This document shows positions 1 to 64,000 of a stretch of DNA of 64,000 nt, piece by piece. Source of the DNA: Methanohalophilus halophilus (GTDB lineage Archaea > Halobacteriota > Methanosarcinia > Methanosarcinales > Methanosarcinaceae). Under the pieces are notes generated by a model. It had not been told where the DNA came from. It ran no database searches and was given only the letters and a program-made list of their open reading frames with translations. The translations under genes were made by a program, and so were the position numbers. The stretch is from contig NZ_CP017921.1 in the NCBI RefSeq assembly GCF_001889405.1, positions 1,316,057 through 1,380,056 of the forward strand. The letters are read 5' to 3'. The stretch's first letter is position 1, and every line of letters starts with the position of its first letter.

Positions 1-2148
1 TACATTGGAAAGGAACTCATCTTTCATTTCATCCAGTGACTTCAATTCCTCATTTGCCTTTGCCAGATCTTCTGCATATTTCCTGAGTTCTTCTTCGGCC
101 CTTTTACGTTCGGTAATATCACGGGCAACAACCAGTATTGTTGGTTTATCATTATATTCAATTACCCGGGCACTTATTTCCACTGGGATTGTAGTATCAT
201 CCTTGCGTCTGTATGTAGCCTCAAAGATTGCATGTCCCTTTTCTTTGACCTCTTTGATCCTTTGGGGTATCTCTTCCATAGACAGACTGGTGTTTATTTC
301 TTTTGTCTTCATGCGGAGTAATTCATCCCTGCTATAACCCACGGTTTCACAGGCTGCCTTATTAACTTCCATGATGTTGCCTTTAAGGTCATGCATAAAT
401 ATCGCATCATTGGTGCTGGCAAAAATTGTGCGGAACTTATCTTCTGATTTTGCAAGCTCCTTTTCAGCTTTGCGGCGCTGTACGATTCTCCACATTCCCT
501 GCATGAGGAGGGTAAGCTGTCTTACATCAGAACTGTCATAATTTTCATTCTTATTCCCCACACCTGCAAGGGCTACAATCTTTCCCCGCTCAAAAATGGG
601 TACATCCATATGTCGAATCAGTTCCACATGGTCCTTTGGGTATCCGCTTTTCCTGGGATGTGGTTTTTTGTAATCGTTATTTATAAATGGACGTCTTTGT
701 CGTATACTCTCTCCCCAGAGTCCCACATCTTCGATCTTGTATTCTATCTTCTTGTCCTTAATTTTACAACGGTTCATTGGGGTATCGGACCAGGATTTAA
801 GTTGTATGGTACCTATATCTTCATCCACAAATGCAAGATAACCAATCTTGCTTTCTGTAAGTCGCACTCCCTCAGCTCTTGCAAAATCGATGATTTCTTC
901 CAGGGAGGCCTCTGTCATCTGGTTAAGCTTTACAAGGGTTTCCAGGCGCGATTCATCCAGGTGGAGGGCTTCTTCGGCTTTCATACGGTCACTGATATCT
1001 TCAACAATCCCGACTCCTCCCAACAACTCGCCATCTTCTGATATGTAGGGGCTGTAATCGGCTTTTATGGGGGTTACCTTTTCGCTTGTGGTGGAATGGT
1101 AATTTCCCTCATAATGGCCGGAGCGTCTCCTGAATACTGCTTTTACGGCTTCATACATCTTTTCGTCCTTCAGGTCTTTAAGCATGTTGAAACCGATTAT
1201 TTGGTCTCTGGTTACCTCGAGTATTTGCATTATATTTTCGTTGCAGTGGGTAATCACCCCGTTTTCATCAAAATGGAATATTCCCAGGGGTGAATTCTCA
1301 AAAATCAATCTGTATTTCTTTTCAGATTCTCGCATAGCCTCTTCGGCCATTTTACGGTCTGTAATATCAATTATGATGCCCTGGTAGTACGAAGGTTCCC
1401 CAACTTCATCTCTTCCTATAAAGGACCGCTCGATCACCCAGCGTACTTCTCCGGATTTGGTGAGTATGCGGTACTCCTTGGAAAAAAAGATCTTACCTTC
1501 AATTTCATGTTCGGTTACCTCGCTGCGTACCATATCGAGGTCCTCTGGGTAGATTATGTCTCCATAGATAAGTTTGCCGGAAGTGAAATCTTCGGGGGTA
1601 TAACCAAATTGGGATATGTTTCCGGATACGAATTCCACGGGCCAGTCTTTCTCTGCGGTCCACAGGAAGGCCACAACTGGACTGTTTTTATAGATCTCTT
1701 CGAGTTTCCTGTCCGAACGGAGTCTTTTACGTAAAGTTTTCTGGCTTATCTTCTGCTCACTAACACTTTCTACAGTACAGATCATCCCGTCATAATTTCC
1801 TTTTCTGTTGAGTAAAGGAATCAATCTGCCTGTCTGGAAACTTAAGTTGCCACCCTTTGTAATGATTGGCATGGTTTTGTAGGGTATGGGTTTAAGAGAA
1901 TCTCTCGCCCTCAGGAACATTTCCCTGAAATGGGCCTCATCACCAACGCTGTGGCGGGAAGCGGACATATATTGTTCTAGTTTTTTGCCCACCACTTCTT
2001 TGCTTTCGATACCGGTGATCTCTTCCATTCCTTTGTCAAAATAGATGAAAACTTCATCTTTGTCAACGGCCCATGTGCCTTTGCAGATAGTGTCAATTAT
2101 TCTTTCCAGAAGATTTTCCATTGTAGTACCCTTTGTCATCTCGCCCAT
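1..2148 (-). CDS. Multi-PAS/GAF sensor histidine kinase, 3' part outside window
   Basis: The reverse strand is open from 2148 to the left edge (about 716 codons) with no stop. Read in order it shows four PAS-like domains and a GAF domain: PAS at about residues 10-110, PAS+PAC 150-285, PAS+PAC 290-415, GAF 420-575, PAS+PAC 580-690. The PAC ends carry DITDRK, DISDRM and DITERK motifs. After a coiled-coil linker the sequence reaches KDEFLSNV at the edge, the usual start of a HisKA dimerisation domain, so the phospho-acceptor His and ATPase domain should lie just outside. No membrane segment is visible in this part, so it is probably a cytosolic sensor. The start is uncertain: ATG 2148 has no Shine-Dalgarno, ATG 2121 follows AAGGG. 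The gene lies 57 bases downstream of znuB, with an A/T-rich TATA-like stretch between. The ligand is unknown. Confidence 0.9.
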   Translation of the reverse strand, partial: MGEMTKGTTMENLLERIIDTICKGTWAVDKDEVFIYFDKGMEEITGIESKEVVGKKLEQYMSASRHSVGDEAHFREMFLRARDSLKPIPYKTMPIITKGGNLSFQTGRLIPLLNRKGNYDGMICTVESVSEQKISQKTLRKRLRSDRKLEEIYKNSPVVAFLWTAEKDWPVEFVSGNISQFGYTPEDFTSGKLIYGDIIYPEDLDMVRSEVTEHEIEGKIFFSKEYRILTKSGEVRWVIERSFIGRDEVGEPSYYQGIIIDITDRKMAEEAMRESEKKYRLIFENSPLGIFHFDENGVITHCNENIMQILEVTRDQIIGFNMLKDLKDEKMYEAVKAVFRRRSGHYEGNYHSTTSEKVTPIKADYSPYISEDGELLGGVGIVEDISDRMKAEEALHLDESRLETLVKLNQMTEASLEEIIDFARAEGVRLTESKIGYLAFVDEDIGTIQLKSWSDTPMNRCKIKDKKIEYKIEDVGLWGESIRQRRPFINNDYKKPHPRKSGYPKDHVELIRHMDVPIFERGKIVALAGVGNKNENYDSSDVRQLTLLMQGMWRIVQRRKAEKELAKSEDKFRTIFASTNDAIFMHDLKGNIMEVNKAACETVGYSRDELLRMKTKEINTSLSMEEIPQRIKEVKEKGHAIFEATYRRKDDTTIPVEISARVIEYNDKPTILVVARDITERKRAEEELRKYAEDLAKANEELKSLDEMKDEFLSNV

Positions 2149-2204
2149 AAAAAGATTGCAATAATTGATATCTGGCTGATTCAATTAATATTTTATCATT
2201 AATC

Positions 2205-3017
2205 TCATGCTGTTTTCATATTTTTTCCCTTGAATGGGAAATGCAGCATATAACCGGCTGCCATTGTTAGTATTATAGTGGCTCCGGAAGGTACGTCTAA
2301 GTAGTAGGACAAAAACAGGCCTGTAAAAGTAAATACCGTGCCGAATATAACGGCAAGCATCATCATCCTGTCAAGTCTGTCTGTAAATTCACGACTCAAT
2401 GATGCCGGTATTGTTAAAAGGGCAATCACAAGGATCAATCCTACAACTCTGATCATGACTATTATGGTAAGGGCTATCAGGCAAAGCATGTACAGACTAA
2501 GTTTTTCAACCGGCAGTCCTGAGACCTGTGCAAATTCTTCATCAAAACTTATGGCCATGAATTCCTTGTAGAGCAGATAGACACTTGCAATGATCAGGAT
2601 ATCAATTACTATCATCAAATAGAGGTCATTTATAGGAACTGTCAGTATATTGCCAAAAAGGTAGGTCATAAGATCCGGTGCATATCCCGGTGTAAGGCCT
2701 ATGAATAGGACTCCCAGTGCCATACCTACAGACCATAGTATTCCGATTGCGGTGTCTTCGGCGATATTGGTACGTCTGTTGACAAGGCCTATTACCAGTG
2801 CAGAAAGCAGGCTGAAGGGCAGGACACTGAAAAGGGGATTCATTCCCAGGTAATAACCCAGGCCAATACCTCCAAAGGAGGCATGGGCGATACCTCCGCT
2901 TATGAAAACGATTTTCCTGACAACCACATATACCCCGATAATCCCGCACGCTATGCTGGCCAGCAGGCCTGCAACGATAGCATTTTGCATGAATGTGAAT
3001 TGTAAGATATCCAGCAT
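2205..3017 (-). CDS. znuB: ABC-3 family metal permease, ZnuB/MntB type
   Basis: Integral membrane subunit of a Zn2+/Mn2+ ABC importer, 270 aa, the usual family length. It has seven to eight hydrophobic segments and the family hallmarks: an early IVAGLLASIACGIIGVYVV segment, GGIAHASFGGIGLGY (a conserved His-containing loop) and a late RVVGLILVIALLTIPA stretch. The start ATG at 3017 is preceded by a strong AAGGAGAT. It is the last gene of a three-gene operon read right to left (binding protein, ATPase, permease), 11 bases after the ATPase stop. It should act in the cell membrane with the ATPase at 3029-3796. Whether the metal is Zn or Mn cannot be decided from the permease alone; the His-rich binding protein favours zinc. 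Confidence 0.9.
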   Translation of the reverse strand: MLDILQFTFMQNAIVAGLLASIACGIIGVYVVVRKIVFISGGIAHASFGGIGLGYYLGMNPLFSVLPFSLLSALVIGLVNRRTNIAEDTAIGILWSVGMALGVLFIGLTPGYAPDLMTYLFGNILTVPINDLYLMIVIDILIIASVYLLYKEFMAISFDEEFAQVSGLPVEKLSLYMLCLIALTIIVMIRVVGLILVIALLTIPASLSREFTDRLDRMMMLAVIFGTVFTFTGLFLSYYLDVPSGATIILTMAAGYMLHFPFKGKNMKTA

Positions 3018-3028
3018 GTTCGATCTCC

Positions 3029-3796
3029 TTAATGGGCTTTCAATACCCTGTGGGGTACACCATGTGCTATCATTTCAACGGGACACCCATAGGCCTCTTC
3101 AAGGTCTTCGGGTTTTATTTCTTTAGTACCGTGGTAGTAGAGTTTCTGGTTCAGGCAGGCCACTTTGTCCACATAAACAGAAATCGCACTTATATCGTGG
3201 GTGGCCATAATGATCGTTACGCGGGATTTGAGTTCTTCAAGTATTTCATAGAACTCTTTTTGCATAGTTGTATCTATTCCGGCCACAGGTTCATCGAGAA
3301 GTAACAGTTTTGGCTCCGATGCGAGTGCCCGGGCTATGAAAACTCTTTGCCTCTGCCCTCCGGAAAGTTCGGCAATATGGCGGTCCCTGTATTCATACAT
3401 TTTGACCTTTTCTAGGGATTCCTTCACCACTTTCCTGTCATTGGGATTGTATTTCCTCAGAAGGGATGTTTTTCCAATGCGTCCCATCATAACCACATCC
3501 CAGACATTGATCGGGAAATCAAGTCTGGATGCACTGTGCTGGGGTACATAACCTACAATCTTTCTCCCTTCCTTAGGTTTTTTACCGAATATACGTACAT
3601 CGCCCCTGTCTGGTTCTATCAGGCCAAGAATTACTTTTAATAAAGTACTTTTTCCTCCGCCGTTAGGCCCAATGATTCCCAGGAAAGTTCCTTCCTGCAC
3701 GTCAAGTTTTATCTCTTTGAGGGCAGGTACATCGTGGTAGTACGACCACACATCTTTAATTTCCACTGCATGTTGGTGGTTATTTGAGTCCTTCAC
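3029..3796 (-). CDS. znuC: ABC transporter ATPase for metal uptake, ZnuC type
   Basis: ATP-hydrolysing subunit of the metal importer, about 255 aa. Walker A is GPNGGGKST, the ABC signature is LSGGQRQRV, Walker B is LLLLDEP followed by VAGID, and the switch His lies in MATHD; the Q-loop VPQHSASR is also visible. The frame is open back to a TTG at 3844 inside znuA, but the first conserved residues (VEIKDVWSYYHDV) begin near 3767. I chose GTG 3796 because it is preceded by CCGAGG with normal spacing and gives the usual length. That leaves a 17-base overlap with znuA, which suggests translational coupling. A GTG at about 3767 is the alternative. Confidence 0.88.
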   Translation of the reverse strand: MKDSNNHQHAVEIKDVWSYYHDVPALKEIKLDVQEGTFLGIIGPNGGGKSTLLKVILGLIEPDRGDVRIFGKKPKEGRKIVGYVPQHSASRLDFPINVWDVVMMGRIGKTSLLRKYNPNDRKVVKESLEKVKMYEYRDRHIAELSGGQRQRVFIARALASEPKLLLLDEPVAGIDTTMQKEFYEILEELKSRVTIIMATHDISAISVYVDKVACLNQKLYYHGTKEIKPEDLEEAYGCPVEMIAHGVPHRVLKAH

Positions 3797-4754
3797 TGAA
3801 TGCCTCGGATACTTTATACATATTGTCTGTATAATTGCGTGCAAGGGGGTCCACTTTCACAACTTTGCCGTCAATTTCTTCTGCAACCGTTTCTGCACTC
3901 TGTGTACTGAATTGGGCCTGCACAAAGATAACAGTTATGTTTTCCTGCTTTGCAAAAGTTATTATCTCACTGAGCTGTCTGGCACTTGCTTCCTTTCCTT
4001 CGGTTTCGATTGGTACCATATTAAGGTCGTACCTTTCTGCAAAGTATCCCCATGCAGGATGATAGACCATGAAACTATCCCCTGACTTGTTTTCAAGTGT
4101 TTCCTTAATTTGCCTGTCAAGAGATTTAAGTTCCTCGGTGTAGGAATCTCGGTTTTGTGTATATGTTTCTTTGTTGGATGGGTCAACCTCTATCAGGGCT
4201 TTGTATATATTATCGACCATTATAATTGCATTATTGGGATCATTCCATACATGAGGATCCATTCCTTCGGAAGAATGATGATGGTCCTCTTCTTCTGAAG
4301 AATGGTGGTGTTCCTCTCCTTCTGAAGAATGGTGGTGTTCCTCTTTTTCTCCCATTGGCCTCAGATCAATTCCCTTAGAAGAATTCACAAGTAACATATC
4401 TTCATTCAGGTCCTTTATTTTTTCAAGCCATACTTTTTCAAAAGGTAATCCTGAACCAACTTTTACGTATATTCCTGCTTTGCTGAGTTCTTTCAGCTGG
4501 CTTGAAGTTGGTTCATAGGTGGCAGGACTTGCACCCGGTGGGATCATTACAATTGTTTCAACATGCTCTCCACCAACTTTTTCCACAAATTCGGCCTGGG
4601 GAAGTATGCTTACAACAACGGTTATTTTTTCCTGCTCGTCTGAACTATTTTCCTCCATACAACCTGAAGTGGCAATTATGGCTATTGTTAATAGAAGTAA
4701 AAACACCTTTTTGGTATTTATCCAAAAATGAACGTTTCCAAACGTATTTTTCAT
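3780..4754 (-). CDS. znuA: Zinc/manganese-binding lipoprotein, ZnuA type
   Basis: Cluster A-I solute-binding protein that captures metal outside the cell and hands it to the permease. The N-terminus has a hydrophobic segment ending in a TSGC lipobox near residue 32, so it should be lipid-anchored after signal peptidase II-like processing. The mature part has the family motif VSILPQAEFVEKVGGEHV, a DPHVWNDP metal-ligand segment and a C-terminal VDPLARNYTDNMYK. A His-rich acidic loop near residues 138-165 contains three copies of HHHSSEG/E-like units, typical of zinc-specific members. Start ATG 4754 is preceded by GGGAGAT. A TATA element lies at 4781-4789, and two copies of TTTTGGTA sit further upstream (4834-4850). 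The promoter region is shared with the divergent acetolactate decarboxylase gene. Confidence 0.9.
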   Translation of the reverse strand: MKNTFGNVHFWINTKKVFLLLLTIAIIATSGCMEENSSDEQEKITVVVSILPQAEFVEKVGGEHVETIVMIPPGASPATYEPTSSQLKELSKAGIYVKVGSGLPFEKVWLEKIKDLNEDMLLVNSSKGIDLRPMGEKEEHHHSSEGEEHHHSSEEEDHHHSSEGMDPHVWNDPNNAIIMVDNIYKALIEVDPSNKETYTQNRDSYTEELKSLDRQIKETLENKSGDSFMVYHPAWGYFAERYDLNMVPIETEGKEASARQLSEIITFAKQENITVIFVQAQFSTQSAETVAEEIDGKVVKVDPLARNYTDNMYKVSEAFSEGLK

Positions 4755-4780
4755 ATTATATCTCCCTGATCATGTGAATT

Positions 4781-4789
4781 ATATATAAA
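4781..4789 (-). promoter_or_regulatory. TATA box of the znuACB operon
   Basis: On the reverse strand the sequence reads TTTATATAT, a consensus methanogen box A, about 31 bases before the znuA start. This predicts a very short leader that just includes the GGGAGAT ribosome site. Upstream, TTTTGGTA occurs twice in tandem (4834-4841 and 4843-4850). That could be a regulator site, but the spacing is unproven. Confidence 0.6.
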
Positions 4790-4910
4790 GCATTACTGTA
4801 TTCCACTCATATGATACTTTTCAAGTTTAAATCTTTTGGTATTTTTGGTACTAATAAAAAACGGGGTATATATGTTTATTATAAATTCACCTTCACATTT
4901 ATGGTTACAA

Positions 4911-4961
4911 TGTTAGGTAAAATGACTACAATATCACCCTAACACAAAAAAAATATTTATA
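4911..4961 (+). promoter_or_regulatory. Inverted repeat plus TATA box before acetolactate decarboxylase
   Basis: TGTTAGG (4911-4917) and CCTAACA (4938-4944) form a perfect 7-base inverted repeat with a 20-base spacer. The right arm ends a few bases before an A-rich BRE and the TATA element ATATTTATA (4953-4961). The TATA centre is 28 bases before the ATG at 4985, so the transcript should be leaderless or nearly so. The repeat next to the BRE is well placed for a transcription factor. A similar CCCTAACA/TGTTAG repeat lies upstream of the secreted protein gene at 16330. Confidence 0.5.
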
Positions 4962-4984
4962 CATTTATTGTTATACACTTCCAC

Positions 4985-5782
4985 ATGATCAATAATGTCT
5001 GGCGTATTGCCCTGCTGAGCGTTCTGCTATTTCTCGCTTTTTCAGGTTGCACCGCAATAATGGATGAAACTCCCGTCTCCAATGATGATGTTCTTTTCCA
5101 GATATCTACAATTGACTCTTTAATTGCCGGTTCCTATGATGGGACTATGCAGGTTTGCGACCTCAAAGAACAGGGTGGCTTCGGATTGGGTACCTTTAAC
5201 AGACTGGATGGTGAAATGATCGTTATGGACGGTGAAGTTTATCAGGCAAAAGCAGACGGACATATTTATCAGGTAAATGATACAACTACCACTCCCTTTG
5301 CTGCAGTGACTTTTTTTGAAGCAGATGATACGATTACAATTGGGTCAGGTAAAGATTATGCGTCTCTCCAAGCCACCATTAAAGAAACGGTTCCCGGCCC
5401 AAATCTCATGTATGCACTGAAAATAGAGGGGACATTTGAAAATATAAGTATACGAAGCGTACCTGCCCAAAGTAAGCCATATCGGCCTCTACTGGATGTG
5501 GTGGCAGAAGAGGAAGCTGTGTATAATCATGAAAATATAAATGGTACTATGGTTGGTTTTCTTCTCCCTTATTATATTGAAAATATCAATGTGCCGGGCT
5601 ATCATTTCCACTTCATAGATGCAAACAGAACAATCGGAGGCCATGTGCTTGCATGTAATCTAACCTCTGGTTCAGTTGAACTGGACTATACATACGATTT
5701 CACCCTGTCCATTCCTGAATCATCATCGTTCTCTGATGCATCACCCGGGGATAAAGATGCCCTTGAAGCCATTGAGCAATAA
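4985..5782 (+). CDS. Acetolactate decarboxylase, predicted exported lipoprotein
   Basis: Resembles alpha-acetolactate decarboxylase (BudA/AlsD family), which converts 2-acetolactate to acetoin and CO2. The family signature is present: FQISTIDSLIAGSYDG near the start of the mature domain, GTFNRLDGEMIVMDG in the middle, and a zinc-ligand region GYHFHFIDANRTIGGH toward the C-terminus that supplies the HxH pair and third His. Length is 265 aa. Unlike the usual cytosolic bacterial enzyme, it begins with a hydrophobic segment ending in FSGC, a lipobox near residue 22, so it is predicted to be anchored outside the membrane. The gene stands alone, divergent from znuACB, with its own TATA box. The role of an external enzyme is unclear; 2-acetolactate leaking from branched-chain amino acid synthesis is one possible substrate. 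Confidence 0.88.
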   Translation: MINNVWRIALLSVLLFLAFSGCTAIMDETPVSNDDVLFQISTIDSLIAGSYDGTMQVCDLKEQGGFGLGTFNRLDGEMIVMDGEVYQAKADGHIYQVNDTTTTPFAAVTFFEADDTITIGSGKDYASLQATIKETVPGPNLMYALKIEGTFENISIRSVPAQSKPYRPLLDVVAEEEAVYNHENINGTMVGFLLPYYIENINVPGYHFHFIDANRTIGGHVLACNLTSGSVELDYTYDFTLSIPESSSFSDASPGDKDALEAIEQ

Positions 5783-5887
5783 ATACCTTTTTTCTTTTTT
5801 ACCACCCATGATTCTTAAATAGCTTCATTACAATATGACTACCGATATTGATATATCGAAATTTTTGATTGTAATTCAGGTGAAGCA

Positions 5888-7045
5888 ATGTACTCAGACA
5901 GAATAAATGCACTACCACCGTATTTGTTTGCAACGATAGATGAAGCCAAAGCCAAGGTCAAAGAAAGAGGTGTGGATGTAATAGACCTTGGTGTGGGTGA
6001 CCCTGATCAACCTACTCATCAGCATATCGTCGATTCCATGTGTGAGGCTGTCCGCGATCCCTCAACCCACAGGTATCCATCCTACTCTGGTATGCCGGCT
6101 TTCAGGGAGGCAGCAGCCCGTTGGTGCAAGGAGACAAAGGGAATCGATATTGATCCGGCTTCAGAAACCCTCACAATGATTGGCTCCAAGGAAGGTGTAG
6201 CACACATCCCTCTTGCTTTCCTCAATCCGGGAGATGTAGCCCTTGTACCTGATCCCGCATACCCGGTGTACAAGATAGGTACCCAATTTGCAGGCGGTGT
6301 ACCACATATAATGCCTCTGCTTGAGGAAAATGATTTCCTTCCTGACCTGGATTCGATTCCAAAGGATGTACTTGAGAAAACCAAACTCATGTTCATGAAT
6401 TACCCCAACAATCCTACTTCAGCCACAGCAAGCCTCAAGTTCTTTGAAGAGGTTGTGGATTTTGCACGGGAAAATGATGTCGTTATTGTCCATGATAATG
6501 CTTATTCCGATATGGTTTATGATGGTTATGAGGCTCCAAGTTTCCTGAGTGTTGACGGTGCGATGGATGTTGGTGTTGAATTCTATTCCCTTTCCAAGAC
6601 TTACAATATGACAGGCTGGAGGATTGCCTTTGCCGTGGGTAACAAGGATATAATCACCGGCTTTGGAAAGGTCAAGTCCAATATAGACTCAGGTGCATTC
6701 GAGGCAGTTCAGAAGGCAGGAATTACTGCACTGGACAGTTCCCAGCAGTGTGTCACAGATATGAATGATGTATACAAGCAAAGACGTGATGCTCTCCTCA
6801 AAGGTCTTGATGCTATGGGTCTTGCTGTGAATCCACCAAAAGCCACCTTCTACGTATGGGCTCGGGTTCCTGAGAAATACAGTTCAATTGACTTTTCTTC
6901 CCTCCTTCTTGAAGAAGCGGGAATTGTTGCGACCCCTGGTGTAGGATTTGGCGACTATGGTGAAGGCTATATCAGGTTTGCTCTCACCCAGACAGTTGAA
7001 CGTATAGAAGAAGCCGTAGGAAGAATGGAAAAACTGGATTTGTAA
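5888..7045 (+). CDS. dapL: LL-diaminopimelate aminotransferase (PLP fold type I)
   Basis: Class I/II aminotransferase of 385 aa. The motifs fit DapL, which makes LL-diaminopimelate directly from tetrahydrodipicolinate and glutamate in lysine synthesis: a start [17 protein letters not shown], the [11 protein letters not shown] substrate loop, NYPNNPTSA, and the PLP lysine in [12 protein letters not shown]. The ATG start has a good AGGTGA site 5 bases upstream. The gene is monocistronic: a short T-rich gap and the convergent aroC follow. CGATAT-TGAT-ATATCG at about 5846-5861 forms a small palindrome upstream, near the expected TATA position. The specific substrate is a family-level inference; a broader aspartate-type aminotransferase cannot be excluded. 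Confidence 0.85.
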
Positions 7046-7061
7046 TCCTTTCTTTTCCTTT

Positions 7062-8162
7062 TTATTTTTCAGGTAGTATACTATCCGGATTTATACGGCC
7101 GCTTTGTATCATATGATCGGCCAGTACAATTGCCATCATGGCTTCGGCGACTGGTACCATTCTCGGCGGGATAGTCGGATCATGTCGGCCCTTTATTTCT
7201 ATTATTTCTTCTTTTTTGGTCACCAAATCTGCCGTATGCTGGGGTGATGAGATTGACGGGGTGGGTTTTACAGCACAGCGGCATATTAGTGGCATGCCGG
7301 TGGTAAGTCCTCCGAGCACACCGCCTGCATTGTTGGTAAGGGGTTTTATTGTTTCGTTGTCAACTTCAAAGGCATCGTTCATCTCACTGCCCCTCATCCG
7401 GGCTGCCTTGAATCCTGCACCAAATTCAATTCCCTTGACTGCACCAATACCCATCATTGCAGCCGCAATATCGGCATCTATCTTATTGAATACCGGTTCT
7501 CCCAGTCCTGCAGGTACGCCTGTGGTGAGGATTTCCACAATTCCTCCGGTGCTTTCCCCGCAGCTGCGCATTTTCTCTATCATTTCAAGCATTTTTGCCG
7601 CAGCTGCCGAATCTGCGCAGCGTACAGGATTCTTTTCGATTGCGGTTTTGATATCCGGATCGATATTTTCTGCCCGGATTCCTCCGAGTTCGATCACATG
7701 TGCAACCACTTCGATACCATATGCTTCAAGTAATTTTTTTGCAATTGCTCCAGCTGCTACCCTGCCAATGGTCTCACGGCCCGACGACCTTCCTCCTCCC
7801 CTGTGGTCCCTGTGGCCGTATTTTTCCATATAGGTCAAATCCGCATGGCCGGGTCTGGGTTTATTACGCAACTTGTCATAGGAACCGGAATTTGCATCCT
7901 TATTGTAAACAATCAGTGATATAGGGGTTCCTGTTGTGATGCCCTCAAACACTCCCGACAAAATTTCTACCCGGTCCTTTTCTTTGCGGGGCGTTGCGGC
8001 AGCACTTTGTCCCGGTCGGCGGCGATTCAGTTCCTTCTGTATGTCCGCTTCATCAAGGGGCAACCCCGCAGGAGTCCCGTCCACAACGACTCCCAGGGCT
8101 TTTCCGTGGGATTCTCCCCAGGTGGTTATCCTGAATGAATGGCCAAAAGTGTTTCCTGCCAT
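7062..8162 (-). CDS. aroC: Chorismate synthase
   Basis: Makes chorismate from 5-enolpyruvylshikimate-3-phosphate using reduced FMN, the last common step to aromatic amino acids. Length is 366 aa, typical. Three family signatures are clear: [14 protein letters not shown] near the N-terminus, [16 protein letters not shown] in the middle and the late [17 protein letters not shown]. The start ATG 8162 gives the conserved opening [16 protein letters not shown]. It converges with dapL (16-base gap, T-rich on both strands) and follows the CDF transporter on the same strand after 38 bases that contain a TATA-like GATAAATAAC, so it may have its own promoter. Confidence 0.96.
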
Positions 8163-8200
8163 GCTATTATGTTACACACTCCGTTATTTATCAATTTGCT

Positions 8201-9082
8201 TCAATCCTGTTTTTCATGTGGCTCCATATGTACAACCACGTCCTTTACACCCTCGATGTACTTCTTGATTTTATCGCTCACCTGGTGGGATATGCCGTGT
8301 GCCTGATCAACCGGCATTTTTGGGTCCACCTCTATATGCAGGTCGATATAATATTCTCCTTTTGTTCCTCTTGTGCGTATCCGGTGGCATTCCATGACCC
8401 CATCTACTTCAAAAGCTATGTTACATATTATATCTTCATCAAGTCTTGATTTGTCGCAGAGGGTTTTGCTGCTGCTTTTTATAATATCGATCGCCGCACG
8501 TATTATGAATATGGAAATGATGACAGCGATTACCGGATCGATAAGTGGGTATCCACCTTTTACGGCAAGCAGGCCTGCGATGACTGATAGGGATACGTAG
8601 ATGTCACTTCTCGTATGCATGGAATCTGCAACCAGGATGTCACTTTTCAGTTTCTCCCCTTCTCTTTTTTCGTATATTGTTACAAAGAGGTTGACTGCAA
8701 TGGTAACTAGCATTACAACAAAACTTAATGTGGTGATCTCCGGTGTGGATGGTGAGATAAAACGATCAACTGACTTGGAGATTATTTCCACCGCTACTAT
8801 GAACAGCAATACTGCAATAAAAACCGAAGCCAGAGATTCATATTTTTGATGTCCGTAGGGATGACTGCGATCAGGCGGCTTTGCTGCAATCTGGATTCCG
8901 AGAATACCTATTATGTTGGAGATACCATCAAAAAGGGAATGATAACCGTCGGATTCCATACTTAAGGTGTTAGTAAAACCACCATAGCCGATTTTGGCAA
9001 AGGATACAATCAGGTTAAGTACAAGTATCTTAACAAGTATCGATCTTATTAACCGGTATTTATCTTTAGGAGAATCCAGCAT
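8201..9082 (-). CDS. Cation diffusion facilitator family transporter
   Basis: Divalent-metal/proton antiporter of the CDF family, 293 aa. Six hydrophobic segments occupy about residues 10-200, followed by a cytoplasmic ferredoxin-like domain. The transport-site motifs are SDGYHSLFD in TM2 and DSMHTRSD in TM5, whose His/Asp residues bind zinc, cobalt or similar metals; HPYGHQKYE follows TM2-3. The C-terminal domain carries EYYIDLHIEVDPKMPVDQAH, typical of zinc-binding CDF tails. It should export metal, the reverse of the znuACB system nearby. It is divergent from cooC with a 92-base gap. Confidence 0.92.
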   Translation of the reverse strand: MLDSPKDKYRLIRSILVKILVLNLIVSFAKIGYGGFTNTLSMESDGYHSLFDGISNIIGILGIQIAAKPPDRSHPYGHQKYESLASVFIAVLLFIVAVEIISKSVDRFISPSTPEITTLSFVVMLVTIAVNLFVTIYEKREGEKLKSDILVADSMHTRSDIYVSLSVIAGLLAVKGGYPLIDPVIAVIISIFIIRAAIDIIKSSSKTLCDKSRLDEDIICNIAFEVDGVMECHRIRTRGTKGEYYIDLHIEVDPKMPVDQAHGISHQVSDKIKKYIEGVKDVVVHMEPHEKQD

Positions 9083-9174
9083 AATAATTTAAGTCCTGTT
9101 TGTTGTATTTAGATACTACTTTAATGAAGAAGTATATTGGCTTTCCGTTATTTCGTTAACAGGGTGACTATAAG

Positions 9175-9942
9175 ATGTTCAAAGTTGCGATTACAGGCAA
9201 AGGCGGTGTGGGAAAAACCACCATTTCAGGTACGATTGCACGTTTATTGGCCAGGGACGGGTATGATGTACTGGCAATAGATGCGGATCCGGATATGAAC
9301 CTTGCATCCTCTCTGGGTATAACCTCTCCTCCTAAACCATTGACCGAATACAGAGAAATGATCGAGGAGCGTGCGGGGCAGACAGGAGGCATGTTCAAAT
9401 ACAACCCGAAAGTGGATGATGTAGTTGAAAAATTCGGGGCAGTGGGCCCGGATAATGTAAAAATGCTTGTCATGGGTACGGTGGAACGGGGCGGAAGTGG
9501 CTGTATGTGTCCTGCATCAGCATTTTTGCGCGCCCTGCTGCGGCATGTGGTGCTCAAGGACAGCAGTGCTGTCATAATGGATATGGAAGCTGGCATAGAA
9601 CATCTGGGCAGGGGAACCACAAAAGGCATTGATTTAATGCTGATTGTTGTGGAGCCGGGCAGACGTTCCATTGAAACGGCGTCACGTATAAAGAAACTTT
9701 CTGATGAGATCGGTATCAGGCATATCGCTGCGGTTATTAATAAGGGTAATGAAGCTGACATGTCAACTGTGCTGGAGGATCTCGGTGTCCCGGTACTTGG
9801 CGAGATTCCTTTTTCCCCGGACTTTATAGAAGCCGATCTGCAGGGTATGTCACCAATTGATTTAGGTGGGGATGCATTGGATTCTATCAAAAATGTCAGG
9901 GATAATATGGTGGATATGATTACATCCTTTAATGATGATTAA
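9175..9942 (+). CDS. cooC: CooC-type nickel-insertion ATPase (CODH maturation)
   Basis: MinD/NifH-like P-loop ATPase of 255 aa. The deviant Walker A is GKGGVGKTTISG, followed by AIDADPDMNLASSLG, and a CxC pair occurs in GGSGCMCPASAFLRALLRH, which in CooC proteins coordinates nickel at the dimer interface. MDMEAGIEHLGRGT is also characteristic. CooC proteins help load nickel into carbon monoxide dehydrogenase, which in methanogens is the Cdh/ACDS complex. No cdh genes lie in the window, so this is an orphan copy. Start ATG 9175 is preceded by AGGGTGA. It overlaps the convergent permease gene by four bases at the 3' end. Confidence 0.9.
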   Translation: MFKVAITGKGGVGKTTISGTIARLLARDGYDVLAIDADPDMNLASSLGITSPPKPLTEYREMIEERAGQTGGMFKYNPKVDDVVEKFGAVGPDNVKMLVMGTVERGGSGCMCPASAFLRALLRHVVLKDSSAVIMDMEAGIEHLGRGTTKGIDLMLIVVEPGRRSIETASRIKKLSDEIGIRHIAAVINKGNEADMSTVLEDLGVPVLGEIPFSPDFIEADLQGMSPIDLGGDALDSIKNVRDNMVDMITSFNDD

Positions 9943-11255
9943 ATGAAGTAAAGGATCACAGGCAACAAAATCACTCCCATAAGATGACTCCTCCGGATTT
10001 TCATGAAAGGGGGGAGCATGCCTATTGTGGTGGCTGTCAAAAACAGCAGTATTCCGAATATCCCGGTAAGCAGGGCAACCATTATGGTAAGTCCGGTTAT
10101 GACAGCAAAACACAGTTTCCTGTATTCTATTTTCTTCAGGACATGATGTACGTTGTTTCCAATAGTTATGGTCGATAGGTAGGATAGCAGGGCTGCTGCA
10201 ACGATTGCTATCAGGAAAAGAAGTATTGAGCGACTTTCAATGGTTGCAGTATCAAGTAAACGGTTGACTGCTACCATCGCACCGCTTCTTGTTTTTCCGA
10301 TCATCGCCAGGGCAAAAAGGCCAAAAATAGAATTTGCCGTATTAACCCCGGATATGGATACGATAAACTCTTTTGAATCTTCCAGTTCATCTTCAATATT
10401 ATCCCTGTCAATTTCTTTTGGAATAGTAAATCTTGCAACCACTGTGGCAATTGAAGCCGATATACCGGGCAGCCACGCAACAATTGAACCAGCAAAACTC
10501 CCGGATATTATGCCACGTAATATTCTTTTTACTGAAAGTTGCATGCGGGATATATTTTCAGAAGGGATGTGCGAGTCTGACATCAGGCTGATTGCTAGTT
10601 GGGAGGCACCGAATAATCCGCTCAAAATAGGTAATAGAATGGACGTTTCACCATATTTTAAGATTGGTGTTGCCAGGTATTCCATCTCAAATGCAAAATA
10701 TCCCAGCAATCCGCTTAGTATAAAGAGACAAAGAGCATAACCTTTGTATCTAAATGAAGCAAGTGATCCCTGTCCTGTGACATATTCTCCTTTCTCGGTC
10801 AGTATAAGTATGGCTGATATGGCTATGAGTATCCAGGCCATATTTTCCTGTATAGTATCATAGGCATTTGTGAAGAAAAATACCAGGGGATATGCCATTA
10901 TCAGGGCAAAGGCAACAGAACCTGCACTTCCCAGGGCAGAAAGCCTGACAGCTTCGGCCCCATATCCATCCAGGAGCAACCTGTGGCCGGGCAGGACTGC
11001 AAGGGCCATGTCATCGTTAGGTGCACCCAGGAAAATGGCGGGTATAATATCGTGGAATGTGTGAGATATGGAGTTGGATAATACAATTATTGCTACGTAA
11101 AGAGGTTCGACTCCCTGATTAAGAAGAACAGGACTGATTCCTACCAGTATCAGGGCGAAATTGTTTGTATGTATGCCCGGGATAAGGCCGGAAACAATTC
11201 CCAGCAAAAATCCTGCAAGGATTGACAACAGTATCAGGGATATTTCAACGGTCAT
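9939..11255 (-). CDS. TctA/DUF112-like multi-pass permease
   Basis: Membrane protein of 438 aa with about ten to twelve hydrophobic segments. The start SILAGFLLGIVSGLIPGIHT and the internal GSFAGSIVAWLPGISASIA are two related glycine/proline segments like those repeated in the large membrane subunit (TctA) of tripartite tricarboxylate transporters. In archaea such DUF112 proteins occur without the small and binding subunits, and none are present here, so the substrate is unknown. The gene is divergent from ncsA and converges with cooC, overlapping it by four bases. Confidence 0.8.
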   Translation of the reverse strand: MTVEISLILLSILAGFLLGIVSGLIPGIHTNNFALILVGISPVLLNQGVEPLYVAIIVLSNSISHTFHDIIPAIFLGAPNDDMALAVLPGHRLLLDGYGAEAVRLSALGSAGSVAFALIMAYPLVFFFTNAYDTIQENMAWILIAISAILILTEKGEYVTGQGSLASFRYKGYALCLFILSGLLGYFAFEMEYLATPILKYGETSILLPILSGLFGASQLAISLMSDSHIPSENISRMQLSVKRILRGIISGSFAGSIVAWLPGISASIATVVARFTIPKEIDRDNIEDELEDSKEFIVSISGVNTANSIFGLFALAMIGKTRSGAMVAVNRLLDTATIESRSILLFLIAIVAAALLSYLSTITIGNNVHHVLKKIEYRKLCFAVITGLTIMVALLTGIFGILLFLTATTIGMLPPFMKIRRSHLMGVILLPVILYFI

Positions 11256-11385
11256 GATTGCCCGTTATTCATTCATAACAATATTTATATTTTTGTTTAT
11301 GTTAGTATTTTATTAGTTTGTTATTTTTATTTGTATTCAATGTGTGACGTAAGTATTTATACGAGATCAAATTGAATGTGGTCAC

Positions 11386-12303
11386 ATGCCCGTAGAAAAA
11401 ACCAGGTGTATGAAATGCAATCATGAAGCTATCATTTACCAGCCATATTCCGGTATGCACCTGTGCAAAAAACATTTTTCAGAAGATGTAGAACGCAAGG
11501 TCAAGCTTACGATTCGCAAGAATTACAATATTGGTAAAAACGAAAAAATTGCAGTTGCCTTGAGTGGTGGTAAGGATAGTTGTGTGGCCCTGTATATTTT
11601 GAACAAGATTTTTGGCAAACGCAGGGACCTGGAACTGGTTGCAATTACAGTTGATGAAGGTATTTCTATTTACAGGGAACGCTCAATAGGATATGCCAAA
11701 AAACTGACTTCTGAGATTGGTGTAAAGCATCTTATCCATAGTTTTGCTGATGAATATGATACATCACTTGATGAGCTGGCAGCAAAGGAAAGGGTACATG
11801 GTGCATGCAGCTATTGTGGTGTGCTGCGTAAATCCCTGGTTAACAGGATAGCTCTTGACATCGGGGCAAAACGACTTGTGACAGGCCATAACCTCGATGA
11901 TGAAGCCCAGACGATAATGATGAATCATCTGGGGGGTGATGTGGAGCGGATGATACGTCTCTCTCCGCCAAGAGAACTCGAAGGGCTGGTCCTCCGTGCC
12001 AAACCCTTGCGCAAGATCCCGGAAAATGAAGTGGAATTGTATGCAAAGGTCAATGATATTCCGGTAGATATAAGCCTGTGTCCTTATAAACATGAGGCCT
12101 TGCGTAACGAAGTTAGACTGATGCTTGATGATTTTGAGCAAAAACATCCTGGTACGAAATATTCACTCCAGAAGGGTTTTGATAAAATGGTAGGGATACT
12201 TGCAAAGGAATTCCCTCAGGCGGAAATTAAAAAGTGCACAATTTGCGGACAGGCCTGCACTTCTGATGTCTGTCAGGCATGTCGGCTTCTTGGCAAGGAC
12301 TGA
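11386..12303 (+). CDS. ncsA: tRNA 2-thiolation protein, NcsA/TtuA (Ncs6) family
   Basis: ATP-dependent tRNA sulfurtransferase of the TtuA/Ncs6 group, which thiolates a tRNA uridine (U34 or U54). Length is 305 aa. An N-terminal zinc finger begins with CMKC, the PP-loop is ALSGGKDSCVAL near residue 60, the Fe-S/catalytic motif CSYCG lies near residue 145 with a further Cys in DISLCPYKHEA, and a C-terminal pair KKCTICGQ and CQAC forms the second zinc ribbon. TGHNLDDEAQT is also diagnostic. The TATA element GTATTTATA (11353-11361) is centred 29 bases before the ATG, predicting a leaderless transcript. The sulfur-carrier partner is not encoded nearby. Confidence 0.93.
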   Translation: MPVEKTRCMKCNHEAIIYQPYSGMHLCKKHFSEDVERKVKLTIRKNYNIGKNEKIAVALSGGKDSCVALYILNKIFGKRRDLELVAITVDEGISIYRERSIGYAKKLTSEIGVKHLIHSFADEYDTSLDELAAKERVHGACSYCGVLRKSLVNRIALDIGAKRLVTGHNLDDEAQTIMMNHLGGDVERMIRLSPPRELEGLVLRAKPLRKIPENEVELYAKVNDIPVDISLCPYKHEALRNEVRLMLDDFEQKHPGTKYSLQKGFDKMVGILAKEFPQAEIKKCTICGQACTSDVCQACRLLGKD

Positions 12304-13212
12304 TCAACGCTGAAATTTCAGGTAGTCATCAATATCATAAAACTGTGTGTTTTTGCCGCCTAAATACATTCTTGTCCACCACAATACTGTCAGGGGCTGG
12401 ATTACTGCAAAGGACAGAACAAAATCGGCAAAGGACCAGAATGTGCTGAGTATTTCAATGGAACTCAGGACTTCTCCTGCTACTCCTGTGAGTATTGACA
12501 GGCCAATCAGAATCAACCAGAGGATGACTGTATCAAGTTTATTGTTCATGAAAAATGAGAACCCTTCTTCCAGGGCTTCCAGGGGCTCCAGTCCACCGAC
12601 AACCAGTGCATATTCTGCAAAAGTAAAAACCAGCTTTACCACGATAGCATAGAATATCCAGACAAATATTCCAAAAACAAGGATCAATGTTCCAGATAGT
12701 GCTTCTTCAGGATTTTGCATCAATATGCTCAGATCCCCGATTGCCAGTATTCCGGGGACTACGAAGATTATTCCTGCGAGGATAATCAGCATTACTATGA
12801 ATCTGGTAAGGAAGAGGTTGATAAGGTTCTTTTTTCCTGATTTAAACATTTCATTGATGCTGGTGGACCCGTCTTTAAGAGCTTTTTTTGCCATTCCTAT
12901 GGCTCCGCCGTAAAAATAGGAACTTATCAGGGTGGATACTACGAATGCTACGATAAACAGGAGTATGAACAATCCCATATTTTCATAAAAGGCGGCTGTG
13001 AGGACTTCAAATGCCATTTCAGGATTGATATTTGTGGGATCTGTTGTAATTTCCTGCATTGCAGGCATAACAAATATAATGACCGCAACCATGAATATAA
13101 CAAACATTGCAAATATGCCTGCAAATATGTTCAAAAAGAATGGGATGCAAATATTGAGATTGTGTGTCCAGGTCTGAAAGCCTTTTCTCAGAACCGTATT
13201 TATATTTTCCAT
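12304..13212 (-). CDS. Uncharacterised six-helix membrane protein
   Basis: 302 aa with about six long hydrophobic segments, separated by short loops rich in Gly, Ser and acidic residues. The pattern resembles archaeal membrane proteins related to the glycerophosphodiester phosphodiesterase membrane domain or DUF7847 group, but I see no catalytic motif. The start ATG 13212 is preceded by GGGAGATA. Its stop abuts the ncsA stop directly (convergent, no gap), and it is divergent from the TudS-like gene. No function can be assigned. Confidence 0.72.
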   Translation of the reverse strand: MENINTVLRKGFQTWTHNLNICIPFFLNIFAGIFAMFVIFMVAVIIFVMPAMQEITTDPTNINPEMAFEVLTAAFYENMGLFILLFIVAFVVSTLISSYFYGGAIGMAKKALKDGSTSINEMFKSGKKNLINLFLTRFIVMLIILAGIIFVVPGILAIGDLSILMQNPEEALSGTLILVFGIFVWIFYAIVVKLVFTFAEYALVVGGLEPLEALEEGFSFFMNNKLDTVILWLILIGLSILTGVAGEVLSSIEILSTFWSFADFVLSFAVIQPLTVLWWTRMYLGGKNTQFYDIDDYLKFQR

Positions 13213-13327
13213 TAAATATTATCTCCCGATTTTCATATCGTGATAGTTATATGGAAGTTTCTTTATGGATATAACTGCGTTTCCATAAGTCTTCTTATTG
13301 TATAAAGATTCTCATACAGGTGATTCA

Positions 13328-13789
13328 ATGGATGCCGAAAATGATAAAATTATGGTAGTTTCCCACTGTCTTCTCAACCCTGAGTCACGTCTTGCAGGGA
13401 TTAAAAAACCGGGAAAATTTTCTCCTGGAAAAAATAATGTAATCCAACTTCCCTGTCCGGAACTGATATATTTTGGTTCAAGTCGCCGGGAAATTACCAG
13501 GGACCAGTTAATCCACCCGGCCTACAGGAAATTCTGCAGGCAATTATTCGCCCCTTTTGCAGATATGATCGAGGAGTTTTATCGCAGGGGCTTTTCCATT
13601 GAATTTGTGGGTGTGGGAAAAAGCCCCTCCTGTGCTGCAGATCTCACAACCGTGGCAGGTCCTGCAGGCCGGGTGTCAAATTTCACACATGAACATGTTG
13701 CTGGCAGGGGTGTTTTTTTTGAAGAAATTGAAATTGAAATGGTCAGACGTGGGATATGCTATAGTATGCAGGATTGTCACACACAGTAA
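13328..13789 (+). CDS. DUF523/TudS-related putative desulfidase
   Basis: Small protein of 153 aa. VSHCLLNPESRLAG, QLPCPELIYFG and GKSPSCAADL place three cysteines as in DUF523/TudS proteins, where three Cys hold a [4Fe-4S] cluster that removes sulfur from thiolated bases such as thiouracil. The CLLN start is like the TudS-related CD3072 subgroup. The frame is open from about 13298, but ATG 13328 has a good AGGTGA five bases upstream and gives the normal N-terminus. It lies a few genes from ncsA, which adds sulfur to tRNA, but the activity on thiobases is inferred. A TATA box for the downstream RNA starts right after its stop. Confidence 0.78.
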   Translation: MDAENDKIMVVSHCLLNPESRLAGIKKPGKFSPGKNNVIQLPCPELIYFGSSRREITRDQLIHPAYRKFCRQLFAPFADMIEEFYRRGFSIEFVGVGKSPSCAADLTTVAGPAGRVSNFTHEHVAGRGVFFEEIEIEMVRRGICYSMQDCHTQ

Positions 13790-13790
13790 G

Positions 13791-13800
13791 GTATATATAA
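13791..13800 (+). promoter_or_regulatory. TATA box of candidate sRNA
   Basis: GTATATATAA follows the TAA of the preceding gene by one base and has a purine-rich BRE-like AGTAAG before it. Its centre is 26 bases before G13822, where an archaeal transcript would be expected to begin and where the stem-closed RNA starts. Confidence 0.6.
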
Positions 13801-13821
13801 CATGTAGTCATCACGGGGTTT

Positions 13822-13897
13822 GCTGACGGGTTGTCTTTCTTTTCCTAAACCCCCCACTCCCCAAATATTAAACCCCCCTTAAAACCCGTCAGCTTTT
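13822..13897 (+). ncRNA. Candidate stem-closed small RNA with C-rich loop
   Basis: GCTGACGGGTT (13822-13832) and AACCCGTCAGC (13883-13893) form a perfect 11-bp stem closing a 50-base loop. The stem is followed by TTTTCCC, a plausible end signal, and preceded by a consensus TATA box at the right distance, so the stem would close the two ends of a transcript of about 76 nt. The loop is pyrimidine-rich and holds two exact copies of TAAACCCCCC (13846-13855, 13869-13878) with a CCCC run between them. Unpaired C-runs could pair with G-rich ribosome binding sites. The region lies between convergent genes and has no ORF. It could instead be a long-loop terminator for the TudS-like gene; the TATA box argues otherwise. 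Confidence 0.5.
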
Positions 13898-14012
13898 CCC
13901 TATTAGTAATTATCAGCAGGTTAATCTCTATTATCTTTATAACAAATAAGTGTAGGATTGCTTATACTGTTTTATTTTATAAAAAAAAGAGAAAATGAAG
14001 GTCAGGAGACCT

Positions 14013-16046
14013 TCAGAATATTCCTGCCCCGATAAACAGGGAGGAGAACAGGATTGCAACTACGTTTACTACTTTTATCAGTGGATTTATTGCAGGTCCT
14101 GCCGTGTCCTTAAATGGATCTCCTACGGTATCTCCCACAACAGCTGCTTTGTGAGCTTCGGAACCTTTTCCACCATGGAATCCGTCTTCGATAAGTTTTT
14201 TTGCATTATCCCATGCACCTCCTCCATTATTCATTGTTAATGCAAGGAGTAATCCGGAGGCGATAATTCCTATAAGAAGACCTCCCAAAGCCAGCGGTCC
14301 AAGAACGTAACCTACAATCAATGGAGTAGCTACAGCAAGGATTCCTGGAATTGCCATTTCTCGAATGGCTGTGGCGGTAACAATGTCTACACATTTTCCA
14401 TATTCGGGTTTGGAAGTACTTTCCATTATGCCGGGAATCTCTTTGAACTGACGCCTGACTTCATTGATAACTGCAAAAGCCGCTTTTCCGACAGCCTGCA
14501 TTGTTACTGCACTGAATACGAACGGCAAAAGAGCACCTATGAACAGGCCTGCCAGAACGACCGGATTATCAAGAGCAAGTTCTCCCATTTCCAGATTTAC
14601 TTTGTATCTGTAATCTGCAAAAAGAGCCAATGCACCAAGGGCTGCTGAACCAATAGCATATCCTTTTGTTACAGCTTTTGTTGTGTTACCAACTGCATCC
14701 AGGGCATCAGTAACCTCGCGTATTTCATTAGGGAGGCCTGCCATTTCTGCAATACCACCGGCATTGTCGGTGATTGGACCGTAGGAATCCAGAGTAACAA
14801 TCATTCCAGTCGTGGAAAGCATTGCTGCTGCTGCGATTGCTATTCCGTAGAGTCCCATTGCGGGGTCCACTGCCCCGCCGTCAAAAAACCCGCCGGCAAC
14901 AAAAAAGGAGCCCAAAATACCACTTACTATTAATAAAAGGGGTAGCGCAGTACTTTCAAGTCCCATTGCCAGGCCCGCAATTACATTTGTACCTGCACCG
15001 GTTTCAGAAGCTTCTGCTACTTTTTTAACAGGCCTGTAACTCGTTGAGGTATAATATTCGGTGAAGAGGACCATAAGTACCATTATGAAAACACCTACAA
15101 GGGATGCATAATAGATGTTGATGTTACCGATAAGCATGTCTGTTACGAAATAGAATGCAACAAGACAAAGAATTGCAGATACTGCCACTCCCTTATAGAG
15201 TGCTTTCATTATCTTATTGTCATTTCCTATACGTATGAAGAAAATTGATATGATGGATGCAAAAACAGCTACTGCACCGAGAATTAATGGGTAGATCACT
15301 GCGTTGGGATATGCTTGCAGAACCTGAGTACCAAGCAGCATAGCTGCAATTACGGTAACTACGTATGTCTCAAAAAGATCTGCTCCCATGCCAGCACAAT
15401 CCCCTACATTATCTCCTACATTATCGGCAATTACACCAGCATTTCGTGGATCATCTTCAGGTATGCCTGCTTCAACTTTACCTACAAGATCTGCTCCAAC
15501 ATCAGCGGCTTTGGTGTATATACCGCCACCAACCCTGGCGAAGAGACTGATAAGACTTGCACCAAATGCAAATCCAATTATCTGGTCCACATCACCGAAC
15601 ATGATGTAGAATACACTGGTACCAAGCAGAGCCAAACCTACTACTGCAAAACCTGATACTGCACCACCATGAACTGCGACTTGCATAGCTTTTTTCAGTC
15701 CTTCTGATGCAGCGTGTGCTGTTCTTACATTTGCTCTTACAGATACATTCATTCCGATATATCCTGCAGCAGCGGAACTTATAGCTCCTACTATGAATCC
15801 GATAGCAATTTTTCCACTGTTTTCTTCCAGCAATACATATATCAGAAAAGCCAATATTACAGCAACTATAGCCACTGTTTTATATTGGCGGTTCAGATAT
15901 GCCATGGCCCCTTCCTGTATCGCGGTGGCAATTTCCTGCATTCTTTCGTTACCTGTTCCTTCCTTGAGGATACGGGTTGCGAAAAATGCAGCAAATATCA
16001 GACTTACGATACCTGCCAGAGGGGCGAGGTATATTATATCCTGCAT
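14013..16046 (-). CDS. hppA: Membrane-bound proton-translocating pyrophosphatase
   Basis: Couples hydrolysis of pyrophosphate to ion pumping across the cell membrane. Length is 677 aa with about 16 membrane segments. Substrate motifs are [38 protein letters not shown] and a late [26 protein letters not shown] ends the catalytic set. The diagnostic GNTTKA carries Lys where potassium-dependent enzymes have Ala, so this should be a potassium-independent pump, usually proton-specific. Start ATG 16046 has AGGAGAA upstream. The soluble pyrophosphatase at 43328-43828 competes for the same substrate. The gene is divergent from the secreted protein gene at 16330, with a 283-base gap that holds an inverted repeat. 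Confidence 0.96.
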
Positions 16047-16242
16047 TATTGTTCTCCTAAATTTGTTTGATTTTTATGATAATGCTATGATGGGTTATCA
16101 GACAGATGGAAGTTCCAGCTGCCCTTTCCCTATAATTATTAATCTTTAGTAGTGCCACAAAGGCAGATTGAAATAGAACACACCTAATAAGAAATTAACG
16201 TTTCAAAATTTTTAGATTGATGTGTGCCATGTTCGATTTGCC

Positions 16243-16260
16243 CTAACATATTTTTGTTAG
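16243..16260. promoter_or_regulatory. Inverted repeat CTAACA-N6-TGTTAG
   Basis: Perfect 6-base arms around TATTTT in the 283-base gap between hppA and the secreted protein gene. The flanking CCCTAACA matches the right arm of the repeat before the acetolactate decarboxylase gene (4911-4944). It is probably a regulator site; which of the two divergent genes it serves is unknown. The rest of this gap is A/T-rich with no further gene visible; a TATA-like CATATTAA lies near 16300. Confidence 0.4.
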
Positions 16261-16329
16261 TATTAATGTTTTCCCTTTTATGTGCACTACAGAGATGAAT
16301 AGACATATTAATTATAGCGTATTTATCCT

Positions 16330-16779
16330 ATGACAATGAGAATTTCAGGGCTTATACTCGTAACTTTGCTGCTGTTGTGTTCCGTATCAGGGGCATTTGC
16401 GGCTGAGGATGGCGGGGATTATATACATATTTCAAGTATGCAGGTTCGCTTTTCAGGTAATGATGCCACAGTTGATCTATTCTATGACCTGGATTTTTTC
16501 GGGGATATGTATATTTTTGCATTAGGCAGTCGTCACCTTAAACCTGAGTTTGAAGCCTTTTTTTATGATTTTGAAGAATTTAGGATTGTAGAACTCGGAA
16601 GGGCCCACTCCAGATTTTTACTTAAAAATGTATCCCGGGAAAGTGATAATTTCTATCTTCATGATGAGAAGAAACTTGGCAGACAAGTTGGTTCTCTTGT
16701 AGTTATTTATCCCGCAGGCCCTTCAAAGGCTATGGGTAGTATGGATTCGATCCCAAACCTGTTTTATGAAAAACAATGA
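16330..16779 (+). CDS. Small exported protein of unknown function
   Basis: 149 aa. A classical signal peptide covers about residues 1-24 (hydrophobic ISGLILVTLLLLCSVSG, then AFAAEDG with an Ala-x-Ala cleavage site). The mature part is acidic, rich in Phe, Tyr and Asp, with no Cys and no recognisable domain; predicted beta-strand spacing such as VRFSGNDATVDLFYDLDFF suggests a small beta-rich domain. There is no Shine-Dalgarno before ATG 16330 or ATG 16336. A TATA-like element about 27 bases upstream would give a leaderless mRNA. It shares a CCCTAACA upstream motif with the exported acetolactate decarboxylase. I do not recognise a family. Confidence 0.7.
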   Translation: MTMRISGLILVTLLLLCSVSGAFAAEDGGDYIHISSMQVRFSGNDATVDLFYDLDFFGDMYIFALGSRHLKPEFEAFFYDFEEFRIVELGRAHSRFLLKNVSRESDNFYLHDEKKLGRQVGSLVVIYPAGPSKAMGSMDSIPNLFYEKQ

Positions 16780-16857
16780 CTCCACAGTAATTAATTATGT
16801 TTATTTGGATGTCCTGTTTTTCTTGTGTTTCGCACCCACTCTGTTCTTACAGTTAAA

Positions 16858-16884
16858 TTTATATAGTTATGCATTATGATGCAT
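16858..16884 (+). promoter_or_regulatory. TATA box and twin ATGCAT operator of the DUF134 gene
   Basis: TTTATATAG (16858-16866) is centred 27 bases before the ATG at 16889, predicting a leaderless transcript. Two ATGCAT palindromes (16869-16874 and 16879-16884), spaced by TATG, lie between TATA and start, so a bound protein would block initiation. The DUF134 product has a helix-turn-helix, making self-repression a natural guess. Confidence 0.5.
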
Positions 16885-16888
16885 TATT

Positions 16889-17386
16889 ATGGTGCGTCCC
16901 AGGAAAAAAAGAATGGTAGGCTTCCATCACAGGTGTCGGCGTTTCAATCCCGATGACACGAATGAAAGTATGCCTGTTGTTGATGTCGGTGTAGATGAAC
17001 TGGAATCCATGAGATTGAATATTTTGGAAAAATTGTCTCAGGGACAGGCAGCACAGAAAATGGGTGTCCATCAGTCTACATTTCAGAGAACCCTTCGCAG
17101 GGGTCTTGAAAAAGTTACGGATGCACTGGTCAATGGAAAAAGTATTTCTTTAGAAGGAGGTGAACTTAATATGCCTGGAGGAGATGGCACAGGCCCAGAT
17201 GGAAATGGTCCGATAGGGGCCAGAGGACAGGGTCGCAGAGGTGGTGGAAATCGCCCGGGGCGTGGAGCTGCAGTTCCACAGAATTGCAGGTGTCCTTCAT
17301 GTGGACATCTCGAACCACACCAGTCGGGTGTACCGTGCAGTCAGGCCAAATGTCCTGAATGCGGTTCCCAGATGGTGCGTGGTTGA
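16889..17386 (+). CDS. DUF134/UPF0251 DNA-binding protein with Gly-rich and zinc-ribbon tail
   Basis: 165 aa. Residues 1-90 are a DUF134 domain: RPRKKRMVGF, an acidic VVDVGVDELESMRL helix and the helix-turn-helix SQGQAAQKMGVHQSTFQRTL. Residues 95-125 are Gly/Arg-rich, beginning MPGGDGTGP, the typical opening of DUF5320 proteins. The tail has a CxC-xx-C pattern (CRCPSCGH) and CPECGS, a likely zinc ribbon. The second half has its own strong GGAGGTGA and ATG at 17171, so a shorter product may also be made. A frameshifted DUF5320 gene follows, and such pairs often lie near ATP-binding Mrp/NifH-type and NifX-like genes in anaerobes; those are absent here. Confidence 0.85.
   Translation: MVRPRKKRMVGFHHRCRRFNPDDTNESMPVVDVGVDELESMRLNILEKLSQGQAAQKMGVHQSTFQRTLRRGLEKVTDALVNGKSISLEGGELNMPGGDGTGPDGNGPIGARGQGRRGGGNRPGRGAAVPQNCRCPSCGHLEPHQSGVPCSQAKCPECGSQMVRG
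17171..17386 (+). other. Internal in-frame start inside the DUF134 gene
   Basis: GGAGGTGA at 17156-17163 is a near-perfect Shine-Dalgarno placed seven bases before an in-frame ATG at codon 95 of the DUF134 gene. Translation from here would give a 71-residue Gly/Arg-rich zinc-ribbon protein starting MPGGDGTGP. That opening is the family start of independent DUF5320 proteins, so this looks like either an old gene fusion that kept its ribosome site or a gene making two products. Confidence 0.45.
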
Positions 17387-17435
17387 ATTTATAGACTGGA
17401 AACAATGCTAGACAGACAAAGGAGGCTGTATTGAT

Positions 17436-17796
17436 ATGCCAGGTGGAGACAGAACAGGTCCCCGGGGAATGGGGGCTATGACAGGAAGAGGCGCAGGTAA
17501 CTGCAGTATAAAATGAAGTGGTTGGATGGCAGAAGCGTTTATATGTTCATAATCCTGCCAGAGGAAGATTCCAAAGGTTTGGTGGTTTTTTACGGGGTAG
17601 AGGTATGGGAAATTATGCTCGAAGTTCTCTCACACAACCCGTGTATGAATCCGGAACCAGTTCATCTTTAAAATTTGCATCTGCAAATGCAAAAAAGGAA
17701 CTTGAAAGTCTTGAAAAAGAAAAGGAATGGATTTGTCAGCGCATAGGACAATTGAAAGAACAGCTTACAGAAACAGGATCATTATCTGAGGATTAA
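17436..17796 (+). pseudogene. DUF5320-family gene split by a frameshift
   Basis: ATG 17436 (GGAGG 13 bases upstream) starts MPGGDRTGPRGMGAMTGRG, the DUF5320 signature, but meets TGA at 17514 after 26 codons. The rest of the protein continues in another frame from about 17512 to 17796: a Gly/Arg/Phe-rich middle (FQRFGGFLRGRGMGNY) and a C-terminal coiled coil (SANAKKELESLEKEKEW). Removing one A from the AAAA at 17510-17513 joins the two parts as CSINEVVGWQ. It could be a broken gene, a sequencing error at the A-run, or programmed shifting. The downstream part has no obvious start of its own apart from GTG 17518. Confidence 0.7.
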
Positions 17797-17828
17797 TGGT
17801 CCCTTTTTAATTTTTGATGGGATTTTAG

Positions 17829-18815
17829 ATGACCAAACGCAAATCAAGGTTAATTTATGGGCCAATCCTTTCACGAAGGTTGGGCAGATCATTGGGTATA
17901 GATGTCATAAGCAATCCTTCCAGTCGGAAAAACTGTAATTTTGATTGTATTTACTGTCAGCTGGGCTCTGTTCCAAACAAGATCCAATCAGTAGAGGATG
18001 TTATTGGATGTGTCTCATCTCCTGAAATTGTTGAAGGGATAAAACATTATCATCGTAATATCGAAGACATCGACTACATTACCTTCTCGGGGACATGCGA
18101 ACCTACACTTAATCCTGAACTGGGGGAAATGATCGATGGCATCCGACAAATATCTTCTGTACCCATATGTGTGATAACTAATTCTTCTCTCACAGGCAGG
18201 GATGATGTACGCCACAGTCTTGCAAAGGCCGATCTTGTGGTTGCTACCCTGGTTTCAGGTTACGATAAAACCTTTGAAAATATAAACAGGCCTGCTTCCG
18301 GTATCCGGCTGGATGATATTATAGAAGGCCTTGCATCACTTTCCCATATGGGCACTTGCAGGCTCTCCATTGAAGTCATGTTTGTCGACAGTGATAAATT
18401 TGGATACAACACATCGGATTCTGAAATCTCTCGTCTTGCCGACATTCTGGAATATATCAATCCGGATGAAGTTGAGGTACTTACCATTACCCGTCCGCCC
18501 GCTGAATCTTCCTTAAAGGCTGTCGATGAAATAAGATTGAAGGAAATTGCCAGTTATTTTGACAGCAGGCTTGGCAGAAAGAAGGTGCGTTTGGTACTGC
18601 GTGGTATCAGGAAAGGGCGCTCCACTATCAAGCATGAGAATATTGAAGAAGAGGTTTATGACCTAATCCTGCGTCGTCCCTGTGCCACAGAGCAGGTGAT
18701 TGCCTCCCTTGGTCTTAATATGGAAACTCTTATTCCTGTTCTCGAGAATATGGAATATGAGGGAAAGATTGAGTCGGTCCGGGAAGGCAAGACCTGGTAT
18801 TATAGAGTTTTGTGA
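17829..18815 (+). CDS. Radical SAM protein with C-terminal winged helix
   Basis: 328 aa. The [4Fe-4S] motif CNFDCIYCQ near residue 38 follows the opening GPILSRRLGRSLGIDV, as in the COG0731 branch of radical SAM enzymes. TFSGTCEPTLNP and VITNSSLTG are the expected SAM-binding and barrel motifs. From about residue 265 a winged-helix-like segment (EEEVYDLILRRPCATEQVIASLGL) is added, which suggests contact with nucleic acid or a partner. The gene follows the DUF134/DUF5320 pair after 32 bases and may be in its operon. The substrate is unknown. Confidence 0.85.
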   Translation: MTKRKSRLIYGPILSRRLGRSLGIDVISNPSSRKNCNFDCIYCQLGSVPNKIQSVEDVIGCVSSPEIVEGIKHYHRNIEDIDYITFSGTCEPTLNPELGEMIDGIRQISSVPICVITNSSLTGRDDVRHSLAKADLVVATLVSGYDKTFENINRPASGIRLDDIIEGLASLSHMGTCRLSIEVMFVDSDKFGYNTSDSEISRLADILEYINPDEVEVLTITRPPAESSLKAVDEIRLKEIASYFDSRLGRKKVRLVLRGIRKGRSTIKHENIEEEVYDLILRRPCATEQVIASLGLNMETLIPVLENMEYEGKIESVREGKTWYYRVL

Positions 18816-18894
18816 TTATTCTTTCCTGCGACCACTAAATATATACATGAATAATCGTTATATATTCGTGTTATTTTAGGGGATGGCATAACCT

Positions 18895-20835
18895 ATGAAG
18901 GAAACAATAGAATCGTCACTTGCAGAGGAACGTGTTTTTGAACCATCTGAAGATTTCAAAGCCCGGGCCAATATGAATGACCCGGACATTTACCGTAAAG
19001 CAGATGAGGATCTTGAAGGATTCTGGGGAGATCTTGCGGAAAATATTGACTGGTTTGAAAAATGGGATCGGGTACTTGAATGGAATCCTCCTCACAGTAA
19101 TTGGTTCCTGAATGGTAAGGTCAATGCATCATATAATTGCCTGGACAGACATCTTTCTGCAAAAGGGGATAAACCAGCCATTATATGGGAAGGGGAGATG
19201 GAGAATACCCGCACCTACACTTACAATGAACTATTTTATTCCACCTGCCGCTTTGCCAACGCATTGAAAGAATTGGGAGTTCAGAAAGGGGATATTGTTA
19301 CAATATACCTGCCGATGATCCCCGAAGCTGTGATTGCGATGCTTGCCTGTGCAAGGATTGGTGCCCCTCATAGTGTGGTATTTGCCGGTTTTTCCCATGA
19401 GGCACTTGCTCAACGTATTGAAAACGCAGGCAGCAAATTTGTCATTACATGTGATGGTTACTATCATAAAGGTAAATTAATAGATCAGAAAGAAAAAACC
19501 GATATGGGACTGGAAAAAACAGAGGGAGTGGAACACGCCCTTGTTGTAAATCACACTGCAACCCCGGTAAATTTCATTGAGGGGCGGGATGTGTGGTGGC
19601 ATGAGCTTGAAAAAAAGGTTGATTACCAGTGTCCTGCAGAACATATGGATTCTGAAGATACGCTTTTTTTAATGTATACCAGTGGAACCACAGGGAAACC
19701 CAAGGGGGTGGTTCACAGTACAGGCGGTTATCTTGTAGGTACCTGTATTACTGCCAGCTGGGTATTTGATCTGAAGGATGATGATATTTACTGGTGTACG
19801 GCAGATGTGGGATGGATTACCGGTCATTCCTATATTGCATATGGTCCCCTTCTCAACGGCGCAACAGTGCTACTTTATGAAGGAGCTCCCGACTATCCCG
19901 AAAAAGGGCGGTTTTGGGACATTATTGAAAAACATGGTGTTACAATATTCTATACGGCACCTACCGCTATCAGGACATTTATGAAATGGGGCGAACATCT
20001 GCCTCTTAAACATGATCTCTCCTCCCTTCGTTTGTTGGGTAGTGTCGGGGAACCTATCAACCCCAAGGCTTGGTTGTGGTATTATGAGAATATCGGAGGC
20101 AAGCGCTGTCCTATAGTGGATACCTGGTGGCAGACAGAAACAGGTATGATAATGATCACACCCCTTCCAGGCATTACTTCGATGAAACCCGGTAGTGCTG
20201 TCCGTCCGTTCCCGGGAATCAAGATCTCCATACTCGATGAAGAAGGAAATGCTGTTCCAGAAGGTCAGGGAGGTTATCTTGCAATTGAAAAACCCTGGCC
20301 CAGTATGATCCGGACCATTCACGGGGATGAAGAACGTTTCATTAAAACTTACTGGAGTAAATGGGGCACTGATATCTATATGTCCGGAGATGGTGCCCGT
20401 ATTGATAGGGATGGTTATGTCTGGGTACTTGGAAGACTTGATGATGTGATCAAGGTCTCCGGTCACAGACTGGGTACCATGGAAATTGAAAGTTCCCTTG
20501 TGTCCCATCCGGCCGTTGCAGAAGCTGCTGTTGAGGGGAAAGAGGATGAAATTAAGGGGGAGGTAATAGTTGGTTATGTTGTGCTTGAAGCCGATGTTCC
20601 TGTCAGCGATGAGCTGAAAGAGCAACTTAAGGGTCATGTTGTAGATGAGATTGGGCCGATAGCCCGTCCGGCGGCGATAGTTTTTGCCGAGGATCTGCCA
20701 AAGACACGTAGTGGAAAGATTATGCGTCGAGTCCTGCGTGCAATAACAAATAATACTGATCCGGGGGATGTGACAACTCTGCAGAATCCTGAAGTGGTTG
20801 AAGAACTCAAAAGAAAAGTTCATCTATCAGATTAA
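18895..20835 (+). CDS. acsA: Acetyl-CoA synthetase, AMP-forming
   Basis: Activates acetate to acetyl-CoA with ATP. Length is 646 aa, as in the family. Motifs include the P-loop [19 protein letters not shown], the adenylate motif [30 protein letters not shown] in the hinge, and the acetylatable lysine in [10 protein letters not shown] near the end. In non-acetoclastic methylotrophic methanogens this enzyme serves acetate assimilation, while acetate-using Methanosarcina rely on AckA/Pta. ATG 18895 is preceded by AGGGGATGG, and TATA-like elements occur at about 18838-18868. pyrF follows 28 bases later. Confidence 0.96.
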
Positions 20836-20863
20836 CATTCAAACTGCTAGAGGTTTAATTTTC

Positions 20864-21511
20864 ATGGAAAGGAATACCGGCCTTATAGTTGCAATGGATG
20901 TTACGCGTATGGATAGTGCCGTCGAGATTGCCAGCGAAGTTGCTGAATGTGTGGATGCCATAAAGGTGGGTTATCCTCTGGTGCTCTCAGAAGGTTTAAG
21001 TGTAATATCCCGGCTTGCCGATTATGCTCCTGTCATTGCTGACTTTAAGGTTGCCGACATTCCAAACACGGATGAACTTATCTGTGAGCAGGTATTCAAG
21101 GCAGGTGCCAGCGGTGTAATCGTACATGGTTTTACAGGTGAAGATAGCCTGAAAGCCTGTATAGATGTGGCCCGACGTTATGATGGGGATATTTATGTAG
21201 TCTCTGAAATGAGCCATCCGGGTGGTGCGAAATATTTCCAGCCGATAGCCGATGAAATTGCTTCAATGGCGTATGAATTCGGTGCTACCGGTATTGTCGC
21301 ACCGGCTACCCGGCCCGAAAGGGTAAAGCACCTGCGCTCTATAATAGGTGATGGCCTTTCTATTATCTCCCCGGGTGTAGGTGCACAGGGAGGTAAAGCA
21401 TCTGATGTAATTGAAGCAGGTGCGAACTGGATTATTGTGGGTCGAAGTATTTATAATTCAGAAAACCCCAAAGAAACAGCCATGGAACTTGTTACCGGGA
21501 TCGGTATTTAA
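20864..21511 (+). CDS. pyrF: Orotidine 5'-phosphate decarboxylase
   Basis: Decarboxylates OMP to UMP, the last step of pyrimidine synthesis. Length is 215 aa, the archaeal size. The active-site [10 protein letters not shown] holds the D-x-K-x-x-D triad, with [25 protein letters not shown] and [12 protein letters not shown] closing the phosphate-binding barrel. The frame is open upstream into the acs end, but ATG 20864, preceded by AGAGGT, gives the family N-terminus. A C/D box sRNA starts 5 bases after the stop and could be cut from the same transcript. Confidence 0.95.
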
Positions 21512-21515
21512 GGAT

Positions 21516-21577
21516 AAAAGCCAGTGATGATATACTCTTCTGAGATAATGATGAGCCCTATGAGTTCTGAGGCTTTT
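21516..21577 (+). ncRNA. C/D box sRNA (2'-O-methylation guide)
   Basis: All four boxes are exact: C GTGATGA (21524-21530), D' CTGA (21540-21543), C' ATGATGA (21548-21554), D CTGA (21567-21570). The ends AAAAGCC (21516-21522) and GGCTTTT (21571-21577) form a 7-bp terminal stem next to the kink-turn. The guides are TATACTCTT (9 nt, before D') and GCCCTATGAGTT (12 nt, before D). By the N+5 rule they would direct methylation of the G in AAGAGUAUA and the first C after UCAU-less AAC-U, that is the second C in AACUCAUAGGGC. Targets were not searched; rRNA or tRNA is expected. It lies between pyrF and cbiZ, probably co-transcribed with pyrF. Confidence 0.85.
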
Positions 21578-21625
21578 GCTTTTTACATTTGGGTCCGGTG
21601 TTGATTTATATTCAGGAGAATGTGC

Positions 21626-22762
21626 ATGGCCAAAAATGAGTTGACCATAAATTGTCGGGATGGGGATTGTGAACCTCTTCTTGAAACATCTGCCGGTGAA
21701 AAAGTTTTCAGGTCAGGCACAGATTCCGTTATAGTTACACTACCAAAAGACAGGAGAATAATTTCCAATTCCTGGCTCAATGGTGGTATCCGTGATGATA
21801 TTAATGTCCTCCTAAATCAGCGAATAGGAAGGCATGTTGGAAGTGAGGGCGATTTAGAGGAAGGAAGTGTTGAAGGCTATCTAGCCCATGAAGCGGAGCA
21901 ACTTGGCTTTTCTGCATCAAATGCATCTGCATTGCTAACTGCTGCAAGTATGGAAAATGTTGCTTTTGTCACTCACTCTTTCCGTGGGCTTGAAGTAACA
22001 GCAATTGCAACCGCAGGCGTTGAAGTAAATGCATGCAGTCCTGCAGATCCTGCTTCCTATTATCAGGAAAGGGGTAAATGGAAATCCTTTGGCGGGACTA
22101 TAAATATGATTCTTCTAATAGATGCAAATTTGCCGTCATATGCTCTTACGAGGGCCTGGATGACTGCTACTGAAGCCAAATCAGCAGTTCTGCATCAATT
22201 AATGATTCCAAGCCGTTTTTCTGAGGAATTGGCTACCGGAACCGGGACTGATATGATGGCAATTGTATCCAACGATTCTGCCTCACTGGAATTGACTGAC
22301 GCAGGTCCTCATTCAAAACTTGGTGAGCTGATATGCAAATGTATAAAACAAGTCCTTGTAAAAGCCCTGGACCAACAATCGGGTGTATCAGCTGTTTCCC
22401 AGAGGGATATGCTGGTAAGGCTTGATAGGTTTGGAATTGATGAAAAATATTTCTGGAAAGTTTCGACATCCCTTGAAGGGGAAAACAAAAAAGGTCCTTT
22501 TTATGCCAATCTCAGGAATATTTCACTTAATCCTGCTATTGTTGCATTGATTTCTTCTATTCTCCATCTTGTCGATGAAGTGAGGTGGGGTTTGGTTCCT
22601 GAAAACAGTGCAAAGAAAATAGCTTTATGCCAGATGCGTCAACTGGACAACATTTTGAATTTGAGTGTGGATGTCCCTTACGATTATTTGCTGGATCCGA
22701 AAGAATCAATCATTGAGAACTGGGTAAGAGTTACTTCCTGGATTGTAAAAAGAAATGTTTAA
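21626..22762 (+). CDS. cbiZ: Adenosylcobinamide amidohydrolase, CbiZ family
   Basis: Archaeal corrinoid-salvage enzyme that removes the aminopropanol side chain from adenosylcobinamide, yielding cobyrate for re-entry to B12 synthesis. The CbiZ core spans about residues 100-230: THSFRGLEVTAIATAGVEVN, GTINMILLIDANLP, MTATEAKSAVLHQL and the closing TGTGTDMMAIVSN. The protein is 378 aa, with an N-terminal part and about 140 extra residues after the core. ATG 21626 has AGGAGA at 7 bases; ATG 21620 is too close to that site. Methylotrophic methanogenesis needs large amounts of corrinoid, which fits. No corrinoid transporter is adjacent. Confidence 0.9.
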   Translation: MAKNELTINCRDGDCEPLLETSAGEKVFRSGTDSVIVTLPKDRRIISNSWLNGGIRDDINVLLNQRIGRHVGSEGDLEEGSVEGYLAHEAEQLGFSASNASALLTAASMENVAFVTHSFRGLEVTAIATAGVEVNACSPADPASYYQERGKWKSFGGTINMILLIDANLPSYALTRAWMTATEAKSAVLHQLMIPSRFSEELATGTGTDMMAIVSNDSASLELTDAGPHSKLGELICKCIKQVLVKALDQQSGVSAVSQRDMLVRLDRFGIDEKYFWKVSTSLEGENKKGPFYANLRNISLNPAIVALISSILHLVDEVRWGLVPENSAKKIALCQMRQLDNILNLSVDVPYDYLLDPKESIIENWVRVTSWIVKRNV

Positions 22763-22801
22763 TTCCTTTACTATAATATTAATATAAAAACGGGGTTTAC
22801 C

Positions 22802-23689
22802 ATGAATCTGAGAAATTATATAGCCACTTATTGTACCGATTCTAAGAAAAAGCCAACAGGTGTCATAGTTCATAGTGCAGATATAGGAGACGAACTTCCT
22901 GAGATGCCGGATCGCTTTTTCTACATGGCTGAGTGGTCTGATTTGCCTTCCAGGCGTATATGGAAAAGTGAGCCTTATCAGTCAGTATTGATTCATGAAA
23001 ATGGCCAACTCATCATACACGAACACCTAAGGAAAGCTAACTTCCGGATTCATTTGCTGGAACTGGAAGAGAAATACGAGACCTCCTCTAGAGCGGGACA
23101 TTTCGTTCTTTCAGTCCCTGAAGCTTTCGAGTTTGCCTATAATGCACACGGGGATACAGCAAGACGATGTTCAAGGACGCCCTATATCTCTCATCCAATG
23201 GACGTTGCATCCATCCTTTTAAAGAACAGTGCCCCTGATATAGTTGTAATTGCCGGTCTGCTGCATTCGATCAAAAAAGAGTCTAAAATCGATATGGTTG
23301 AAGTGGAGAATAAGTTTGGGGAGACTGTTGTAAATTTTGTAAGGGCAGTATCTGAACTGGACCAAACGGATGATCCTTCCTTGTTACCTGTTGATGCAAA
23401 TATGTGGAAGGAGCACAATGAAGCCTGCCTGAAAGCACTTGAAGCTGTTGGAAGGGATGTCAAACTCTTATTCTGTGCAGACAAACTTGCCAGCATAAGG
23501 GATATGGGGGACGAGGAAAATATTCATGGAAATATAATATGGAACAATTTTATAGTAGGAAAAGAATCTCATAAATGGTATTATGAACAATTGCTACGTT
23601 CCTTTGAATCCCAACCTCATAGTATTATCGACAGCCCAATGTATAAACAATTGAAAAGATGTGTCGAACAGTTCTTCAGTGATGCCTGA
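22802..23689 (+). CDS. RSH-like HD-domain protein with altered catalytic motif
   Basis: 295 aa. The middle (about residues 95-215) resembles the (p)ppGpp hydrolase HD domain of SpoT/MESH proteins: AFEFAYNAHGDTAR, YISHPMDVASILL, VVIAGLLHS, and LLFCADKLASIRDM. The metal-binding HD pair is HS here, and the usual ED that follows is KE, so hydrolysis may be lost. The first 95 residues have no recognised domain. No synthetase domain is present. The gene follows cbiZ by 39 bases and precedes a regulator by 25, with a TATA-like AATATTAATATAAAA upstream. It may be a nucleotide sensor rather than an enzyme; that is inference. Confidence 0.7.
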   Translation: MNLRNYIATYCTDSKKKPTGVIVHSADIGDELPEMPDRFFYMAEWSDLPSRRIWKSEPYQSVLIHENGQLIIHEHLRKANFRIHLLELEEKYETSSRAGHFVLSVPEAFEFAYNAHGDTARRCSRTPYISHPMDVASILLKNSAPDIVVIAGLLHSIKKESKIDMVEVENKFGETVVNFVRAVSELDQTDDPSLLPVDANMWKEHNEACLKALEAVGRDVKLLFCADKLASIRDMGDEENIHGNIIWNNFIVGKESHKWYYEQLLRSFESQPHSIIDSPMYKQLKRCVEQFFSDA

Positions 23690-23714
23690 TTTGTTTTTAT
23701 TCTGTGGTACTAAT

Positions 23715-24494
23715 ATGGGTGTATCTATAATCGAGCTTGTATGTCGCTCGGAAAAACGAAAAAACTTGCTTGTCTATCTAAAAGATGGCCCTCGGAATCT
23801 GGCCGCTATCAAAAAAGCTCTTGATGTCACATCAACCGGTGTGCTCCCTCAGATAAAACTTCTTAAAGATAATGATATTCTTGTGCAGAAAGATGATGAA
23901 TATGAGCTGTCTATTTTTGGTAATATTGTAGTGCAGAAAATATTGCCGATTTTTAAATTGACCAATACACTTGAAAAGAATCCTGAATACTGGTTTTCCA
24001 GGGATATTTCCGCCCTTCCAATGCAATTTATGGAAAGGCTGGGTTATCTGGGCGATTCAGAGGTCATTGAACCGGATATCAACTCTCTTTTTGATCCACC
24101 TCAGGAATTAATAGACCATCTACTTGTAAGTCAGCATGTTATAGCCATTACTTCTTATTTCCATCCTTATTATGCCAAGCATTTTATAGGGCTGGCTAAA
24201 AAAGGCGTGGAGATAAACCTGATTTTCACCAATGATGTCTATGAGCGCATTGCTGAAGATTATGGGGAGGATGCAGAGGTTTTTTTCGGGCTGGATAACA
24301 CCAATGTATATATACACGAGGGTGATTTGCCGGTAGTTAGTATGGTATGTGCGGACGGCTTTTTCCTGTTGTCCCTACTTAATAAGAAGGGAATATATGA
24401 TCACAATAAACTTATCAGTACCAGTGAAGAAGCTGTAAGTTGGGGGCATGACTTGTTCGAATACTGTTACCTTGAGTCACAAAAGAAGGAATGA
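23715..24494 (+). CDS. Winged-helix regulator with FilR1/DUF1724 domain
   Basis: 259 aa. Residues 1-75 form a winged helix (SEKRKNLLVYLKDGPRNLAAIKKAL, then STGVLPQIKLLKDNDIL). The rest matches the FilR1 middle domain common in Methanosarcinales regulators: WFSRDISALPMQFMERLGYLGDSE and the later VSMVCADGFFLLSLLNKKG. The frame is open upstream to 23661, overlapping the previous gene, but ATG 23715 gives a normal regulator start. Its proximity to the HD-domain gene suggests a shared transcript. Ligand and targets are unknown. Confidence 0.83.
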   Translation: MGVSIIELVCRSEKRKNLLVYLKDGPRNLAAIKKALDVTSTGVLPQIKLLKDNDILVQKDDEYELSIFGNIVVQKILPIFKLTNTLEKNPEYWFSRDISALPMQFMERLGYLGDSEVIEPDINSLFDPPQELIDHLLVSQHVIAITSYFHPYYAKHFIGLAKKGVEINLIFTNDVYERIAEDYGEDAEVFFGLDNTNVYIHEGDLPVVSMVCADGFFLLSLLNKKGIYDHNKLISTSEEAVSWGHDLFEYCYLESQKKE

Positions 24495-24586
24495 TTACGA
24501 TTTGTCCTGCGTTCATTATTAATACATGAAACGAAATAGTATTTATATGATAACGGTGGACTTAAAGCTTGAAGAGTGGTGATTCG

Positions 24587-24790
24587 ATGCCAAAAACCCT
24601 CGACATTGCAGAATTCAGGAATATGGTAGCAAAAACGAAAAAGTTGCACGAAGACCTTTCTTCCCTATCCCATAAGATGGATAATATGGACGATGAGGTG
24701 AAATGCAATAGGGATTATGGGTTGTCCCGGCGCTCTTCTGAATTATATTATAAATCTGATTTACTTTCTGCCTATAAACGCAAGGGTTAA
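24587..24790 (+). CDS. Small hypothetical protein
   Basis: 67 aa, charged, with a heptad-like stretch (MVAKTKKLHEDLSSLSHKMDNM) suggesting a short coiled coil and a basic C-terminus. ATG 24587 is preceded by GGTGGTGATTCG, a reasonable ribosome site, and a TATA element ATTTATATG sits at 24541-24549. I do not recognise it. Good translation signals and its own promoter argue that it is real. Confidence 0.6.
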   Translation: MPKTLDIAEFRNMVAKTKKLHEDLSSLSHKMDNMDDEVKCNRDYGLSRRSSELYYKSDLLSAYKRKG

Positions 24791-24864
24791 TAATCCTTGC
24801 TCATGTGCGGCTTTATGGCCGAATATATCTAAGTGACAAGTATTTATTTATGGAACGGGTCAAT

Positions 24865-25398
24865 ATGGCAGGTAAAAAGAAAGGAAACAATCCGTCTGGC
24901 AGTGATGATTCTTTCAGTGATATTACTGATATGATCGAACAGATGATACAGAGATTCGGAGTGGGTATAGAAGAATTCTCTGATGAACCTTTCATTTATG
25001 GTTTTTCTATTACACAACGTGCCAATGAGGATCCTGAAATCAGGGAATTTGGCAATATCCCATCTGATTATAATGATTTTGAAGAAGAAATTGATCCTTT
25101 GGATGGTCCCATATCCATAGATGAGAAAAAGCCTCTGATAGATGTTCTTGAAATGGATGGGGAAGTGTATGTTACCGCAGAAATTTCGGGCATGTCCAGA
25201 GATGATATTTCTGTATGTGCAACAGACCAGTACCTGGAGATCAATGCTTCCAATAAACATTATACATATTCCGAAACTCTCGAAATGCCTATTAAAGTAG
25301 ATCCAAATAGTGCAAAAGCAACTTTCCATAATGGTGTTCTTGAGGTAATATTTTCTGTTATGGAAGAATCCGGGAAAGTAGATATTAAAATCAATTGA
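24865..25398 (+). CDS. Hsp20/alpha-crystallin small heat-shock protein
   Basis: About 177 aa. A polar N-terminal arm precedes an alpha-crystallin domain in the last 90 residues: KPLIDVLEMDGEVYVTAEISG, then DDISVCATDQYLEINA and the closing FHNGVLEVIFS, the family's G-x-L motif. There is no C-terminal IxI motif beyond DIKIN. It should form oligomers that hold unfolded proteins. The start is uncertain: ATG 24865 gives MAGKKKGNN, while ATG 24850 lies 26 bases after a TATA-like AATATATCT and could be a leaderless start. The receiver gene follows after 29 bases. Confidence 0.85.
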   Translation: MAGKKKGNNPSGSDDSFSDITDMIEQMIQRFGVGIEEFSDEPFIYGFSITQRANEDPEIREFGNIPSDYNDFEEEIDPLDGPISIDEKKPLIDVLEMDGEVYVTAEISGMSRDDISVCATDQYLEINASNKHYTYSETLEMPIKVDPNSAKATFHNGVLEVIFSVMEESGKVDIKIN

Positions 25399-25427
25399 CC
25401 TTTCTCATTTTTTTGGTGGTGCACCGG

Positions 25428-25799
25428 ATGGGTAGTTTTGGGAAGAAAGTACTTGTAGTGGATGACGAAGCGCATTTACGTGACCTCCTTCAAAGTTTGT
25501 TGGAATTGAATGATATGTCTACATCGTGTGCTTCCAGCGGAGAAGAATGTCTTTTGATGCTTGAATCTTCCCTGCCGGATCTTGTCCTTCTTGATGTTAT
25601 GATGCCGGGCATGGATGGATGGGAAGTTTTCCACCGTATTAAAGAAAAGTACGAAAATTTGCCGGTTGTTCTTCTGACTGTCAGGAATCATGATTTTGAC
25701 AAAATGATGGGATTGGATATTCTCAAAGCTGAGGATTATATTACCAAACCCTTTGACAACGATGAACTCATAGAACGTGTTTGTAACCTTCTGGATTAA
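25428..25799 (+). CDS. Stand-alone response-regulator receiver domain
   Basis: 123 aa, a single CheY-like receiver with no output domain. Key residues: D12 and D13 (VLVVDDE), phospho-acceptor D56 in LLDVMMPGMDG, T84 and K107 in ITKPF. It would act as a phosphorylation relay or protein-protein switch for a kinase encoded elsewhere. The frame is open upstream, but ATG 25428 with GGTGGTG before it gives the normal receiver start. Its stop overlaps the convergent methyltransferase gene by four bases. Confidence 0.9.
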   Translation: MGSFGKKVLVVDDEAHLRDLLQSLLELNDMSTSCASSGEECLLMLESSLPDLVLLDVMMPGMDGWEVFHRIKEKYENLPVVLLTVRNHDFDKMMGLDILKAEDYITKPFDNDELIERVCNLLD

Positions 25800-26872
25800 T
25801 CTTTTTCAACAAGTGGCTCGCAGATAATTGCAGAGCTGTCAGTAATATAGAGGTGAATTGCTTTGTCGCCATTTAATCCGGCTTCTATACGATTACGGAA
25901 ATTCCAGTAATTGTCAGGGTTGATTTTTCCTCTTATCAATGCATTTTTGGCATTTAATTCTTTAAGTTTCCTATTGATATCTTCAACAGAAACCTTTGTC
26001 TCTGCCAGCACAGTGTACTGGTTTTTAAGTAAAGGGGACTTCAATTTTTCATCAGATGTCATTAATGACCTTTTCGAATCAATTCGGAACAAATATGTCT
26101 TATTATCTCCCTTACTCATTTTTTCTGCAAGTTCGGGTAGAAGATCTGCTTTCACAACAGATGGTTCTGGTTCATATGCAAATTTTTTCATTATTTCTGA
26201 TTCGGGGATTTCTCCTGTCCCGCTGCTACACAATGATTCCTCGGAAGGCAGTGTGATGGCGGATCGATTGCATCTTTTGAGATGGTTGAAGTATAATGTA
26301 AGACGATTGATTTTGCCATTAAGGGACAGGTATTCCATTTCACAATCAAAGGGAATCCTTTCTGGAGTCAGCTGAGGGGGTACTTCAAAGGCGAATCCTT
26401 TTGTCCGGGATGAATAAGCATTAATCATATCTTCTATGGATGGTGTAATGCTGGAAATTAAACGCCTCTCCTCTTTAGGGGGTCTTGCAGGATCAGAAAA
26501 AACGACATCGAGTTCAGGAAGTTTATGTATTATTTCAGGGTCAAGGGCGTCACCACAGATAAATTCGACATTGTCAACTCCATATAGTTGACAATTCTTT
26601 TTGGCATGTTCTATCTTTACAGGGTCGATTTCTATGGCATAGACTTTTTTGCACTCCTTTGCAAAGAAAATGGTCTGCCCGCCGATGCCACAACTTATAT
26701 CCGCCAGAACATCACATTTAAGTCTACTGGCCCTGTACTTTGCTACAATTTCGGGAGTTGCAAAGCGCAATCCATCATGGTCAGAATTTATAGATTTGGT
26801 GAATTTGTCTTTGTTTTTCATTGAAGTCCAATGGTTTATTGTTGTTTTTAAAGGTGTTGTTTCCTGTATCAC
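25796..26872 (-). CDS. SAM-dependent methyltransferase with THUMP-like tail
   Basis: 358 aa. A Rossmann methyltransferase core lies at about residues 30-200: LADISCGIGGQTIFFAKECKK (motif I region), VYAIEIDPVKIEHAKKN, FICGDALDP and a motif IV-like FSDPARPPKEERR. The C-terminal part (YTVLAETKVSVEDINRKL) resembles the THUMP-like domain of a family predicted to modify RNA. The first codon is taken as GTG 26872: a TATA box TATATAAA is centred about 25 bases upstream, which fits a leaderless start. ATG 26821 (MKNKDKF) has no ribosome site. The gene is divergent from the ribosomal operon and uses the same TATA region. The target is unknown. Confidence 0.8.
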   Translation of the reverse strand: MIQETTPLKTTINHWTSMKNKDKFTKSINSDHDGLRFATPEIVAKYRASRLKCDVLADISCGIGGQTIFFAKECKKVYAIEIDPVKIEHAKKNCQLYGVDNVEFICGDALDPEIIHKLPELDVVFSDPARPPKEERRLISSITPSIEDMINAYSSRTKGFAFEVPPQLTPERIPFDCEMEYLSLNGKINRLTLYFNHLKRCNRSAITLPSEESLCSSGTGEIPESEIMKKFAYEPEPSVVKADLLPELAEKMSKGDNKTYLFRIDSKRSLMTSDEKLKSPLLKNQYTVLAETKVSVEDINRKLKELNAKNALIRGKINPDNYWNFRNRIEAGLNGDKAIHLYITDSSAIICEPLVEKD

Positions 26873-26887
26873 TGTTTTTGGTCCAAA

Positions 26888-26901
26888 GCATTTATATACC
26901 T
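26888..26901. promoter_or_regulatory. Shared divergent TATA element
   Basis: TTTATATAC on the plus strand (26891-26899) and TATATAAA on the minus strand overlap. The plus reading would start a transcript near 26920 leading into the ribosomal operon; the minus reading would start the methyltransferase mRNA at its first codon. Confidence 0.5.
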
Positions 26902-26919
26902 AATATGACATCATACAGC

Positions 26920-27171
26920 CCAAGCTGAGAATATAGTATGTATATGGTACATACTTCGCAGGTAGGCAAAAAGTGTGGAAATGTAGGATTTAACATAGAC
27001 CATCAGTGGGCCAATTCAATGAAAGCCCCCATGCATGCGCGTTGTGTATGTGTGGATGGTAGATGTGTAAATCTTTTTGTGATGATGTTGCAGTATTGCT
27101 GCTCCTATCCGCATAACGTAGAATATCCATGTTGAGCTCAAACCTTGATAGGTAGCCCAACACACTTTTTT
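26920..27171 (+). ncRNA. Structured leader RNA or ncRNA ahead of the ribosomal operon
   Basis: The 353-base gap before uL3 holds no convincing gene but has clear RNA structure. CGTTGTG (27040-27046) can pair with CATAACG (27112-27118), enclosing GGAT/ATCC (27054-27057/27107-27110) and a GCAG/CTGC hairpin (27090-27102). A longer hairpin at 27130-27162 pairs TGTTG-GCT-ACCT with AGGT-AGC-CAACA and is followed by TTTTTT (27166-27171), like an intrinsic terminator. No second TATA box is clear between the T-run and uL3 (27226). This fits either an attenuating leader of the operon or a separate RNA ending at the T-run. A Cys-rich 65-codon frame (26938-27135) ends inside the hairpin but lacks a ribosome site. 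Confidence 0.45.
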
Positions 27172-27225
27172 GTTAATTCAACCTGCGTAAGCGATTGAAC
27201 ATAAAAAAATTCAAGGAGAATACAA

Positions 27226-28239
27226 GTGCCAACAATACACAGACCAAGGCGAGGTTCTCTAGCGTTCAGTCCACGCAAAAGAGCAAAGAGCCACATCCCA
27301 AGGTTCAGGTCATGGCCTGAAGCTGAAGGTGAGCCAAAATTGCAGGGATTTGCAGGTTACAAGGTCGGAATGACCCATGTAATTATGATTGACGATGCCA
27401 AAAACAGTTTGACTGAAGGCGCTGAGATTGCCGTACCTGTTACTGTTATCGAAACACCGCAGATTGGTATTGCAGCAATACGTGCCTATAAGGACACTCC
27501 TTATGGAGAAAAAACAATTTCAGAGGCATGGTCAGCAAATCTGGATGGCGACATTGGACGCAGGATAAAGACTCCCAAAAATTACGATACGGAAAAATCA
27601 CTTGAAACTATGGCTTCCATTGTGGAAGAAGGGAACGTTTCCGAGATTCGTGTGATCACATATACAATCCCATCTTCTGTAAATGGAATTCCAAAGAAGA
27701 AAGCGGATATTATGGAAACTGCAATTAGCGGTTCCGATGTAAAAGCCAAGTTTGAGTATGCAAAGTACATACTTGGAAGCAAGGTTGGAATCTCTGATAT
27801 CTTCTCGGAAGGCAATATCATCGATGTGGCCGCTATCACAAGGGGCTACGGTACTGAAGGGCCTGTGAAAAGATGGGGTATCCAGCTGGCAAAGAACAAA
27901 CACTCTCGCCAGAGCAGTCTGCGTCAGGTAGGTACTCTTGGGCCGTGGAATCCACCACATGTAAGCTGGAGAGTTCCACAAATGGGCCAGGCCGGTTACC
28001 ATCAGCGTACCGAGTATAACAAACGTATCCTGAAAGTATCTTCTGATGTGGATGAAGTAAATCCTGCAGGAGGCTTTGTGAACTACGGCCTTGTTGGTGG
28101 AGATTATATCCTTGTAAAGGGTACTGTCCCCGGTCCTTCCAAGAGACTTATCAGGCTCAGGGAACCAACCAGGCCAAAGACATCTGCTGTGGGAGAACCT
28201 CAGCTTATGCATATAAACACACAGTCCAGGCAGGGGTGA
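27226..28239 (+). CDS. rpl3: Ribosomal protein uL3
   Basis: Large-subunit protein binding 23S rRNA near the peptidyl transferase centre. Length is 337 aa, the archaeal form. Start [30 protein letters not shown], and the loop [20 protein letters not shown] are diagnostic. The start is GTG 27226 with GGAG seven bases upstream. First gene of the long ribosomal operon, behind the structured leader. Confidence 0.97.
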
Positions 28240-28244
28240 GATAA

Positions 28245-29006
28245 ATGGTCACAGCAAATATTCTTGATATTTCAGGTAATTCCAAAGGTGAAATAACCTT
28301 ACCCGATGTTTTCGAAGAGATTTACAGGCCGGATCTTATCAAAAGGACCGTGCTTTCTTCCCAGTCTAAAAGGTACCAGCCCTATGGTCCCAAGATGTAT
28401 GCCGGAATGGAAACTTCTGCAGTATCCTGGGGGTCCGGTAGAGGTGTTGCTCAGATCCCAAGGCTTGTCAACGGAAGCCGGGTTGCAAGAGTGCCCCAGG
28501 CAGTAGGCGGAAGGCGTACCCATCCACCAAAACCTGAAGCTGACAGGACTGAGAAAGTTAACAAAAAAGAGAAACGTCTTGCAGTTCGCTCTGCAATAGC
28601 AGCTACAATTAATGCAGAACTCGTGAAAGGACGAGGTCATGTATGTGACTCTTCCCTGCCTCTTGTAGCAGAAAATGCCCTGCAGGATGTTGAGAAAACA
28701 GCAGAAGTTATTAAATTCCTCGAAGCAGCAGGTGCTTATGATGATGTCCTGCGTGCCAAAAACAGCCGTTCCATCAGGGCCGGTAAAGGTAAGATGAGAG
28801 GAAGGAAATACAAAAACAAAAAGAGTGTTCTGATCGTTGCCGGTTCAGAAAGTCCAATATTCCGCTCGGCACGTAATCTGCCAGGTGTGGATGTTACAAC
28901 AGTAGATTCACTTTATACTGAATTACTTGCACCCGGTGCAAAGGCAGGACGACTGACGGTATGGACAGAATCCGCAATATCCAGTCTGGAGGACATGTTC
29001 ATATGA
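28245..29006 (+). CDS. rpl4: Ribosomal protein uL4
   Basis: Large-subunit protein lining the exit tunnel, 253 aa. The conserved tunnel loop appears as [20 protein letters not shown] and [10 protein letters not shown], followed by [15 protein letters not shown] 28245 is preceded by GGTGAGAT. Its stop overlaps the uL23 start by three bases, indicating coupled translation. Confidence 0.97.
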
Positions 29007-29251
29007 GCGCTATTAAATTCCCGTTCATCACCGAAAAAGCTATGACGCATATGGAGGATAACAAACTTCAGTTTGTTGTCGATACCCGTGCCAACAAGAG
29101 CCAGATCAAGGAAGATGTGATAAAGATCTACGGTTTCCCCGTAAAGTCCGTTTGCACAACGACAACGATGAAGGGAGAAAAAAAGGCTCTTGTCACATTT
29201 GATGAAGTAGATGCAGCACACGAGATTGCTACACGTATTGGTTTGATGTGA
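29003..29251 (+). CDS. rpl23: Ribosomal protein uL23
   Basis: 82 aa, at the tunnel exit, where it serves as docking point for SRP and Sec61/SecY. Opening [17 protein letters not shown] and the end [19 protein letters not shown] fit the family. The frame is open further upstream within uL4, but ATG 29003, with GGAGG nine bases before it, overlaps the uL4 stop and gives the normal length. Confidence 0.96.
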
Positions 29252-29262
29252 GGTGTTGATTT

Positions 29263-29976
29263 ATGGCAAGACGAATTATATCACAGAACAGGGGTCGTGG
29301 AACACCTACATACAGGGCACCTTCACATCGCTATAAAGCTGCTCTTAAGCATCCTTCAGTTGAAGAAGGCAGCACAATTTTTGCCGATGTGGTGGAAATT
29401 GTCCATGATCCAGCAAGATCTGCCCCCATCGCAAGGGTTTCCTTTGAAAGTGGCGAAGAACGTTTAATTCTCGTTCCGGAAAGTATCGGTATAGGAGATC
29501 GCATTGAGTGCGGTATCTCTGCAGAGATCAAACAGGGTAACATTCTCCCGCTGGCTGAGATTCCGGAAGGTGTACCACTCTGCAACATAGAATCCAAACC
29601 AAACGATGGTGGAGCTTTTGCTCGTTCATCCGGTGCCTATGCTACCCTTGTGGGTCATGAAAGGAATAGGACAGTTGTCCAGCTTCCTTCAGGTGAAATG
29701 AAATGGCTGAATCCAAAATGCAGGGCATCTATTGGGGTTGTTGCTGGTGGCGGACGTGCCGAGAAGCCTTTCCTGAAGGCCGGTAAGAAGTATCACAAAT
29801 TGAGATCCAGGGCAGCCAAGTATCCGAGAGTTTCCGGTATTGCAATGAATGTTATTGACCACCCATTCGGTGGAGGTAACAGGCAACATCCCGGCAAACC
29901 AACTACCGTAGGCAGGAACGCCCCGCCTGGCAGGAAAGTAGGACAGATTGCAGCCCGGAGGACCGGAAAGCGTTAA
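29263..29976 (+). CDS. rpl2: Ribosomal protein uL2
   Basis: 237 aa, a 23S-binding protein required for subunit joining and peptidyl transfer. Opening [20 protein letters not shown] and the C-terminal [19 protein letters not shown] contain the conserved catalytic-core His region. ATG 29263 with GAGGTG upstream, 11 bases after uL23. Confidence 0.97.
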
Positions 29977-29989
29977 ATGAGGTGTATAT

Positions 29990-30403
29990 ATGGCTAAAAA
30001 AACTTCATCAAGGTTACCAAAGAGGAAAGGAGAATATACCTATCGGGGCAAATCTGTGGATGAGCTCAAGGAATTGAGTATTGAGCAATTCGCCGAACTT
30101 CTTCCCGCAAGGGAAAGGAGGACCATTCGCCGTGGGCTTCCCGATGGGCATAAAAAAGTCCTGGAGAAATTCAGGGCTGGAAAGGATAGTGTGCGAACCC
30201 ACCACAGGGCAATGATAATTTTCCCTGAAATGGTAGGTAAGCAAATTGCGGTTTACAACGGTAAAGAATTCGTAAGTGTAGATGTACAGCCTGAGATGGT
30301 AGGTCACAGGTTTGGAGAATTCGCACAGACAAGAGGCAGAGTTTCCCACGGAAGCGCTGGTGTTGGTGCAACCCGTTCCAGTAAATTCGTACCACTTAAG
30401 TGA
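29990..30403 (+). CDS. rps19: Ribosomal protein uS19
   Basis: Small-subunit head protein, 137 aa. The archaeal N-terminal extension ([18 protein letters not shown]) precedes the core with [16 protein letters not shown] and the closing [23 protein letters not shown] 29990 has GAGGTG upstream. uL22 follows after 11 bases. Confidence 0.97.
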
Positions 30404-30414
30404 GGTGATTGTTA

Positions 30415-30870
30415 ATGGCAAGAATTGATTATTCAACGGAACTTGAGCCAGCAACAAGTGCCAGAGCTATGGGTTCAGAGCTACATATCTCTCCCAAGAA
30501 GTCACGTGAACTCTGTCGGGAGCTTAAAGGAATGCGTTCTACATCTGCAAAGAATTATCTTGGAGAGGTAATCGATTTCAAAAGGGCTGTACCATTCAGG
30601 AGGCACAATGACAGTCTTGGGCACAAGAAAGGTCCAATGGCAGCAGGTCGTTATCCTGTAAAAGTGGCTGCAGAAGTTCTCAAACTTATAGAGAATGCTG
30701 AGAGCAATGCGGAATACAAGGGTCTTGATCCTTCTCACATGTACATAAACCATGTTTCTACAAAGAAGGGCAGGGTTATCCATGGAATGCGCCCCAGGGC
30801 TCGTGGAAGGGCTACCCCCAAGAATACGGAGACTGTAAATATCGAAATTATTCTGAGCGAGGTGCGCTAA
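30415..30870 (+). CDS. rpl22: Ribosomal protein uL22
   Basis: 151 aa, lines the exit tunnel. Conserved [18 protein letters not shown] and the tunnel-hairpin [17 protein letters not shown] are visible. An upstream TTG at 30409 is in frame, but ATG 30415 has the usual AGGTGATT spacing. Confidence 0.97.
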
Positions 30871-30871
30871 A

Positions 30872-31816
30872 ATGGCAGTAGAGAAGAAATTTGTTGAGGA
30901 TGGCTATGTAAAAGCCTCGCTTGACGAATATTTCGCAAACCAGCTGAGCCGTGCCGGTTATGGTGGCATGGAGATCAATCGAACCCCGATGGGGACGCAG
31001 ATTGTTGTTTATTCCGAAAAACCCGGTATGGTTATAGGTAAGGCCGGAAAGGTCATCCGAAGACTCACAAGAGATGTCGGGCGTCTTTATAATCTTGATA
31101 ACCCTCAGATTGATGCACAGGAAGTAAAGAGGCCAGAACTGAATGCCCAGATGATGGCAACAAGGCTTGCTTCTTCCATTGAACGTGGCTGGTATTTCAG
31201 GAAAGCAGGTCACAATGCAATGCGTGCCATTATGAATTCCGGTGCTCTTGGGTGTGAAATAATCCTCTCCGGAAAGGTTACCGGTGCAAGGTCAAGAGTC
31301 GAGAAAATGGTAAACGGCTATATCAAACACGCAGGAAAACCTGTTGATGATATTGTGGACGAAGGGTTCGCAGTAGCCGTTAAAAAACTCGGTACAATTG
31401 GCTGTAAAGTGAGAATTATCCATCCGGGTGCTGTGTTGCCAGATTCCTACCACCTTAGAGAGGTTGTGGAAGAGGCAGTTGCAGAAGTTGCTCCTGAAGA
31501 AGCTGAAAGTGCTGGCGTTGAAGAACTTGTGGAAGCAGAAGCAACCGGTGAAGTTGCAGAAGCTGAAGATGTTGAATCCACAGAAGAAGCAACAGAAGCA
31601 AAAGCTGCTGAAGAAGTACCTGAGGCAGAACCGGAAGTTAAAGCAGAATTCGAAGAAGTTGAATCCACTGAAGGCTCTGAAGAAAATGTTCCGGAACCTG
31701 AAGATGAACAACTTCCAGGTGAGCAGCGCAGGCTTGTTGAAGGTGTATGGCAGCACAAGCATGAAGGACATGATTACTGGCATCCCATGGCACGTGTTCA
31801 CAGGGGGGATAACTGA
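30872..31816 (+). CDS. rps3: Ribosomal protein uS3 with long acidic tail
   Basis: 314 aa. Residues 1-200 are the normal KH-domain protein at the mRNA entry ([20 protein letters not shown], then GAEIILSGK-like [15 protein letters not shown]). From about residue 205 to 285 the chain is almost all Glu, Ala, Val and Pro ([20 protein letters not shown] and on), ending with the unusual [19 protein letters not shown]. Acidic S3 tails are known in Methanosarcinaceae and haloarchaea, so this is not a frameshift. Its last base overlaps the uL29 start. Confidence 0.95.
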
Positions 31817-32019
31817 TGGCAATCCTTCGTGTAAAGGAAATCAGGGATATGTCTCCCCATGAAAAAGTAGATGAACTTGAAAAACTCATGAACGAGCTTA
31901 TCAAGGAACGTGCCCTTTCCTCTGCAGGTGGCGCGCCTGAAAATCCCGGTCGTATTAAGGAACTTAAGAGGACGATTGCGAGAATAAAAACAATCCAGAG
32001 GGAAATGAAGGAGATATAA
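31816..32019 (+). CDS. rpl29: Ribosomal protein uL29
   Basis: 67 aa helical hairpin protein near the tunnel exit. [20 protein letters not shown] and the closing [17 protein letters not shown] fit the family. The ATG overlaps the uS3 stop (TGATGG arrangement), implying translational coupling. Confidence 0.95.
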
Positions 32020-32020
32020 A

Positions 32021-32329
32021 TTGGATATATCACCCCAAAACCTGATCTATCACGAATTGATAGGATTGATGGTTGAGGTGGTTGATTCTACCAATCAATA
32101 TCTTGCAGGCATTAATGGAAAAATAGTTGATGAAACACGTAACATGTTGGTAATCGAGGTCGAAGATATGTACGAAAAACAAGTACCAAAAATGGGTTCC
32201 ACATTTGTGTTTCATCTTCCAGTTGGTTCTGGATGTTCCCCGGCCACATCAGTAGAGGTCGGGGGCACCCTCTTGCTCTCACAACCCGAAAACAGGACCA
32301 AGAATATCAGGAAATTACGCATGAGGTAA
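32021..32329 (+). CDS. rnp1: RNase P protein component 1 (Rpp29/POP4)
   Basis: 102 aa subunit of archaeal RNase P, which removes tRNA 5' leaders. The Sm-like fold signature is present: [33 protein letters not shown] and the closing [20 protein letters not shown]. The start is TTG 32021, preceded by AAGGAGATATAA one base after uL29. Its place between uL29 and uS17 is conserved in archaea. Confidence 0.94.
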
Positions 32330-32334
32330 TAATC

Positions 32335-32664
32335 ATGGCACGAAACATTGGATTGGATGTTCCTGAGCCTTCCGAAGAATGTGACGACGTAAATTGTCCT
32401 TTCCATGGCACTCTTCCCGTAAGGGGACAGGTGTTGTCTGGAAAGGTAGTCAGTGACAGTATGGACAGGACAGTTGTAATCCAGCGAAAATATGATAAAT
32501 TCATCAATAAGTACCAGCGGTACGAGAAACGTCAGTCAAAGATACATGCTCATAATCCTTCTTGCATTGATGCAAAGGAAGGGGACATTGTAACAATAGC
32601 AGAATGCCGTCCCCTGAGCAAGACCAAAGCTTATGTAGTTGTTAAGGCGGAGGCACAGGTATGA
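32335..32664 (+). CDS. rps17: Ribosomal protein uS17
   Basis: 109 aa, binds 16S rRNA early in assembly. [20 protein letters not shown], then [14 protein letters not shown] and [19 protein letters not shown]. The frame extends upstream into rnp1, but ATG 32335 with GAGGTAAT before it is right. Its end overlaps uL14 by four bases (ATGA). Confidence 0.96.
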
Positions 32665-33059
32665 AAGGAATGCGTTCCAGTGTCCCCAAATGCCTCAACG
32701 CCGGTGCACGTATCGACTGTGTCGACAATACGGGTGCAAGGACTGTGGAAATTATTTCTGTCAAGAAATACCGTGGTGTGAAGAACCGTCAGCCAAAAGC
32801 AGGTCTAGGCGATATGTGTGTTGTTTCTGTCAAGAAAGGAACTCCTGAAATGAGAAGACAGATCCTCCACGCAGTAGTTGTCAGGCAGAGGAAAGAATTC
32901 CGCAGGCCGGATGGAACCCGGGTTAGCTTTGAGGATAACGCAGTGGTAATCACAGATCCCACCGGTTTTCCCAAAGGAACAGACATCAAGGGTCCCATTG
33001 CCAGGGAAGTTGCAGAACGTTTCCCCAAGATAGGGACTACAGCATCAATGATTGTGTGA
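32661..33059 (+). CDS. rpl14: Ribosomal protein uL14
   Basis: 132 aa, at the subunit interface and factor-binding region. [20 protein letters not shown] opens the family domain; [20 protein letters not shown] is the conserved loop and [14 protein letters not shown] the C-terminus. Starts at an ATGA overlap with uS17. Confidence 0.97.
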
Positions 33060-33069
33060 GGTAATCAAT

Positions 33070-33423
33070 ATGGTGTCAAAACAGCCAAGAAAACAGAGAA
33101 AGGCACGTGGCACTGCCCCTCTCCACGTCAAACAAAAATATATGAAGGCTCCTCTTTCCCAGGACCTGCGTTCCAAGTACGGGCGCAACGCAACTGTAGC
33201 GGTAGGCGATACCGTACAGATAATGCGTGGTGACCATGCAGGAACAAAAGGATTGGTAGAAGGTGCTTCTCTAAAAAGTGGAATGATTGTGATTGAGGGC
33301 GTCTACGTCACCAAGGCAGATGGGACTGAAGTGCCCAGGCCGCTTTATCCGTCAAATGTAATGATTACATCACTGGATTTGAAAGATAAACAGAGAGAAT
33401 CAAGATTATTAAAGAGCAGGTGA
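33070..33423 (+). CDS. rpl24: Ribosomal protein uL24
   Basis: 117 aa with a KOW motif ([20 protein letters not shown]), one of the assembly initiators. ATG 33070, preceded by GAGGTAAT, was chosen over the in-frame codon at 33052 inside uL14. Confidence 0.96.
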
Positions 33424-33427
33424 TAGT

Positions 33428-34138
33428 GTGGGCAAACATCAAAAGAGAATATCTGTCCCGAAGAGCTGGCAGATATCCAAGAAATCTAGAAAATGGATAA
33501 CCTCTACAAGGCCAGGCCCTCACAACAAAGACCAGAGCGTACCTCTTGCCGTAGTGCTTCGTGATATGCTTGGCATAGTGGATAACAGGGCAGAGGCAAA
33601 AAGAGTCCTTTCCGAAGGGAAAGTTCTGGTTGACGGTGTAGTACGGAAAGATGTTCGTTTACCCGTAGGGATAATGGATATTATTACCATTCCTTCCGAT
33701 AACACTTCTTACAGGGTTTTGCTTGACAGAATGGGAAGGCTTTCCCTCCAGAAAATGGAAGGTATCGAGGAAAAGAAGCTTTGCAGGATTGACGGAAAGA
33801 CCTGTATAAAAGGTGGCAGGTTACAGCTTAATCTCGACGACGGGTCCAATGTGCTTGGATCAAACGATTACAACAGGAAGGATTCTATTGTGATGTCCAT
33901 TCCTGGTAAAGAGATCCTCAAGCACATCGAATACAAAGAAGGTAATCTTGCCCTGATTGTAGGCGGTAGCCACACCGGAGAGGTCGGAAAGATTGCCGAG
34001 ATAAACACCGTTCTCAGTTCCAAGAAGAATACGGTCTCCATTTCAGGAGCAACCGATTTCGAAACAATTGAGGATTATGTTTTTGTAATTGGCGAAAACG
34101 AACCTGAAATTGCAATGGGTGGTGAGCTGATTGACTAA
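33428..34138 (+). CDS. rps4e: Ribosomal protein eS4
   Basis: 236 aa, archaeal/eukaryotic-specific S4e. It starts with GTG 33428 after [29 protein letters not shown] opens, an S4-like RNA-binding segment follows ([20 protein letters not shown]), and a KOW-like [11 protein letters not shown] lies near the end. Its stop lies five bases inside uL5. Confidence 0.96.
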
Positions 34139-34640
34139 TCCCATGAGAGATCCCAGGGTTGACAAGGTAATTGTCCATATGGGTGTAGGAGAGAGTGGTC
34201 AGCATCTTGTTGATGCAGAAGGAATATTGTCAACTATCACCGGACAGGGAGTTGTCAGATGTTATTCCAGAAGAACCATGCCTTCCTTTGGTATCAAAAA
34301 GCATGAGCCAATAGGATGTAAAGTAACCCTCAGGGGAAAGAATGCAGAAGATTTTCTTTCAACGTCGATTAACATCATTGAGAAAAGACTTTCTGCTTCC
34401 CAGTTTGATAATGATGGAAACGTGGCTTTTGGAATAGAGGAGCACACTGATTTCCCTGGAATGAGATATGATCCGAATATCGGTATCTTTGGAATGGACA
34501 TAAATGTCATAGTAAACCGTCCGGGTTACAGGGTCAAGAAAAGGCGTGCTTCAAAACATAAAATCTCCAGTTCACATAAAATAACAAAGGATGATTCAAT
34601 TTCATTCTTCAAGGAGAAATATGCGGTGGAGGTCGTATAA
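34131..34640 (+). CDS. rpl5: Ribosomal protein uL5
   Basis: 169 aa, binds 5S rRNA in the central protuberance. [34 protein letters not shown] and [21 protein letters not shown] are diagnostic. I take TTG 34131 as start because GGTGAG sits five bases upstream; ATG 34143 has no ribosome site. It overlaps eS4 by eight bases and uS14 by one. Confidence 0.95.
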
Positions 34641-34792
34641 TGGTACAAACCAAGAAAAGTTTTGGACGTGGTGCCAGCGAGTGCAGAAGATGTGGTCGTA
34701 AGCAGGGATTGATCCGTAAATACGGCATCTACCTTTGCAGGCATTGTTTCAGGGAAGTAGCCCATGAAATGGGTTTTGAAAAATATACATGA
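34640..34792 (+). CDS. rps14: Ribosomal protein uS14, zinc-binding form
   Basis: Only 50 aa. Two CxxC pairs (CRRC and CRHC) hold zinc; [20 protein letters not shown] and [17 protein letters not shown] are the full signature. The ATG overlaps the last base of uL5 and has GGAGGTC upstream. It stops with TGA directly before the uS8 ribosome site. Confidence 0.97.
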
Positions 34793-34803
34793 GGTGATTG
34801 ATT

Positions 34804-35196
34804 ATGGTATTATTAGATCCTCTTGCAGATGCTCTGTCGGTAATTAAGAATGCAGAATCCGTAGGTAAACAGGAATGTACCGTCAAACCTGCATCAAAAC
34901 TGATTGGCAACGTCCTGAAAGTAATGAAAGAATCCGGATATATCGGTGAATTTGAGTTTGAAGATGACGGCAAAGCTGGTCTCTATAAGGTTGAACTTGC
35001 CGGAAGGATAAACAAATGTGGTGCTATTAAACCCAGACATTCAGTAGGTGCTGATAACCTCGAAAAATGGGAAAAGCAATTCCTTCCTGCAAGAAACTTC
35101 GGTACATTAATTCTCACTACTCCTGCTGGGGTAATCTCCCAGTACCAGGCACGTGAGCAAAATGTCGGAGGTCAGCTCCTTTCGTTTGTCTACTGA
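34804..35196 (+). CDS. rps8: Ribosomal protein uS8
   Basis: 130 aa, binds the central domain of 16S r[23 protein letters not shown] and the end [20 protein letters not shown] fit. ATG 34804 has GAGGTGATTG upstream, an in-frame TTG at 34798 being less likely. Confidence 0.96.
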
Positions 35197-35214
35197 AGAT
35201 AAGGGGAAGTTGAT

Positions 35215-35745
35215 ATGGTTAAAGAAACGAAAAAGGCAATCCCAATCCCTGAAGGTGTGACAGTTTCTTATGAAAATAAGGCATTCACCGCCTCAGGAGA
35301 AAAAGGTACCAACACAAAGCGTCTCTGGTATCCCGGGATCACTATTACCGTTGATGAATCTGAAGTAACTGTGGATTGTCAGTCCGTAAGGAAAAGGCAA
35401 AAAGCAATGGTTGGAACCTTTGCTTCTCACATACGCAATCTTATGGATGGTGTTGTCAATGGTTTTGAGTATAAGATGAAAGTAGTTTACTCTCACTTTC
35501 CAATGCAGCTTAAAGTTGAAGGAGATAAATTGCTTATCAATAATTTCCTTGGTGAGAAAAGAGCAAGGGTTTCCAGAATAATTGGTGAAACCAAAGTCAA
35601 AACCAGCTCTGATGAAGTGACAATTACTGGCATCAACAGGGAAGATGTAGGACAAACTGCTTCCAATATGGAACAGATTACCCGCATCAAATCTTTTGAT
35701 CCCCGTGTATTCCAGGACGGATTATATCTTATTGAGAAGAGTTGA
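35215..35745 (+). CDS. rpl6: Ribosomal protein uL6
   Basis: 176 aa with the two-repeat fold near the sarcin-ricin loop. [20 protein letters not shown] begins the first repeat; [20 protein letters not shown] is the conserved C-terminal motif. ATG 35215 has AAGGGGAAGT upstream. Confidence 0.96.
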
Positions 35746-35759
35746 GATAGGTGGTCTTA

Positions 35760-36185
35760 ATGGAAGAGAATACTGATTTAAAATGTGGGCTTTTCGAAGA
35801 TGCCGAATGTAAAAGGCTTTTTAAGGCACGCAAAATCCAGAAAAGTAAAAAACCCACTTTCAAAAGAGCGGGTTCCCACAAATTCAAGCGTCTTGATTCC
35901 AACTGGAGACGTCCCAGAGGTTTGCAGGGCAAACTGCGTAGACATTATGTTGCAAAGGGTGCTATCGCACAGGTAGGTTATGGAAGTCCCAAAACAGTAA
36001 AGGGGTTACATCCATCCGGCTTTGTAGAGGTGCTTGTGCACAACCCGGCTGATGTGGAAGATATCGATGCCTCCATACAGGCAATCCGTATATCCGGCAA
36101 AGTCGGCGGCAGGAAAAGAGCTCTTATTGAATCCAAAGCGGATGAAATGGGTATAAAGATATTCAATCGCAAAGGAGGTCAGTGA
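35760..36185 (+). CDS. rpl32e: Ribosomal protein eL32
   Basis: 141 aa, archaeal/eukaryotic L32e. [20 protein letters not shown] and [20 protein letters not shown] are the family core. ATG 35760 with AGGTGGT upstream was preferred over an in-frame GTG at 35751. The stop is one base from the eL19 start. Confidence 0.96.
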
Positions 36186-36186
36186 G

Positions 36187-36633
36187 ATGACAAATCTCAA
36201 CAACCAGCGCAGGATCGCATCTAAAGTATTAGGGTGCGGCCTGAACCGTGTCTGGCTTGACCCCGAAGCATCGGAGGATATCGCTGCTGCGATCACAAGG
36301 GAAGATATTCGTGAACTTGTTGAAAGTGGTAATATTAAGTCTGCACCGGTAAAAGGTGTAAGTCGTGGCAGGGCTCGTGCAAGGGATGCCAAGAGGAAAT
36401 ATGGCCACAGAAAGGGTCATGGATCCAGAAAAGGTAAGAAAGGTGCAAGAAACCCTCGTAAAGAGCAATGGATGAAAAAGATCCGTGCACTTCGTCGCAG
36501 GCTCAAAGAACTTCGTGATGATGGTACACTCGACAGATCCACCTATTGTAAGGTTTACAGGAAAGCCAAAGGTGGGGAATACAGAAGTGTTGCTCATCTT
36601 GAAGCTCACCTGGATATCGGAAAAGATGAATGA
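36187..36633 (+). CDS. rpl19e: Ribosomal protein eL19
   Basis: 148 aa, L19e, forms a subunit bridge in archaea and eukaryotes. [40 protein letters not shown] and the long basic helix fit. ATG 36187 with GGAGGTCAGTG upstream. A 46-base A/T-rich gap follows, with a possible internal TATA (ACATATTATATG). Confidence 0.97.
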
Positions 36634-36679
36634 GTATTGATTAAAATGAATTTACATATTATATGTTGGAGGATAAATC

Positions 36680-37201
36680 ATGGCAACAGGCCCCCGTTAT
36701 AAAGTTCCTTTCAGAAGACGAAGGGAAGGGCGTACTGATTATCACCAACGTCTGAGACTGCTCCTTTCAAAAGAAAATCGTCTTGTTGTTAGGAAAAGTA
36801 TTAGGAATGTCAGGATACAGCTGGTAATTCCAAATAATGAAGGAGACGAAACTCTTGTCTCCGCAATTTCAGGCGAATTGGGCAAATACGGTTATGAGGG
36901 ATCTACCAGCAACACCACTGCAGCTTATCTTACAGGCTTGCTTTTTGGAAACAAAGCGCTTGCTGAAGGCTATGAAACAGGTGTTCTGGATATTGGATTA
37001 CAATCTCCCTCTGCCGGTTGTAAAGTCTATGCAGCTCTTAAAGGTGTAGTGGATTCCGGAATGGATATCCCGCACAATCCTGCTGTATTCCCATCAGATG
37101 AGCGCATAAGTGGAGAACATGTGGCAGAATATCTTGAAGGATCAAATCTGCCAGAGGTTTTCGAGGCGACAAAAGAAAAGATCCTTTCGGATTTCAATTA
37201 A
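36680..37201 (+). CDS. rpl18: Ribosomal protein uL18
   Basis: 173 aa, archaeal L5/L18-type 5S rRNA-binding protein. [20 protein letters not shown] opens; [17 protein letters not shown] and [20 protein letters not shown] are diagnostic. ATG 36680 with GGAGGATAAATC upstream. Confidence 0.96.
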
Positions 37202-37210
37202 GGTGGTTAT

Positions 37211-37846
37211 ATGGCATATCAATATGAAGAAGATTGGGTTCCTCTTACAAGACTTGGCAGTCTGGTAGCTGAAGGACAGATAACTTCCATGGATGAAGCT
37301 ATTGAGTCAGGTTTGCCAATCAGGGAATCTAATATTGTGGATATACTGTTACCCGGTCTTGAAGATGAAGTACTTGATATTAACATGGTTCAGAGGATGA
37401 CTGATTCTGGAAGACGTGTCAAGTTCAGGGCAACAGTTATTGTAGGAAATGGTGACGGGTATGTAGGTCTTGGTCAGGCCAAAGACGGACAGGTTGGACC
37501 TGCTATCCGCAAGGCAATTCGCAACGCTAAGATGAACATTACTCGTGTAAAACGTGGCTGTGGTTCCTGGGAATGTGGTTGTGGACTTCCACATACTGTT
37601 CCTTCCGAGGTGCGTGGCAAAGCAGGCAGTGTTAATGTAGAACTCAAACCAGCTCCCAGGGGTCTTGGTCTTGCTGCAGGGGACACTGCAAGAAAAGTGC
37701 TTGAAAAGGCCGGTATCAAGGATGTCTGGACAAGGACCGAAGGTCAGACCAGAACTACCCTCAATTTTGCCAAAGCAACTTACAATGCTCTCAAGCATAC
37801 CGGTACAATTAGGGAACCTCTCAAAATGGAATGTAAGGAGGCCTGA
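37211..37846 (+). CDS. rps5: Ribosomal protein uS5
   Basis: 211 aa, decoding-fidelity protein of the small subunit. [20 protein letters not shown], then [20 protein letters not shown] and [20 protein letters not shown] (archaeal Cys insert) and the late [23 protein letters not shown] 37211 with AAGGTGG upstream. Confidence 0.97.
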
Positions 37847-37848
37847 AA

Positions 37849-38310
37849 ATGTATGCGGTTATAAGAATGCGTGGAAATGTTAATGTCAGGAAAACAATTT
37901 CTGATACATTAACTATGCTTCGCCTGAATCGTATAAATCACTGTGTGATACTCGATGAGACACCCAATAACAGTGGTATGATCCAGAAAGTGAAGGACTA
38001 CGTGGCTTATGGTAAGATTGACGCACAAACCCTTGCCCAGATTCTTGCCAATCGTGGTAAAGTTGAAGGTGGGATTTCCCTTACCGATGAATACATTGCT
38101 GAAAATACAGATTTTGATTCGATTGCTTCTTTTGCAGAAGCTGTTTCCGAAGGCAAAGCCAGTTTTTCCGCAGTTCCAGGTCTGAAACCCGTATTCAGGT
38201 TGCATCCTCCAAGGAAAGGTCATTCAGGTATCAAGAGACCTACTCAGAAGGGTGGGGTACTTGGTAACCATGATGAAAACATCAATGTTCTTCTTAACAA
38301 GATGAGGTGA
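37849..38310 (+). CDS. rpl30: Ribosomal protein uL30
   Basis: 153 aa, the long archaeal form. Opening [20 protein letters not shown] and [20 protein letters not shown] are family motifs; the end [20 protein letters not shown] is archaeal/eukaryotic. ATG 37849 two bases after uS5, with AAGGAGGCC upstream. Confidence 0.97.
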
Positions 38311-38314
38311 GATC

Positions 38315-38749
38315 ATGGGTAAAACTCAAACAAAGAAGTACAGGGGTTCCAGAACCTGTGGTGGCGGTACTACCAAAAACAGGCGTGGTGCTGGAAACCG
38401 CGGTGGGCGTGGCAGATGTGGCGAAGTGAATCACCACTTTGTCCTTGCACTCCAGGGTGGTTACACCCACGGTAAGTATGGATTCAAACGTCCTTTGAAA
38501 TCAATTCATGAAGTTTCCATTGTAAATGTGGGTGAACTTGATGAACTTGCAGACCAGCTTGTAGTGGATGGTCTTGCAAATGTTGAGGATGGTGTCTATA
38601 AGATCAATCTTGCAGACCTGGAAATTGAAAAAGTTCTGGGCTCAGGAAAGGTTAACAAAAAAATGGAAATTACAGCATCCAGTTTTTCCGGATCTGCTCG
38701 ATCAAAGATCGAGGAAGCCGGCGGATCATGTGTTGCTATAAAAGAGTAA
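38315..38749 (+). CDS. rpl15: Ribosomal protein uL15
   Basis: 144 aa, late-assembling 23S protein. [20 protein letters not shown] and [20 protein letters not shown] open, and [20 protein letters not shown] closes. ATG 38315 with GAGGTGAGATC upstream. Its TAA lies in the left arm of a hairpin, and secY has its own promoter, so this is the likely end of the ribosomal transcript. Confidence 0.97.
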
Positions 38750-38770
38750 TGTCTAAATGACATTACTCTT
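38742..38770 (+). terminator. Hairpin overlapping the uL15 stop
   Basis: AAGAGTAATGTC (38742-38753) and GACATTACTCTT (38759-38770) are a perfect 12-bp inverted repeat with a TAAAT loop. The left arm contains the uL15 stop. No long T-run follows, so it could end or stabilise the mRNA 3' end rather than terminate by itself. Confidence 0.5.
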
Positions 38771-38794
38771 ATTAACCTGTCCGATATATTTACA

Positions 38795-38803
38795 TTTATA
38801 TAT
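38795..38803 (+). promoter_or_regulatory. TATA box of secY
   Basis: TTTATATAT, a consensus archaeal box A, lies just after the hairpin at the uL15 end and about 38 bases before the secY ATG. This predicts a short leader holding AAGGTG. It indicates that secY-adk and the following genes can be transcribed separately from the ribosomal genes. Confidence 0.6.
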
Positions 38804-38836
38804 TACAATATTGGAACCCGGCAAAAGGTGTAATTG

Positions 38837-40315
38837 ATGAGCTTTAAGGAAAGTTTAGAACCGTTTTTTAACAGATTACCTGCTGTGGCAAGTCCGGAAG
38901 GGCATGTTCACTTCAAGAATAAACTGCTGTGGACTCTGGGGATCCTCATGCTGTACTTTGCTCTTGCAAATGTACCTCTGTTTGGGCTTTCCTCGGAATC
39001 CATTGACCTATTCGAACAATACAGGGCTTTCTTTGCTGGAGCTTCTGGTTCTTTGATGCTTCTTGGTATTGGGCCTATTGTTACTGCATCCATTGTTCTT
39101 CAGCTTCTCACAGGTGCAGATATTATAAAACTGGACATGTCAGATCCCCGGGATCAAGCATTTTTCCAGGGTGCCCAAAAGTTCCTAGTATTCGTTATGA
39201 TTGTACTTACTGCGCTGCCTCAGATTATTGGAGGTTACATTCAGCCTGATGCAGGTATTGCCGCATCTCTGGGAGTGGGTCTGGGAGTAATTACATTCCT
39301 GATATTCCTCCAGATATGTGTGGGTGGAGTATTGATCCTCTTTATGGACGAAATTGTTTCCAAATGGGGTATTGGATCTGGTGTAGGACTTTTCATTGTT
39401 GCGGGTGTTTCTCAGCAGATTGTGACTGGTTTAATTAACTGGGTACCCGATTCATCAGGATTGCCTTCCGGTATTATTCCCAAATGGCTTTATATCATCC
39501 AGAATGTAGGAGCAGATTATCTTTTCTCCGGTGATGGTTTCATGTTTATCCTGATACAGGGTGGGATATTGGCGCTTATCACTACAGTTGCAATCTTCTT
39601 TTTGGTCGTATATGCAGAAAGTACCCGTATTGAAATTCCTCTTGCACATAGTTCTGTGAAAGGGGCAAGAGGTCGTTTCCCTGTGAAATTGATCTATGCT
39701 TCAGTTCTGCCGATGATCCTTGTCAGGGCACTACAGGCAAACATACAGTTAATCGGTCTTATGCTTGCAGGTCGGGGTATTACAATTTTTGGAGAATACT
39801 CCGGTTCAACCCCTATAAACGGGTTAATGTATTACTTGGCTCCTATCCATAGTCCTTATGACTGGATTCCTTCTTTAGTACAGGAAACCTTTACAGGTTA
39901 TGGTGTGGCTGCCCCTGAACTCTGGCAGATTGGTCTCCACGTAATTGTGGATGCAGCCTTCCTGATTGCCGGTGGTATCATATTTGCGCTGTTCTGGATA
40001 GAGACTACAGGAATGGGTGCCAAACCCACGGCCAGAAAAGTGTTTAATTCCGGTATGCAGATTCCCGGTTTCAGGAGAAATATTGGCAGTATTGAAAAGG
40101 TAATGGACCGCTATATTCCCAAGGTTACTATAATAGGTGGTGCATTTATCGGTGTTCTGACATTGGTTGCCAGTTTGCTTGGTACCATTGGTGGAGCAGG
40201 TGGTACAGGTCTTCTGTTGACTGTAAGTATTGTCTACAGGTTGTATGAAGACATCGCTTCTGAACAGATGATGGAAATGCATCCAATGATGCGGTCTTTC
40301 TTCGGACAGGAGTAA
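38837..40315 (+). CDS. secY: Preprotein translocase subunit SecY
   Basis: 492 aa, the ten-helix channel of the Sec61/SecY complex. LMLLGIGPIVTASIVLQLL, then GGVLILFMDEIVSKWGIGSG with the lateral-gate region and the late ADAAFLIAGG-like region before GMQIPGFRRNIGSIEKVMDR, the basic cytoplasmic loop that meets the ribosome. ATG 38837 with AAAAGGTG upstream was preferred over TTG 38834. It heads a second operon with adk, the EMC3-like gene, cmk and cbf5. Confidence 0.96.
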   Translation: MSFKESLEPFFNRLPAVASPEGHVHFKNKLLWTLGILMLYFALANVPLFGLSSESIDLFEQYRAFFAGASGSLMLLGIGPIVTASIVLQLLTGADIIKLDMSDPRDQAFFQGAQKFLVFVMIVLTALPQIIGGYIQPDAGIAASLGVGLGVITFLIFLQICVGGVLILFMDEIVSKWGIGSGVGLFIVAGVSQQIVTGLINWVPDSSGLPSGIIPKWLYIIQNVGADYLFSGDGFMFILIQGGILALITTVAIFFLVVYAESTRIEIPLAHSSVKGARGRFPVKLIYASVLPMILVRALQANIQLIGLMLAGRGITIFGEYSGSTPINGLMYYLAPIHSPYDWIPSLVQETFTGYGVAAPELWQIGLHVIVDAAFLIAGGIIFALFWIETTGMGAKPTARKVFNSGMQIPGFRRNIGSIEKVMDRYIPKVTIIGGAFIGVLTLVASLLGTIGGAGGTGLLLTVSIVYRLYEDIASEQMMEMHPMMRSFFGQE

Positions 40316-40332
40316 TATTAGGAAGTAAAAAT

Positions 40333-40983
40333 ATGAATGTGGTGTTATTTGGGCCACCGGGTGCCGGAAAAGGCACCCAGGCCAAAGAACTTTCCAGATA
40401 CTATGATATTCCCCATATCTCTACGGGGGATATCCTCAGGGCCAATGTAAAGCAAGGAACCGAACTGGGCAAAAAGGCGGAGCATTACATGAACCGCGGA
40501 GAACTTGTGCCCGATGAAGTTCTGATAGGTATTATTAAAAATCGTCTGGCAGAACCTGATTGCAAGAAAGGTTATTTGCTGGATGGTTATCCCCGTACAA
40601 TACCACAGGCTGATGCCCTGGATGGTATTCTTGATGAAATCGGAATGCCACTGGATGTCGTGCTGAATATTGATGTTCCGGATGAAGAACTTGTAGGACG
40701 CCTTTCCGGTCGTTACATGTGTAAATGTGGTAACAGTTATCACATAAAGTTCAATCCTCCAAAAAATGAAGGTCTCTGTGACTCCTGTGGGGGACAACTG
40801 TACCAGCGTGATGATGATAAGGAAGAAGTCATTCGCCAGCGTTTGGAATCCTATAAAAATAAGACACAGCCATTGATAGATTATTATGCTAACAAGGATT
40901 TAGTGGTGCATATCAATGGCGAAAAGGACATAAAGGATGTATTTGATGATATTCGTGGTGTCCTTGATAAATATGTGAATTGA
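40333..40983 (+). CDS. adk: Adenylate kinase, zinc-lid type
   Basis: Interconverts ATP+AMP and 2 ADP. 216 aa with the bacterial-like long form: P-loop GPPGAGKGTQAKEL, AMP-binding STGDILRANV, DGYPRTIPQADAL, and a lid with four cysteines (MCKCGNSYH, then CDSCGG) that bind zinc, followed by RDDDKEEVIRQRLESY. ATG 40333, 17 bases after secY. Confidence 0.96.
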   Translation: MNVVLFGPPGAGKGTQAKELSRYYDIPHISTGDILRANVKQGTELGKKAEHYMNRGELVPDEVLIGIIKNRLAEPDCKKGYLLDGYPRTIPQADALDGILDEIGMPLDVVLNIDVPDEELVGRLSGRYMCKCGNSYHIKFNPPKNEGLCDSCGGQLYQRDDDKEEVIRQRLESYKNKTQPLIDYYANKDLVVHINGEKDIKDVFDDIRGVLDKYVN

Positions 40984-40995
40984 ATTTAATGAAAA

Positions 40996-41634
40996 ATGTC
41001 GGTGATGGTTGCCTTGGAAAATGCAAAATTAAAACAGCTGCTTGAAAGATTTGTCATAGCTGTAGGTATATCTCTTATGCTTGGAATCGTTCTGATTGGC
41101 GAGGAAGGCAGGGAAATAATCGGATCGATTGTGGGAATTATAATGGACCCAATCATCATGCTGGTTGGTGAGAGTAATTTCCATGTTATGCTTTTTATCA
41201 TGGCTGCCATTACTGCTCTTTATGCTTCTCTTATCCAGAAATATACTATTGACTGGGAACTTATGCGCAGTACTCAGGAGCGTATGAAATCTTTCCAAAA
41301 GGAGTATCGTGAAGCGCAGTTGGCCCAGAACAATTACATGATCAATAAACTGGATGAGCAGCGTAAGGAAATGATGTCTGACCAGATGGAAATGTCCAAG
41401 CAGCAGTTCAAGCCAATGGCCTATATTAGTATTATATCCCTTCCACTTTTCATGTGGGCATATTACTACATAAGTGAACATGGTAGTGCTGTACTTACAT
41501 TCCCCTTCATGGGTGAGACCCTTCTGACAACTCCTATAATCGGGCCTATCCAGTACTGGATATTCTGGTATTTTATCACTTCTCTGGCTATCAGTCAGGT
41601 TGTGCGAAAGGCTCTGGATATCGGTGGCGTGTGA
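40996..41634 (+). CDS. DUF106/EMC3-like membrane insertase
   Basis: 212 aa. This archaeal family is related to Oxa1/YidC, EMC3 and TMCO1 and lies beside secY, consistent with membrane-protein insertion. An N-terminal hydrophobic segment (FVIAVGISLMLGIVLIG), a second near residue 70, a cytosolic coiled coil with EYREAQ and QRKEMMSDQMEMSKQQFKPM, then two more helices near residues 140 and 180-200. The Met-rich amphipathic segment resembles substrate-binding parts of insertases. The start is uncertain among ATG 40996, ATG 41005 and a TTG at 41014. Its TGA abuts the cmk ATG. Confidence 0.9.
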   Translation: MSVMVALENAKLKQLLERFVIAVGISLMLGIVLIGEEGREIIGSIVGIIMDPIIMLVGESNFHVMLFIMAAITALYASLIQKYTIDWELMRSTQERMKSFQKEYREAQLAQNNYMINKLDEQRKEMMSDQMEMSKQQFKPMAYISIISLPLFMWAYYYISEHGSAVLTFPFMGETLLTTPIIGPIQYWIFWYFITSLAISQVVRKALDIGGV

Positions 41635-42174
41635 ATGCTTCTTACTATAAGCGGTCTTCCGGGCAGTGGAACCACCACCGTGTCCCGCATGCTCGCCTTG
41701 CATTATGACATCGAAATGATTTCAGCAGGTGACGTTTTCCGCAATCTTGCAAAAGAACATTCCATGAGTCTGGGTGAATTTGGAAAACTTGCCGAATCCG
41801 ATCCTGCAATAGACAGGATGATTGATGAGAGACAGCAAGATATTGCTTTAAGCCGGGATAACATAATTCTGGAGGGCAGGCTTGCCGGTCATATGGCAGG
41901 TGATGAAGCACTGTGTATATGGCTCAAAGCATCCCGAAAGGTCCGTGTTGAACGTATCGTTGGGCGTGAAGGTTCTTCTTTTGAAGCAAAACTCAACGAA
42001 ACAATAGAAAGGGAATCTTCCGAAGCTTTGAGATATCGCGAAATATATGATATAGATATAAATGACCTTTCAATCTATGATCTGGTGATCGAGTCAAACC
42101 GCTGGAACCAATACCAGATATGTGATATATTAAAGGCCGCAATTGATAATCTGGGTGGGTTTTTTAACGAATAA
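41635..42174 (+). CDS. cmk: Cytidylate kinase
   Basis: Phosphorylates CMP and dCMP. 179 aa, archaeal short form. ISGLPGSGTTTVSRMLA is the P-loop (Thr-rich GSGTTT is typical), ISAGDVFRNLAKEHSMSLGE the nucleotide-binding segment, and ESSEALRYREIYDIDINDLS the C-terminal motif. The ATG follows the upstream TGA with no gap. The 3' end overlaps the start of cbf5. Confidence 0.93.
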   Translation: MLLTISGLPGSGTTTVSRMLALHYDIEMISAGDVFRNLAKEHSMSLGEFGKLAESDPAIDRMIDERQQDIALSRDNIILEGRLAGHMAGDEALCIWLKASRKVRVERIVGREGSSFEAKLNETIERESSEALRYREIYDIDINDLSIYDLVIESNRWNQYQICDILKAAIDNLGGFFNE

Positions 42175-43183
42175 TATTAATGCTGATTACGATTTAACCC
42201 GACAAAGGGAATATATTCTCAAAGCAGCTGCTCATACAGATCCGTCTTATGGTTGTCCTCCTCTTAAGCGTCCTCTCTCTTTTTACATCAGGATGGGAGT
42301 GGTAAACCTTGACAAACCTGCTGGGCCTACAAGTCATGAGGTCACTGCGTGGGTCAGGGATATGCTTGAACTTCCCAGAGCAGGCCATTCAGGGTCCCTG
42401 GATCCACGTGTGACAGGGGTCTTGCCGATTATGCTGGGTAAGGCAACAAAAGCTGTCTCCGCACTTCGTCTTTCAGCCAAGGAATATATCTGCCTCATGC
42501 GCCTCCATGAAAATGTTCCTGAAGAACGTGTGCGAAAGGTATGCGATGAATTTACCGGTCCTATATACCAGACCCCTCCTGTAGTTTCGGCAGTCAAGCG
42601 TGCTATCAGGACGCGCAATATTTATTCCTTTGATGTTCTGGAAGTCGAAGACGATCTTGTACTTTTCAGGGTTAGATGTGAGGCAGGAACCTATATACGC
42701 AAACTCTGTCATGATATCGGGCTTGTGATTGGCTGTGGGGCCCATATGCAACAGCTCAGAAGGGTTGGTACAGGACCATTTGATGAGTCATCGCTTGTCA
42801 CTCTGCATGACCTGAAAGACGCTTTTGTATTCTGGCAGGAAAATGGTGATGAAGACCATTTGCGTCGTATTATTAGGCCAATGGAGGAAGCCCTTGTACA
42901 CTTGCCGCACATCACAATCCGTGATTCCGCCGTGAGTGCGATTTGTCATGGGGCAGCACTTACAGTACCGGGTATTGTCGGTCTCGATTCTGATGTCCAA
43001 AAAAAGGCTGATGTTGCTGTTTTTAGTTTGAAAGGTGAAGTTGTTGCTCTTGCAAAAGCATCAATGGACTCATCTGAGATCCTGGATTTATCCAGCGGAA
43101 TTGCTGCTATCACCGAAAGAGTAATAATGGATGCCGATGTTTATCCGAGTCGCTGGAATACAAAACGTATGCAGCGTACATGA
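42155..43183 (+). CDS. cbf5: tRNA/rRNA pseudouridine synthase Cbf5/TruB
   Basis: Catalytic protein of H/ACA RNPs, and also tRNA U55 synthase in archaea. About 342 aa. YGCPPLKRPLSFYIRMGVVN, then LDKPAGPTSHEVTAWV and the catalytic Asp in GHSGSLDPRVTGVLPIMLGK; AGTYIRKLCHDIGLVIG follows, and a PUA domain ends the protein (ITIRDSAVSAICHGAALTVP). The start is not clear: the archaeal N-terminal extension is in frame back into cmk, so GTG 42155 is my choice (20-base overlap), with TTG 42143 as alternative. ATG 42293 would cut conserved residues. No eL14 or eL34 gene lies between cmk and cbf5, unlike in some archaea. Confidence 0.92.
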   Translation: MGFLTNNINADYDLTRQREYILKAAAHTDPSYGCPPLKRPLSFYIRMGVVNLDKPAGPTSHEVTAWVRDMLELPRAGHSGSLDPRVTGVLPIMLGKATKAVSALRLSAKEYICLMRLHENVPEERVRKVCDEFTGPIYQTPPVVSAVKRAIRTRNIYSFDVLEVEDDLVLFRVRCEAGTYIRKLCHDIGLVIGCGAHMQQLRRVGTGPFDESSLVTLHDLKDAFVFWQENGDEDHLRRIIRPMEEALVHLPHITIRDSAVSAICHGAALTVPGIVGLDSDVQKKADVAVFSLKGEVVALAKASMDSSEILDLSSGIAAITERVIMDADVYPSRWNTKRMQRT

Positions 43184-43193
43184 AATCATATTT

Positions 43194-43276
43194 GCTGAGG
43201 TAGTCTAGCGGTACGGCGCAAGCCTGGAAAGCTTGTGGGGCTTGACCCCTCGGGAGTTCGAATCTCCCCCTCAGCG
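43194..43276 (+). tRNA. tRNA-Ser (GGA)
   Basis: GCTGAGG pairs with CCTCAGC (7 bp), discriminator G43276, CCA not encoded. The D arm is GTC/GGC; the anticodon stem CAAGC/GCTTG closes the loop CTGGAAA, giving anticodon GGA. A long variable arm (GGGG-CTTGA-CCCC) marks a class II serine tRNA. The T arm is GGGAG-TTCGAAT-CTCCC. It starts 10 bases after cbf5, whose product modifies tRNA, and is followed by a TCTCTCTTTTTC run that probably ends transcription. Confidence 0.97.
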
Positions 43277-43327
43277 TCTCTCTTTTTCAATAGGTGTTAA
43301 GATCTAATAGGGATTATTTGCAGAAAG

Positions 43328-43828
43328 TTACTTTTGGTTTATGTGTCTGTTTTTAGCTTCTTTAATTACATTGATTGCATTTTCCAGACTTTTCCATCCG
43401 ATTATCTCCACATCTTTATTTTCTAAGTTTTTATACGTCTCAAAAAAATGAGTAATCTCCTTTAACAGATGAGGTGGGACCTGATCTATTATTTCTATGT
43501 GTATCCACAATGGGTCACTTTCCGGAACACATAGTATCTTTTCATCTCTGCCTTTATCATCCTTCATATCAAATAGTGCAACAGGGTGCACATCTATCAA
43601 ACAACCGGGGAATGTGGGTTCCCATGTTAATACCAATGCATCTAAAGGGTCTCCGTCAAGTGCAAGGGTGTTGGGAAAGAAACCGTAATCACAGGGATAG
43701 ACCATCGAAGAAAAAAGCATCCTGTCAAACTTTATCATTTCCTTTTCCTTGTCATACTCATATTTATTTCGACTTCCTTTTGGAATTTCTATAAGTACAC
43801 TTTCAATTTGTCTTTTAACCATCTTCAC
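43328..43828 (-). CDS. ppa: Soluble inorganic pyrophosphatase, family I
   Basis: Hydrolyses PPi, pulling biosynthetic reactions forward. 166 aa. EIPKGSRNKYEYDKEKEMI opens; MVYPCDYGFFPNTLALDGDP with DALVL contains the catalytic Asp cluster (D-G-D-P-L-D-A), and a later DDKGRDEKILCVPESDP supplies further metal ligands. The reverse-strand start ATG 43828 has AGGTGTGAAG upstream. A 10-bp palindrome lies upstream, and a TATA-like TTGTATAAG on the minus strand lies next to it. Confidence 0.95.
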   Translation of the reverse strand: MKMVKRQIESVLIEIPKGSRNKYEYDKEKEMIKFDRMLFSSMVYPCDYGFFPNTLALDGDPLDALVLTWEPTFPGCLIDVHPVALFDMKDDKGRDEKILCVPESDPLWIHIEIIDQVPPHLLKEITHFFETYKNLENKDVEIIGWKSLENAINVIKEAKNRHINQK

Positions 43829-43893
43829 ACCTTGTTTTATTATATTTGCCTCTATTCTATTTCATCATGGTGCATATTTCAGTTACTTATACA

Positions 43894-43917
43894 AACATTG
43901 ATAAAGATATCAATGTT
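43894..43917. promoter_or_regulatory. Perfect palindrome between ppa and the P-type ATPase
   Basis: AACATTGATA (43894-43903) and TATCAATGTT (43908-43917) are perfect 10-base arms around AAGA. On the minus strand the site immediately precedes the TATA-like TTGTATAAG of ppa, the BRE position, so a bound protein would control ppa. It may also affect the divergent ATPase gene, which starts 84 bases away and has no clear promoter of its own. Confidence 0.5.
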
Positions 43918-44000
43918 AACCTATTATTCAGATGGGGATTTCTGGGGAGAGGTTTATTCAATCACAAAATCTTTAACTCCATAATTCCATTCCTTTTTTT

Positions 44001-46658
44001 ATGAGTGGGGAGGTTAAGTGGTATCGTGCTAATGCAGAGGAGACCTTTTCTCTCCTTGAAAGCAATAAGGAAGGCTTAAGCGAAGATGAAGCATCTTTCC
44101 GATTATCTACTTATGGGTACAATGAAGTTGAGGCAAAAAAGAAACATGGTCCACTGTATCTTTTTGCCAGGCAATTTGCAAGCCCGTTGATCTATGTGTT
44201 AATCGCTGCTGCAATAGTCACGTTCTTCTTAAATGAATATGCAGATACTGCTGTGATTGCCGGCGTGGTCCTGGCCAATGCAATAATTGGTTTTGTGCAG
44301 GAAAAAAAGGCTGAAAACGCTCTGGAATCCCTTGCCCGAATGATGCGTCCCGAAGCTACTGTACTGCGCAATGGGCAGCGCAAAGTCATCCCCAGTCGAG
44401 AACTGGTGGTAGGGGATGTGGTGCTCTTTGAGGCCGGTGCAAGGGTGCCTGCCGATGTAAGGCTTTTCCAGGTCAAGAACCTGCGTATCGATGAATCAGC
44501 TCTTACCGGCGAATCCATGGCTGTTGAAAAGAAAACCACAACCATCTCCGGTGAGGATGTACCACTTGCAGACCAGAAAAATATGGCTTTCTCAGCCACT
44601 CTTGTAACGCAGGGTGTTGGATATGGTGTGGTGGTGGCAACCGGGCCTCGTACCGAGATAGGCAAGATCTCAGAACTCATCAAGGAATCGGAAAGTCTTT
44701 CCACTCCCCTTATACGAAACATAAACCATCTGGGGAAATTACTCTTTGTTGTAATCCTCTTTGTTTCGGTCCTGACATTTATTATTGGACGTCTGCAGGG
44801 CTTTGAGAACCTGGAAATCTTTCTGGCTTCAGTGAGTCTTGCAGTTGCGGCTATTCCTGAAGGTTTGCCAGCTCTTATCACCATATCACTGGCCATAGGG
44901 GTAAAATCCATGGCATCAAAGAATGCCATCATAAGGAACCTGCCTTCAGTGGAAACATTGGGGTCAGCTACTGTAATATGCTCCGATAAGACAGGCACCC
45001 TGACTATGAACCAAATGACCGTAACAACCATATACACCTCTGAAGGCTGGTTTGAGGTTACAGGTGAAGGCTATTCGCCCAGAGGGGACTTTGCCAGCGA
45101 AGGAGTGCAAGTTTCCCCTTATGATTATGGTTCCTTGATGGAGACCCTCAAGGCAGGTTCCCTGTGTAACGATGCGTATCTGCGTGAAGAAGGAGGTGTT
45201 GTTGGTGATCCCACAGAAGGGGCATTGTTGGTATCCGCTTTGAAAGCATCGTCTTTCCATTTGCCTCGTATTGATTCACTGCCTTTTGAATCTGAAAAGC
45301 GATTTATGGCAACCCTGCATGAAAAGGATGAAAAATCCAATGTAATTTTTGTAAAAGGCTCACCTGAAACAATAATTAGGATGTGTTCCTCAAAGTACGG
45401 AGATGATGAGGCTTTTGATCCGAGCGAAATACTTGAAGCTGCTTCACAAATGGCATCTGAAGGCCTGCGGGTTATTGCCATGGCATACCGGGAAGTGGGA
45501 ACTGACAGGAAAGAATTAAAGGAAGAGGATATCGATGATCTTATTTTCCTGGGGCTGCAGGGAATGCGTGATCCTCCCCGGGAAGAGGTCAAGGATGCCA
45601 TCAAAAAATGTAATACAGCCGGTATCCGTGTAATCATGATAACGGGGGATCATGGACTCACAGGCCACAGTATCGCAAATCAACTTGGGATTACCACAGA
45701 AGGTGTACTTACAGGTTCAGAACTTGATAGCATGTCGGATGAGCACCTGCATGAAAAATTAGAACAGGTTTCTGTCTTTGCGCGTACTTCCCCGGAAAAT
45801 AAATCACGTATTGTCAGGTTGCTGCAGGAGCAAGGAGAGGTTGTGGCTGTTACAGGTGATGGAATAAATGATGCACCAGCTCTCAAAAGGGCAGATATTG
45901 GAGTTGCAATGGGCAAATCCGGTACAGAGGTCGCCAAGGAGGCCTCGGACATGGTACTTGCAGATGATAATTTTGCTTCCATTGTAAATGCTGTGGAGGA
46001 AGGCAGGGATGTTTACGACAAAATCCAGAAGGTGATTTTATGGACGCTGCCCACCAATGCCGCTGAGGGGCTTGCTGTAATGGCTGCGGTGCTGCTGGGA
46101 ATTACCAATCCTCCTCTATTGCCTCTACATATATTGTGGATTAATACTGTAACAGCAATCTGTCTGGGTGTACCAATTGTCTTTGAACCGAAGGAATCCC
46201 TGTTATTGAGAAGACATCCACGTCCTCCCGAAGAGCCGCTTTTACTGCCGGTTATAAAGCAAAGAATCGTTTTAGTTGCCCTTCTGATGGTAACAGCAAC
46301 ATTCCTGTTGTTCTTCTTTGAAATCAATGATCAGAAAACCTCAGTAGCTACAGCACAAACCATTGCGTTGAATACAATCGTATTCTTTGAGATTTTCTAC
46401 CTTTTCAGTTCAAAATCCATTTATGAAAATATATTTGGCCGGCTATTTTCCAACATGTCAATGTTGGCCGGGGTGATTGTGGTAATCCTGCTACAATTGT
46501 TGATAACCTATAACCCGTTGATTAATAGTATCCTTGACACAGCACCTTTAAGACTCGTTGACTGGGTAATTATAGTAATAATTGCCAGTTCTGTGTTCTT
46601 TGTGATCGAAACAGAAAAGATGTTGCGTAAGCGCCAAAGCAGCAAGATTACCCGTTAA
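44001..46658 (+). CDS. P2-type cation-transporting ATPase
   Basis: 885 aa, ten membrane helices. Phosphorylation motif CSDKTGTLTMNQMTV, actuator TGES in DESALTGESMAVEKKT, nucleotide domain KGSPETIIRMC, hinge TGDGINDAPALKRADIGVAMG. The M4 ion site is IPEGLPALI, as in Ca2+ pumps. M5 keeps Asn and Glu (TNAAEGLAV), but M6 reads LWINTVTAICLG: Asn and Thr match SERCA while the key Asp is Ala. The ion is therefore uncertain; one Ca2+, or Na+ or H+, are options. ATG 44001 has no ribosome site, only a T-run before it. The 3' end overlaps the convergent aminotransferase by 11 bases. Confidence 0.93.
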   Translation: MSGEVKWYRANAEETFSLLESNKEGLSEDEASFRLSTYGYNEVEAKKKHGPLYLFARQFASPLIYVLIAAAIVTFFLNEYADTAVIAGVVLANAIIGFVQEKKAENALESLARMMRPEATVLRNGQRKVIPSRELVVGDVVLFEAGARVPADVRLFQVKNLRIDESALTGESMAVEKKTTTISGEDVPLADQKNMAFSATLVTQGVGYGVVVATGPRTEIGKISELIKESESLSTPLIRNINHLGKLLFVVILFVSVLTFIIGRLQGFENLEIFLASVSLAVAAIPEGLPALITISLAIGVKSMASKNAIIRNLPSVETLGSATVICSDKTGTLTMNQMTVTTIYTSEGWFEVTGEGYSPRGDFASEGVQVSPYDYGSLMETLKAGSLCNDAYLREEGGVVGDPTEGALLVSALKASSFHLPRIDSLPFESEKRFMATLHEKDEKSNVIFVKGSPETIIRMCSSKYGDDEAFDPSEILEAASQMASEGLRVIAMAYREVGTDRKELKEEDIDDLIFLGLQGMRDPPREEVKDAIKKCNTAGIRVIMITGDHGLTGHSIANQLGITTEGVLTGSELDSMSDEHLHEKLEQVSVFARTSPENKSRIVRLLQEQGEVVAVTGDGINDAPALKRADIGVAMGKSGTEVAKEASDMVLADDNFASIVNAVEEGRDVYDKIQKVILWTLPTNAAEGLAVMAAVLLGITNPPLLPLHILWINTVTAICLGVPIVFEPKESLLLRRHPRPPEEPLLLPVIKQRIVLVALLMVTATFLLFFFEINDQKTSVATAQTIALNTIVFFEIFYLFSSKSIYENIFGRLFSNMSMLAGVIVVILLQLLITYNPLINSILDTAPLRLVDWVIIVIIASSVFFVIETEKMLRKRQSSKITR

Positions 46659-47793
46659 GGAAAGCATCAAGTCTTTCCATTCCTTTTTCTATATTTTCTA
46701 AACTGTTGGCATAAGAGAATCTAACGTGGCCTTCTCCGCAGGACCCAAAGTCGATTCCAGGTGTGATGGCCACTCCGGTTTCTTCCAGAACCTGTCTGCT
46801 GAATTCAAGTGAATTCCCGGTAAACTTACGTGCATCAGCCAGAATGTAGAAGGCACCATCTGGGGCGTAATTAACACCAAAACCGATATTTTTGAGTTTT
46901 TCCAGCATGTAAATACGACGTTTGTCATAGGTCTCAACCATTGATTTCACATGGTCCTGTGGACCTTTGAGCGCTGCAACTGCTGCGTGCTGGACAAAAT
47001 TGTTGGCGCATATGAAAAAATTCTGCTGCATCTTCTGGATCAACCGGATCATGTTAGGGGGTACGATCATGTATCCCAGTCTCCAGCCGGTCATACAGTA
47101 TTTTTTGGAAAAACCATTGAGTACGATTGCATTATCCGTGTATTCCAGTATGCTGTGGTCTTTTGCATCCCCGTAAACAAGTCCCTGGTAAATCTCATCG
47201 GAGATTATAGGAATCGTCCCTGCCACCTCAGCGATTGCCTGCATCTCTTTTGCTGGCATCAGGTAACCTGCAGGATTGGAAGGACTATTCATGAGAATAG
47301 CAGCTGTATCAGAATCAATATTTGCCGAGAGGTTATCAGAATTCAGGCAGTAGCCTTCTTCCTCTTTTGTAGGAACGAGGACTGCCTTGCCTCCAATGGC
47401 TTTGACGAAATTGGGATAACAGGCATAGTGGGGATTTGACATAGCGACCTTCATTCCTTCATCAACAAGAGCCATGAAACTCAACATCAAACCCGGGCTT
47501 GTGCCTGAAGTGACAACTACCTGAGAAGGATCGATATCAAGATCAAAACGTGTGTTGTAGTCGTCAGCTATTGCCTCTCTTAGTGCGGGTATCCCCTGGC
47601 TATGTGTGTAGGTTGTATTGCAGGCATCCAGGGCATTGCGGGCAGCTTCACATATATGTGGGGCGGTGGGGAAATCCGGTTCTCCAATCTCCAGATGAAT
47701 AATACTTTTACCCTGTGCTTCGAGCTGCTGGGCCCTTTCCAGTACCTCCATAACGTAAAAAGGTGGTATGTTTGCTACTTTTTGGGATATCAT
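46648..47793 (-). CDS. Class I/II pyridoxal-phosphate aminotransferase
   Basis: 381 aa. SIIHLEIGEPDFPTAPHI near the start, VVVTSGTSPGLMLSF, MNSPSNPAGYLMP, and the PLP lysine in NGFSKKYCMTGWRLGYM. This is the aspartate-aminotransferase fold, of the archaeal branch annotated as aspartate or aromatic aminotransferase; the substrate cannot be settled by eye. A TATA-like TTTAAATAAC on the minus strand (about 47817-47826) is 28 bases before ATG 47793, predicting a leaderless transcript. It is divergent from the modABC operon. Confidence 0.88.
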   Translation of the reverse strand: MISQKVANIPPFYVMEVLERAQQLEAQGKSIIHLEIGEPDFPTAPHICEAARNALDACNTTYTHSQGIPALREAIADDYNTRFDLDIDPSQVVVTSGTSPGLMLSFMALVDEGMKVAMSNPHYACYPNFVKAIGGKAVLVPTKEEEGYCLNSDNLSANIDSDTAAILMNSPSNPAGYLMPAKEMQAIAEVAGTIPIISDEIYQGLVYGDAKDHSILEYTDNAIVLNGFSKKYCMTGWRLGYMIVPPNMIRLIQKMQQNFFICANNFVQHAAVAALKGPQDHVKSMVETYDKRRIYMLEKLKNIGFGVNYAPDGAFYILADARKFTGNSLEFSRQVLEETGVAITPGIDFGSCGEGHVRFSYANSLENIEKGMERLDAFLNG

Positions 47794-47942
47794 GATAATG
47801 GTATGCTCTGTATTTGTTATTTAAACCTAACTTTTCAATCCCTTCGGGAAACCTGTTTCTGGATATGGACGGAGATAAAGATTTTATTTTTAATTAAATA
47901 TATTTAACTATTTTTACAATAAATAAGACAAAATTTCATAGA

Positions 47943-48003
47943 TACAGGAACTGTAAAAATTGTCTCACTTCTATAATGAAGTAAGGAATTCGCATATCCG
48001 AAT
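47943..48003. promoter_or_regulatory. Cluster of three short palindromes upstream of modABC
   Basis: The 370-base gap between the aminotransferase and modA contains TACAG-gaa-CTGTA (47943-47955), ACTTC-tataat-GAAGT (47967-47982) and ATTCG-catatc-CGAAT (47988-48003), followed by the larger operator at 48059. Three different palindromes within 60 bases suggest several regulator sites. The remainder (47794-47940) is A/T-rich and shows nothing beyond the aminotransferase promoter. Confidence 0.35.
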
Positions 48004-48030
48004 CGAATTGCTTCCGGGATATCAGGTACA

Positions 48031-48038
48031 TATATATA
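48031..48038 (+). promoter_or_regulatory. TATA box of modABC
   Basis: TATATATA lies about 26 bases before 48060, so transcription should begin inside the palindromic operator at 48059-48082, leaving a leader of about 100 bases before modA. Confidence 0.55.
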
Positions 48039-48058
48039 GCAAAAAAGAATAGGTATAC

Positions 48059-48082
48059 CGTTATGTTTGGTGATACATAACG
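48059..48082. promoter_or_regulatory. ModE-like operator before modABC
   Basis: CGTTATGT (48059-48066) and ACATAACG (48075-48082) are perfect 8-base arms with an 8-base spacer. The CGTTAT/ATAACG half-sites resemble those of bacterial ModE, the molybdate-responsive repressor. The site overlaps the predicted transcription start, which fits repression when molybdate or tungstate is plentiful. No ModE gene lies in the window. Confidence 0.65.
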
Positions 48083-48163
48083 CGTAGTTGTCATAATCAG
48101 GATGAAACAATATTTGTCAATTCATAGAATAGGTCAAAATCATAATTTGTGAGAGGGTGTAGA

Positions 48164-49015
48164 ATGAAGGATTCAATTTTAAAAGTTGTTGCAATATCTC
48201 TTTGCTGCATATTATGTCTCGGATGTGTTGGAAATCCAGAAAGCAAGATAAAAGATCAGGATTCAAGGAATAATAATCTTATTTCAGAAGGAAAGGTAAG
48301 CAATACTCCTCTCCTAGTCTACTGCGGAGCTGGGATGCGCCAGCCAATGGAGGATATTGGAGAATTGTTTGAAGATGAATACGGCATTGTTGTACAATAC
48401 AATTATGCAGGTTCCAATACGCTCCTGACACAGATGGAACTCACAGGTGAAGGAGATATTTACATGCCCGGTGCAACCTATTATTTTGATGTTGCTTCCA
48501 AAAAAGGGCTGATTGATAATATAGATAAAGTCGCTTACCATGTACCTGTGATTGTGACACCAAAAGGAAACCCTGCAGAGATCGATAATTTAAGTGACTT
48601 CACAAATGAGGATACAAAAATAATACTTGGAGACCCTCAAGCCGCAGCCATAGGCGTTCTCTGCCAGAAAATGCTGACTAAAAAAGGAATATATGGCAAT
48701 GTCGAGGAAAACGTCATTGCAAGAGGCGCCACTGTGAACGAACTTGTCACCTATGTTTCCTTGGCTCAGGCAGATGCATCCATAGTCTGGGAGGACCTTG
48801 TGATAAATGACGAGAGTTTCAATGTAGTCGAGATACCGAAAGAAGATAATATCGTAAAAATAATACCAATCGGTACACTCAATTTTTCCACAGATAAAGA
48901 AGCTGCAAACAAATTTGTAGATTTTATCGTTTCCAGTGAAGGGAAAGCAGTTTTTGAAAAATATGGATTTACCACCTATCCTGATGAAAAGTATGCATAT
49001 TTAGAAAATAACTGA
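48164..49015 (+). CDS. modA: Molybdate/tungstate-binding lipoprotein ModA
   Basis: 283 aa. Signal segment ILKVVAISLCCILCLGC with a lipobox Cys near residue 17, so it is anchored outside the membrane. The binding domain starts LLVYCGAGMRQPMEDIGELF, then YNYAGSNTLLTQMELTGEGD, and VPVIVTPKGNP and GATVNELVTYVSLAQADASI follow, as in ModA-type oxyanion-binding proteins. ATG 48164 has GAGGGTG upstream. Mo or W is required for formylmethanofuran dehydrogenase in methanogens. Whether it prefers Mo or W is not visible. Confidence 0.9.
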   Translation: MKDSILKVVAISLCCILCLGCVGNPESKIKDQDSRNNNLISEGKVSNTPLLVYCGAGMRQPMEDIGELFEDEYGIVVQYNYAGSNTLLTQMELTGEGDIYMPGATYYFDVASKKGLIDNIDKVAYHVPVIVTPKGNPAEIDNLSDFTNEDTKIILGDPQAAAIGVLCQKMLTKKGIYGNVEENVIARGATVNELVTYVSLAQADASIVWEDLVINDESFNVVEIPKEDNIVKIIPIGTLNFSTDKEAANKFVDFIVSSEGKAVFEKYGFTTYPDEKYAYLENN

Positions 49016-49063
49016 ATTGGTTGAAATGTAAGTTATCCGTTAAATTGACGCAGGAGTTATTCT

Positions 49064-49852
49064 ATGAAAAAGATAGGATTCAAGCAAATAACATTGCTTC
49101 TTATGCTTCTGCTTGTACTTTTTATTTTTGCACTAATTTTTGAAATAGTCACTCACTCCGATATCAGTAACCTTACTGCCAACATTGTCTCTCCAGAAAT
49201 AAGATTTTCAATAAAACTCAGTCTTCTAACGGCTGCATTATCTACCCTTATGTGCATATTCGTTGCTATACCCGTTTCCTATGCACTTGCCAGGTATGAT
49301 TTCCCTCTGAAAACACTTATCAACACAATACTTGATATGCCCCTTGCATTGCCTCCAATTGTGTCAGGACTTGGATTACTGCTGATTTTTGGGACATCTA
49401 CTACCGGTCATTACCTTGCAAATATGGGACTTAAATTTGTATTCACGCCTGCTGGAATAATTATCGCCCAGTTCACCGTGAATATTTCACTGATGATAAG
49501 GATACTGCGTTCAACATTTGAAAGCATAAATCCAAGATATGAACATGTAGCCCAGACTTTGGGTTGCACACCTTTTCAGGCATTTATTAAAACAACATTG
49601 CCCCTTGCAAAGAACGGCATATTTGCAGGTTCCGTGATCACATGGGCAAAGGGAATGGGAGAATTTGGAGCTGTATTGATACTTGCAGGTGCCACCAGAA
49701 TGAAAACTGAAACATTGCCCATTGCCCTCTACCTTAACATGTCCTCAGGAGAACTGGACCTTGCCATTGCAGCGGCTACAATATTGATATGTATATCAGG
49801 AATCACACTTTATCTATTTGAACGCAAGGGTGGAATGGCAACCCTATATTGA
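49064..49852 (+). CDS. modB: Molybdate/tungstate ABC permease ModB
   Basis: 262 aa with six hydrophobic segments. The permease motif that contacts the ATPase is EHVAQTLGCTPFQAFIKTTLP (EAA loop), preceded by DMPLALPPIVSGLGLLLIFG, typical of ModB/CysT. AKGMGEFGAVLILAG is also characteristic. ATG 49064 has GGAG eight bases upstream. Second gene of modABC, 48 bases after modA. Confidence 0.93.
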   Translation: MKKIGFKQITLLLMLLLVLFIFALIFEIVTHSDISNLTANIVSPEIRFSIKLSLLTAALSTLMCIFVAIPVSYALARYDFPLKTLINTILDMPLALPPIVSGLGLLLIFGTSTTGHYLANMGLKFVFTPAGIIIAQFTVNISLMIRILRSTFESINPRYEHVAQTLGCTPFQAFIKTTLPLAKNGIFAGSVITWAKGMGEFGAVLILAGATRMKTETLPIALYLNMSSGELDLAIAAATILICISGITLYLFERKGGMATLY

Positions 49853-49873
49853 GCGGGGGTGTGCGGATAAAAG

Positions 49874-50917
49874 ATGATAGAAACAAAAAACCTTTCAAGA
49901 AAAATTGGTAATTTCGCACTTGAAGCTGTAGATTTGAACATAGAGGAAGGGGAATATTTTTGCGTATTGGGGCCCACCGGCTCTGGTAAAACAATCCTTA
50001 TGGAAACAATTGCAGGAATCTATAAACCTGATAATGGATCCATAATTATTAACGGAAAAGAAATAAGTTCCCAGCTTCCCAAAGAAAGGAACATCAGCAT
50101 GGTTTATCAGGATTTCATGCTCTTTCCGAATATGGATGTGCGAAAGAACATTGAGTTTGGACTGCATTACAAAGGTTTTAAGAAATCACGAATTACAGAA
50201 ATGGTCGAAAATACTGCTAAAATGCTTGGAATATCTCATCTGCTGGAAAGGCGGCCTTTAACATTAAGTGGTGGGGAGAAACAGAGGACTGCAATCGCAA
50301 GGGCAATTATCACCGAACCCGAATTATTGTTGCTTGACGAACCACTTTCATCACTTGACACAGGAACAAAGGACAGAATCGGACAGGAATTGTTAAGGAT
50401 ACATCAGTTGAAAAAGACAACAACTATTCACGTTACACATAGTTTTGAAGAGGCGTTTAGCCTCGCTGACCGAATAGCTGTCATGCATGATGGAAAAATC
50501 CTGCAGGTCGGCACAGCAGAAGAAGTTTTTAACAGGCCCAATTCCAGATTTATTGCCGACTTTGTGGGTGTGGAAAATCTGTTTCATGGTAAAGCATTCA
50601 TTCAGGATAATCTTACAGAAATATATGTTAATGATCTTAAAATAATTTCAAGCACTCTTAAATCAGGAGATGTGAGTATTTCTATTAGGCCGGAAAACAT
50701 ACTGGTTTCGATAAACCCAATTGAATCCAGTGCCCGGAATTCATTTTCAGGTGTACTTACCCAAGCTACAAGAATGAAATCAATTGTTAACGTTATCATC
50801 AATGCTGGAATACCCTTCCGGGTAGTACTTACTAAAAGAACATATGATGATATGGAACTTTCAATTGGAAGGGAAGTCTATCTGACTTTCAGTGCGTCTG
50901 CCGTGCATATAATCTAA
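49874..50917 (+). CDS. modC: Molybdate/tungstate ABC ATPase ModC with TOBE domain
   Basis: 347 aa. Walker A GPTGSGKTILMETIAG, Q-loop MVYQDFMLFPN, signature LSGGEKQRTAIARAI, Walker B LLLLDEPLSSLD, switch THSFEEAF. Residues from about 290 form a TOBE-like domain (SISIRPENILVS, then NSFSGVLTQATRMKSIVNVI) that in ModC can bind the oxyanion and inhibit transport. Starts 21 bases after modB. The gpgS gene converges 96 bases further on. Confidence 0.93.
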   Translation: MIETKNLSRKIGNFALEAVDLNIEEGEYFCVLGPTGSGKTILMETIAGIYKPDNGSIIINGKEISSQLPKERNISMVYQDFMLFPNMDVRKNIEFGLHYKGFKKSRITEMVENTAKMLGISHLLERRPLTLSGGEKQRTAIARAIITEPELLLLDEPLSSLDTGTKDRIGQELLRIHQLKKTTTIHVTHSFEEAFSLADRIAVMHDGKILQVGTAEEVFNRPNSRFIADFVGVENLFHGKAFIQDNLTEIYVNDLKIISSTLKSGDVSISIRPENILVSINPIESSARNSFSGVLTQATRMKSIVNVIINAGIPFRVVLTKRTYDDMELSIGREVYLTFSASAVHII

Positions 50918-51013
50918 TTCTTAAAAATAAAAAAAGGAATCAGTGCCATGTAAAAGTATATAAAATGACAAAGAATACACTGCTATCTTTATTTTTCAAT
51001 TAGATTTTTAACG

Positions 51014-52246
51014 TTACTTATATTCAAAAACATGTCCGTTGAATTCCCTGGCATCCTCGCGTGCTGCATAACATATTTGTTCTCTGAGGTCAGGTATTGC
51101 GGAGAGGACTCTTGTCCAGTCTGGCAACAACATATCATGGGGGTTATCGAGATATTCTTCCCCGGATTTCATGATTACCTTTGAGAACATATCCACATAA
51201 GTTTCCTCTTCGTGGCGATTAAAGTTGAGGTCATTGAAAAGGGCATCCGTATAATATTTCCTAATAAGGTCCTGTCCTCTTCTCTTATATTTCACCTGTA
51301 TACTATGCAAAAGTGGATGGGATATGGGAGTACTTGATGATTCTGTGATTATACGTAGAAGTGTTGAGAAAATATCGCCGGTCATTTTGCAGAGGCCTTC
51401 AGTGCGGTCCTGGCCAAGTTCTTTATGTTTATGATCGTAAAATCCAAGGTCTGTCTGGCATACCCTCTTGAAAGTGGCATTGCGGTAGACTTCTGCAAGC
51501 AATCCGACTTCAAGTCCCCAATCGGCCGGGATTCTTATATTGAGCGCAAGATCGCTTGTCATTGCAAATTCACCGGAGAGGGTGTAGCGGAAAGATCTGA
51601 AATAGTCCAGGATTTCTGAATCACATCGCAGTTCCTTGTGTAGGGTATCCATCAAGGGCTGGACAAAAAGACGATAAACACGTCCATGCATAGTTTTTTT
51701 GTCCAGGTTCACTCTTGCATAATAACCTTTGTTGAAAAAGAAATTCAGATCACGGCTGACTATAGGGTAAAGAAGTTTTAACGGAATGGCAGGTGTATAA
51801 TTGACAATATCCGCATCATGCAGGGCAATTGCATAAGAATTCAGGCTGGCAACACCCAGGCCCAACCAGGCATCCATACCCTTGCCCCGGAAACCTGTAA
51901 GGTCAAGATCAATCTCTTTCATCTCATCAATGATCTTTTGGACCCTTTTGCCATTACACCATATGAGCATATGGTCGGTTTTTAACTGGCTGAAAAATTG
52001 TGCAGCTTTTCTGTATTCTTCAGGATTATCAGCTGCCATTGGAATAATTATCTGTTTAACACAGTCACATTTATTTAATGCCTCCACGATTTGCTGGAGG
52101 GGAAGTTTTTCGACTTCCTCGTATAATATCGGTATGATCAGGCAAGTAGGTCGCTTTTGTTCAAGTTGCTTGATTTTTTCTTCAAGTTTATTGATATCAA
52201 TGCAAAAATCATGTATTGTAGTAATATCCTCTTGATGAAAATCCAT
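51014..52246 (-). CDS. gpgS: Glucosyl-3-phosphoglycerate synthase, GT81
   Basis: 410 aa. Resembles GpgS, which transfers glucose from NDP-glucose to 3-phosphoglycerate to make the precursor of the osmolyte glucosylglycerate, as characterised in Methanococcoides burtonii. TCLIIPILYEEVEKLPLQQI begins the Rossmann-like part; GFRGKGMDAWLGLGVA and the metal-binding ALHDADIVNYTP are the catalytic core; RVYRLFVQPLMDTL and SGEFAMTSDLALNIRIP follow. The phosphatase GpgP is not adjacent. ATG 52246 has GGGGGT upstream, and the leader contains a hairpin (52301-52331). A mannosyl-specific variant cannot be excluded. Confidence 0.87.
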   Translation of the reverse strand: MDFHQEDITTIHDFCIDINKLEEKIKQLEQKRPTCLIIPILYEEVEKLPLQQIVEALNKCDCVKQIIIPMAADNPEEYRKAAQFFSQLKTDHMLIWCNGKRVQKIIDEMKEIDLDLTGFRGKGMDAWLGLGVASLNSYAIALHDADIVNYTPAIPLKLLYPIVSRDLNFFFNKGYYARVNLDKKTMHGRVYRLFVQPLMDTLHKELRCDSEILDYFRSFRYTLSGEFAMTSDLALNIRIPADWGLEVGLLAEVYRNATFKRVCQTDLGFYDHKHKELGQDRTEGLCKMTGDIFSTLLRIITESSSTPISHPLLHSIQVKYKRRGQDLIRKYYTDALFNDLNFNRHEEETYVDMFSKVIMKSGEEYLDNPHDMLLPDWTRVLSAIPDLREQICYAAREDAREFNGHVFEYK

Positions 52247-52300
52247 TTAATACCCCCATTTATGGATTATGTTTTGTACTATGAATATATTTTTGTTATC

Positions 52301-52331
52301 CTGATTCACCCCCTCCATAAAGTTGAATCAG
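52301..52331 (-). promoter_or_regulatory. Hairpin in the gpgS leader
   Basis: In the minus-strand mRNA CTGATTCA and TGAATCAG pair (8 bp) around a 15-base loop that contains GGAGGGGG, itself a Shine-Dalgarno-like sequence. A TATA-like TTATATAG on the minus strand near 52368-52375 predicts a start around 52345, so this hairpin would be near the 5' end of a leader of about 100 bases. The rest of the 398-base gap (52332-52644) is A/T-rich and holds only the two promoters. Confidence 0.4.
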
Positions 52332-52644
52332 TGATTGGACGTCTATTCATAATTCCATTTTTGCTCTATATAATGGAGCCAAAAAATTTATAGTTTTCTA
52401 TTTCCCTGCAATCTCCAATAAGAAAGGCGCAGAATATAAATTTGCCAGTTATATCACGTCAGTATTTCAGAAAAGTATGATAGTAGATTGCATTGGATAT
52501 ATGGTTGTAAATTCTACAAAGTTGAACTTTCGTGCTGTCCTTTTTGAATGATTATATGTAATAGATAATAAGTATTTTATACTACGAATAACCTTATATT
52601 TGTATTTATATTTAATATCTGGCGTGGTCAGGAGCACACTATAA

Positions 52645-53271
52645 ATGGAAGGAATGGCGGCAGAAAAATGGTTTCAGCTTGGTTTTCATGCCGAATATCC
52701 TGAAGACAAGATTCGTTGCTACTCACGCGTTCTCGAAGTGGAAAAAGATTCTCTTATCTGGGATAACGAAGCGATTGCTCTTGTATGGACAAATAAAGGT
52801 ATAGCTCACAGTGATCTGACAGAATACCAGGAAGCTATTCGTTGTTTTGATAATGCTCTTGAACTTAATGGGAATAATCCCGATATCTGGTACAATAGAG
52901 GCATAGTTTATTCCTAGTTGAAATAGCCAGAAAAAGCGATTGAATGTTTTGACAGATCCATCGGGATTGATCCAGATTATGATAATGCATGGCTGAATAA
53001 AGGCATGATGTTCTGTAGTATGGAAAAATATGAAGAGGCCCTTATGTGTTATGAACATATAAATGTCAGGGAAACTGATTCTTCTGAAAAGAGAACCATT
53101 TTGTGGAACTGTCGGGGGATATCACATTTCTTAAAAGGAGCATATGATGAAGCGACACGATGTTTTTCTCATGTATTAAATCTTGATCCGGAGTGTGAAG
53201 AAGCAAAAAATTACCTGAAAAAAGCAATATCCCTCCTTAATCAGCAAAAAAAACAAACATCCAATTACTAA
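52645..53271 (+). CDS. TPR-repeat protein crossed by two in-frame amber codons
   Basis: The frame from ATG 52645 to TAA 53269-53271 is open for 208 codons except for TAG at 52915 and 52924 (codons 91 and 94). Four tetratricopeptide-like units run through it: VWTNKGIAHSDLTEYQEAIR, IWYNRGIVYS with the ambers then PEKAIECFDRSIGIDP, AWLNKGMMFCSMEKYEEAL and WNCRGISHFLKGAYDEATRC. The ambers replace the Glu and Lys of the usual helix turn S-E-L-G-K-Y-E without any gain or loss of bases. The organism group has TAG-decoding pyrrolysine machinery, so this may be a pyrrolysine protein; otherwise it is a recent pseudogene. The TATA element TATTTATAT is at 52603-52611; GGAG lies 11 bases before the ATG. 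Confidence 0.6.
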
Positions 53272-53350
53272 GGACCCATTATTTGTGTTTAATTTTATAT
53301 ATGTGAAATCCCAATATCTCTACGATCATACTACCAATTTATGAAGAGGG

Positions 53351-53938
53351 ATGGAAATACTGGGTAATTTAAAAAACTCTATACGTCATTCTGTATTGCC
53401 ATTTGCATCCAGGATCCCCCTTTCTCCCGACACCATCACATACCTTGGGCTTTTTGTAAGTTTTCTGGCAGCTTTTGAATTCGCAAAAGGCGATCTTTTA
53501 TACGGTGCCCTTTTTTTAATTCTTGGAGGGGTACTTGATGTTTTAGATGGGGCCGTTGCACGTGTAAGTGGTACAACATCGGCTTTTGGGGGGGTACTTG
53601 ATTCGGTATGTGATCGTTATGCAGATGCTATTGTTTTTGCAGGCTTGATTTATGGTTTTATAAACAACACAATCCAAGGGAGCGGATTTTTTATAGAAGG
53701 GTGGATTTGGTGTATGTTTGCAATGATCGGTTCATATCTTGTCAGTTACACACGTGCACGTGCCGAAGCGGCAGGTGCATCCAAACTTGATATAGGGGTG
53801 GCAGAAAGATCAGAAAGAATTATAATTCTGATCATCGGCGCCCTTTCAGGTTTCCTCCTGCAGGCACTTGCACTTATTGCAATCCTGACCCATATTACTT
53901 TTATACAGCGGGTAATGGGGGCAAAACAGCGTCTATAG
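53351..53938 (+). CDS. CDP-alcohol phosphatidyltransferase, archaeal lipid type
   Basis: 195 aa with about five to six helices. The family signature D-x2-D-G-x2-A-R-x8-G-x3-D-x3-D is complete in DVLDGAVARVSGTTSAFGGV followed by LDSVCDRYAD. It joins a polar head group (for example inositol phosphate, serine or glycerol phosphate) to CDP-archaeol. The long SYTRARAEAAG segment resembles archaetidylinositol phosphate synthase, but the head group is not certain. A TATA box lies at 53294-53302. It stops with TAG, one of the few here. Confidence 0.88.
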   Translation: MEILGNLKNSIRHSVLPFASRIPLSPDTITYLGLFVSFLAAFEFAKGDLLYGALFLILGGVLDVLDGAVARVSGTTSAFGGVLDSVCDRYADAIVFAGLIYGFINNTIQGSGFFIEGWIWCMFAMIGSYLVSYTRARAEAAGASKLDIGVAERSERIIILIIGALSGFLLQALALIAILTHITFIQRVMGAKQRL

Positions 53939-54005
53939 AAGAGATTATATAACACATCATTTATGTCTAGGTTGGACTACTTTACAATCACAGCTGAGGA
54001 TTATT

Positions 54006-54257
54006 ATGCTATATGAGGCAGAAGTCACCATCAATCTAAAGGCCGGTATGCTGGACCCTGAAGGAACTACCATTAAGCGTGCTCTGGGACACCTGGGCTA
54101 TAATACAGAGAGTGTTAAAAGCACCAAAAGGTATGTCATTGAACTTAATGCAGAATCAGAAGAAAATGCCCGTGGACTTGTTGACCAAATGTGTCAGAAA
54201 CTGATTGCAAACCCTATCATTCACGATTACTCGATTGACCTGAGGGAAATAGAATGA
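54006..54257 (+). CDS. purS: Phosphoribosylformylglycinamidine synthase subunit PurS
   Basis: 83 aa. EAEVTINLKAGMLDPEGTTI and RALGHLGYNTESVKSTKRY are diagnostic. PurS bridges PurL and PurQ in the purine pathway complex that converts FGAR to FGAM. ATG 54006 has GAGGATT upstream and a TATA element ATTATATA at 53944-53951. Its stop overlaps purQ by four bases (ATGA). PurL is not in the window. Confidence 0.94.
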   Translation: MLYEAEVTINLKAGMLDPEGTTIKRALGHLGYNTESVKSTKRYVIELNAESEENARGLVDQMCQKLIANPIIHDYSIDLREIE

Positions 54258-54946
54258 CCGTTGCCATCATACAGTTCGGTGGAAGCAATTGTGATAATGA
54301 TGTCCTGCATGTCTTGCAGGATGTACTTGGAATCGAAGCCGAACTTGTCTGGTATAAAGAGGAAAAACTCGATGGCTATGAGGCCGCTGTAATCCCGGGT
54401 GGTTTCTCATATGGTGACTATCTGCGATCAGGTGCTATTGCTTCAAGGACACCTATTATGGATGCCGTGAGAAAACTGGCTGATGATGGCAAGTCAGTGA
54501 TGGGGATATGCAACGGTTTCCAGATACTCACTGAATCAGGTCTGCTTGATGGCGCCCTCACAACAAACAGTTATCCCAAGTTCAAATGTGAATGGTCGTA
54601 TCTGAGGGTGGAAAATACGAATACGCCTTTTACTTCAAAGTATGACAAAGGTCAGATAATCCGCATCCCGATTGCCCATAAGGATGGCAAATACTACCAT
54701 AATGACGCATCCCTGCAACAGCTGGAGGATAACAATCAGGTTGTATTCAGATATGTAGATGAAAACGGCAATCCCACCGAAGCTGTCAACCCAAACGGTT
54801 CACGTAATAACATTGCAGGCATCACAAATAGAACGGGCAATGTACTGGGTATGATGCCACATCCCGAAAGAGCATCGGAGACAATTATAGGTTCTGATGA
54901 TGGTCTTTTGATGTTTAAGTCGATGGTTGAAACTGGCCGGAAATAA
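54254..54946 (+). CDS. purQ: Phosphoribosylformylglycinamidine synthase subunit PurQ
   Basis: 230 aa glutaminase that supplies ammonia to PurL. AIIQFGGSNCDNDVLHVLQD opens, IPGGFSYGDYLRSGAIAS follows, the nucleophile Cys is in SVMGICNGFQILTESG, and the His/Glu pair lies in MMPHPERASE. Translation is coupled to purS. The stop TAA is shared with the end of the convergent rnhB, with no gap. Confidence 0.96.
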   Translation: MTVAIIQFGGSNCDNDVLHVLQDVLGIEAELVWYKEEKLDGYEAAVIPGGFSYGDYLRSGAIASRTPIMDAVRKLADDGKSVMGICNGFQILTESGLLDGALTTNSYPKFKCEWSYLRVENTNTPFTSKYDKGQIIRIPIAHKDGKYYHNDASLQQLEDNNQVVFRYVDENGNPTEAVNPNGSRNNIAGITNRTGNVLGMMPHPERASETIIGSDDGLLMFKSMVETGRK

Positions 54947-55594
54947 TCATTTGCTTCCTTTTATTTTTGCAGCGGTTTTCCAGGAATGCCTGACAAAATC
55001 AGGTAAATTTCCATTTTTATCCATCCACTCCTGAAGGAATTTTTTGGTTTTGGGATCTGATGGATAACCGCTTCCAAAATCTTCATTGATAGCTGTTTTG
55101 ATATTTCCGATAAGCTCATCTCTTCTGACTTTTGCAATAATGGATGCTGCAGATACTATCGGGTATATGTCATCGGCACGATGCTCGGAAATAATTTCTG
55201 GACTTTTTTCTCCTTCATGTTTCTTTTCATATGCAGCAAGAAGTCTATTGCCGAACCTTTCTGCGTTCACGTCTGCAGCATCTACATATGCCAGATCGGG
55301 TTTCAGGTTTTCGAGGACACTAGAAAAACCCCTTACCATGATATCATTCATGCTCATTATGTTGCGTAGTTCATCTATCTGGCAGGCTTCTATTTCCTGA
55401 ATAAAGATCCCATCGGCATATTTACGTATTTGGCGGGCGAGATTTTCCCTTTTTTTAGGGGACAGTTTTTTTGAGTCAGCCACACCCAGGTTCTTCAGGG
55501 CGTTTATGTTTGATTCATCTATAATAACACCGGCAACACACATTGATCCGATTACCGGTCCTTTGCCAGCTTCATCGATTCCTGCAATTTTCAT
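54947..55594 (-). CDS. rnhB: Ribonuclease HII
   Basis: Removes RNA from RNA-DNA hybrids. 215 aa. GIDEAGKGPVIGSMCVAGVI holds the first catalytic acids, ADSKKLSPKKRE and DAADVNAERFGN (further Asp residues) follow, and SAASIIAKVRRDELI with YPSDPKTKKFLQEW ends the active site. I chose ATG 55594, with GAGG six bases upstream, over ATG 55606. The gene directly follows the TadC-like gene on the same strand. Confidence 0.94.
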   Translation of the reverse strand: MKIAGIDEAGKGPVIGSMCVAGVIIDESNINALKNLGVADSKKLSPKKRENLARQIRKYADGIFIQEIEACQIDELRNIMSMNDIMVRGFSSVLENLKPDLAYVDAADVNAERFGNRLLAAYEKKHEGEKSPEIISEHRADDIYPIVSAASIIAKVRRDELIGNIKTAINEDFGSGYPSDPKTKKFLQEWMDKNGNLPDFVRHSWKTAAKIKGSK

Positions 55595-55608
55595 AGTTAT
55601 CCTCATCT

Positions 55609-57813
55609 TCAGATAAACAAAGTAAAGATAGCATATGCAATTGTCATCATCACTATTGAATGTTTCAATCCGGCAAGGACTTTTCCTTCACCCATTGCTC
55701 CTGCCATCAGGCCGGAACTCAGTCCCTGTATCAGACAGGCATGTTTGAATAATCTCGTATACTCATCCAGGTTAAAACTCGAAAGGAAACTTCCCTGTGT
55801 TCCAGAAGCAGCCATTTTTGCACCCGCATCTGCCATTTCTGTCAGGAAGGTAGTGGATATTACATAGATAACACCTACAAAGACAAGAAAAGCAATGTAG
55901 ATAATCACTATATAAATCATCATGCTCATTGAACGTTCCCGTTTCATATCCTGTTCAGATGATGCATCACGTGATGCTACAAGTAAAACCTGGCCTATAT
56001 CTCCACTGGACTCATTGGCCTTGGTAATAAGGGTAAATGACCTTGCCACAACCTGCGTCCTCAGTCGGTTTGCAAACCTGACAAGACTGTCATTTATATT
56101 TACTCCCCAGGAAATATCCCTCCATACCTTTTTTATTTCCTTGCTGAGAGTATCAGTCTCCTTTCTTGACATAAGCTTTATTGAATCCTGTAAGGTCATC
56201 CCGGTTTCATTAGTGCTGGCCAGTTTTTTCAACAGGTCCGGAATATTTTGTTCCAGCTTCTTCTTGCGCCGATTTTTCTTTTCATAGAATATTGTCAGGG
56301 GGGCAACTGTTGCAAAAAATCCAAATACAAGATAATCATCGATAAAATCAATTATCCCGGTGGGTAATCCGCCATCATTCATATTGAGCAGGAGAGGAAT
56401 TATTATTATACATGCACCAATCGGGCCCGTTATAATCAGTGTATATTCGGGCTTTTCAAGCATTGGCTTTAAAGGATTCCTTATATATTTCTTATATTGA
56501 AGGCCCTTTTTTGATTTGATGAAACTTTCAAAATATCCGCGTTTTTGTACTTTGTCCTCATTTTCATCTATAACTTCCCCGTTTTCGTCATAAACCGGCT
56601 GGAGATGTAGGGGTACTTCGGGAATTCCGTGATCATATGTATCATTGGTCTTGAGTAACTTTGGTTCCCCGAGCTCGCCAGGTGTTATTATGCTTATCAT
56701 AACAACAAACATGAGGGAACCGATGGGTAGGACAGCATATATGATTGCATACACCATTGACTTTGAACCGGAACCCATTATTATCATCATAACTCCCATT
56801 ATTATTATAAACAGTGGGCCGGCCACAAATGCAGTTACATATGATTCAGAAAGCAACGCCAGTGTTTCCAGGAAACCTTTCTGGTCCACCATACTTTTCT
56901 GCAAATACTGGTCTGATTTATCCTGGAAATATTTTGCAATATCTCCTCCACTATCTATAATTGTAACAAGATTGTATATCAAATCCTGAAACCGGTCTGA
57001 AGGGGTAGTGCTGGATATATTTGTCAGTGCGGTTCTGATGTCATGTCCGAAATATTCCATATCCTTCACAATGGTATCGACTTCAACAGCCACTTCCCCA
57101 TAGGTATCTTCCGCTTTTGCAAGGGATTTGAATACATCCAGGATATTCATCCCGCCCCTTGTTAATGCGTACATAAAAGTTACTGCATAGGGGAGCTGTT
57201 GATCGATATTATTTTTCCTTTCGCCAGCCTGGAATGCAGGATAAAACATGAAAAGAACATAAGTTATACCTCCCAGCACAAGTGTCAGGAAAACTACAAT
57301 AAAAAAGCCTATTATAATATCCCTGTAGGCCAGTAACCATTCAAAAGATGAATTGATCTGAATGCCGGTGAGCTGATCAGGTAATCCTATGATCGTGAAA
57401 ATAAGATACGCAAATAAAAGTCCCAGCAATGCCCCAAAAAACCCGGCAACAACAGAATAAAATATCCCTGCTGATACATACATCTCATAAGACACAGGAA
57501 TTCGTGCCTGTTTGAGCTGGAGCTGAAGGTTTGAATAACTGTCGCCTTTTTCCTTAACCCTTTCTCCCAGCAAGGCAAAAGGAATTTTTCTGGCAAGTTC
57601 AAAAACAATCTGACCATAATCTTTCTCTGAATTGCTTTTCCTGTTTAACTTGAAGCGTGTTTTCAAATGTCTGAAAGAATTTGTTATTTTTTGTTTGAGC
57701 GATATTTTATTGGTTTGAGTCAGGCGGGATGTTTTATTGACAGGATTCGCAGATTTCCCGGTTGAATTAGATTCAACTGGGGCGTCATTTTCTTCAGTTT
57801 GTGATCCATCCAA
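55609..57813 (-). CDS. TadC/ArlJ-like membrane platform with two T2SSF domains
   Basis: About 734 aa. After a polar N-terminal arm (residues 1-70) come two type II secretion F domains, each with a helical bundle and paired hydrophobic segments, about residues 90-390 and 450-730. TRGGMNILDVFKSLAKAEDT and the second-half DLLKKLASTNETGMTLQDSI are equivalent motifs. This is the inner-membrane platform of archaeal type IV pilus or secretion systems. The frame is open to a TTG at 57900 within the ATPase gene, but TTG 57813 after GGTGGGAT fits better and begins just downstream of that stop. No pilin lies beside it. Confidence 0.87.
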   Translation of the reverse strand: MDGSQTEENDAPVESNSTGKSANPVNKTSRLTQTNKISLKQKITNSFRHLKTRFKLNRKSNSEKDYGQIVFELARKIPFALLGERVKEKGDSYSNLQLQLKQARIPVSYEMYVSAGIFYSVVAGFFGALLGLLFAYLIFTIIGLPDQLTGIQINSSFEWLLAYRDIIIGFFIVVFLTLVLGGITYVLFMFYPAFQAGERKNNIDQQLPYAVTFMYALTRGGMNILDVFKSLAKAEDTYGEVAVEVDTIVKDMEYFGHDIRTALTNISSTTPSDRFQDLIYNLVTIIDSGGDIAKYFQDKSDQYLQKSMVDQKGFLETLALLSESYVTAFVAGPLFIIIMGVMMIIMGSGSKSMVYAIIYAVLPIGSLMFVVMISIITPGELGEPKLLKTNDTYDHGIPEVPLHLQPVYDENGEVIDENEDKVQKRGYFESFIKSKKGLQYKKYIRNPLKPMLEKPEYTLIITGPIGACIIIIPLLLNMNDGGLPTGIIDFIDDYLVFGFFATVAPLTIFYEKKNRRKKKLEQNIPDLLKKLASTNETGMTLQDSIKLMSRKETDTLSKEIKKVWRDISWGVNINDSLVRFANRLRTQVVARSFTLITKANESSGDIGQVLLVASRDASSEQDMKRERSMSMMIYIVIIYIAFLVFVGVIYVISTTFLTEMADAGAKMAASGTQGSFLSSFNLDEYTRLFKHACLIQGLSSGLMAGAMGEGKVLAGLKHSIVMMTIAYAIFTLFI

Positions 57814-57829
57814 GCTTATCCCACCACTT

Positions 57830-59983
57830 TCATTTATCCATTCCAAATCTGGTAAGGGTCTTTTCAGGTGTTGCCTGGTACTCTTTAATGATGGTAGCAA
57901 TCTCTTTAAAGTCCCTTATGCCATTGTCCAACATATATTCAAGTATATCTTGCCGGGTTTGCAGTTCTCGCTTTATATCTTCTTCTTTCCAGCCTCTTCG
58001 TAGCTTTATATCATTCAATGCTTTGGATTTGCCTGTATGCCTGAAGGAATCAGTAGATGAATCCCAGGTAAATATGTCGTTGGTTCGAATATTGCGAGTA
58101 TTTGGATCTATATCGGTGATCTCCACAAGCTTCAGGTTCCTCCTGACACGTTTGCCTGCTGAAAATGTCTGTGCCTGAATACTCATTATGTCAAGGGCCT
58201 GGATCATATTCCTGGGTACACTTATAGGAGGATTCTCCAGCCTGTGAATTGCCGATGACACAGAATCAGCATGCATCGTGGAGAATGTGGTATGGCCTGT
58301 AGACATTGCCTGGAACAACGTCAGTGCCTCTTTGCCCCTCACCTCACCTACAAGCAGGTACTCGGGTCTCTGTCTCAAAGCCGCTTTCAGCAGGTCGTAC
58401 ATGTCAACAGCTCCCCTTTCATCTGCTGTAAATGAATCCCTGGTTACTCCCGGTATCCAATTAATGTGCGGCAATTTAAGTTCCCTTGTATCCTCAAGGG
58501 AAATGATTTTTGCCTTTTCTGGTATGAAGAGGGAGACTGCATTCAATGATGAAGTCTTACCTGAAGCCGTGCCTCCTGCATATATAAGGCTCTTATTATT
58601 TTCAATACACAGCCACAGGTATGCCATTCCTGCTGCAGAGAAGGTGCCCCACTCAAGAAGGTCAATTGGTGTAATCGGGGTTTCACTGAATTTACGGATG
58701 GTGAATGTACTGCCGTGAGTGGTTACAGTTGTACCCAGAGTCATCTGGATACGGGACCCATCAGGCATTGTAGCATCTATCATTGGCTCGGCTACAGATA
58801 TATGTTTACCACTTTTTTGAGCAAGCTGGATTATAAAAGAATTGAGTTCATCTTCATCAAAGTAGATATTAGTTGAAATATTGCTGTATTTTTTGTGGTA
58901 GAGAAAAACAGGCTTATCATGTCCATTACCTGATATATCTTCTATTCCATCGTCATACATCAGTGGATCTATTTTCCCCAGTCTGACAAAATCCCTTTTT
59001 ACATAATAAATGATTTTTCCCAACATCAGAGGGGTAAATTTTATAGCATAATCCGTAAGGATGATCAGTATCTTATCTTCCAGTATCTTTTCTTTGTCCG
59101 CCAGTCTGTCAATATTTTCCACGAGTAAAACATCACGCAAACGATCCTTTATTTCTGTCAGGAAAACTTCTTCAAATTCATCCAATTTTGGCTCAACGAT
59201 CTGGTACAGATAATCATTGAGGAGTTCATTATAAAGAATAACTACAAAACAAAATGGCTCATCAAGCCAATATCTCTCAATTTCTTCATAATTTGCTATC
59301 CCTTCAAAATATGTAATGGGACCATGGATAGCAGGGTCATACTGTTCGATTGGTTCTATTTCTCTTTCAAGGAGATTACGTATTTTCTGGACGAAATTAA
59401 TATTTTTGAAACTCTTTTTTATTTTAGTTTGTGAATCAGTCTCTTCGCCTGATTCTTTATTTTCCTCTTCCAGCTCCTTTTCCAATAAATTTTCCGTGTC
59501 ATCAGTTGCAGTAGGAGCTTGAGATAAGGACGTCTTCATCATACCGCTGTCATTTAGGTCTTCAGATTCATCGGATTCAGTTGTTTTTTCCTGTATTTCT
59601 TCAATATCTTTGTCAGCAGTTTCGTTTTCTGGATGTGGAGTGAAGAGATTTGGCAAACTTTCTTTAGAATAGGACGTATTTGATTCTCCACCGGATAGTT
59701 TACTTTGGTTTTCATTATTTTCGTTTGCAGACGGATTATCTCTACGTATTGTTTTTTCACCTTTGGAAGGTGTGAAAATAATTTCATCCTGTTTTTCTTT
59801 AACAAACAAGGTATCTTTTTGAGAGGATTTTTCATTTTTACGGAAGGATCCGGGTTTGAAAAGTTTTGGTTCTATCACTCCCGATTCTTCTTGCTTGCCA
59901 GTGGATGAGTTTTTATTGTTCTTTGAATTATCTCTCTTGCTTGAATAATCCATGCCCCTTTTTACGGAATCTTCATCACTCAT
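57830..59983 (-). CDS. Type II/IV secretion ATPase, TadA/ArlI-like, with long charged arm
   Basis: 717 aa. Residues 1-200 are an unusually long, Glu/Lys/Ser/Asn-rich, probably disordered arm. The ATPase follows: TTHGSTFTIRKFSETPITPI, Walker A YAGGTASGKTSSLN, ISLEDTRELKLPH, Walker B-like YLLVGEVRGKEALTLFQAMS and the His-box STGHTTFSTMHADSV. It powers a pilus or secretion system with the F protein downstream. ATG 59983 has CCGGTGAC upstream. The TATA-like GATATATATG on the minus strand near 60040 predicts a short leader. Confidence 0.92.
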   Translation of the reverse strand: MSDEDSVKRGMDYSSKRDNSKNNKNSSTGKQEESGVIEPKLFKPGSFRKNEKSSQKDTLFVKEKQDEIIFTPSKGEKTIRRDNPSANENNENQSKLSGGESNTSYSKESLPNLFTPHPENETADKDIEEIQEKTTESDESEDLNDSGMMKTSLSQAPTATDDTENLLEKELEEENKESGEETDSQTKIKKSFKNINFVQKIRNLLEREIEPIEQYDPAIHGPITYFEGIANYEEIERYWLDEPFCFVVILYNELLNDYLYQIVEPKLDEFEEVFLTEIKDRLRDVLLVENIDRLADKEKILEDKILIILTDYAIKFTPLMLGKIIYYVKRDFVRLGKIDPLMYDDGIEDISGNGHDKPVFLYHKKYSNISTNIYFDEDELNSFIIQLAQKSGKHISVAEPMIDATMPDGSRIQMTLGTTVTTHGSTFTIRKFSETPITPIDLLEWGTFSAAGMAYLWLCIENNKSLIYAGGTASGKTSSLNAVSLFIPEKAKIISLEDTRELKLPHINWIPGVTRDSFTADERGAVDMYDLLKAALRQRPEYLLVGEVRGKEALTLFQAMSTGHTTFSTMHADSVSSAIHRLENPPISVPRNMIQALDIMSIQAQTFSAGKRVRRNLKLVEITDIDPNTRNIRTNDIFTWDSSTDSFRHTGKSKALNDIKLRRGWKEEDIKRELQTRQDILEYMLDNGIRDFKEIATIIKEYQATPEKTLTRFGMDK

Positions 59984-60175
59984 TTTGTCACCGGAAATTA
60001 ATATTATTTATGGGTATTATGGGCCTAAATGCAGTGTACATATATATCATTAATAATATTATAATCATTATTATAGTTATGGATATCACTCTCCTCTGTC
60101 CTATCCATGAAAAACATTAAATCTTAGATACCCATTACTTTCCAAGCATACAGACCAACTTTACGGAAGATCCCC

Positions 60176-61795
60176 ATGCCCATTATAACACTGGATTATG
60201 AAGACCTTGAAAAACTTACAGGTACTGACCGGGATAGCATAATAGATAGGGTTCCCATGATCGGAGCAGATATCGAACGTCTTGAAGAGAAATCCATTGA
60301 TATCGAATTCTTCCCCGACCGTCCCGACCTATATAGTGTCGAAGGTGTTTCCAGAGCAATGCGTGGGTTTATGGATATCGAAACAGGGCCTGTAATATAT
60401 GATATTAATGATTCAGATGTTGAAATATCTCTGGATGAAGATATAAATAATATCCGTCCTGTGCTTGCTTGTGCGATTGTCCGCGGAGTCAAATTCACCG
60501 AATCCTCAATAAAATCCCTGATGGACCTGCAGGAATCCCTGCATTGGGGATTGGGGAGAGATCGTAAGAAAGTATCCATCGGAGTTCATGACCTCTCCGG
60601 GATCAAACCACCTTTCAAGTATATCGGTGCGGACCCATCAGTGGAATTTGTTCCTCTCGATTTCACCGAACCCATGAACCTGGCAGACATTCTTGAAAAA
60701 CATCCCAAAGGCACACGTTTTGCCCATCTTCTTGACGGCTATTCAAAATATCCCCTTATACTTGATGCTAAGGATCAGGTGCTTTCCTTCCCACCTATTA
60801 TAAACGGAACGCTAACAATGGTGGACAAAAATACCACCGATCTTTTCATAGATGTAACAGGCCTGAGCGCGGAGGTTTATACAGCCCTTAACATTGTTGT
60901 GGCTGCACTTGCCGATCGAGGAGGCAGGATTGAATCTGTTAAGATCAATTATCCCGACGGGGAATCAAAAATAACTCCTGATCTCTCACCGGAAAAACAT
61001 ATTATTTCAATGGATGAAGTAAAATCCCTTGTTGGTATGGACTTCACATCAGAGGAAGTGGCAGGCCATTTGAGAAAAATGCGCTATGCAGCATCACCTG
61101 CAGACACCAATACAGTGGAGATAGAAATTCCTCCCTACAGGGCAGATATTCTGCACAATTATGACATTATTGAAGACATTGCAATTTCAGTAGGTTTTGA
61201 CAACATTGAGGCAATATTCCCGTCCACTTCCACAACAGGTGAGGCACACCCCCTTTCCCTGCTGCAGGATAGTATCAGGGAGATTATGGTTGGATTGGGA
61301 TATTCTGAAGTGATGCCGTTCACCCTTACCAGTGAGAAGGTGCATTTTGATAATATGAGAAGGGCACATACAGAAGATGTGACACCTGTAATGCATCCCA
61401 TCAGTGAAGATCAGACAATGATACGCACGACCCTTCTGCCCAACCAGCTGGAAATTCTTTCCCTGAACCAGCATCATGAACTGCCTCAGCGCATATTTGA
61501 GGTCGGTGAGGCTATCGTAAATTGTGCAAATAAACTGCATCTGGCAGCTACTTCTATCCATGCTCTGGCAAATTTCGAGGAAATAAGAGAAATCGTTGAT
61601 TCAATGATGATGGAGCGAAACATCCCTTATTCAGTCAAGCCATCAGAAGACCCGGCATTTATTGAAGGCAGGAGAGTAGATATTTTGGTAAACGATACAA
61701 AAGTGGGTGTAATGGGCGAAATTCATCCGCAAGTCATACTCAATTTCGGGCTTGGACAACCGGTTGTAGGTTTTGAAATAAACCTGGATGAATAA
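60176..61795 (+). CDS. pheT: Phenylalanyl-tRNA synthetase beta chain
   Basis: 539 aa, the shorter archaeal/eukaryotic beta form. [20 protein letters not shown] begins the B1 region; [20 protein letters not shown] is characteristic; the B5 motif [20 protein letters not shown] follows, and the late [20 protein letters not shown] and [16 protein letters not shown] close it. The alpha chain pheS is not in the window. The ATG has CGGAAGATCC upstream. tRNA-Arg lies just beyond on the other strand. Confidence 0.95.
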
Positions 61796-61828
61796 CTAAC
61801 TGATATTTAATTACTATTTAGTAGAGAA

Positions 61829-61927
61829 CGGGCCCGCCGCGATTCGAACACGAGTCAATGGGTTTCTTCGTACCTATTTTAGGTAACATCGAAGCCCATC
61901 AGGATATCCTGGCTACCCCACGGGCCC
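61829..61927 (-). tRNA. tRNA-Arg (TCG) with a 25-base BHB intron
   Basis: Acceptor GGGCCCG pairs with CGGGCCC, discriminator G61829, no CCA encoded. The anticodon stem is ATGGG/CCCAT, loop CTTCGA(intron)A, so the anticodon is TCG for CGA codons. The intron (61864-61888) lies between positions 37 and 38, the canonical site. CTTC of the loop pairs with GAAG of the intron as the 4-bp central helix, flanked by three-base bulges GAT and AAA, the archaeal bulge-helix-bulge recognised by the splicing endonuclease. The intron also forms an ACCTA/TAGGT hairpin. The spliced tRNA is 74 nt; the T loop is TTCGAAT. Confidence 0.95.
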
Positions 61928-61983
61928 GCAGGAAGCAGCCTTATCATAGTGATAACGTCTATTAAACTTTTCTATAGCGGCAT

Positions 61984-62757
61984 TTAGAAACTGATACGAT
62001 ATTGCAACAATACAGCAACTACTATAAGCATCAATCCGAATATTTTTTTGAAATATTTTCTGGAAAGGGTTTCAAGATTCCATTTTGAGGTATACATAAT
62101 CCGGGAGCCAAACTGGCTTCCAATCAGTGAGACAGTAGCAAATAGAATCATTGTAGTACCAGAAATTTCGATGTTGTTTAGATGGGAGAGCAGGCCGGAC
62201 AGTGAAGAGATCATTACAATTAGCGATGAAGTGGCAGGTGCCTCCCTTATCCCGTATCCAAGACCAAGGAGCAGAGGCACCACGAAAGTTCCGCCCCCGA
62301 TACCCAGCATTCCCGCGGATATTCCTACCGCAATACCCACAAGCGACCCCAAAAACAGTCTCCTGTGGGTTGCTGGGTCTGATATGTATGCTTGTTTTTT
62401 GCCATTAATGAGCATGCTTAATCCGACAAGAACTATTACAACACTGAAAATAAAGAGAATTGTCTCCTCAGAAACTCTCATGCCAATATGTGTTCCAATT
62501 GGTGCTCCGATTACTGAAAAGATAAGGAAAGGAATTGCGGTATGAAAATCTATCATTTTCTTTTTCAGGTATGTAAATGAAGCTGAACCGGCTGTGGTCA
62601 CATTAAGCAGAAGGGCAAGCGGAATTGCTATTCTCAGGTCAATCCCAATCCAGTAAAAGAGGGGTACATATATTACTGCCCCTCCAATTCCCAATAATGC
62701 AAAAATGGAGGAAAGTCCCAGGATAAGGAGTGCAAGAAGAAAAGGATCTACAGCCAT
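61984..62757 (-). CDS. TauE/SafE-family anion exporter
   Basis: 257 aa with seven to eight hydrophobic segments. Two related halves have glycine-rich starts: LGLSSIFALLGIGGAVIYVP and GIAVGISAGMLGIGGGTFVV, the classic repeat of TauE/SafE (DUF81) proteins that export sulfite, sulfoacetate or related organic anions. The substrate here is unknown. ATG 62757 lies six bases after the TrkA stop, so it probably shares the RCK transcript. TTATCA-TAG-TGATAA at 61941-61955 lies between its end and tRNA-Arg. Confidence 0.88.
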   Translation of the reverse strand: MAVDPFLLALLILGLSSIFALLGIGGAVIYVPLFYWIGIDLRIAIPLALLLNVTTAGSASFTYLKKKMIDFHTAIPFLIFSVIGAPIGTHIGMRVSEETILFIFSVVIVLVGLSMLINGKKQAYISDPATHRRLFLGSLVGIAVGISAGMLGIGGGTFVVPLLLGLGYGIREAPATSSLIVMISSLSGLLSHLNNIEISGTTMILFATVSLIGSQFGSRIMYTSKWNLETLSRKYFKKIFGLMLIVVAVLLQYRISF

Positions 62758-62763
62758 TATATC

Positions 62764-63447
62764 TTACTTATCCTTTACATCTTTGTATTTTGCTTTGAAG
62801 CGGGCAATATCCTCACGTGTGCCTACAACAGATATGACATCTCCCTGTTCAAGTACTAAATCATCCAGTTCTTCTATTTTTTTTGTATCTCCTTGCATAT
62901 ATCCGATTACACGACATCCGATAGTATTATACAGGTCGAGTTCGCTGATTGTTTTTCCTCCCATGTTCTGACCCACGACATGACGCTCAATTTCAGTTCC
63001 CTCATAAAGCATTATGTCTTCTATCGGACAGTATCCCCCGGTCCCATAACAAACAGAAGTGATTTTTGCCAGCATCTGGCCGGCAACTATAGAAAGGGAT
63101 GCGACGTAATCGGCTCCTGCCTTGTATATTTTGTCAATGGATTCAACTGAATTTGCCCTGGAAAAGATTGTGGACTCCGGATTTAACCCTCTGGAGATAA
63201 GAGTGGCAAATATAACATCTGTATCTTGATTCAGGCAAATTATAACTGTAGAGGCATTCTCGATACCCGCATTTTTGAGTACCTCTTCTTCCGTACCATT
63301 ACCCACTATATATTCAAAATCCGGCCTCGTGAAAAGGTCCTCTTTTGAATCAACAATGACAAAAGGGATGTCATTCTCGTCAAGTACTTCTGCAATCCTT
63401 TTTCCCACATCCCCGTATCCAAGAACGATTATATGACCCATTTGCAT
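62764..63447 (-). CDS. RCK/TrkA-type potassium transport regulator
   Basis: 227 aa. The RCK-N Rossmann domain starts HIIVLGYGDVGKRIAEVLDE, the nucleotide-binding glycine motif, with FVIVDSKED supplying the acidic ribose-binding residue; RCK-C follows from about residue 145 (VVGQNMGGKTISELDLY, VISVVGTREDIARF). It should gate a potassium channel or Trk transporter in response to NAD(H) or ATP. ATG 63447 has AGGTGAC six bases upstream. It is one gene downstream of another RCK protein, 13 bases after its stop and in another frame. Confidence 0.9.
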   Translation of the reverse strand: MQMGHIIVLGYGDVGKRIAEVLDENDIPFVIVDSKEDLFTRPDFEYIVGNGTEEEVLKNAGIENASTVIICLNQDTDVIFATLISRGLNPESTIFSRANSVESIDKIYKAGADYVASLSIVAGQMLAKITSVCYGTGGYCPIEDIMLYEGTEIERHVVGQNMGGKTISELDLYNTIGCRVIGYMQGDTKKIEELDDLVLEQGDVISVVGTREDIARFKAKYKDVKDK

Positions 63448-63460
63448 TCCAAGTCACCTA

Positions 63461-64000
63461 TCATTTTGTAAGATCCTTTAATTCACTCAAATGTTCCATT
63501 GTACCGGTTGCAAGCAGTACAGTATTTTCTTTAATTATTTCTTCATCATCCACTTTCAGGAACAATTTACCTTCTTTTCTTAATCCAATTATATTTGCTC
63601 CTGTTTTCATGTGGATATTTGCTTCATTGAATGATTTGCCAATAAGCTGACTTGCAGGGTATACGGGAAGTTCTACAATGCTATATTCATCCAGAAATGT
63701 AGTTGCACCACCAAGCCCCATTACATAGGGGTCCAGTGCTTTTTTTCCCAGGAACCTGCCAAGTACAAGTTTTGGGGAAACTACACGATTTGCACCTGCA
63801 TATTTGAGGTATTTGATATTTGCTGAATCTTCGGCTACTGCTATTATGTAAGTATCTGCAAGGCTGGAAGCGGTAAGGACAATACTGGCGTTTTCCTCAT
63901 CAGAGCGATTTGCTATCAAAAAGCGGGCATTGTCAACCCTGGCGTTTTCCAGGGCTTCATCATCTGTGGCTTTACCGTATATGCATGGTAGTTTTTTTTC
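63461..64000 (-). CDS. RCK-domain potassium channel or regulator, 5' part outside window
   Basis: The frame is open from the right edge to TGA at 63461 (179 codons). The visible part starts within RCK-N (GKATDDEALENARVDNARF, then SIVLTASSLADTYIIAVAED) and continues with VVSPKLVLGRFLGKKALDPY and an RCK-C domain (LPVYPASQLIGKSFNEANIH). The N-terminus, which in related archaeal proteins carries a two-helix potassium channel pore, is outside. Together with the next gene it probably forms a potassium channel/regulator operon, which would suit a salt-adapted cell. Confidence 0.88.
   Translation of the reverse strand, partial: EKKLPCIYGKATDDEALENARVDNARFLIANRSDEENASIVLTASSLADTYIIAVAEDSANIKYLKYAGANRVVSPKLVLGRFLGKKALDPYVMGLGGATTFLDEYSIVELPVYPASQLIGKSFNEANIHMKTGANIIGLRKEGKLFLKVDDEEIIKENTVLLATGTMEHLSELKDLTK

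Follow-up and report, generated by a model that had tools for sequence, protein, structure and literature searches.

A small RNA gene beside the H+-pyrophosphatase gene of Methanohalophilus halophilus, a member of a broadly distributed, multicopy family of probable regulatory RNAs of methanogenic archaea

Described small RNAs and the hairpin element of the window

For LhrC1–5 of Listeria monocytogenes, the published description (PMC4132741) reports CUCCC(...)UUUU motifs, guanosine poverty, masking of Shine-Dalgarno sequences and a likeness to Csr RNAs. Three small RNAs (sRNAs) of Methanosarcina mazei are described in the literature: sRNA162, of 191 nt with three stem-loops, is encoded between MM2441 and MM2442, and its authors saw it in no genus other than Methanosarcina; sRNA154, encoded between MM3337 and MM3338, is NrpR-controlled, with the operator GGTA-N6-TACC and two loops; and for sRNA41 a review reports masking of several ribosome sites of the ACDS mRNA. 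These accounts of ribosome-site masking agree with a preliminary description of the locus studied here, which had cited Methanosarcina sRNAs acting at ribosome binding sites. In Methanolobus psychrophilus, nine conserved, cold-induced sRNAs, multicopy and intergenic, are described in a further report (PMC5378194).

The window, a stretch of 64,000 nucleotides, belongs to a host genome that is a single contig of 2,022,959 bp. The features of the locus are as follows.

12304..13212, minus strand: gene for a DUF7847 membrane protein, divergent neighbor (PF25231, E 7.5e-14; same neighbor in 10 other loci)
13298-13789, plus strand: putative desulfidase gene related to TudS (NCBIfam NF045597; score of 93.4 bits, under the cut-off of 130)
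13790..13800, plus strand: promoter part, with the TATA box TATATATA at 13792-13799 (read from the sequence; kept in congeners)
13822..13893, plus strand: small RNA gene, a closed 72-nt hairpin with predicted transcript ends (folding, covariation and homologues)
13822..13832, plus strand: 5' arm of the stem, GCTGACGGGTT (11/11 paired; 7/11 pairs changed on both sides in alignment A3)
13833-13882, plus strand: loop, 50 nt (sequence)
13836..13843, plus strand: U-rich tract on the 5' side of the loop (TTTT in the RNAs of 81/83 family members, TTTTT in 58/83)
13846-13855, plus strand: first copy of the decamer TAAACCCCCC (sequence)
13852..13867, plus strand: conserved loop core CCCCACTCCCCAAATA (invariant in 20/20 rows of A3)
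13859-13862, plus strand: third C-run, CCCC (sequence)
13869..13878, plus strand: second C-run, the second copy of TAAACCCCCC (C-run kept in A3 with variable length)
13883..13893, plus strand: 3' arm of the stem, AACCCGTCAGC (11/11 paired; evidence as for the 5' arm)
13894..13897, plus strand: TTTT after the stem, a possible termination site (sequence)
14013..16046, minus strand: H+-pyrophosphatase gene, convergent neighbor (PF03030, E 8e-271; same neighbor in other genera)

The perfect 11-bp stem, the 50-base loop and the TTTT after the second arm are present as the preliminary description had them. Its spacing of exactly 26 bases between TATA box and stem holds when counted from the middle of the box; the distance is 30 nt from the first base of the box, and 22 nt separate its last base from the stem. 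The two identical TAAACCCCCC decamers and the third C-run are likewise all present, but the decamer pair lacks conservation, its first site being altered in each of the five close congeners. The element contains no noteworthy reading frame.

The window has six perfect 11-bp inverted repeats with loops of 3–60 nt, of which two overlap, whereas ten windows simulated with a Markov-1 model have 2.3 on average; taken by itself, the stem is therefore weak evidence. The folding energy of the 72-mer is −17.55 kcal/mol (z −5.74), a value that 0 of 200 shuffled sequences reached. It is the conservation described below, not the stem by itself, that places the element above chance.

At gathering score, Rfam 15 returned only tRNAs from the whole window, which holds a single one, and from six class-1 and 13 class-2 loci; at E values up to 10 there were chance-level matches only. 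The preliminary description likewise had matched the element to no named family. A literature search covering titles and the openings of abstracts found no description of an archaeal RNA with this motif, which is not proof that the family is unpublished. As a multicopy set of small, G-poor RNAs with redundant C-rich (UCCC) loop motifs beside U-runs, LhrC1–5 resemble the hairpins studied here; unlike them, they are bacterial, have two stem-loops and a terminator, and carry a shorter motif. Shine-Dalgarno pairing has been demonstrated for LhrC and would be a prediction for the hairpins, whose likeness to LhrC is one of description only. The M. mazei RNAs are, like the hairpins, archaeal, trans-encoded and from the same organism family, and ribosome-site masking, proposed for the hairpins, is reported for them. 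The window element, a single 72-nt hairpin beside a pyrophosphatase gene, does not have the form or place of sRNA162, and no NrpR operator GGTA-N6-TACC was seen by eye upstream of it or of the Methanosarcina pyrophosphatase-locus copies.

Conservation of the hairpin and of its locus

A 683-bp region including the element is 89–92% identical to five congeners. In two distant congeners (G006 and G002), the TudS-like gene is only 67% identical and the intergenic DNA around the element can hardly be aligned, but the TATA box, the stem and the loop core persist; the TATA box is kept in all five close and both distant congeners. Between the window and the distant congeners the stem varies in a compensatory manner, reading GCTGACGGGTT/AACCCGTCAGC, GCTGGTGGGTT/AACCCACCAGC and GCTAGCGGGT/GCCCGCTAGC. 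Covariation, for which the preliminary description had proposed a search in other Methanosarcinaceae, was assessed on alignment A3, which comprises 20 homologous sequences, 17 of them distinct. In the stem, 98.4% of the cells are paired and seven of the 11 pairs are changed on both sides, around a loop core without variation. The covariation score is 0.578, compared with 0.233 in shuffled alignments (0 of 500 reach the observed value) and a maximum of 0.110 when the stem is slid along the alignment, the last comparison being one in which the stem is favored because it was named from the same sequences. RNAalifold predicted ten of the stem pairs unaided, six of them changed on both sides. The TAAACCCCCC repeat is strain-specific; the conserved core is the loop motif ACCCCCACUCCCC, ahead of which lies a U-run.

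An exact scan of genome contigs for CCCCACTCCCCAAATA gave 93 stretches in many phyla. Among the 80 of these 93 matches that were listed, the 21 archaeal stretches were inspected, and 17 of the 21 have the hairpin. The hairpin-bearing stretches belong to Methanohalophilus, Methanolobus, one Methanosarcinaceae metagenome-assembled genome and Methanoperedens, the last with a different stem; the archaeal stretches L031, L036 and L047 lack a hairpin, and L089 is an ambiguous case.

In several genera the element is retained next to the H+-pyrophosphatase gene. By blastp clustering of the genes at 27 loci, a set in which L240 is unplaced and several loci are other copies or end early, 12 loci have the pyrophosphatase in the vicinity of the RNA and 11 have the DUF7847 protein there; at one locus (L028) the DUF7847 gene is kept and the downstream genes are different. 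In G101, of a genus (g8) taken as Methanosarcina because G101 shares the element L248 with a Methanosarcina record (L089), a copy with a GTGAGCGGG stem adjoins the pyrophosphatase gene (PF03030, E 7.1e-49), as does the window copy. A second locus, at which the RNA lies between genes for a Na+/H+ antiporter subunit and Sua5, occurs in two genera. The TudS-like gene stands between the DUF7847 gene and the RNA in Methanohalophilus and is missing from the Methanolobus loci examined, where the RNA is present and the upstream neighbor is divergent.

This arrangement bears on the proposal that the hairpin terminates transcription of the TudS-like gene or forms its 3' end, or that it serves as leader for a downstream gene. 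The TTTT after the stem, and the end of the TudS-like gene at 13789, just upstream, would suit such a role. An own TATA box, however, separates the end of that gene from the stem, a conserved G-poor loop of 50 bases would be odd for a terminator, and elsewhere the element would have nothing to terminate or lead, since it lies between a divergent gene upstream and a convergent pyrophosphatase gene downstream. Read-through from the TudS-like gene, which the preliminary description had named as an outcome that would count against an independent transcript, is disfavored because the Methanolobus loci keep the RNA without that gene. A terminator or leader is thus rejected as a very improbable reading, the least probable of those considered.

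Related hairpins and their promoters

The covariance model R1 has matches in 89 of 111 genomes of the family (Methanosarcinaceae) at E ≤ 0.01 and in 105 of 237 genomes across the class at E ≤ 0.001. Besides the pyrophosphatase-locus copy, it reveals further hairpins in which a GTGAGCGGG/CCCGCTCAC stem encloses the same motif. From 22 of these further hairpins a second model, R2, was built; it matches 102 of the 111 genomes of the family at E ≤ 0.1, including 84 of the 85 good-quality ones. In this R2 search and in the phylum sample below, the match counts per genome are upper bounds that may include antisense matches, which score because the stem is nearly self-complementary; hits of R1 and R2 are not independent in those genomes from which the models were built. 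Among the nine family genomes that R2 does not match, six belong to genus g10 and two to g9, the ninth being G117; the eight genomes of g9 and g10 are small, and the absence there may be due to loss or low completeness. In a phylum sample of 392 genomes, 90 have a match at E ≤ 0.01: 61 of these fall in the family itself, eight in further families of its order, 14 in family f6, which belongs to the class, and seven beyond the class. Four of these seven are in family f14 and three are chance-like. The f14 hairpins share the stem, the U-run and the TATA box and have a different C-rich loop; this loop, CCAATCCATCCCCTACC in L231–L234, may mark a sister family or a change of seed.

In its own genome the element has five sites: the window copy, 999391, 1613831 and 1593346 on the plus strand, and 1018380-1018431 on the minus strand. 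The DNA upstream of 999391 and 1613831 (L164 and L165) is nearly identical, so these two copies arose by a recent duplication that included the promoter; 1613831 adjoins a NosD-like gene and 999391 a SepSecS-like gene. In some genomes, copies are clustered, lying about 200 to 1,400 bases from one another (G009:C1:1751436 and 1751645; G055:C9:39174, 39839 and 40562; G490:C9:14498 and 14730).

For comparison of members, 85 on the sense strand were picked by hand (22 of the pyrophosphatase-locus type and 63 others), mostly among 127 matches; antisense matches, duplicate loci, the weak matches L230, L236, L242 and L248, and the Methanoperedens match L094 were left out. Dropping L078, which has no upstream sequence, and merging identical members left 83. 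They comprise 31 different stems, and at each of nine stem positions between 25 and 31 of the 31 are paired. CCCACTCCC is present in 70 of the 83 members and occurs twice in 28, and 16 of the 18 exact CCCCACTCCCC sites in five genomes lie within such hairpins. Stem sequences therefore diverge, whereas the pairing of the stem and the motif in the loop are kept. TTTT directly follows the stem in only six members and lies within 20 nt of it in 38. By eye, two further hairpins with another stem, TGCGGGGGA/TCCCCCGCA, were seen in G063. A further C-motif element of Methanosarcina, also recognized by eye (L248, G101:C1:3656605-3656652; L089, 6281-6441), is closed by GGGCATC/GATGCCC, contains a small inner hairpin and is caught weakly by the models.

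Promoters were assessed by a strict positional TATA count, a looser TATA score having separated poorly from shuffled sequence. The strict pattern peaks in the 6-nt bins at −36 (31 of 83 members) and −30 (25 of 83) before the stem, with 0–12% in the other bins; 52 members have a match between −45 and −15, and the peak lies 25–36 nt before the stem. In the M. psychrophilus report (PMC5378194), the TATA-to-start distance is 19–22 nt, which places the predicted start at or just before the stem. Synteny, compensatory stem changes, the fixed promoter distance and the paralogues together strongly support an independent gene for a small RNA whose ends are closed and whose C-rich loop is open.

An element acting as DNA, such as a dispersed repeat, a G-quadruplex or i-motif, or a protein site, would accord with the several copies per genome, the G-rich minus strand and the duplication of 999391 and 1613831 together with their upstream sequence. 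The compensatory stem changes, the TATA spacing and the strand-specific loss of G nevertheless fit an RNA, the synteny is fixed, and members with a single motif have too few G-runs for a canonical quadruplex, leaving a DNA-level element improbable. A mobile or viral origin was rejected: an exact 23-mer of the class-2 form occurs in no viral contig searched, and the window element has no match in phage or plasmid records.

Proposed action of the loop

Loops of the family members contain 42% C and 2.6% G, compared with 12–16% G in the flanks, and with this composition they are expected to stay open; their G poverty is what a guide loop needs. In predicted folds the loop is open in six of eight members, an inner helix being weak in L222 and stronger in L231 (f14). 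By sequence and predicted fold, the element thus presents an open C-rich motif in a structured small RNA, as do sRNAs of the LhrC kind.

The reading that we prefer, and to which we give an even chance, is that the element is a gene for a non-coding RNA of about 72–80 nt with its own TATA promoter, that it represents, at the H+-pyrophosphatase locus, a multicopy family of most Methanosarcinaceae and of related archaea, and that it acts in trans by pairing of the open loop. Gene anatomy, conserved pairing, promoter spacing and family are evident in the sequences themselves; that the RNA is transcribed and acts in trans we infer from them. The TATA promoter would drive the RNA, and the 11-bp stem would close its ends so that the loop, almost without G and rich in C and U, remains open. 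Pairing of the ACCCCCACUCCCC motif with G-rich stretches, most of them close to ribosome binding sites, would then lower translation, and an Sm-like protein may bind the U-run. One loop carried by several copies with different promoters could bring different signals to bear on one target set. By analogy with LhrC, base pairing in trans with G-rich mRNA leaders would be the likeliest mechanism.

Complementarity to the loop was sought in the genomes. Outside the five RNA genes, the host genome has no perfect 11-nt complement of the motif. With at most one mismatch and the RNA genes included, complement sites outnumber those of the reversed pattern in the host genome (27 versus 15), G013 (21 versus 8), G063 (15 versus 5) and G119 (33 versus 13), but are fewer in G196 (40 versus 57). 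In 464 kb of the host genome, a motif-complementary run of at least 7 lies near the start in seven of 395 leaders of open reading frames of at least 120 amino acids, against one of 395 inside genes; the starts were chosen by Shine-Dalgarno score, which biases this test to G-rich leaders. Among 132 arrangements of the letters, the real order ranks fourth (tied) for runs of 7, with three runs of 8 or more, and only 53rd for runs of 6. The candidate target leaders include those of an exported protein (GAGGAGTGGGGATG), a lipoprotein and a peroxiredoxin, named from our own reading of the proteins, and at least one of the seven matches (L286) looks, on the same basis, like a mis-called start. Masking of ribosome sites by the C-runs, as the preliminary description had proposed, is no more than plausible, the leaders being slightly enriched in runs of 7–8, with no enrichment for runs of 6 and no perfect 11-nt site.

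The main rival, possible but on the unlikely side, is that the RNA is a decoy or scaffold in which an RNA-binding protein binds the C motif of the open loop and is titrated by the RNA copies. The GGA repeats of CsrB and RsmZ bind CsrA. Like the family, CsrB and RsmZ have a short motif repeated in open loops and several copies; they differ from it in being larger and in having a GGA instead of a C-rich motif. We know of no candidate protein that binds the C motif. A motif that stays invariant while the stems vary, and that the RNAs carry once or twice, would fit a protein sponge, several copies per genome and a weak target signal point the same way, and the strict conservation of the motif across the class would also fit a protein ligand. 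The f14 genomes, however, keep the stem with a different C-rich loop, and a protein that reads the motif is therefore not easily compatible with them. The authors of the LhrC description (PMC4132741) themselves point out that repeated motifs in loops resemble those of Rsm/Csr RNAs.

Pairing of the loop with mRNA leaders, the preferred reading, is compatible with a further proposal, which concerns naming: the Methanosarcina copies might be an sRNA already catalogued, for example sRNA41. Masking of several ribosome sites in the ACDS mRNA, as reported for sRNA41 in the review, would suit a C-rich loop. Such an identity is unlikely, since the ACDS leaders have no distinctive complementarity to the Methanosarcina loop, for which reason they were rejected as targets, and sRNA154 and sRNA162 differ from the hairpin in place or form. 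The M. mazei catalogue or the nine M. psychrophilus sRNAs could include members of the family. The latter are multicopy, conserved and intergenic in a genus in which the hairpin family has several copies; they differ in number, the g5 genomes (taken as Methanolobus) having 2–6 R2 matches and not nine.

A broader reading, held tentatively, is that the family is an ancient global regulator of Methanosarcinales and their relatives, with several sRNAs per genome that have one invariant C-rich loop, either an anti-ribosome-site seed or an archaeal CsrB-like sponge, and with each copy on a different signal. The trans-acting archaeal sRNAs with worked-out targets that were found in print are each from a single genus. 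With a class-wide multicopy family that has one invariant loop motif and members in the genetically tractable Methanosarcina, archaeal sRNA use would be directly testable, and the covariance models allow these RNA genes to be annotated.

Pairing with a 16S rRNA stretch of bacteria was also considered and rejected, TGGGGAGTNNGG matching in the host genome a single site besides the five RNA genes. That site (L307, G000:C1:1058035-1058046) is intergenic, a possible target leader, and lies upstream of an open reading frame that, from our own reading of the protein, resembles a trimethylamine methyltransferase.

Follow-up and report, generated by a model that had tools for sequence, protein, structure and literature searches.

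The TPR gene of Methanohalophilus halophilus contains two in-frame TAG codons three residues apart, and its most plausible reading, which we hold with a probability of about 0.85, is that the gene encodes a working TPR adaptor into which two pyrrolysines (Pyl) are inserted under a near-complete TAG=Pyl code, the two residues being probably tolerated. The window, the whole 64,000-nucleotide stretch that was analysed, comes from a genome of 2,022,959 bases in a single contig, where it spans positions 1316057-1380056. The features discussed here, in window positions, are as follows.

52585..52644, forward strand: A/T-rich stretch resembling a TATA box, with a GGAG motif like a ribosome site, both conserved in sister species; function putative
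52645..53271, forward strand: gene of the TPR protein, ending in TAA and 208 codons long when TAG is taken as Pyl (translation with TAG as O, Pfam TPR_1, syntenic orthologues)
52915..52917, forward strand: first in-frame TAG, residue 91, predicted C-terminal end of TPR helix A (alignment, structure model)
52924..52926, forward strand: second in-frame TAG, residue 94, predicted turn preceding helix B (alignment, structure model)
52927..53268, forward strand: coding region after the ambers, residues 95-208, under purifying selection (dN/dS, third-position excess)
53351..53938, forward strand: archaetidylinositol-phosphate-synthase-like (AIPS) gene, with TAG at 53936 at the ancestral stop position (orthologue ends)

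The preliminary description had claimed a 208-codon frame interrupted by TAG at 52915 and 52924, and the coordinates obtained here agree with it. As it had also stated, neither TAA nor TGA occurs in the 114 codons after the second TAG, and the frame remains open up to the TAA at 53269. With TAG read as a residue, a Pfam profile search matched TPR_1 at 1.7e-37 (126 bits against a curated cut-off of 27.8) over four stretches, the best of which, residues 79-112, spans both ambers and bears out the proposal that the TPR periodicity continues across them. The Pfam matches are to TPR and other repeat families, and a methyltransferase domain is absent from the product. The 60 bases upstream of the gene are near-identical in five loci (the window locus and four sisters, compared in register).

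A search of 112 genomes of the family yielded 52 orthologues, 34 of which were aligned for amber columns, and one or two in-frame TAG codons were found in the gene of all eight Methanohalophilus genomes. Six close genomes, among them the window genome, share the two TAGs at identical codons; in the five sister species the frame is uninterrupted and the protein shares 91-94% amino-acid identity with the window protein. Two deep-branching Methanohalophilus genomes (G002 and G006; 50-51% identity) have sense codons at the residue 91 and 94 sites; in the alignment, both have TAG at column 54, and G002 has another at column 30. A Methanococcoides-like genome (G069) has a TAG of its own at column 26; its sisters show GAG in that column. 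The amber columns thus total five (26, 30, 54, 94 and 97), and the probability that all five would be TAG is about 0.001-0.009 under random nonsense mutations. In the matched part of the 52 orthologues, there was no internal TAA or TGA, and no internal amber beyond Methanohalophilus and G069. An alignment of orthologues had been suggested beforehand as a check; within the genus it finds TAG kept in six species, and not sense codons throughout. Since every sequenced Methanohalophilus species has TAG in this gene, the gene should be regarded as alive, and it offers a test case for Pyl outside the methylamine enzymes.

Columns 94 and 97 are TAG in 6 of the 34 aligned orthologues and are sense and ungapped in the other 28. 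The first amber site is elsewhere Tyr, Asn, Glu, Gln or Lys, and the second Asn, Tyr, Asp, Glu, Arg, Gln or Lys. The earlier suggestion that the ambers replace Glu and Lys therefore holds only in that both residues occur at either site; they do not do so consistently, and the sites are variable and polar. Both Methanohalophilus clades, the Methanococcoides-like genomes and G019 have the gene order TPR-AIPS-purS-purQ in common, and this synteny backs the orthology of the TPR genes across clades. As part of the main reading, the gene would be functional and vertically inherited in Methanosarcinaceae, with a putative function as an adaptor or scaffold.

Purifying selection extends past the ambers. 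In a comparison of the six close species, the codons ahead of the first TAG gave a dN/dS of 0.032 and those behind the second a value of 0.182 (computed on codons 95-204). Substitutions in the latter part fall mostly on third codon positions (96, 58 and 246 at the first, second and third positions, respectively), and a third-position excess is found on both sides of the ambers. The six-species comparison places the combination of intact frame, shared TAGs and post-amber substitution pattern beyond chance. Retention of TAG in the six species does not amount to proof of selection for Pyl and is weak evidence that Pyl is needed, since of the 110 downstream residues 83 are unchanged as well, and the faster evolution of the C-terminal part (0.18 versus 0.03) could also come from partial truncation. 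Codons 89-99, an 11-codon stretch around the ambers, are without any nucleotide change in the six species; this stretch was dropped as a signal, as there is a longer such run at the start of the gene.

The neighboring AIPS-like gene serves as an internal control. In all six close Methanohalophilus species it reaches a TAG at the ancestral stop, exactly where most orthologues end, including those outside the core clade. The frame behind this TAG shows no purifying selection (dN 0.185, dS 0.131), and the tail differs in length and sequence across the six species. It opens with a common KRLYN(T/K)SFMSR and then diverges. This TAG may be a true stop or may lead into a Pyl-bearing C-terminal tail. 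The AIPS gene shows that some TAGs precede unconstrained sequence.

The machinery for reading TAG is present in the window genome. An intact pyl cluster lies about 0.95 Mb from the TPR gene and consists of pylT followed by PylS, PylB, PylC and PylD; the tRNA-Pyl has the anticodon CTA (CUA), and the four proteins each exceed the curated cut-offs in profile searches. The preliminary description had made its pyrrolysine proposal depend on pylTSBCD, and the complete cluster was found. Pyl has been detected by MS/MS in MttB of Methanohalophilus portucalensis (PMC4928046), so that decoding in the genus is a reported fact, from which we infer decoding in the TPR gene. One review (PMC8211752) lists Methanohalophilus as being without the Pyl system, which is contradicted by the cluster found here and by the MS/MS result (PMC4928046).

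TAG usage was surveyed in sampled stretches of four Methanohalophilus genomes (380 kb of the window genome, 400 kb of G007, 400 kb of G006 and 129 kb of G002). In the window genome, TAG terminates 3 of the 350 ORFs of at least 120 amino acids, and two of the three, MtmB and an acyl-CoA synthetase, are plainly read through. Across the four samples, the share of ORFs that end in TAG is 0.9-2.2% at a minimum length of 120 amino acids and 1-2% at one of 150, many of these TAGs being sense codons. Two apparent TAG ends remain in the window genome, one in the AIPS gene and one in a TAG-TAA tandem behind a TOPRIM-like gene; the frame with the tandem (G000:C1:1116689-1117219) is among the very few apparent TAG ends in the 780 kb sampled. 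Of 89 ORFs in a Methanolobus-like sample, five end in TAG, and in four of these another stop follows 0-20 codons on. The data indicate that TAG is near-absent as a terminator in Methanohalophilus and is probably close to a pure sense codon, so that standard gene calling would truncate such proteins or label them as pseudogenes. The release factor aRF1 of all eight Methanohalophilus genomes (L151, L147, L149, L150, L152, L153, L159 and L162) reads SQASNIKS, and other aligned Methanosarcinaceae have GQASNIKS; this Gly-to-Ser change, which adjoins the stop-decoding motif, may have to do with weak termination at TAG.

The simplest mechanism would be that Pyl-tRNA decodes TAG in the ordinary way, with TAG termination being rare in the genus. 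The tRNA-Pyl charged by PylS would decode both TAGs and the ribosome would go straight through, and the product that we infer is a TPR superhelix of 208 residues in which positions 91 and 94 are pyrrolysine. Since TAG is hardly a terminator in the genus, a mutation to TAG would act like a missense rather than a nonsense change. A confident structure model with Lys in place of Pyl (mean pLDDT 93.8) is an all-helical TPR superhelix, in which residue 91 is the last of helix 79-91 and residue 94 belongs to the turn 92-94, ahead of helix 95-108. From the model and the alignment, the two sites, one closing helix A and one in the turn that precedes helix B of a single repeat, are variable and polar and would most likely accommodate a bulky lysine derivative. 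The nearest solved structures are consensus TPR arrays, with the TPR domains of MamA and O-GlcNAc transferase behind them. The consensus TPR superhelices, MamA and YrrB (PDB 8chy, 3vtx and 2q7f) are alike in fold, but Pyl is no part of them, and the likeness is one of fold. A PYLIS-like RNA element was sought at the TPR gene, with no Rfam match above chance and a fold z-score of 0.57, which fits Pyl insertion needing none, as PYLIS is optional and not required (PMC9499178).

Two readings would deny read-through altogether. The preliminary description had left open a fresh pseudogene, a gene killed by two nonsense mutations, and two stops within four codons would indeed break the frame in standard annotation. 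However, both TAGs are common to six species, the frame beyond them is intact at a dN/dS of 0.18, none of the 52 orthologues has a TAA or TGA in the matched part and the upstream region is conserved. We reject this reading as most improbable, and the same evidence, together with the pyl genes and the TAGs elsewhere in the deep branches, supports the pyrrolysine alternative that had been set beside it. Nearly as improbable is a split into two genes, one for a protein of 90 residues and two repeats that stops at TAG, the other for a C-terminal protein starting from the ATG at 53005. Standard ORF calling does yield exactly such 90- and 88-residue ORFs; this layout was weighed against the orthologues outside the genus, which are single uninterrupted proteins, and against the model, in which a stop at residue 90 leaves helix A unpaired. 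The segment between the ambers and the ATG at 53005 (helix 95-108) is moreover kept as protein, and the two-gene reading was rejected.

The remaining readings accept that both TAGs are decoded as Pyl and differ from the tolerated-residue reading in the reason for which the ambers have been kept. One or both pyrrolysines might, through their electrophilic imine, bind an amine or a partner on the TPR surface, for which two Pyl three residues apart, kept in six species inside the change-free codons, could be taken as a sign. We consider such a chemical role unlikely, given that the sites differ between the two clades, that the orthologues have ordinary polar residues there and that the invariant stretch is not exceptional. 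A less remote possibility, although still a tentative one, is a Pyl-dependent switch, in which selection would keep at least one TAG in the gene while the sites turn over between lineages. The position of the residue would matter little, the ambers would be kept wherever they fall, and the full-length adaptor would depend on charged tRNA-Pyl and so report pyrrolysine (methylamine-growth) status. Consistent with this are the TAGs in eight of eight genomes of the genus at positions differing between the two clades, the further independent gain in the Methanococcoides-like genome, and the contrast with the two other non-methyltransferase ambers tested (FMN reductase and acyl-CoA synthetase), each of which is found in one of the eight Methanohalophilus genomes, the window genome alone. 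By a hand estimate from small counts that assumes equal tolerance, about 0.1 genes per genome would be expected by chance to have ambers in both clades. The recurrence of ambers across clades is suggestive. However, these rates come from small samples, tolerance differs by gene, and the TPR gene diverges fast (50% identity between clades). The Methanolobus-like orthologues have no internal amber in the matched part, and the neighborhood (gpgS, AIPS, purS, purQ and rnhB) is unlinked to methylamine genes. As the estimate rests on small counts, tolerance is kept as the main reading and the switch as its main rival. If the switch were true, the genus would have a pyrrolysine (methylamine-status) sensor that arises from codon choice and not from residue chemistry.

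Pyl outside the methylamine methyltransferases has so far mostly been viewed as a single-gene accident. TAG in every species of a genus, at clade-specific positions, offers a way to separate "tolerated" from "needed". Archaea that read all TAG as Pyl were reportedly described in 2025, a genome-wide claim with proteomics. In that code, as here, TAG is nearly absent as a stop and lies inside many genes; the present case differs in being one gene family with recurrent ambers, described from sequence. In MtmB, MtbB and MttB, TAG is decoded by the same PylS and tRNA-Pyl, but those enzymes have a single position-fixed catalytic Pyl, whereas the TPR ambers vary between clades and lie at variable positions. 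A review limits the Pyl proteins known apart from methyltransferases to transposases and Thg1 (PMC8211752), and a prediction study that includes M. mahii adds a TetR regulator, with the TPR gene unmentioned in its main text (PMC3639795). Methanosarcina Thg1 (tRNA-His guanylyltransferase), the transposases and the TetR regulator are likewise non-methyltransferase genes of Methanosarcinaceae with in-frame TAG, and for some of them a neutral gain of TAG was proposed (PMC8211752; PMC3639795). In contrast to these, the TPR gene has two ambers, is affected in all species of the genus and has ambers at other positions in the sister clade. It would thus be a further Pyl protein, one whose pattern of evolution is unusual. 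The novelty anticipated for it stands, within the main text and review just cited, for two Pyl in one non-methyltransferase protein; Pyl proteins other than methyltransferases were as such already known.

Other genes of the window genome also have in-frame TAG. Copies of methylamine methyltransferases with TAG are present, and TAG was found within otherwise intact FMN reductase, AMP-binding enzyme, PEP synthase, histidine kinase, aminotransferase, SLOG-family and URO-D proteins. Apart from the TPR gene, mtmB is the only convincing amber gene common to the syntenic samples of the window genome and G007. Many other TAG-bearing frames were antisense or upstream-of-start artefacts, conserved at the DNA level without a coding pattern, and were left uncounted. 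An ATPase-like protein gene with TAG at codon 453 (L202:7104-8897, forward strand; G000:C1:1027104-1028897) was seen in none of the other genomes of the genus. The acyl-CoA synthetase-like gene (L054:4415-6031, reverse strand; G000:C1:1524415-1526031) has TAG at codon 372, where G007 has CAG, and its orthologue in G005 has an internal TAA.
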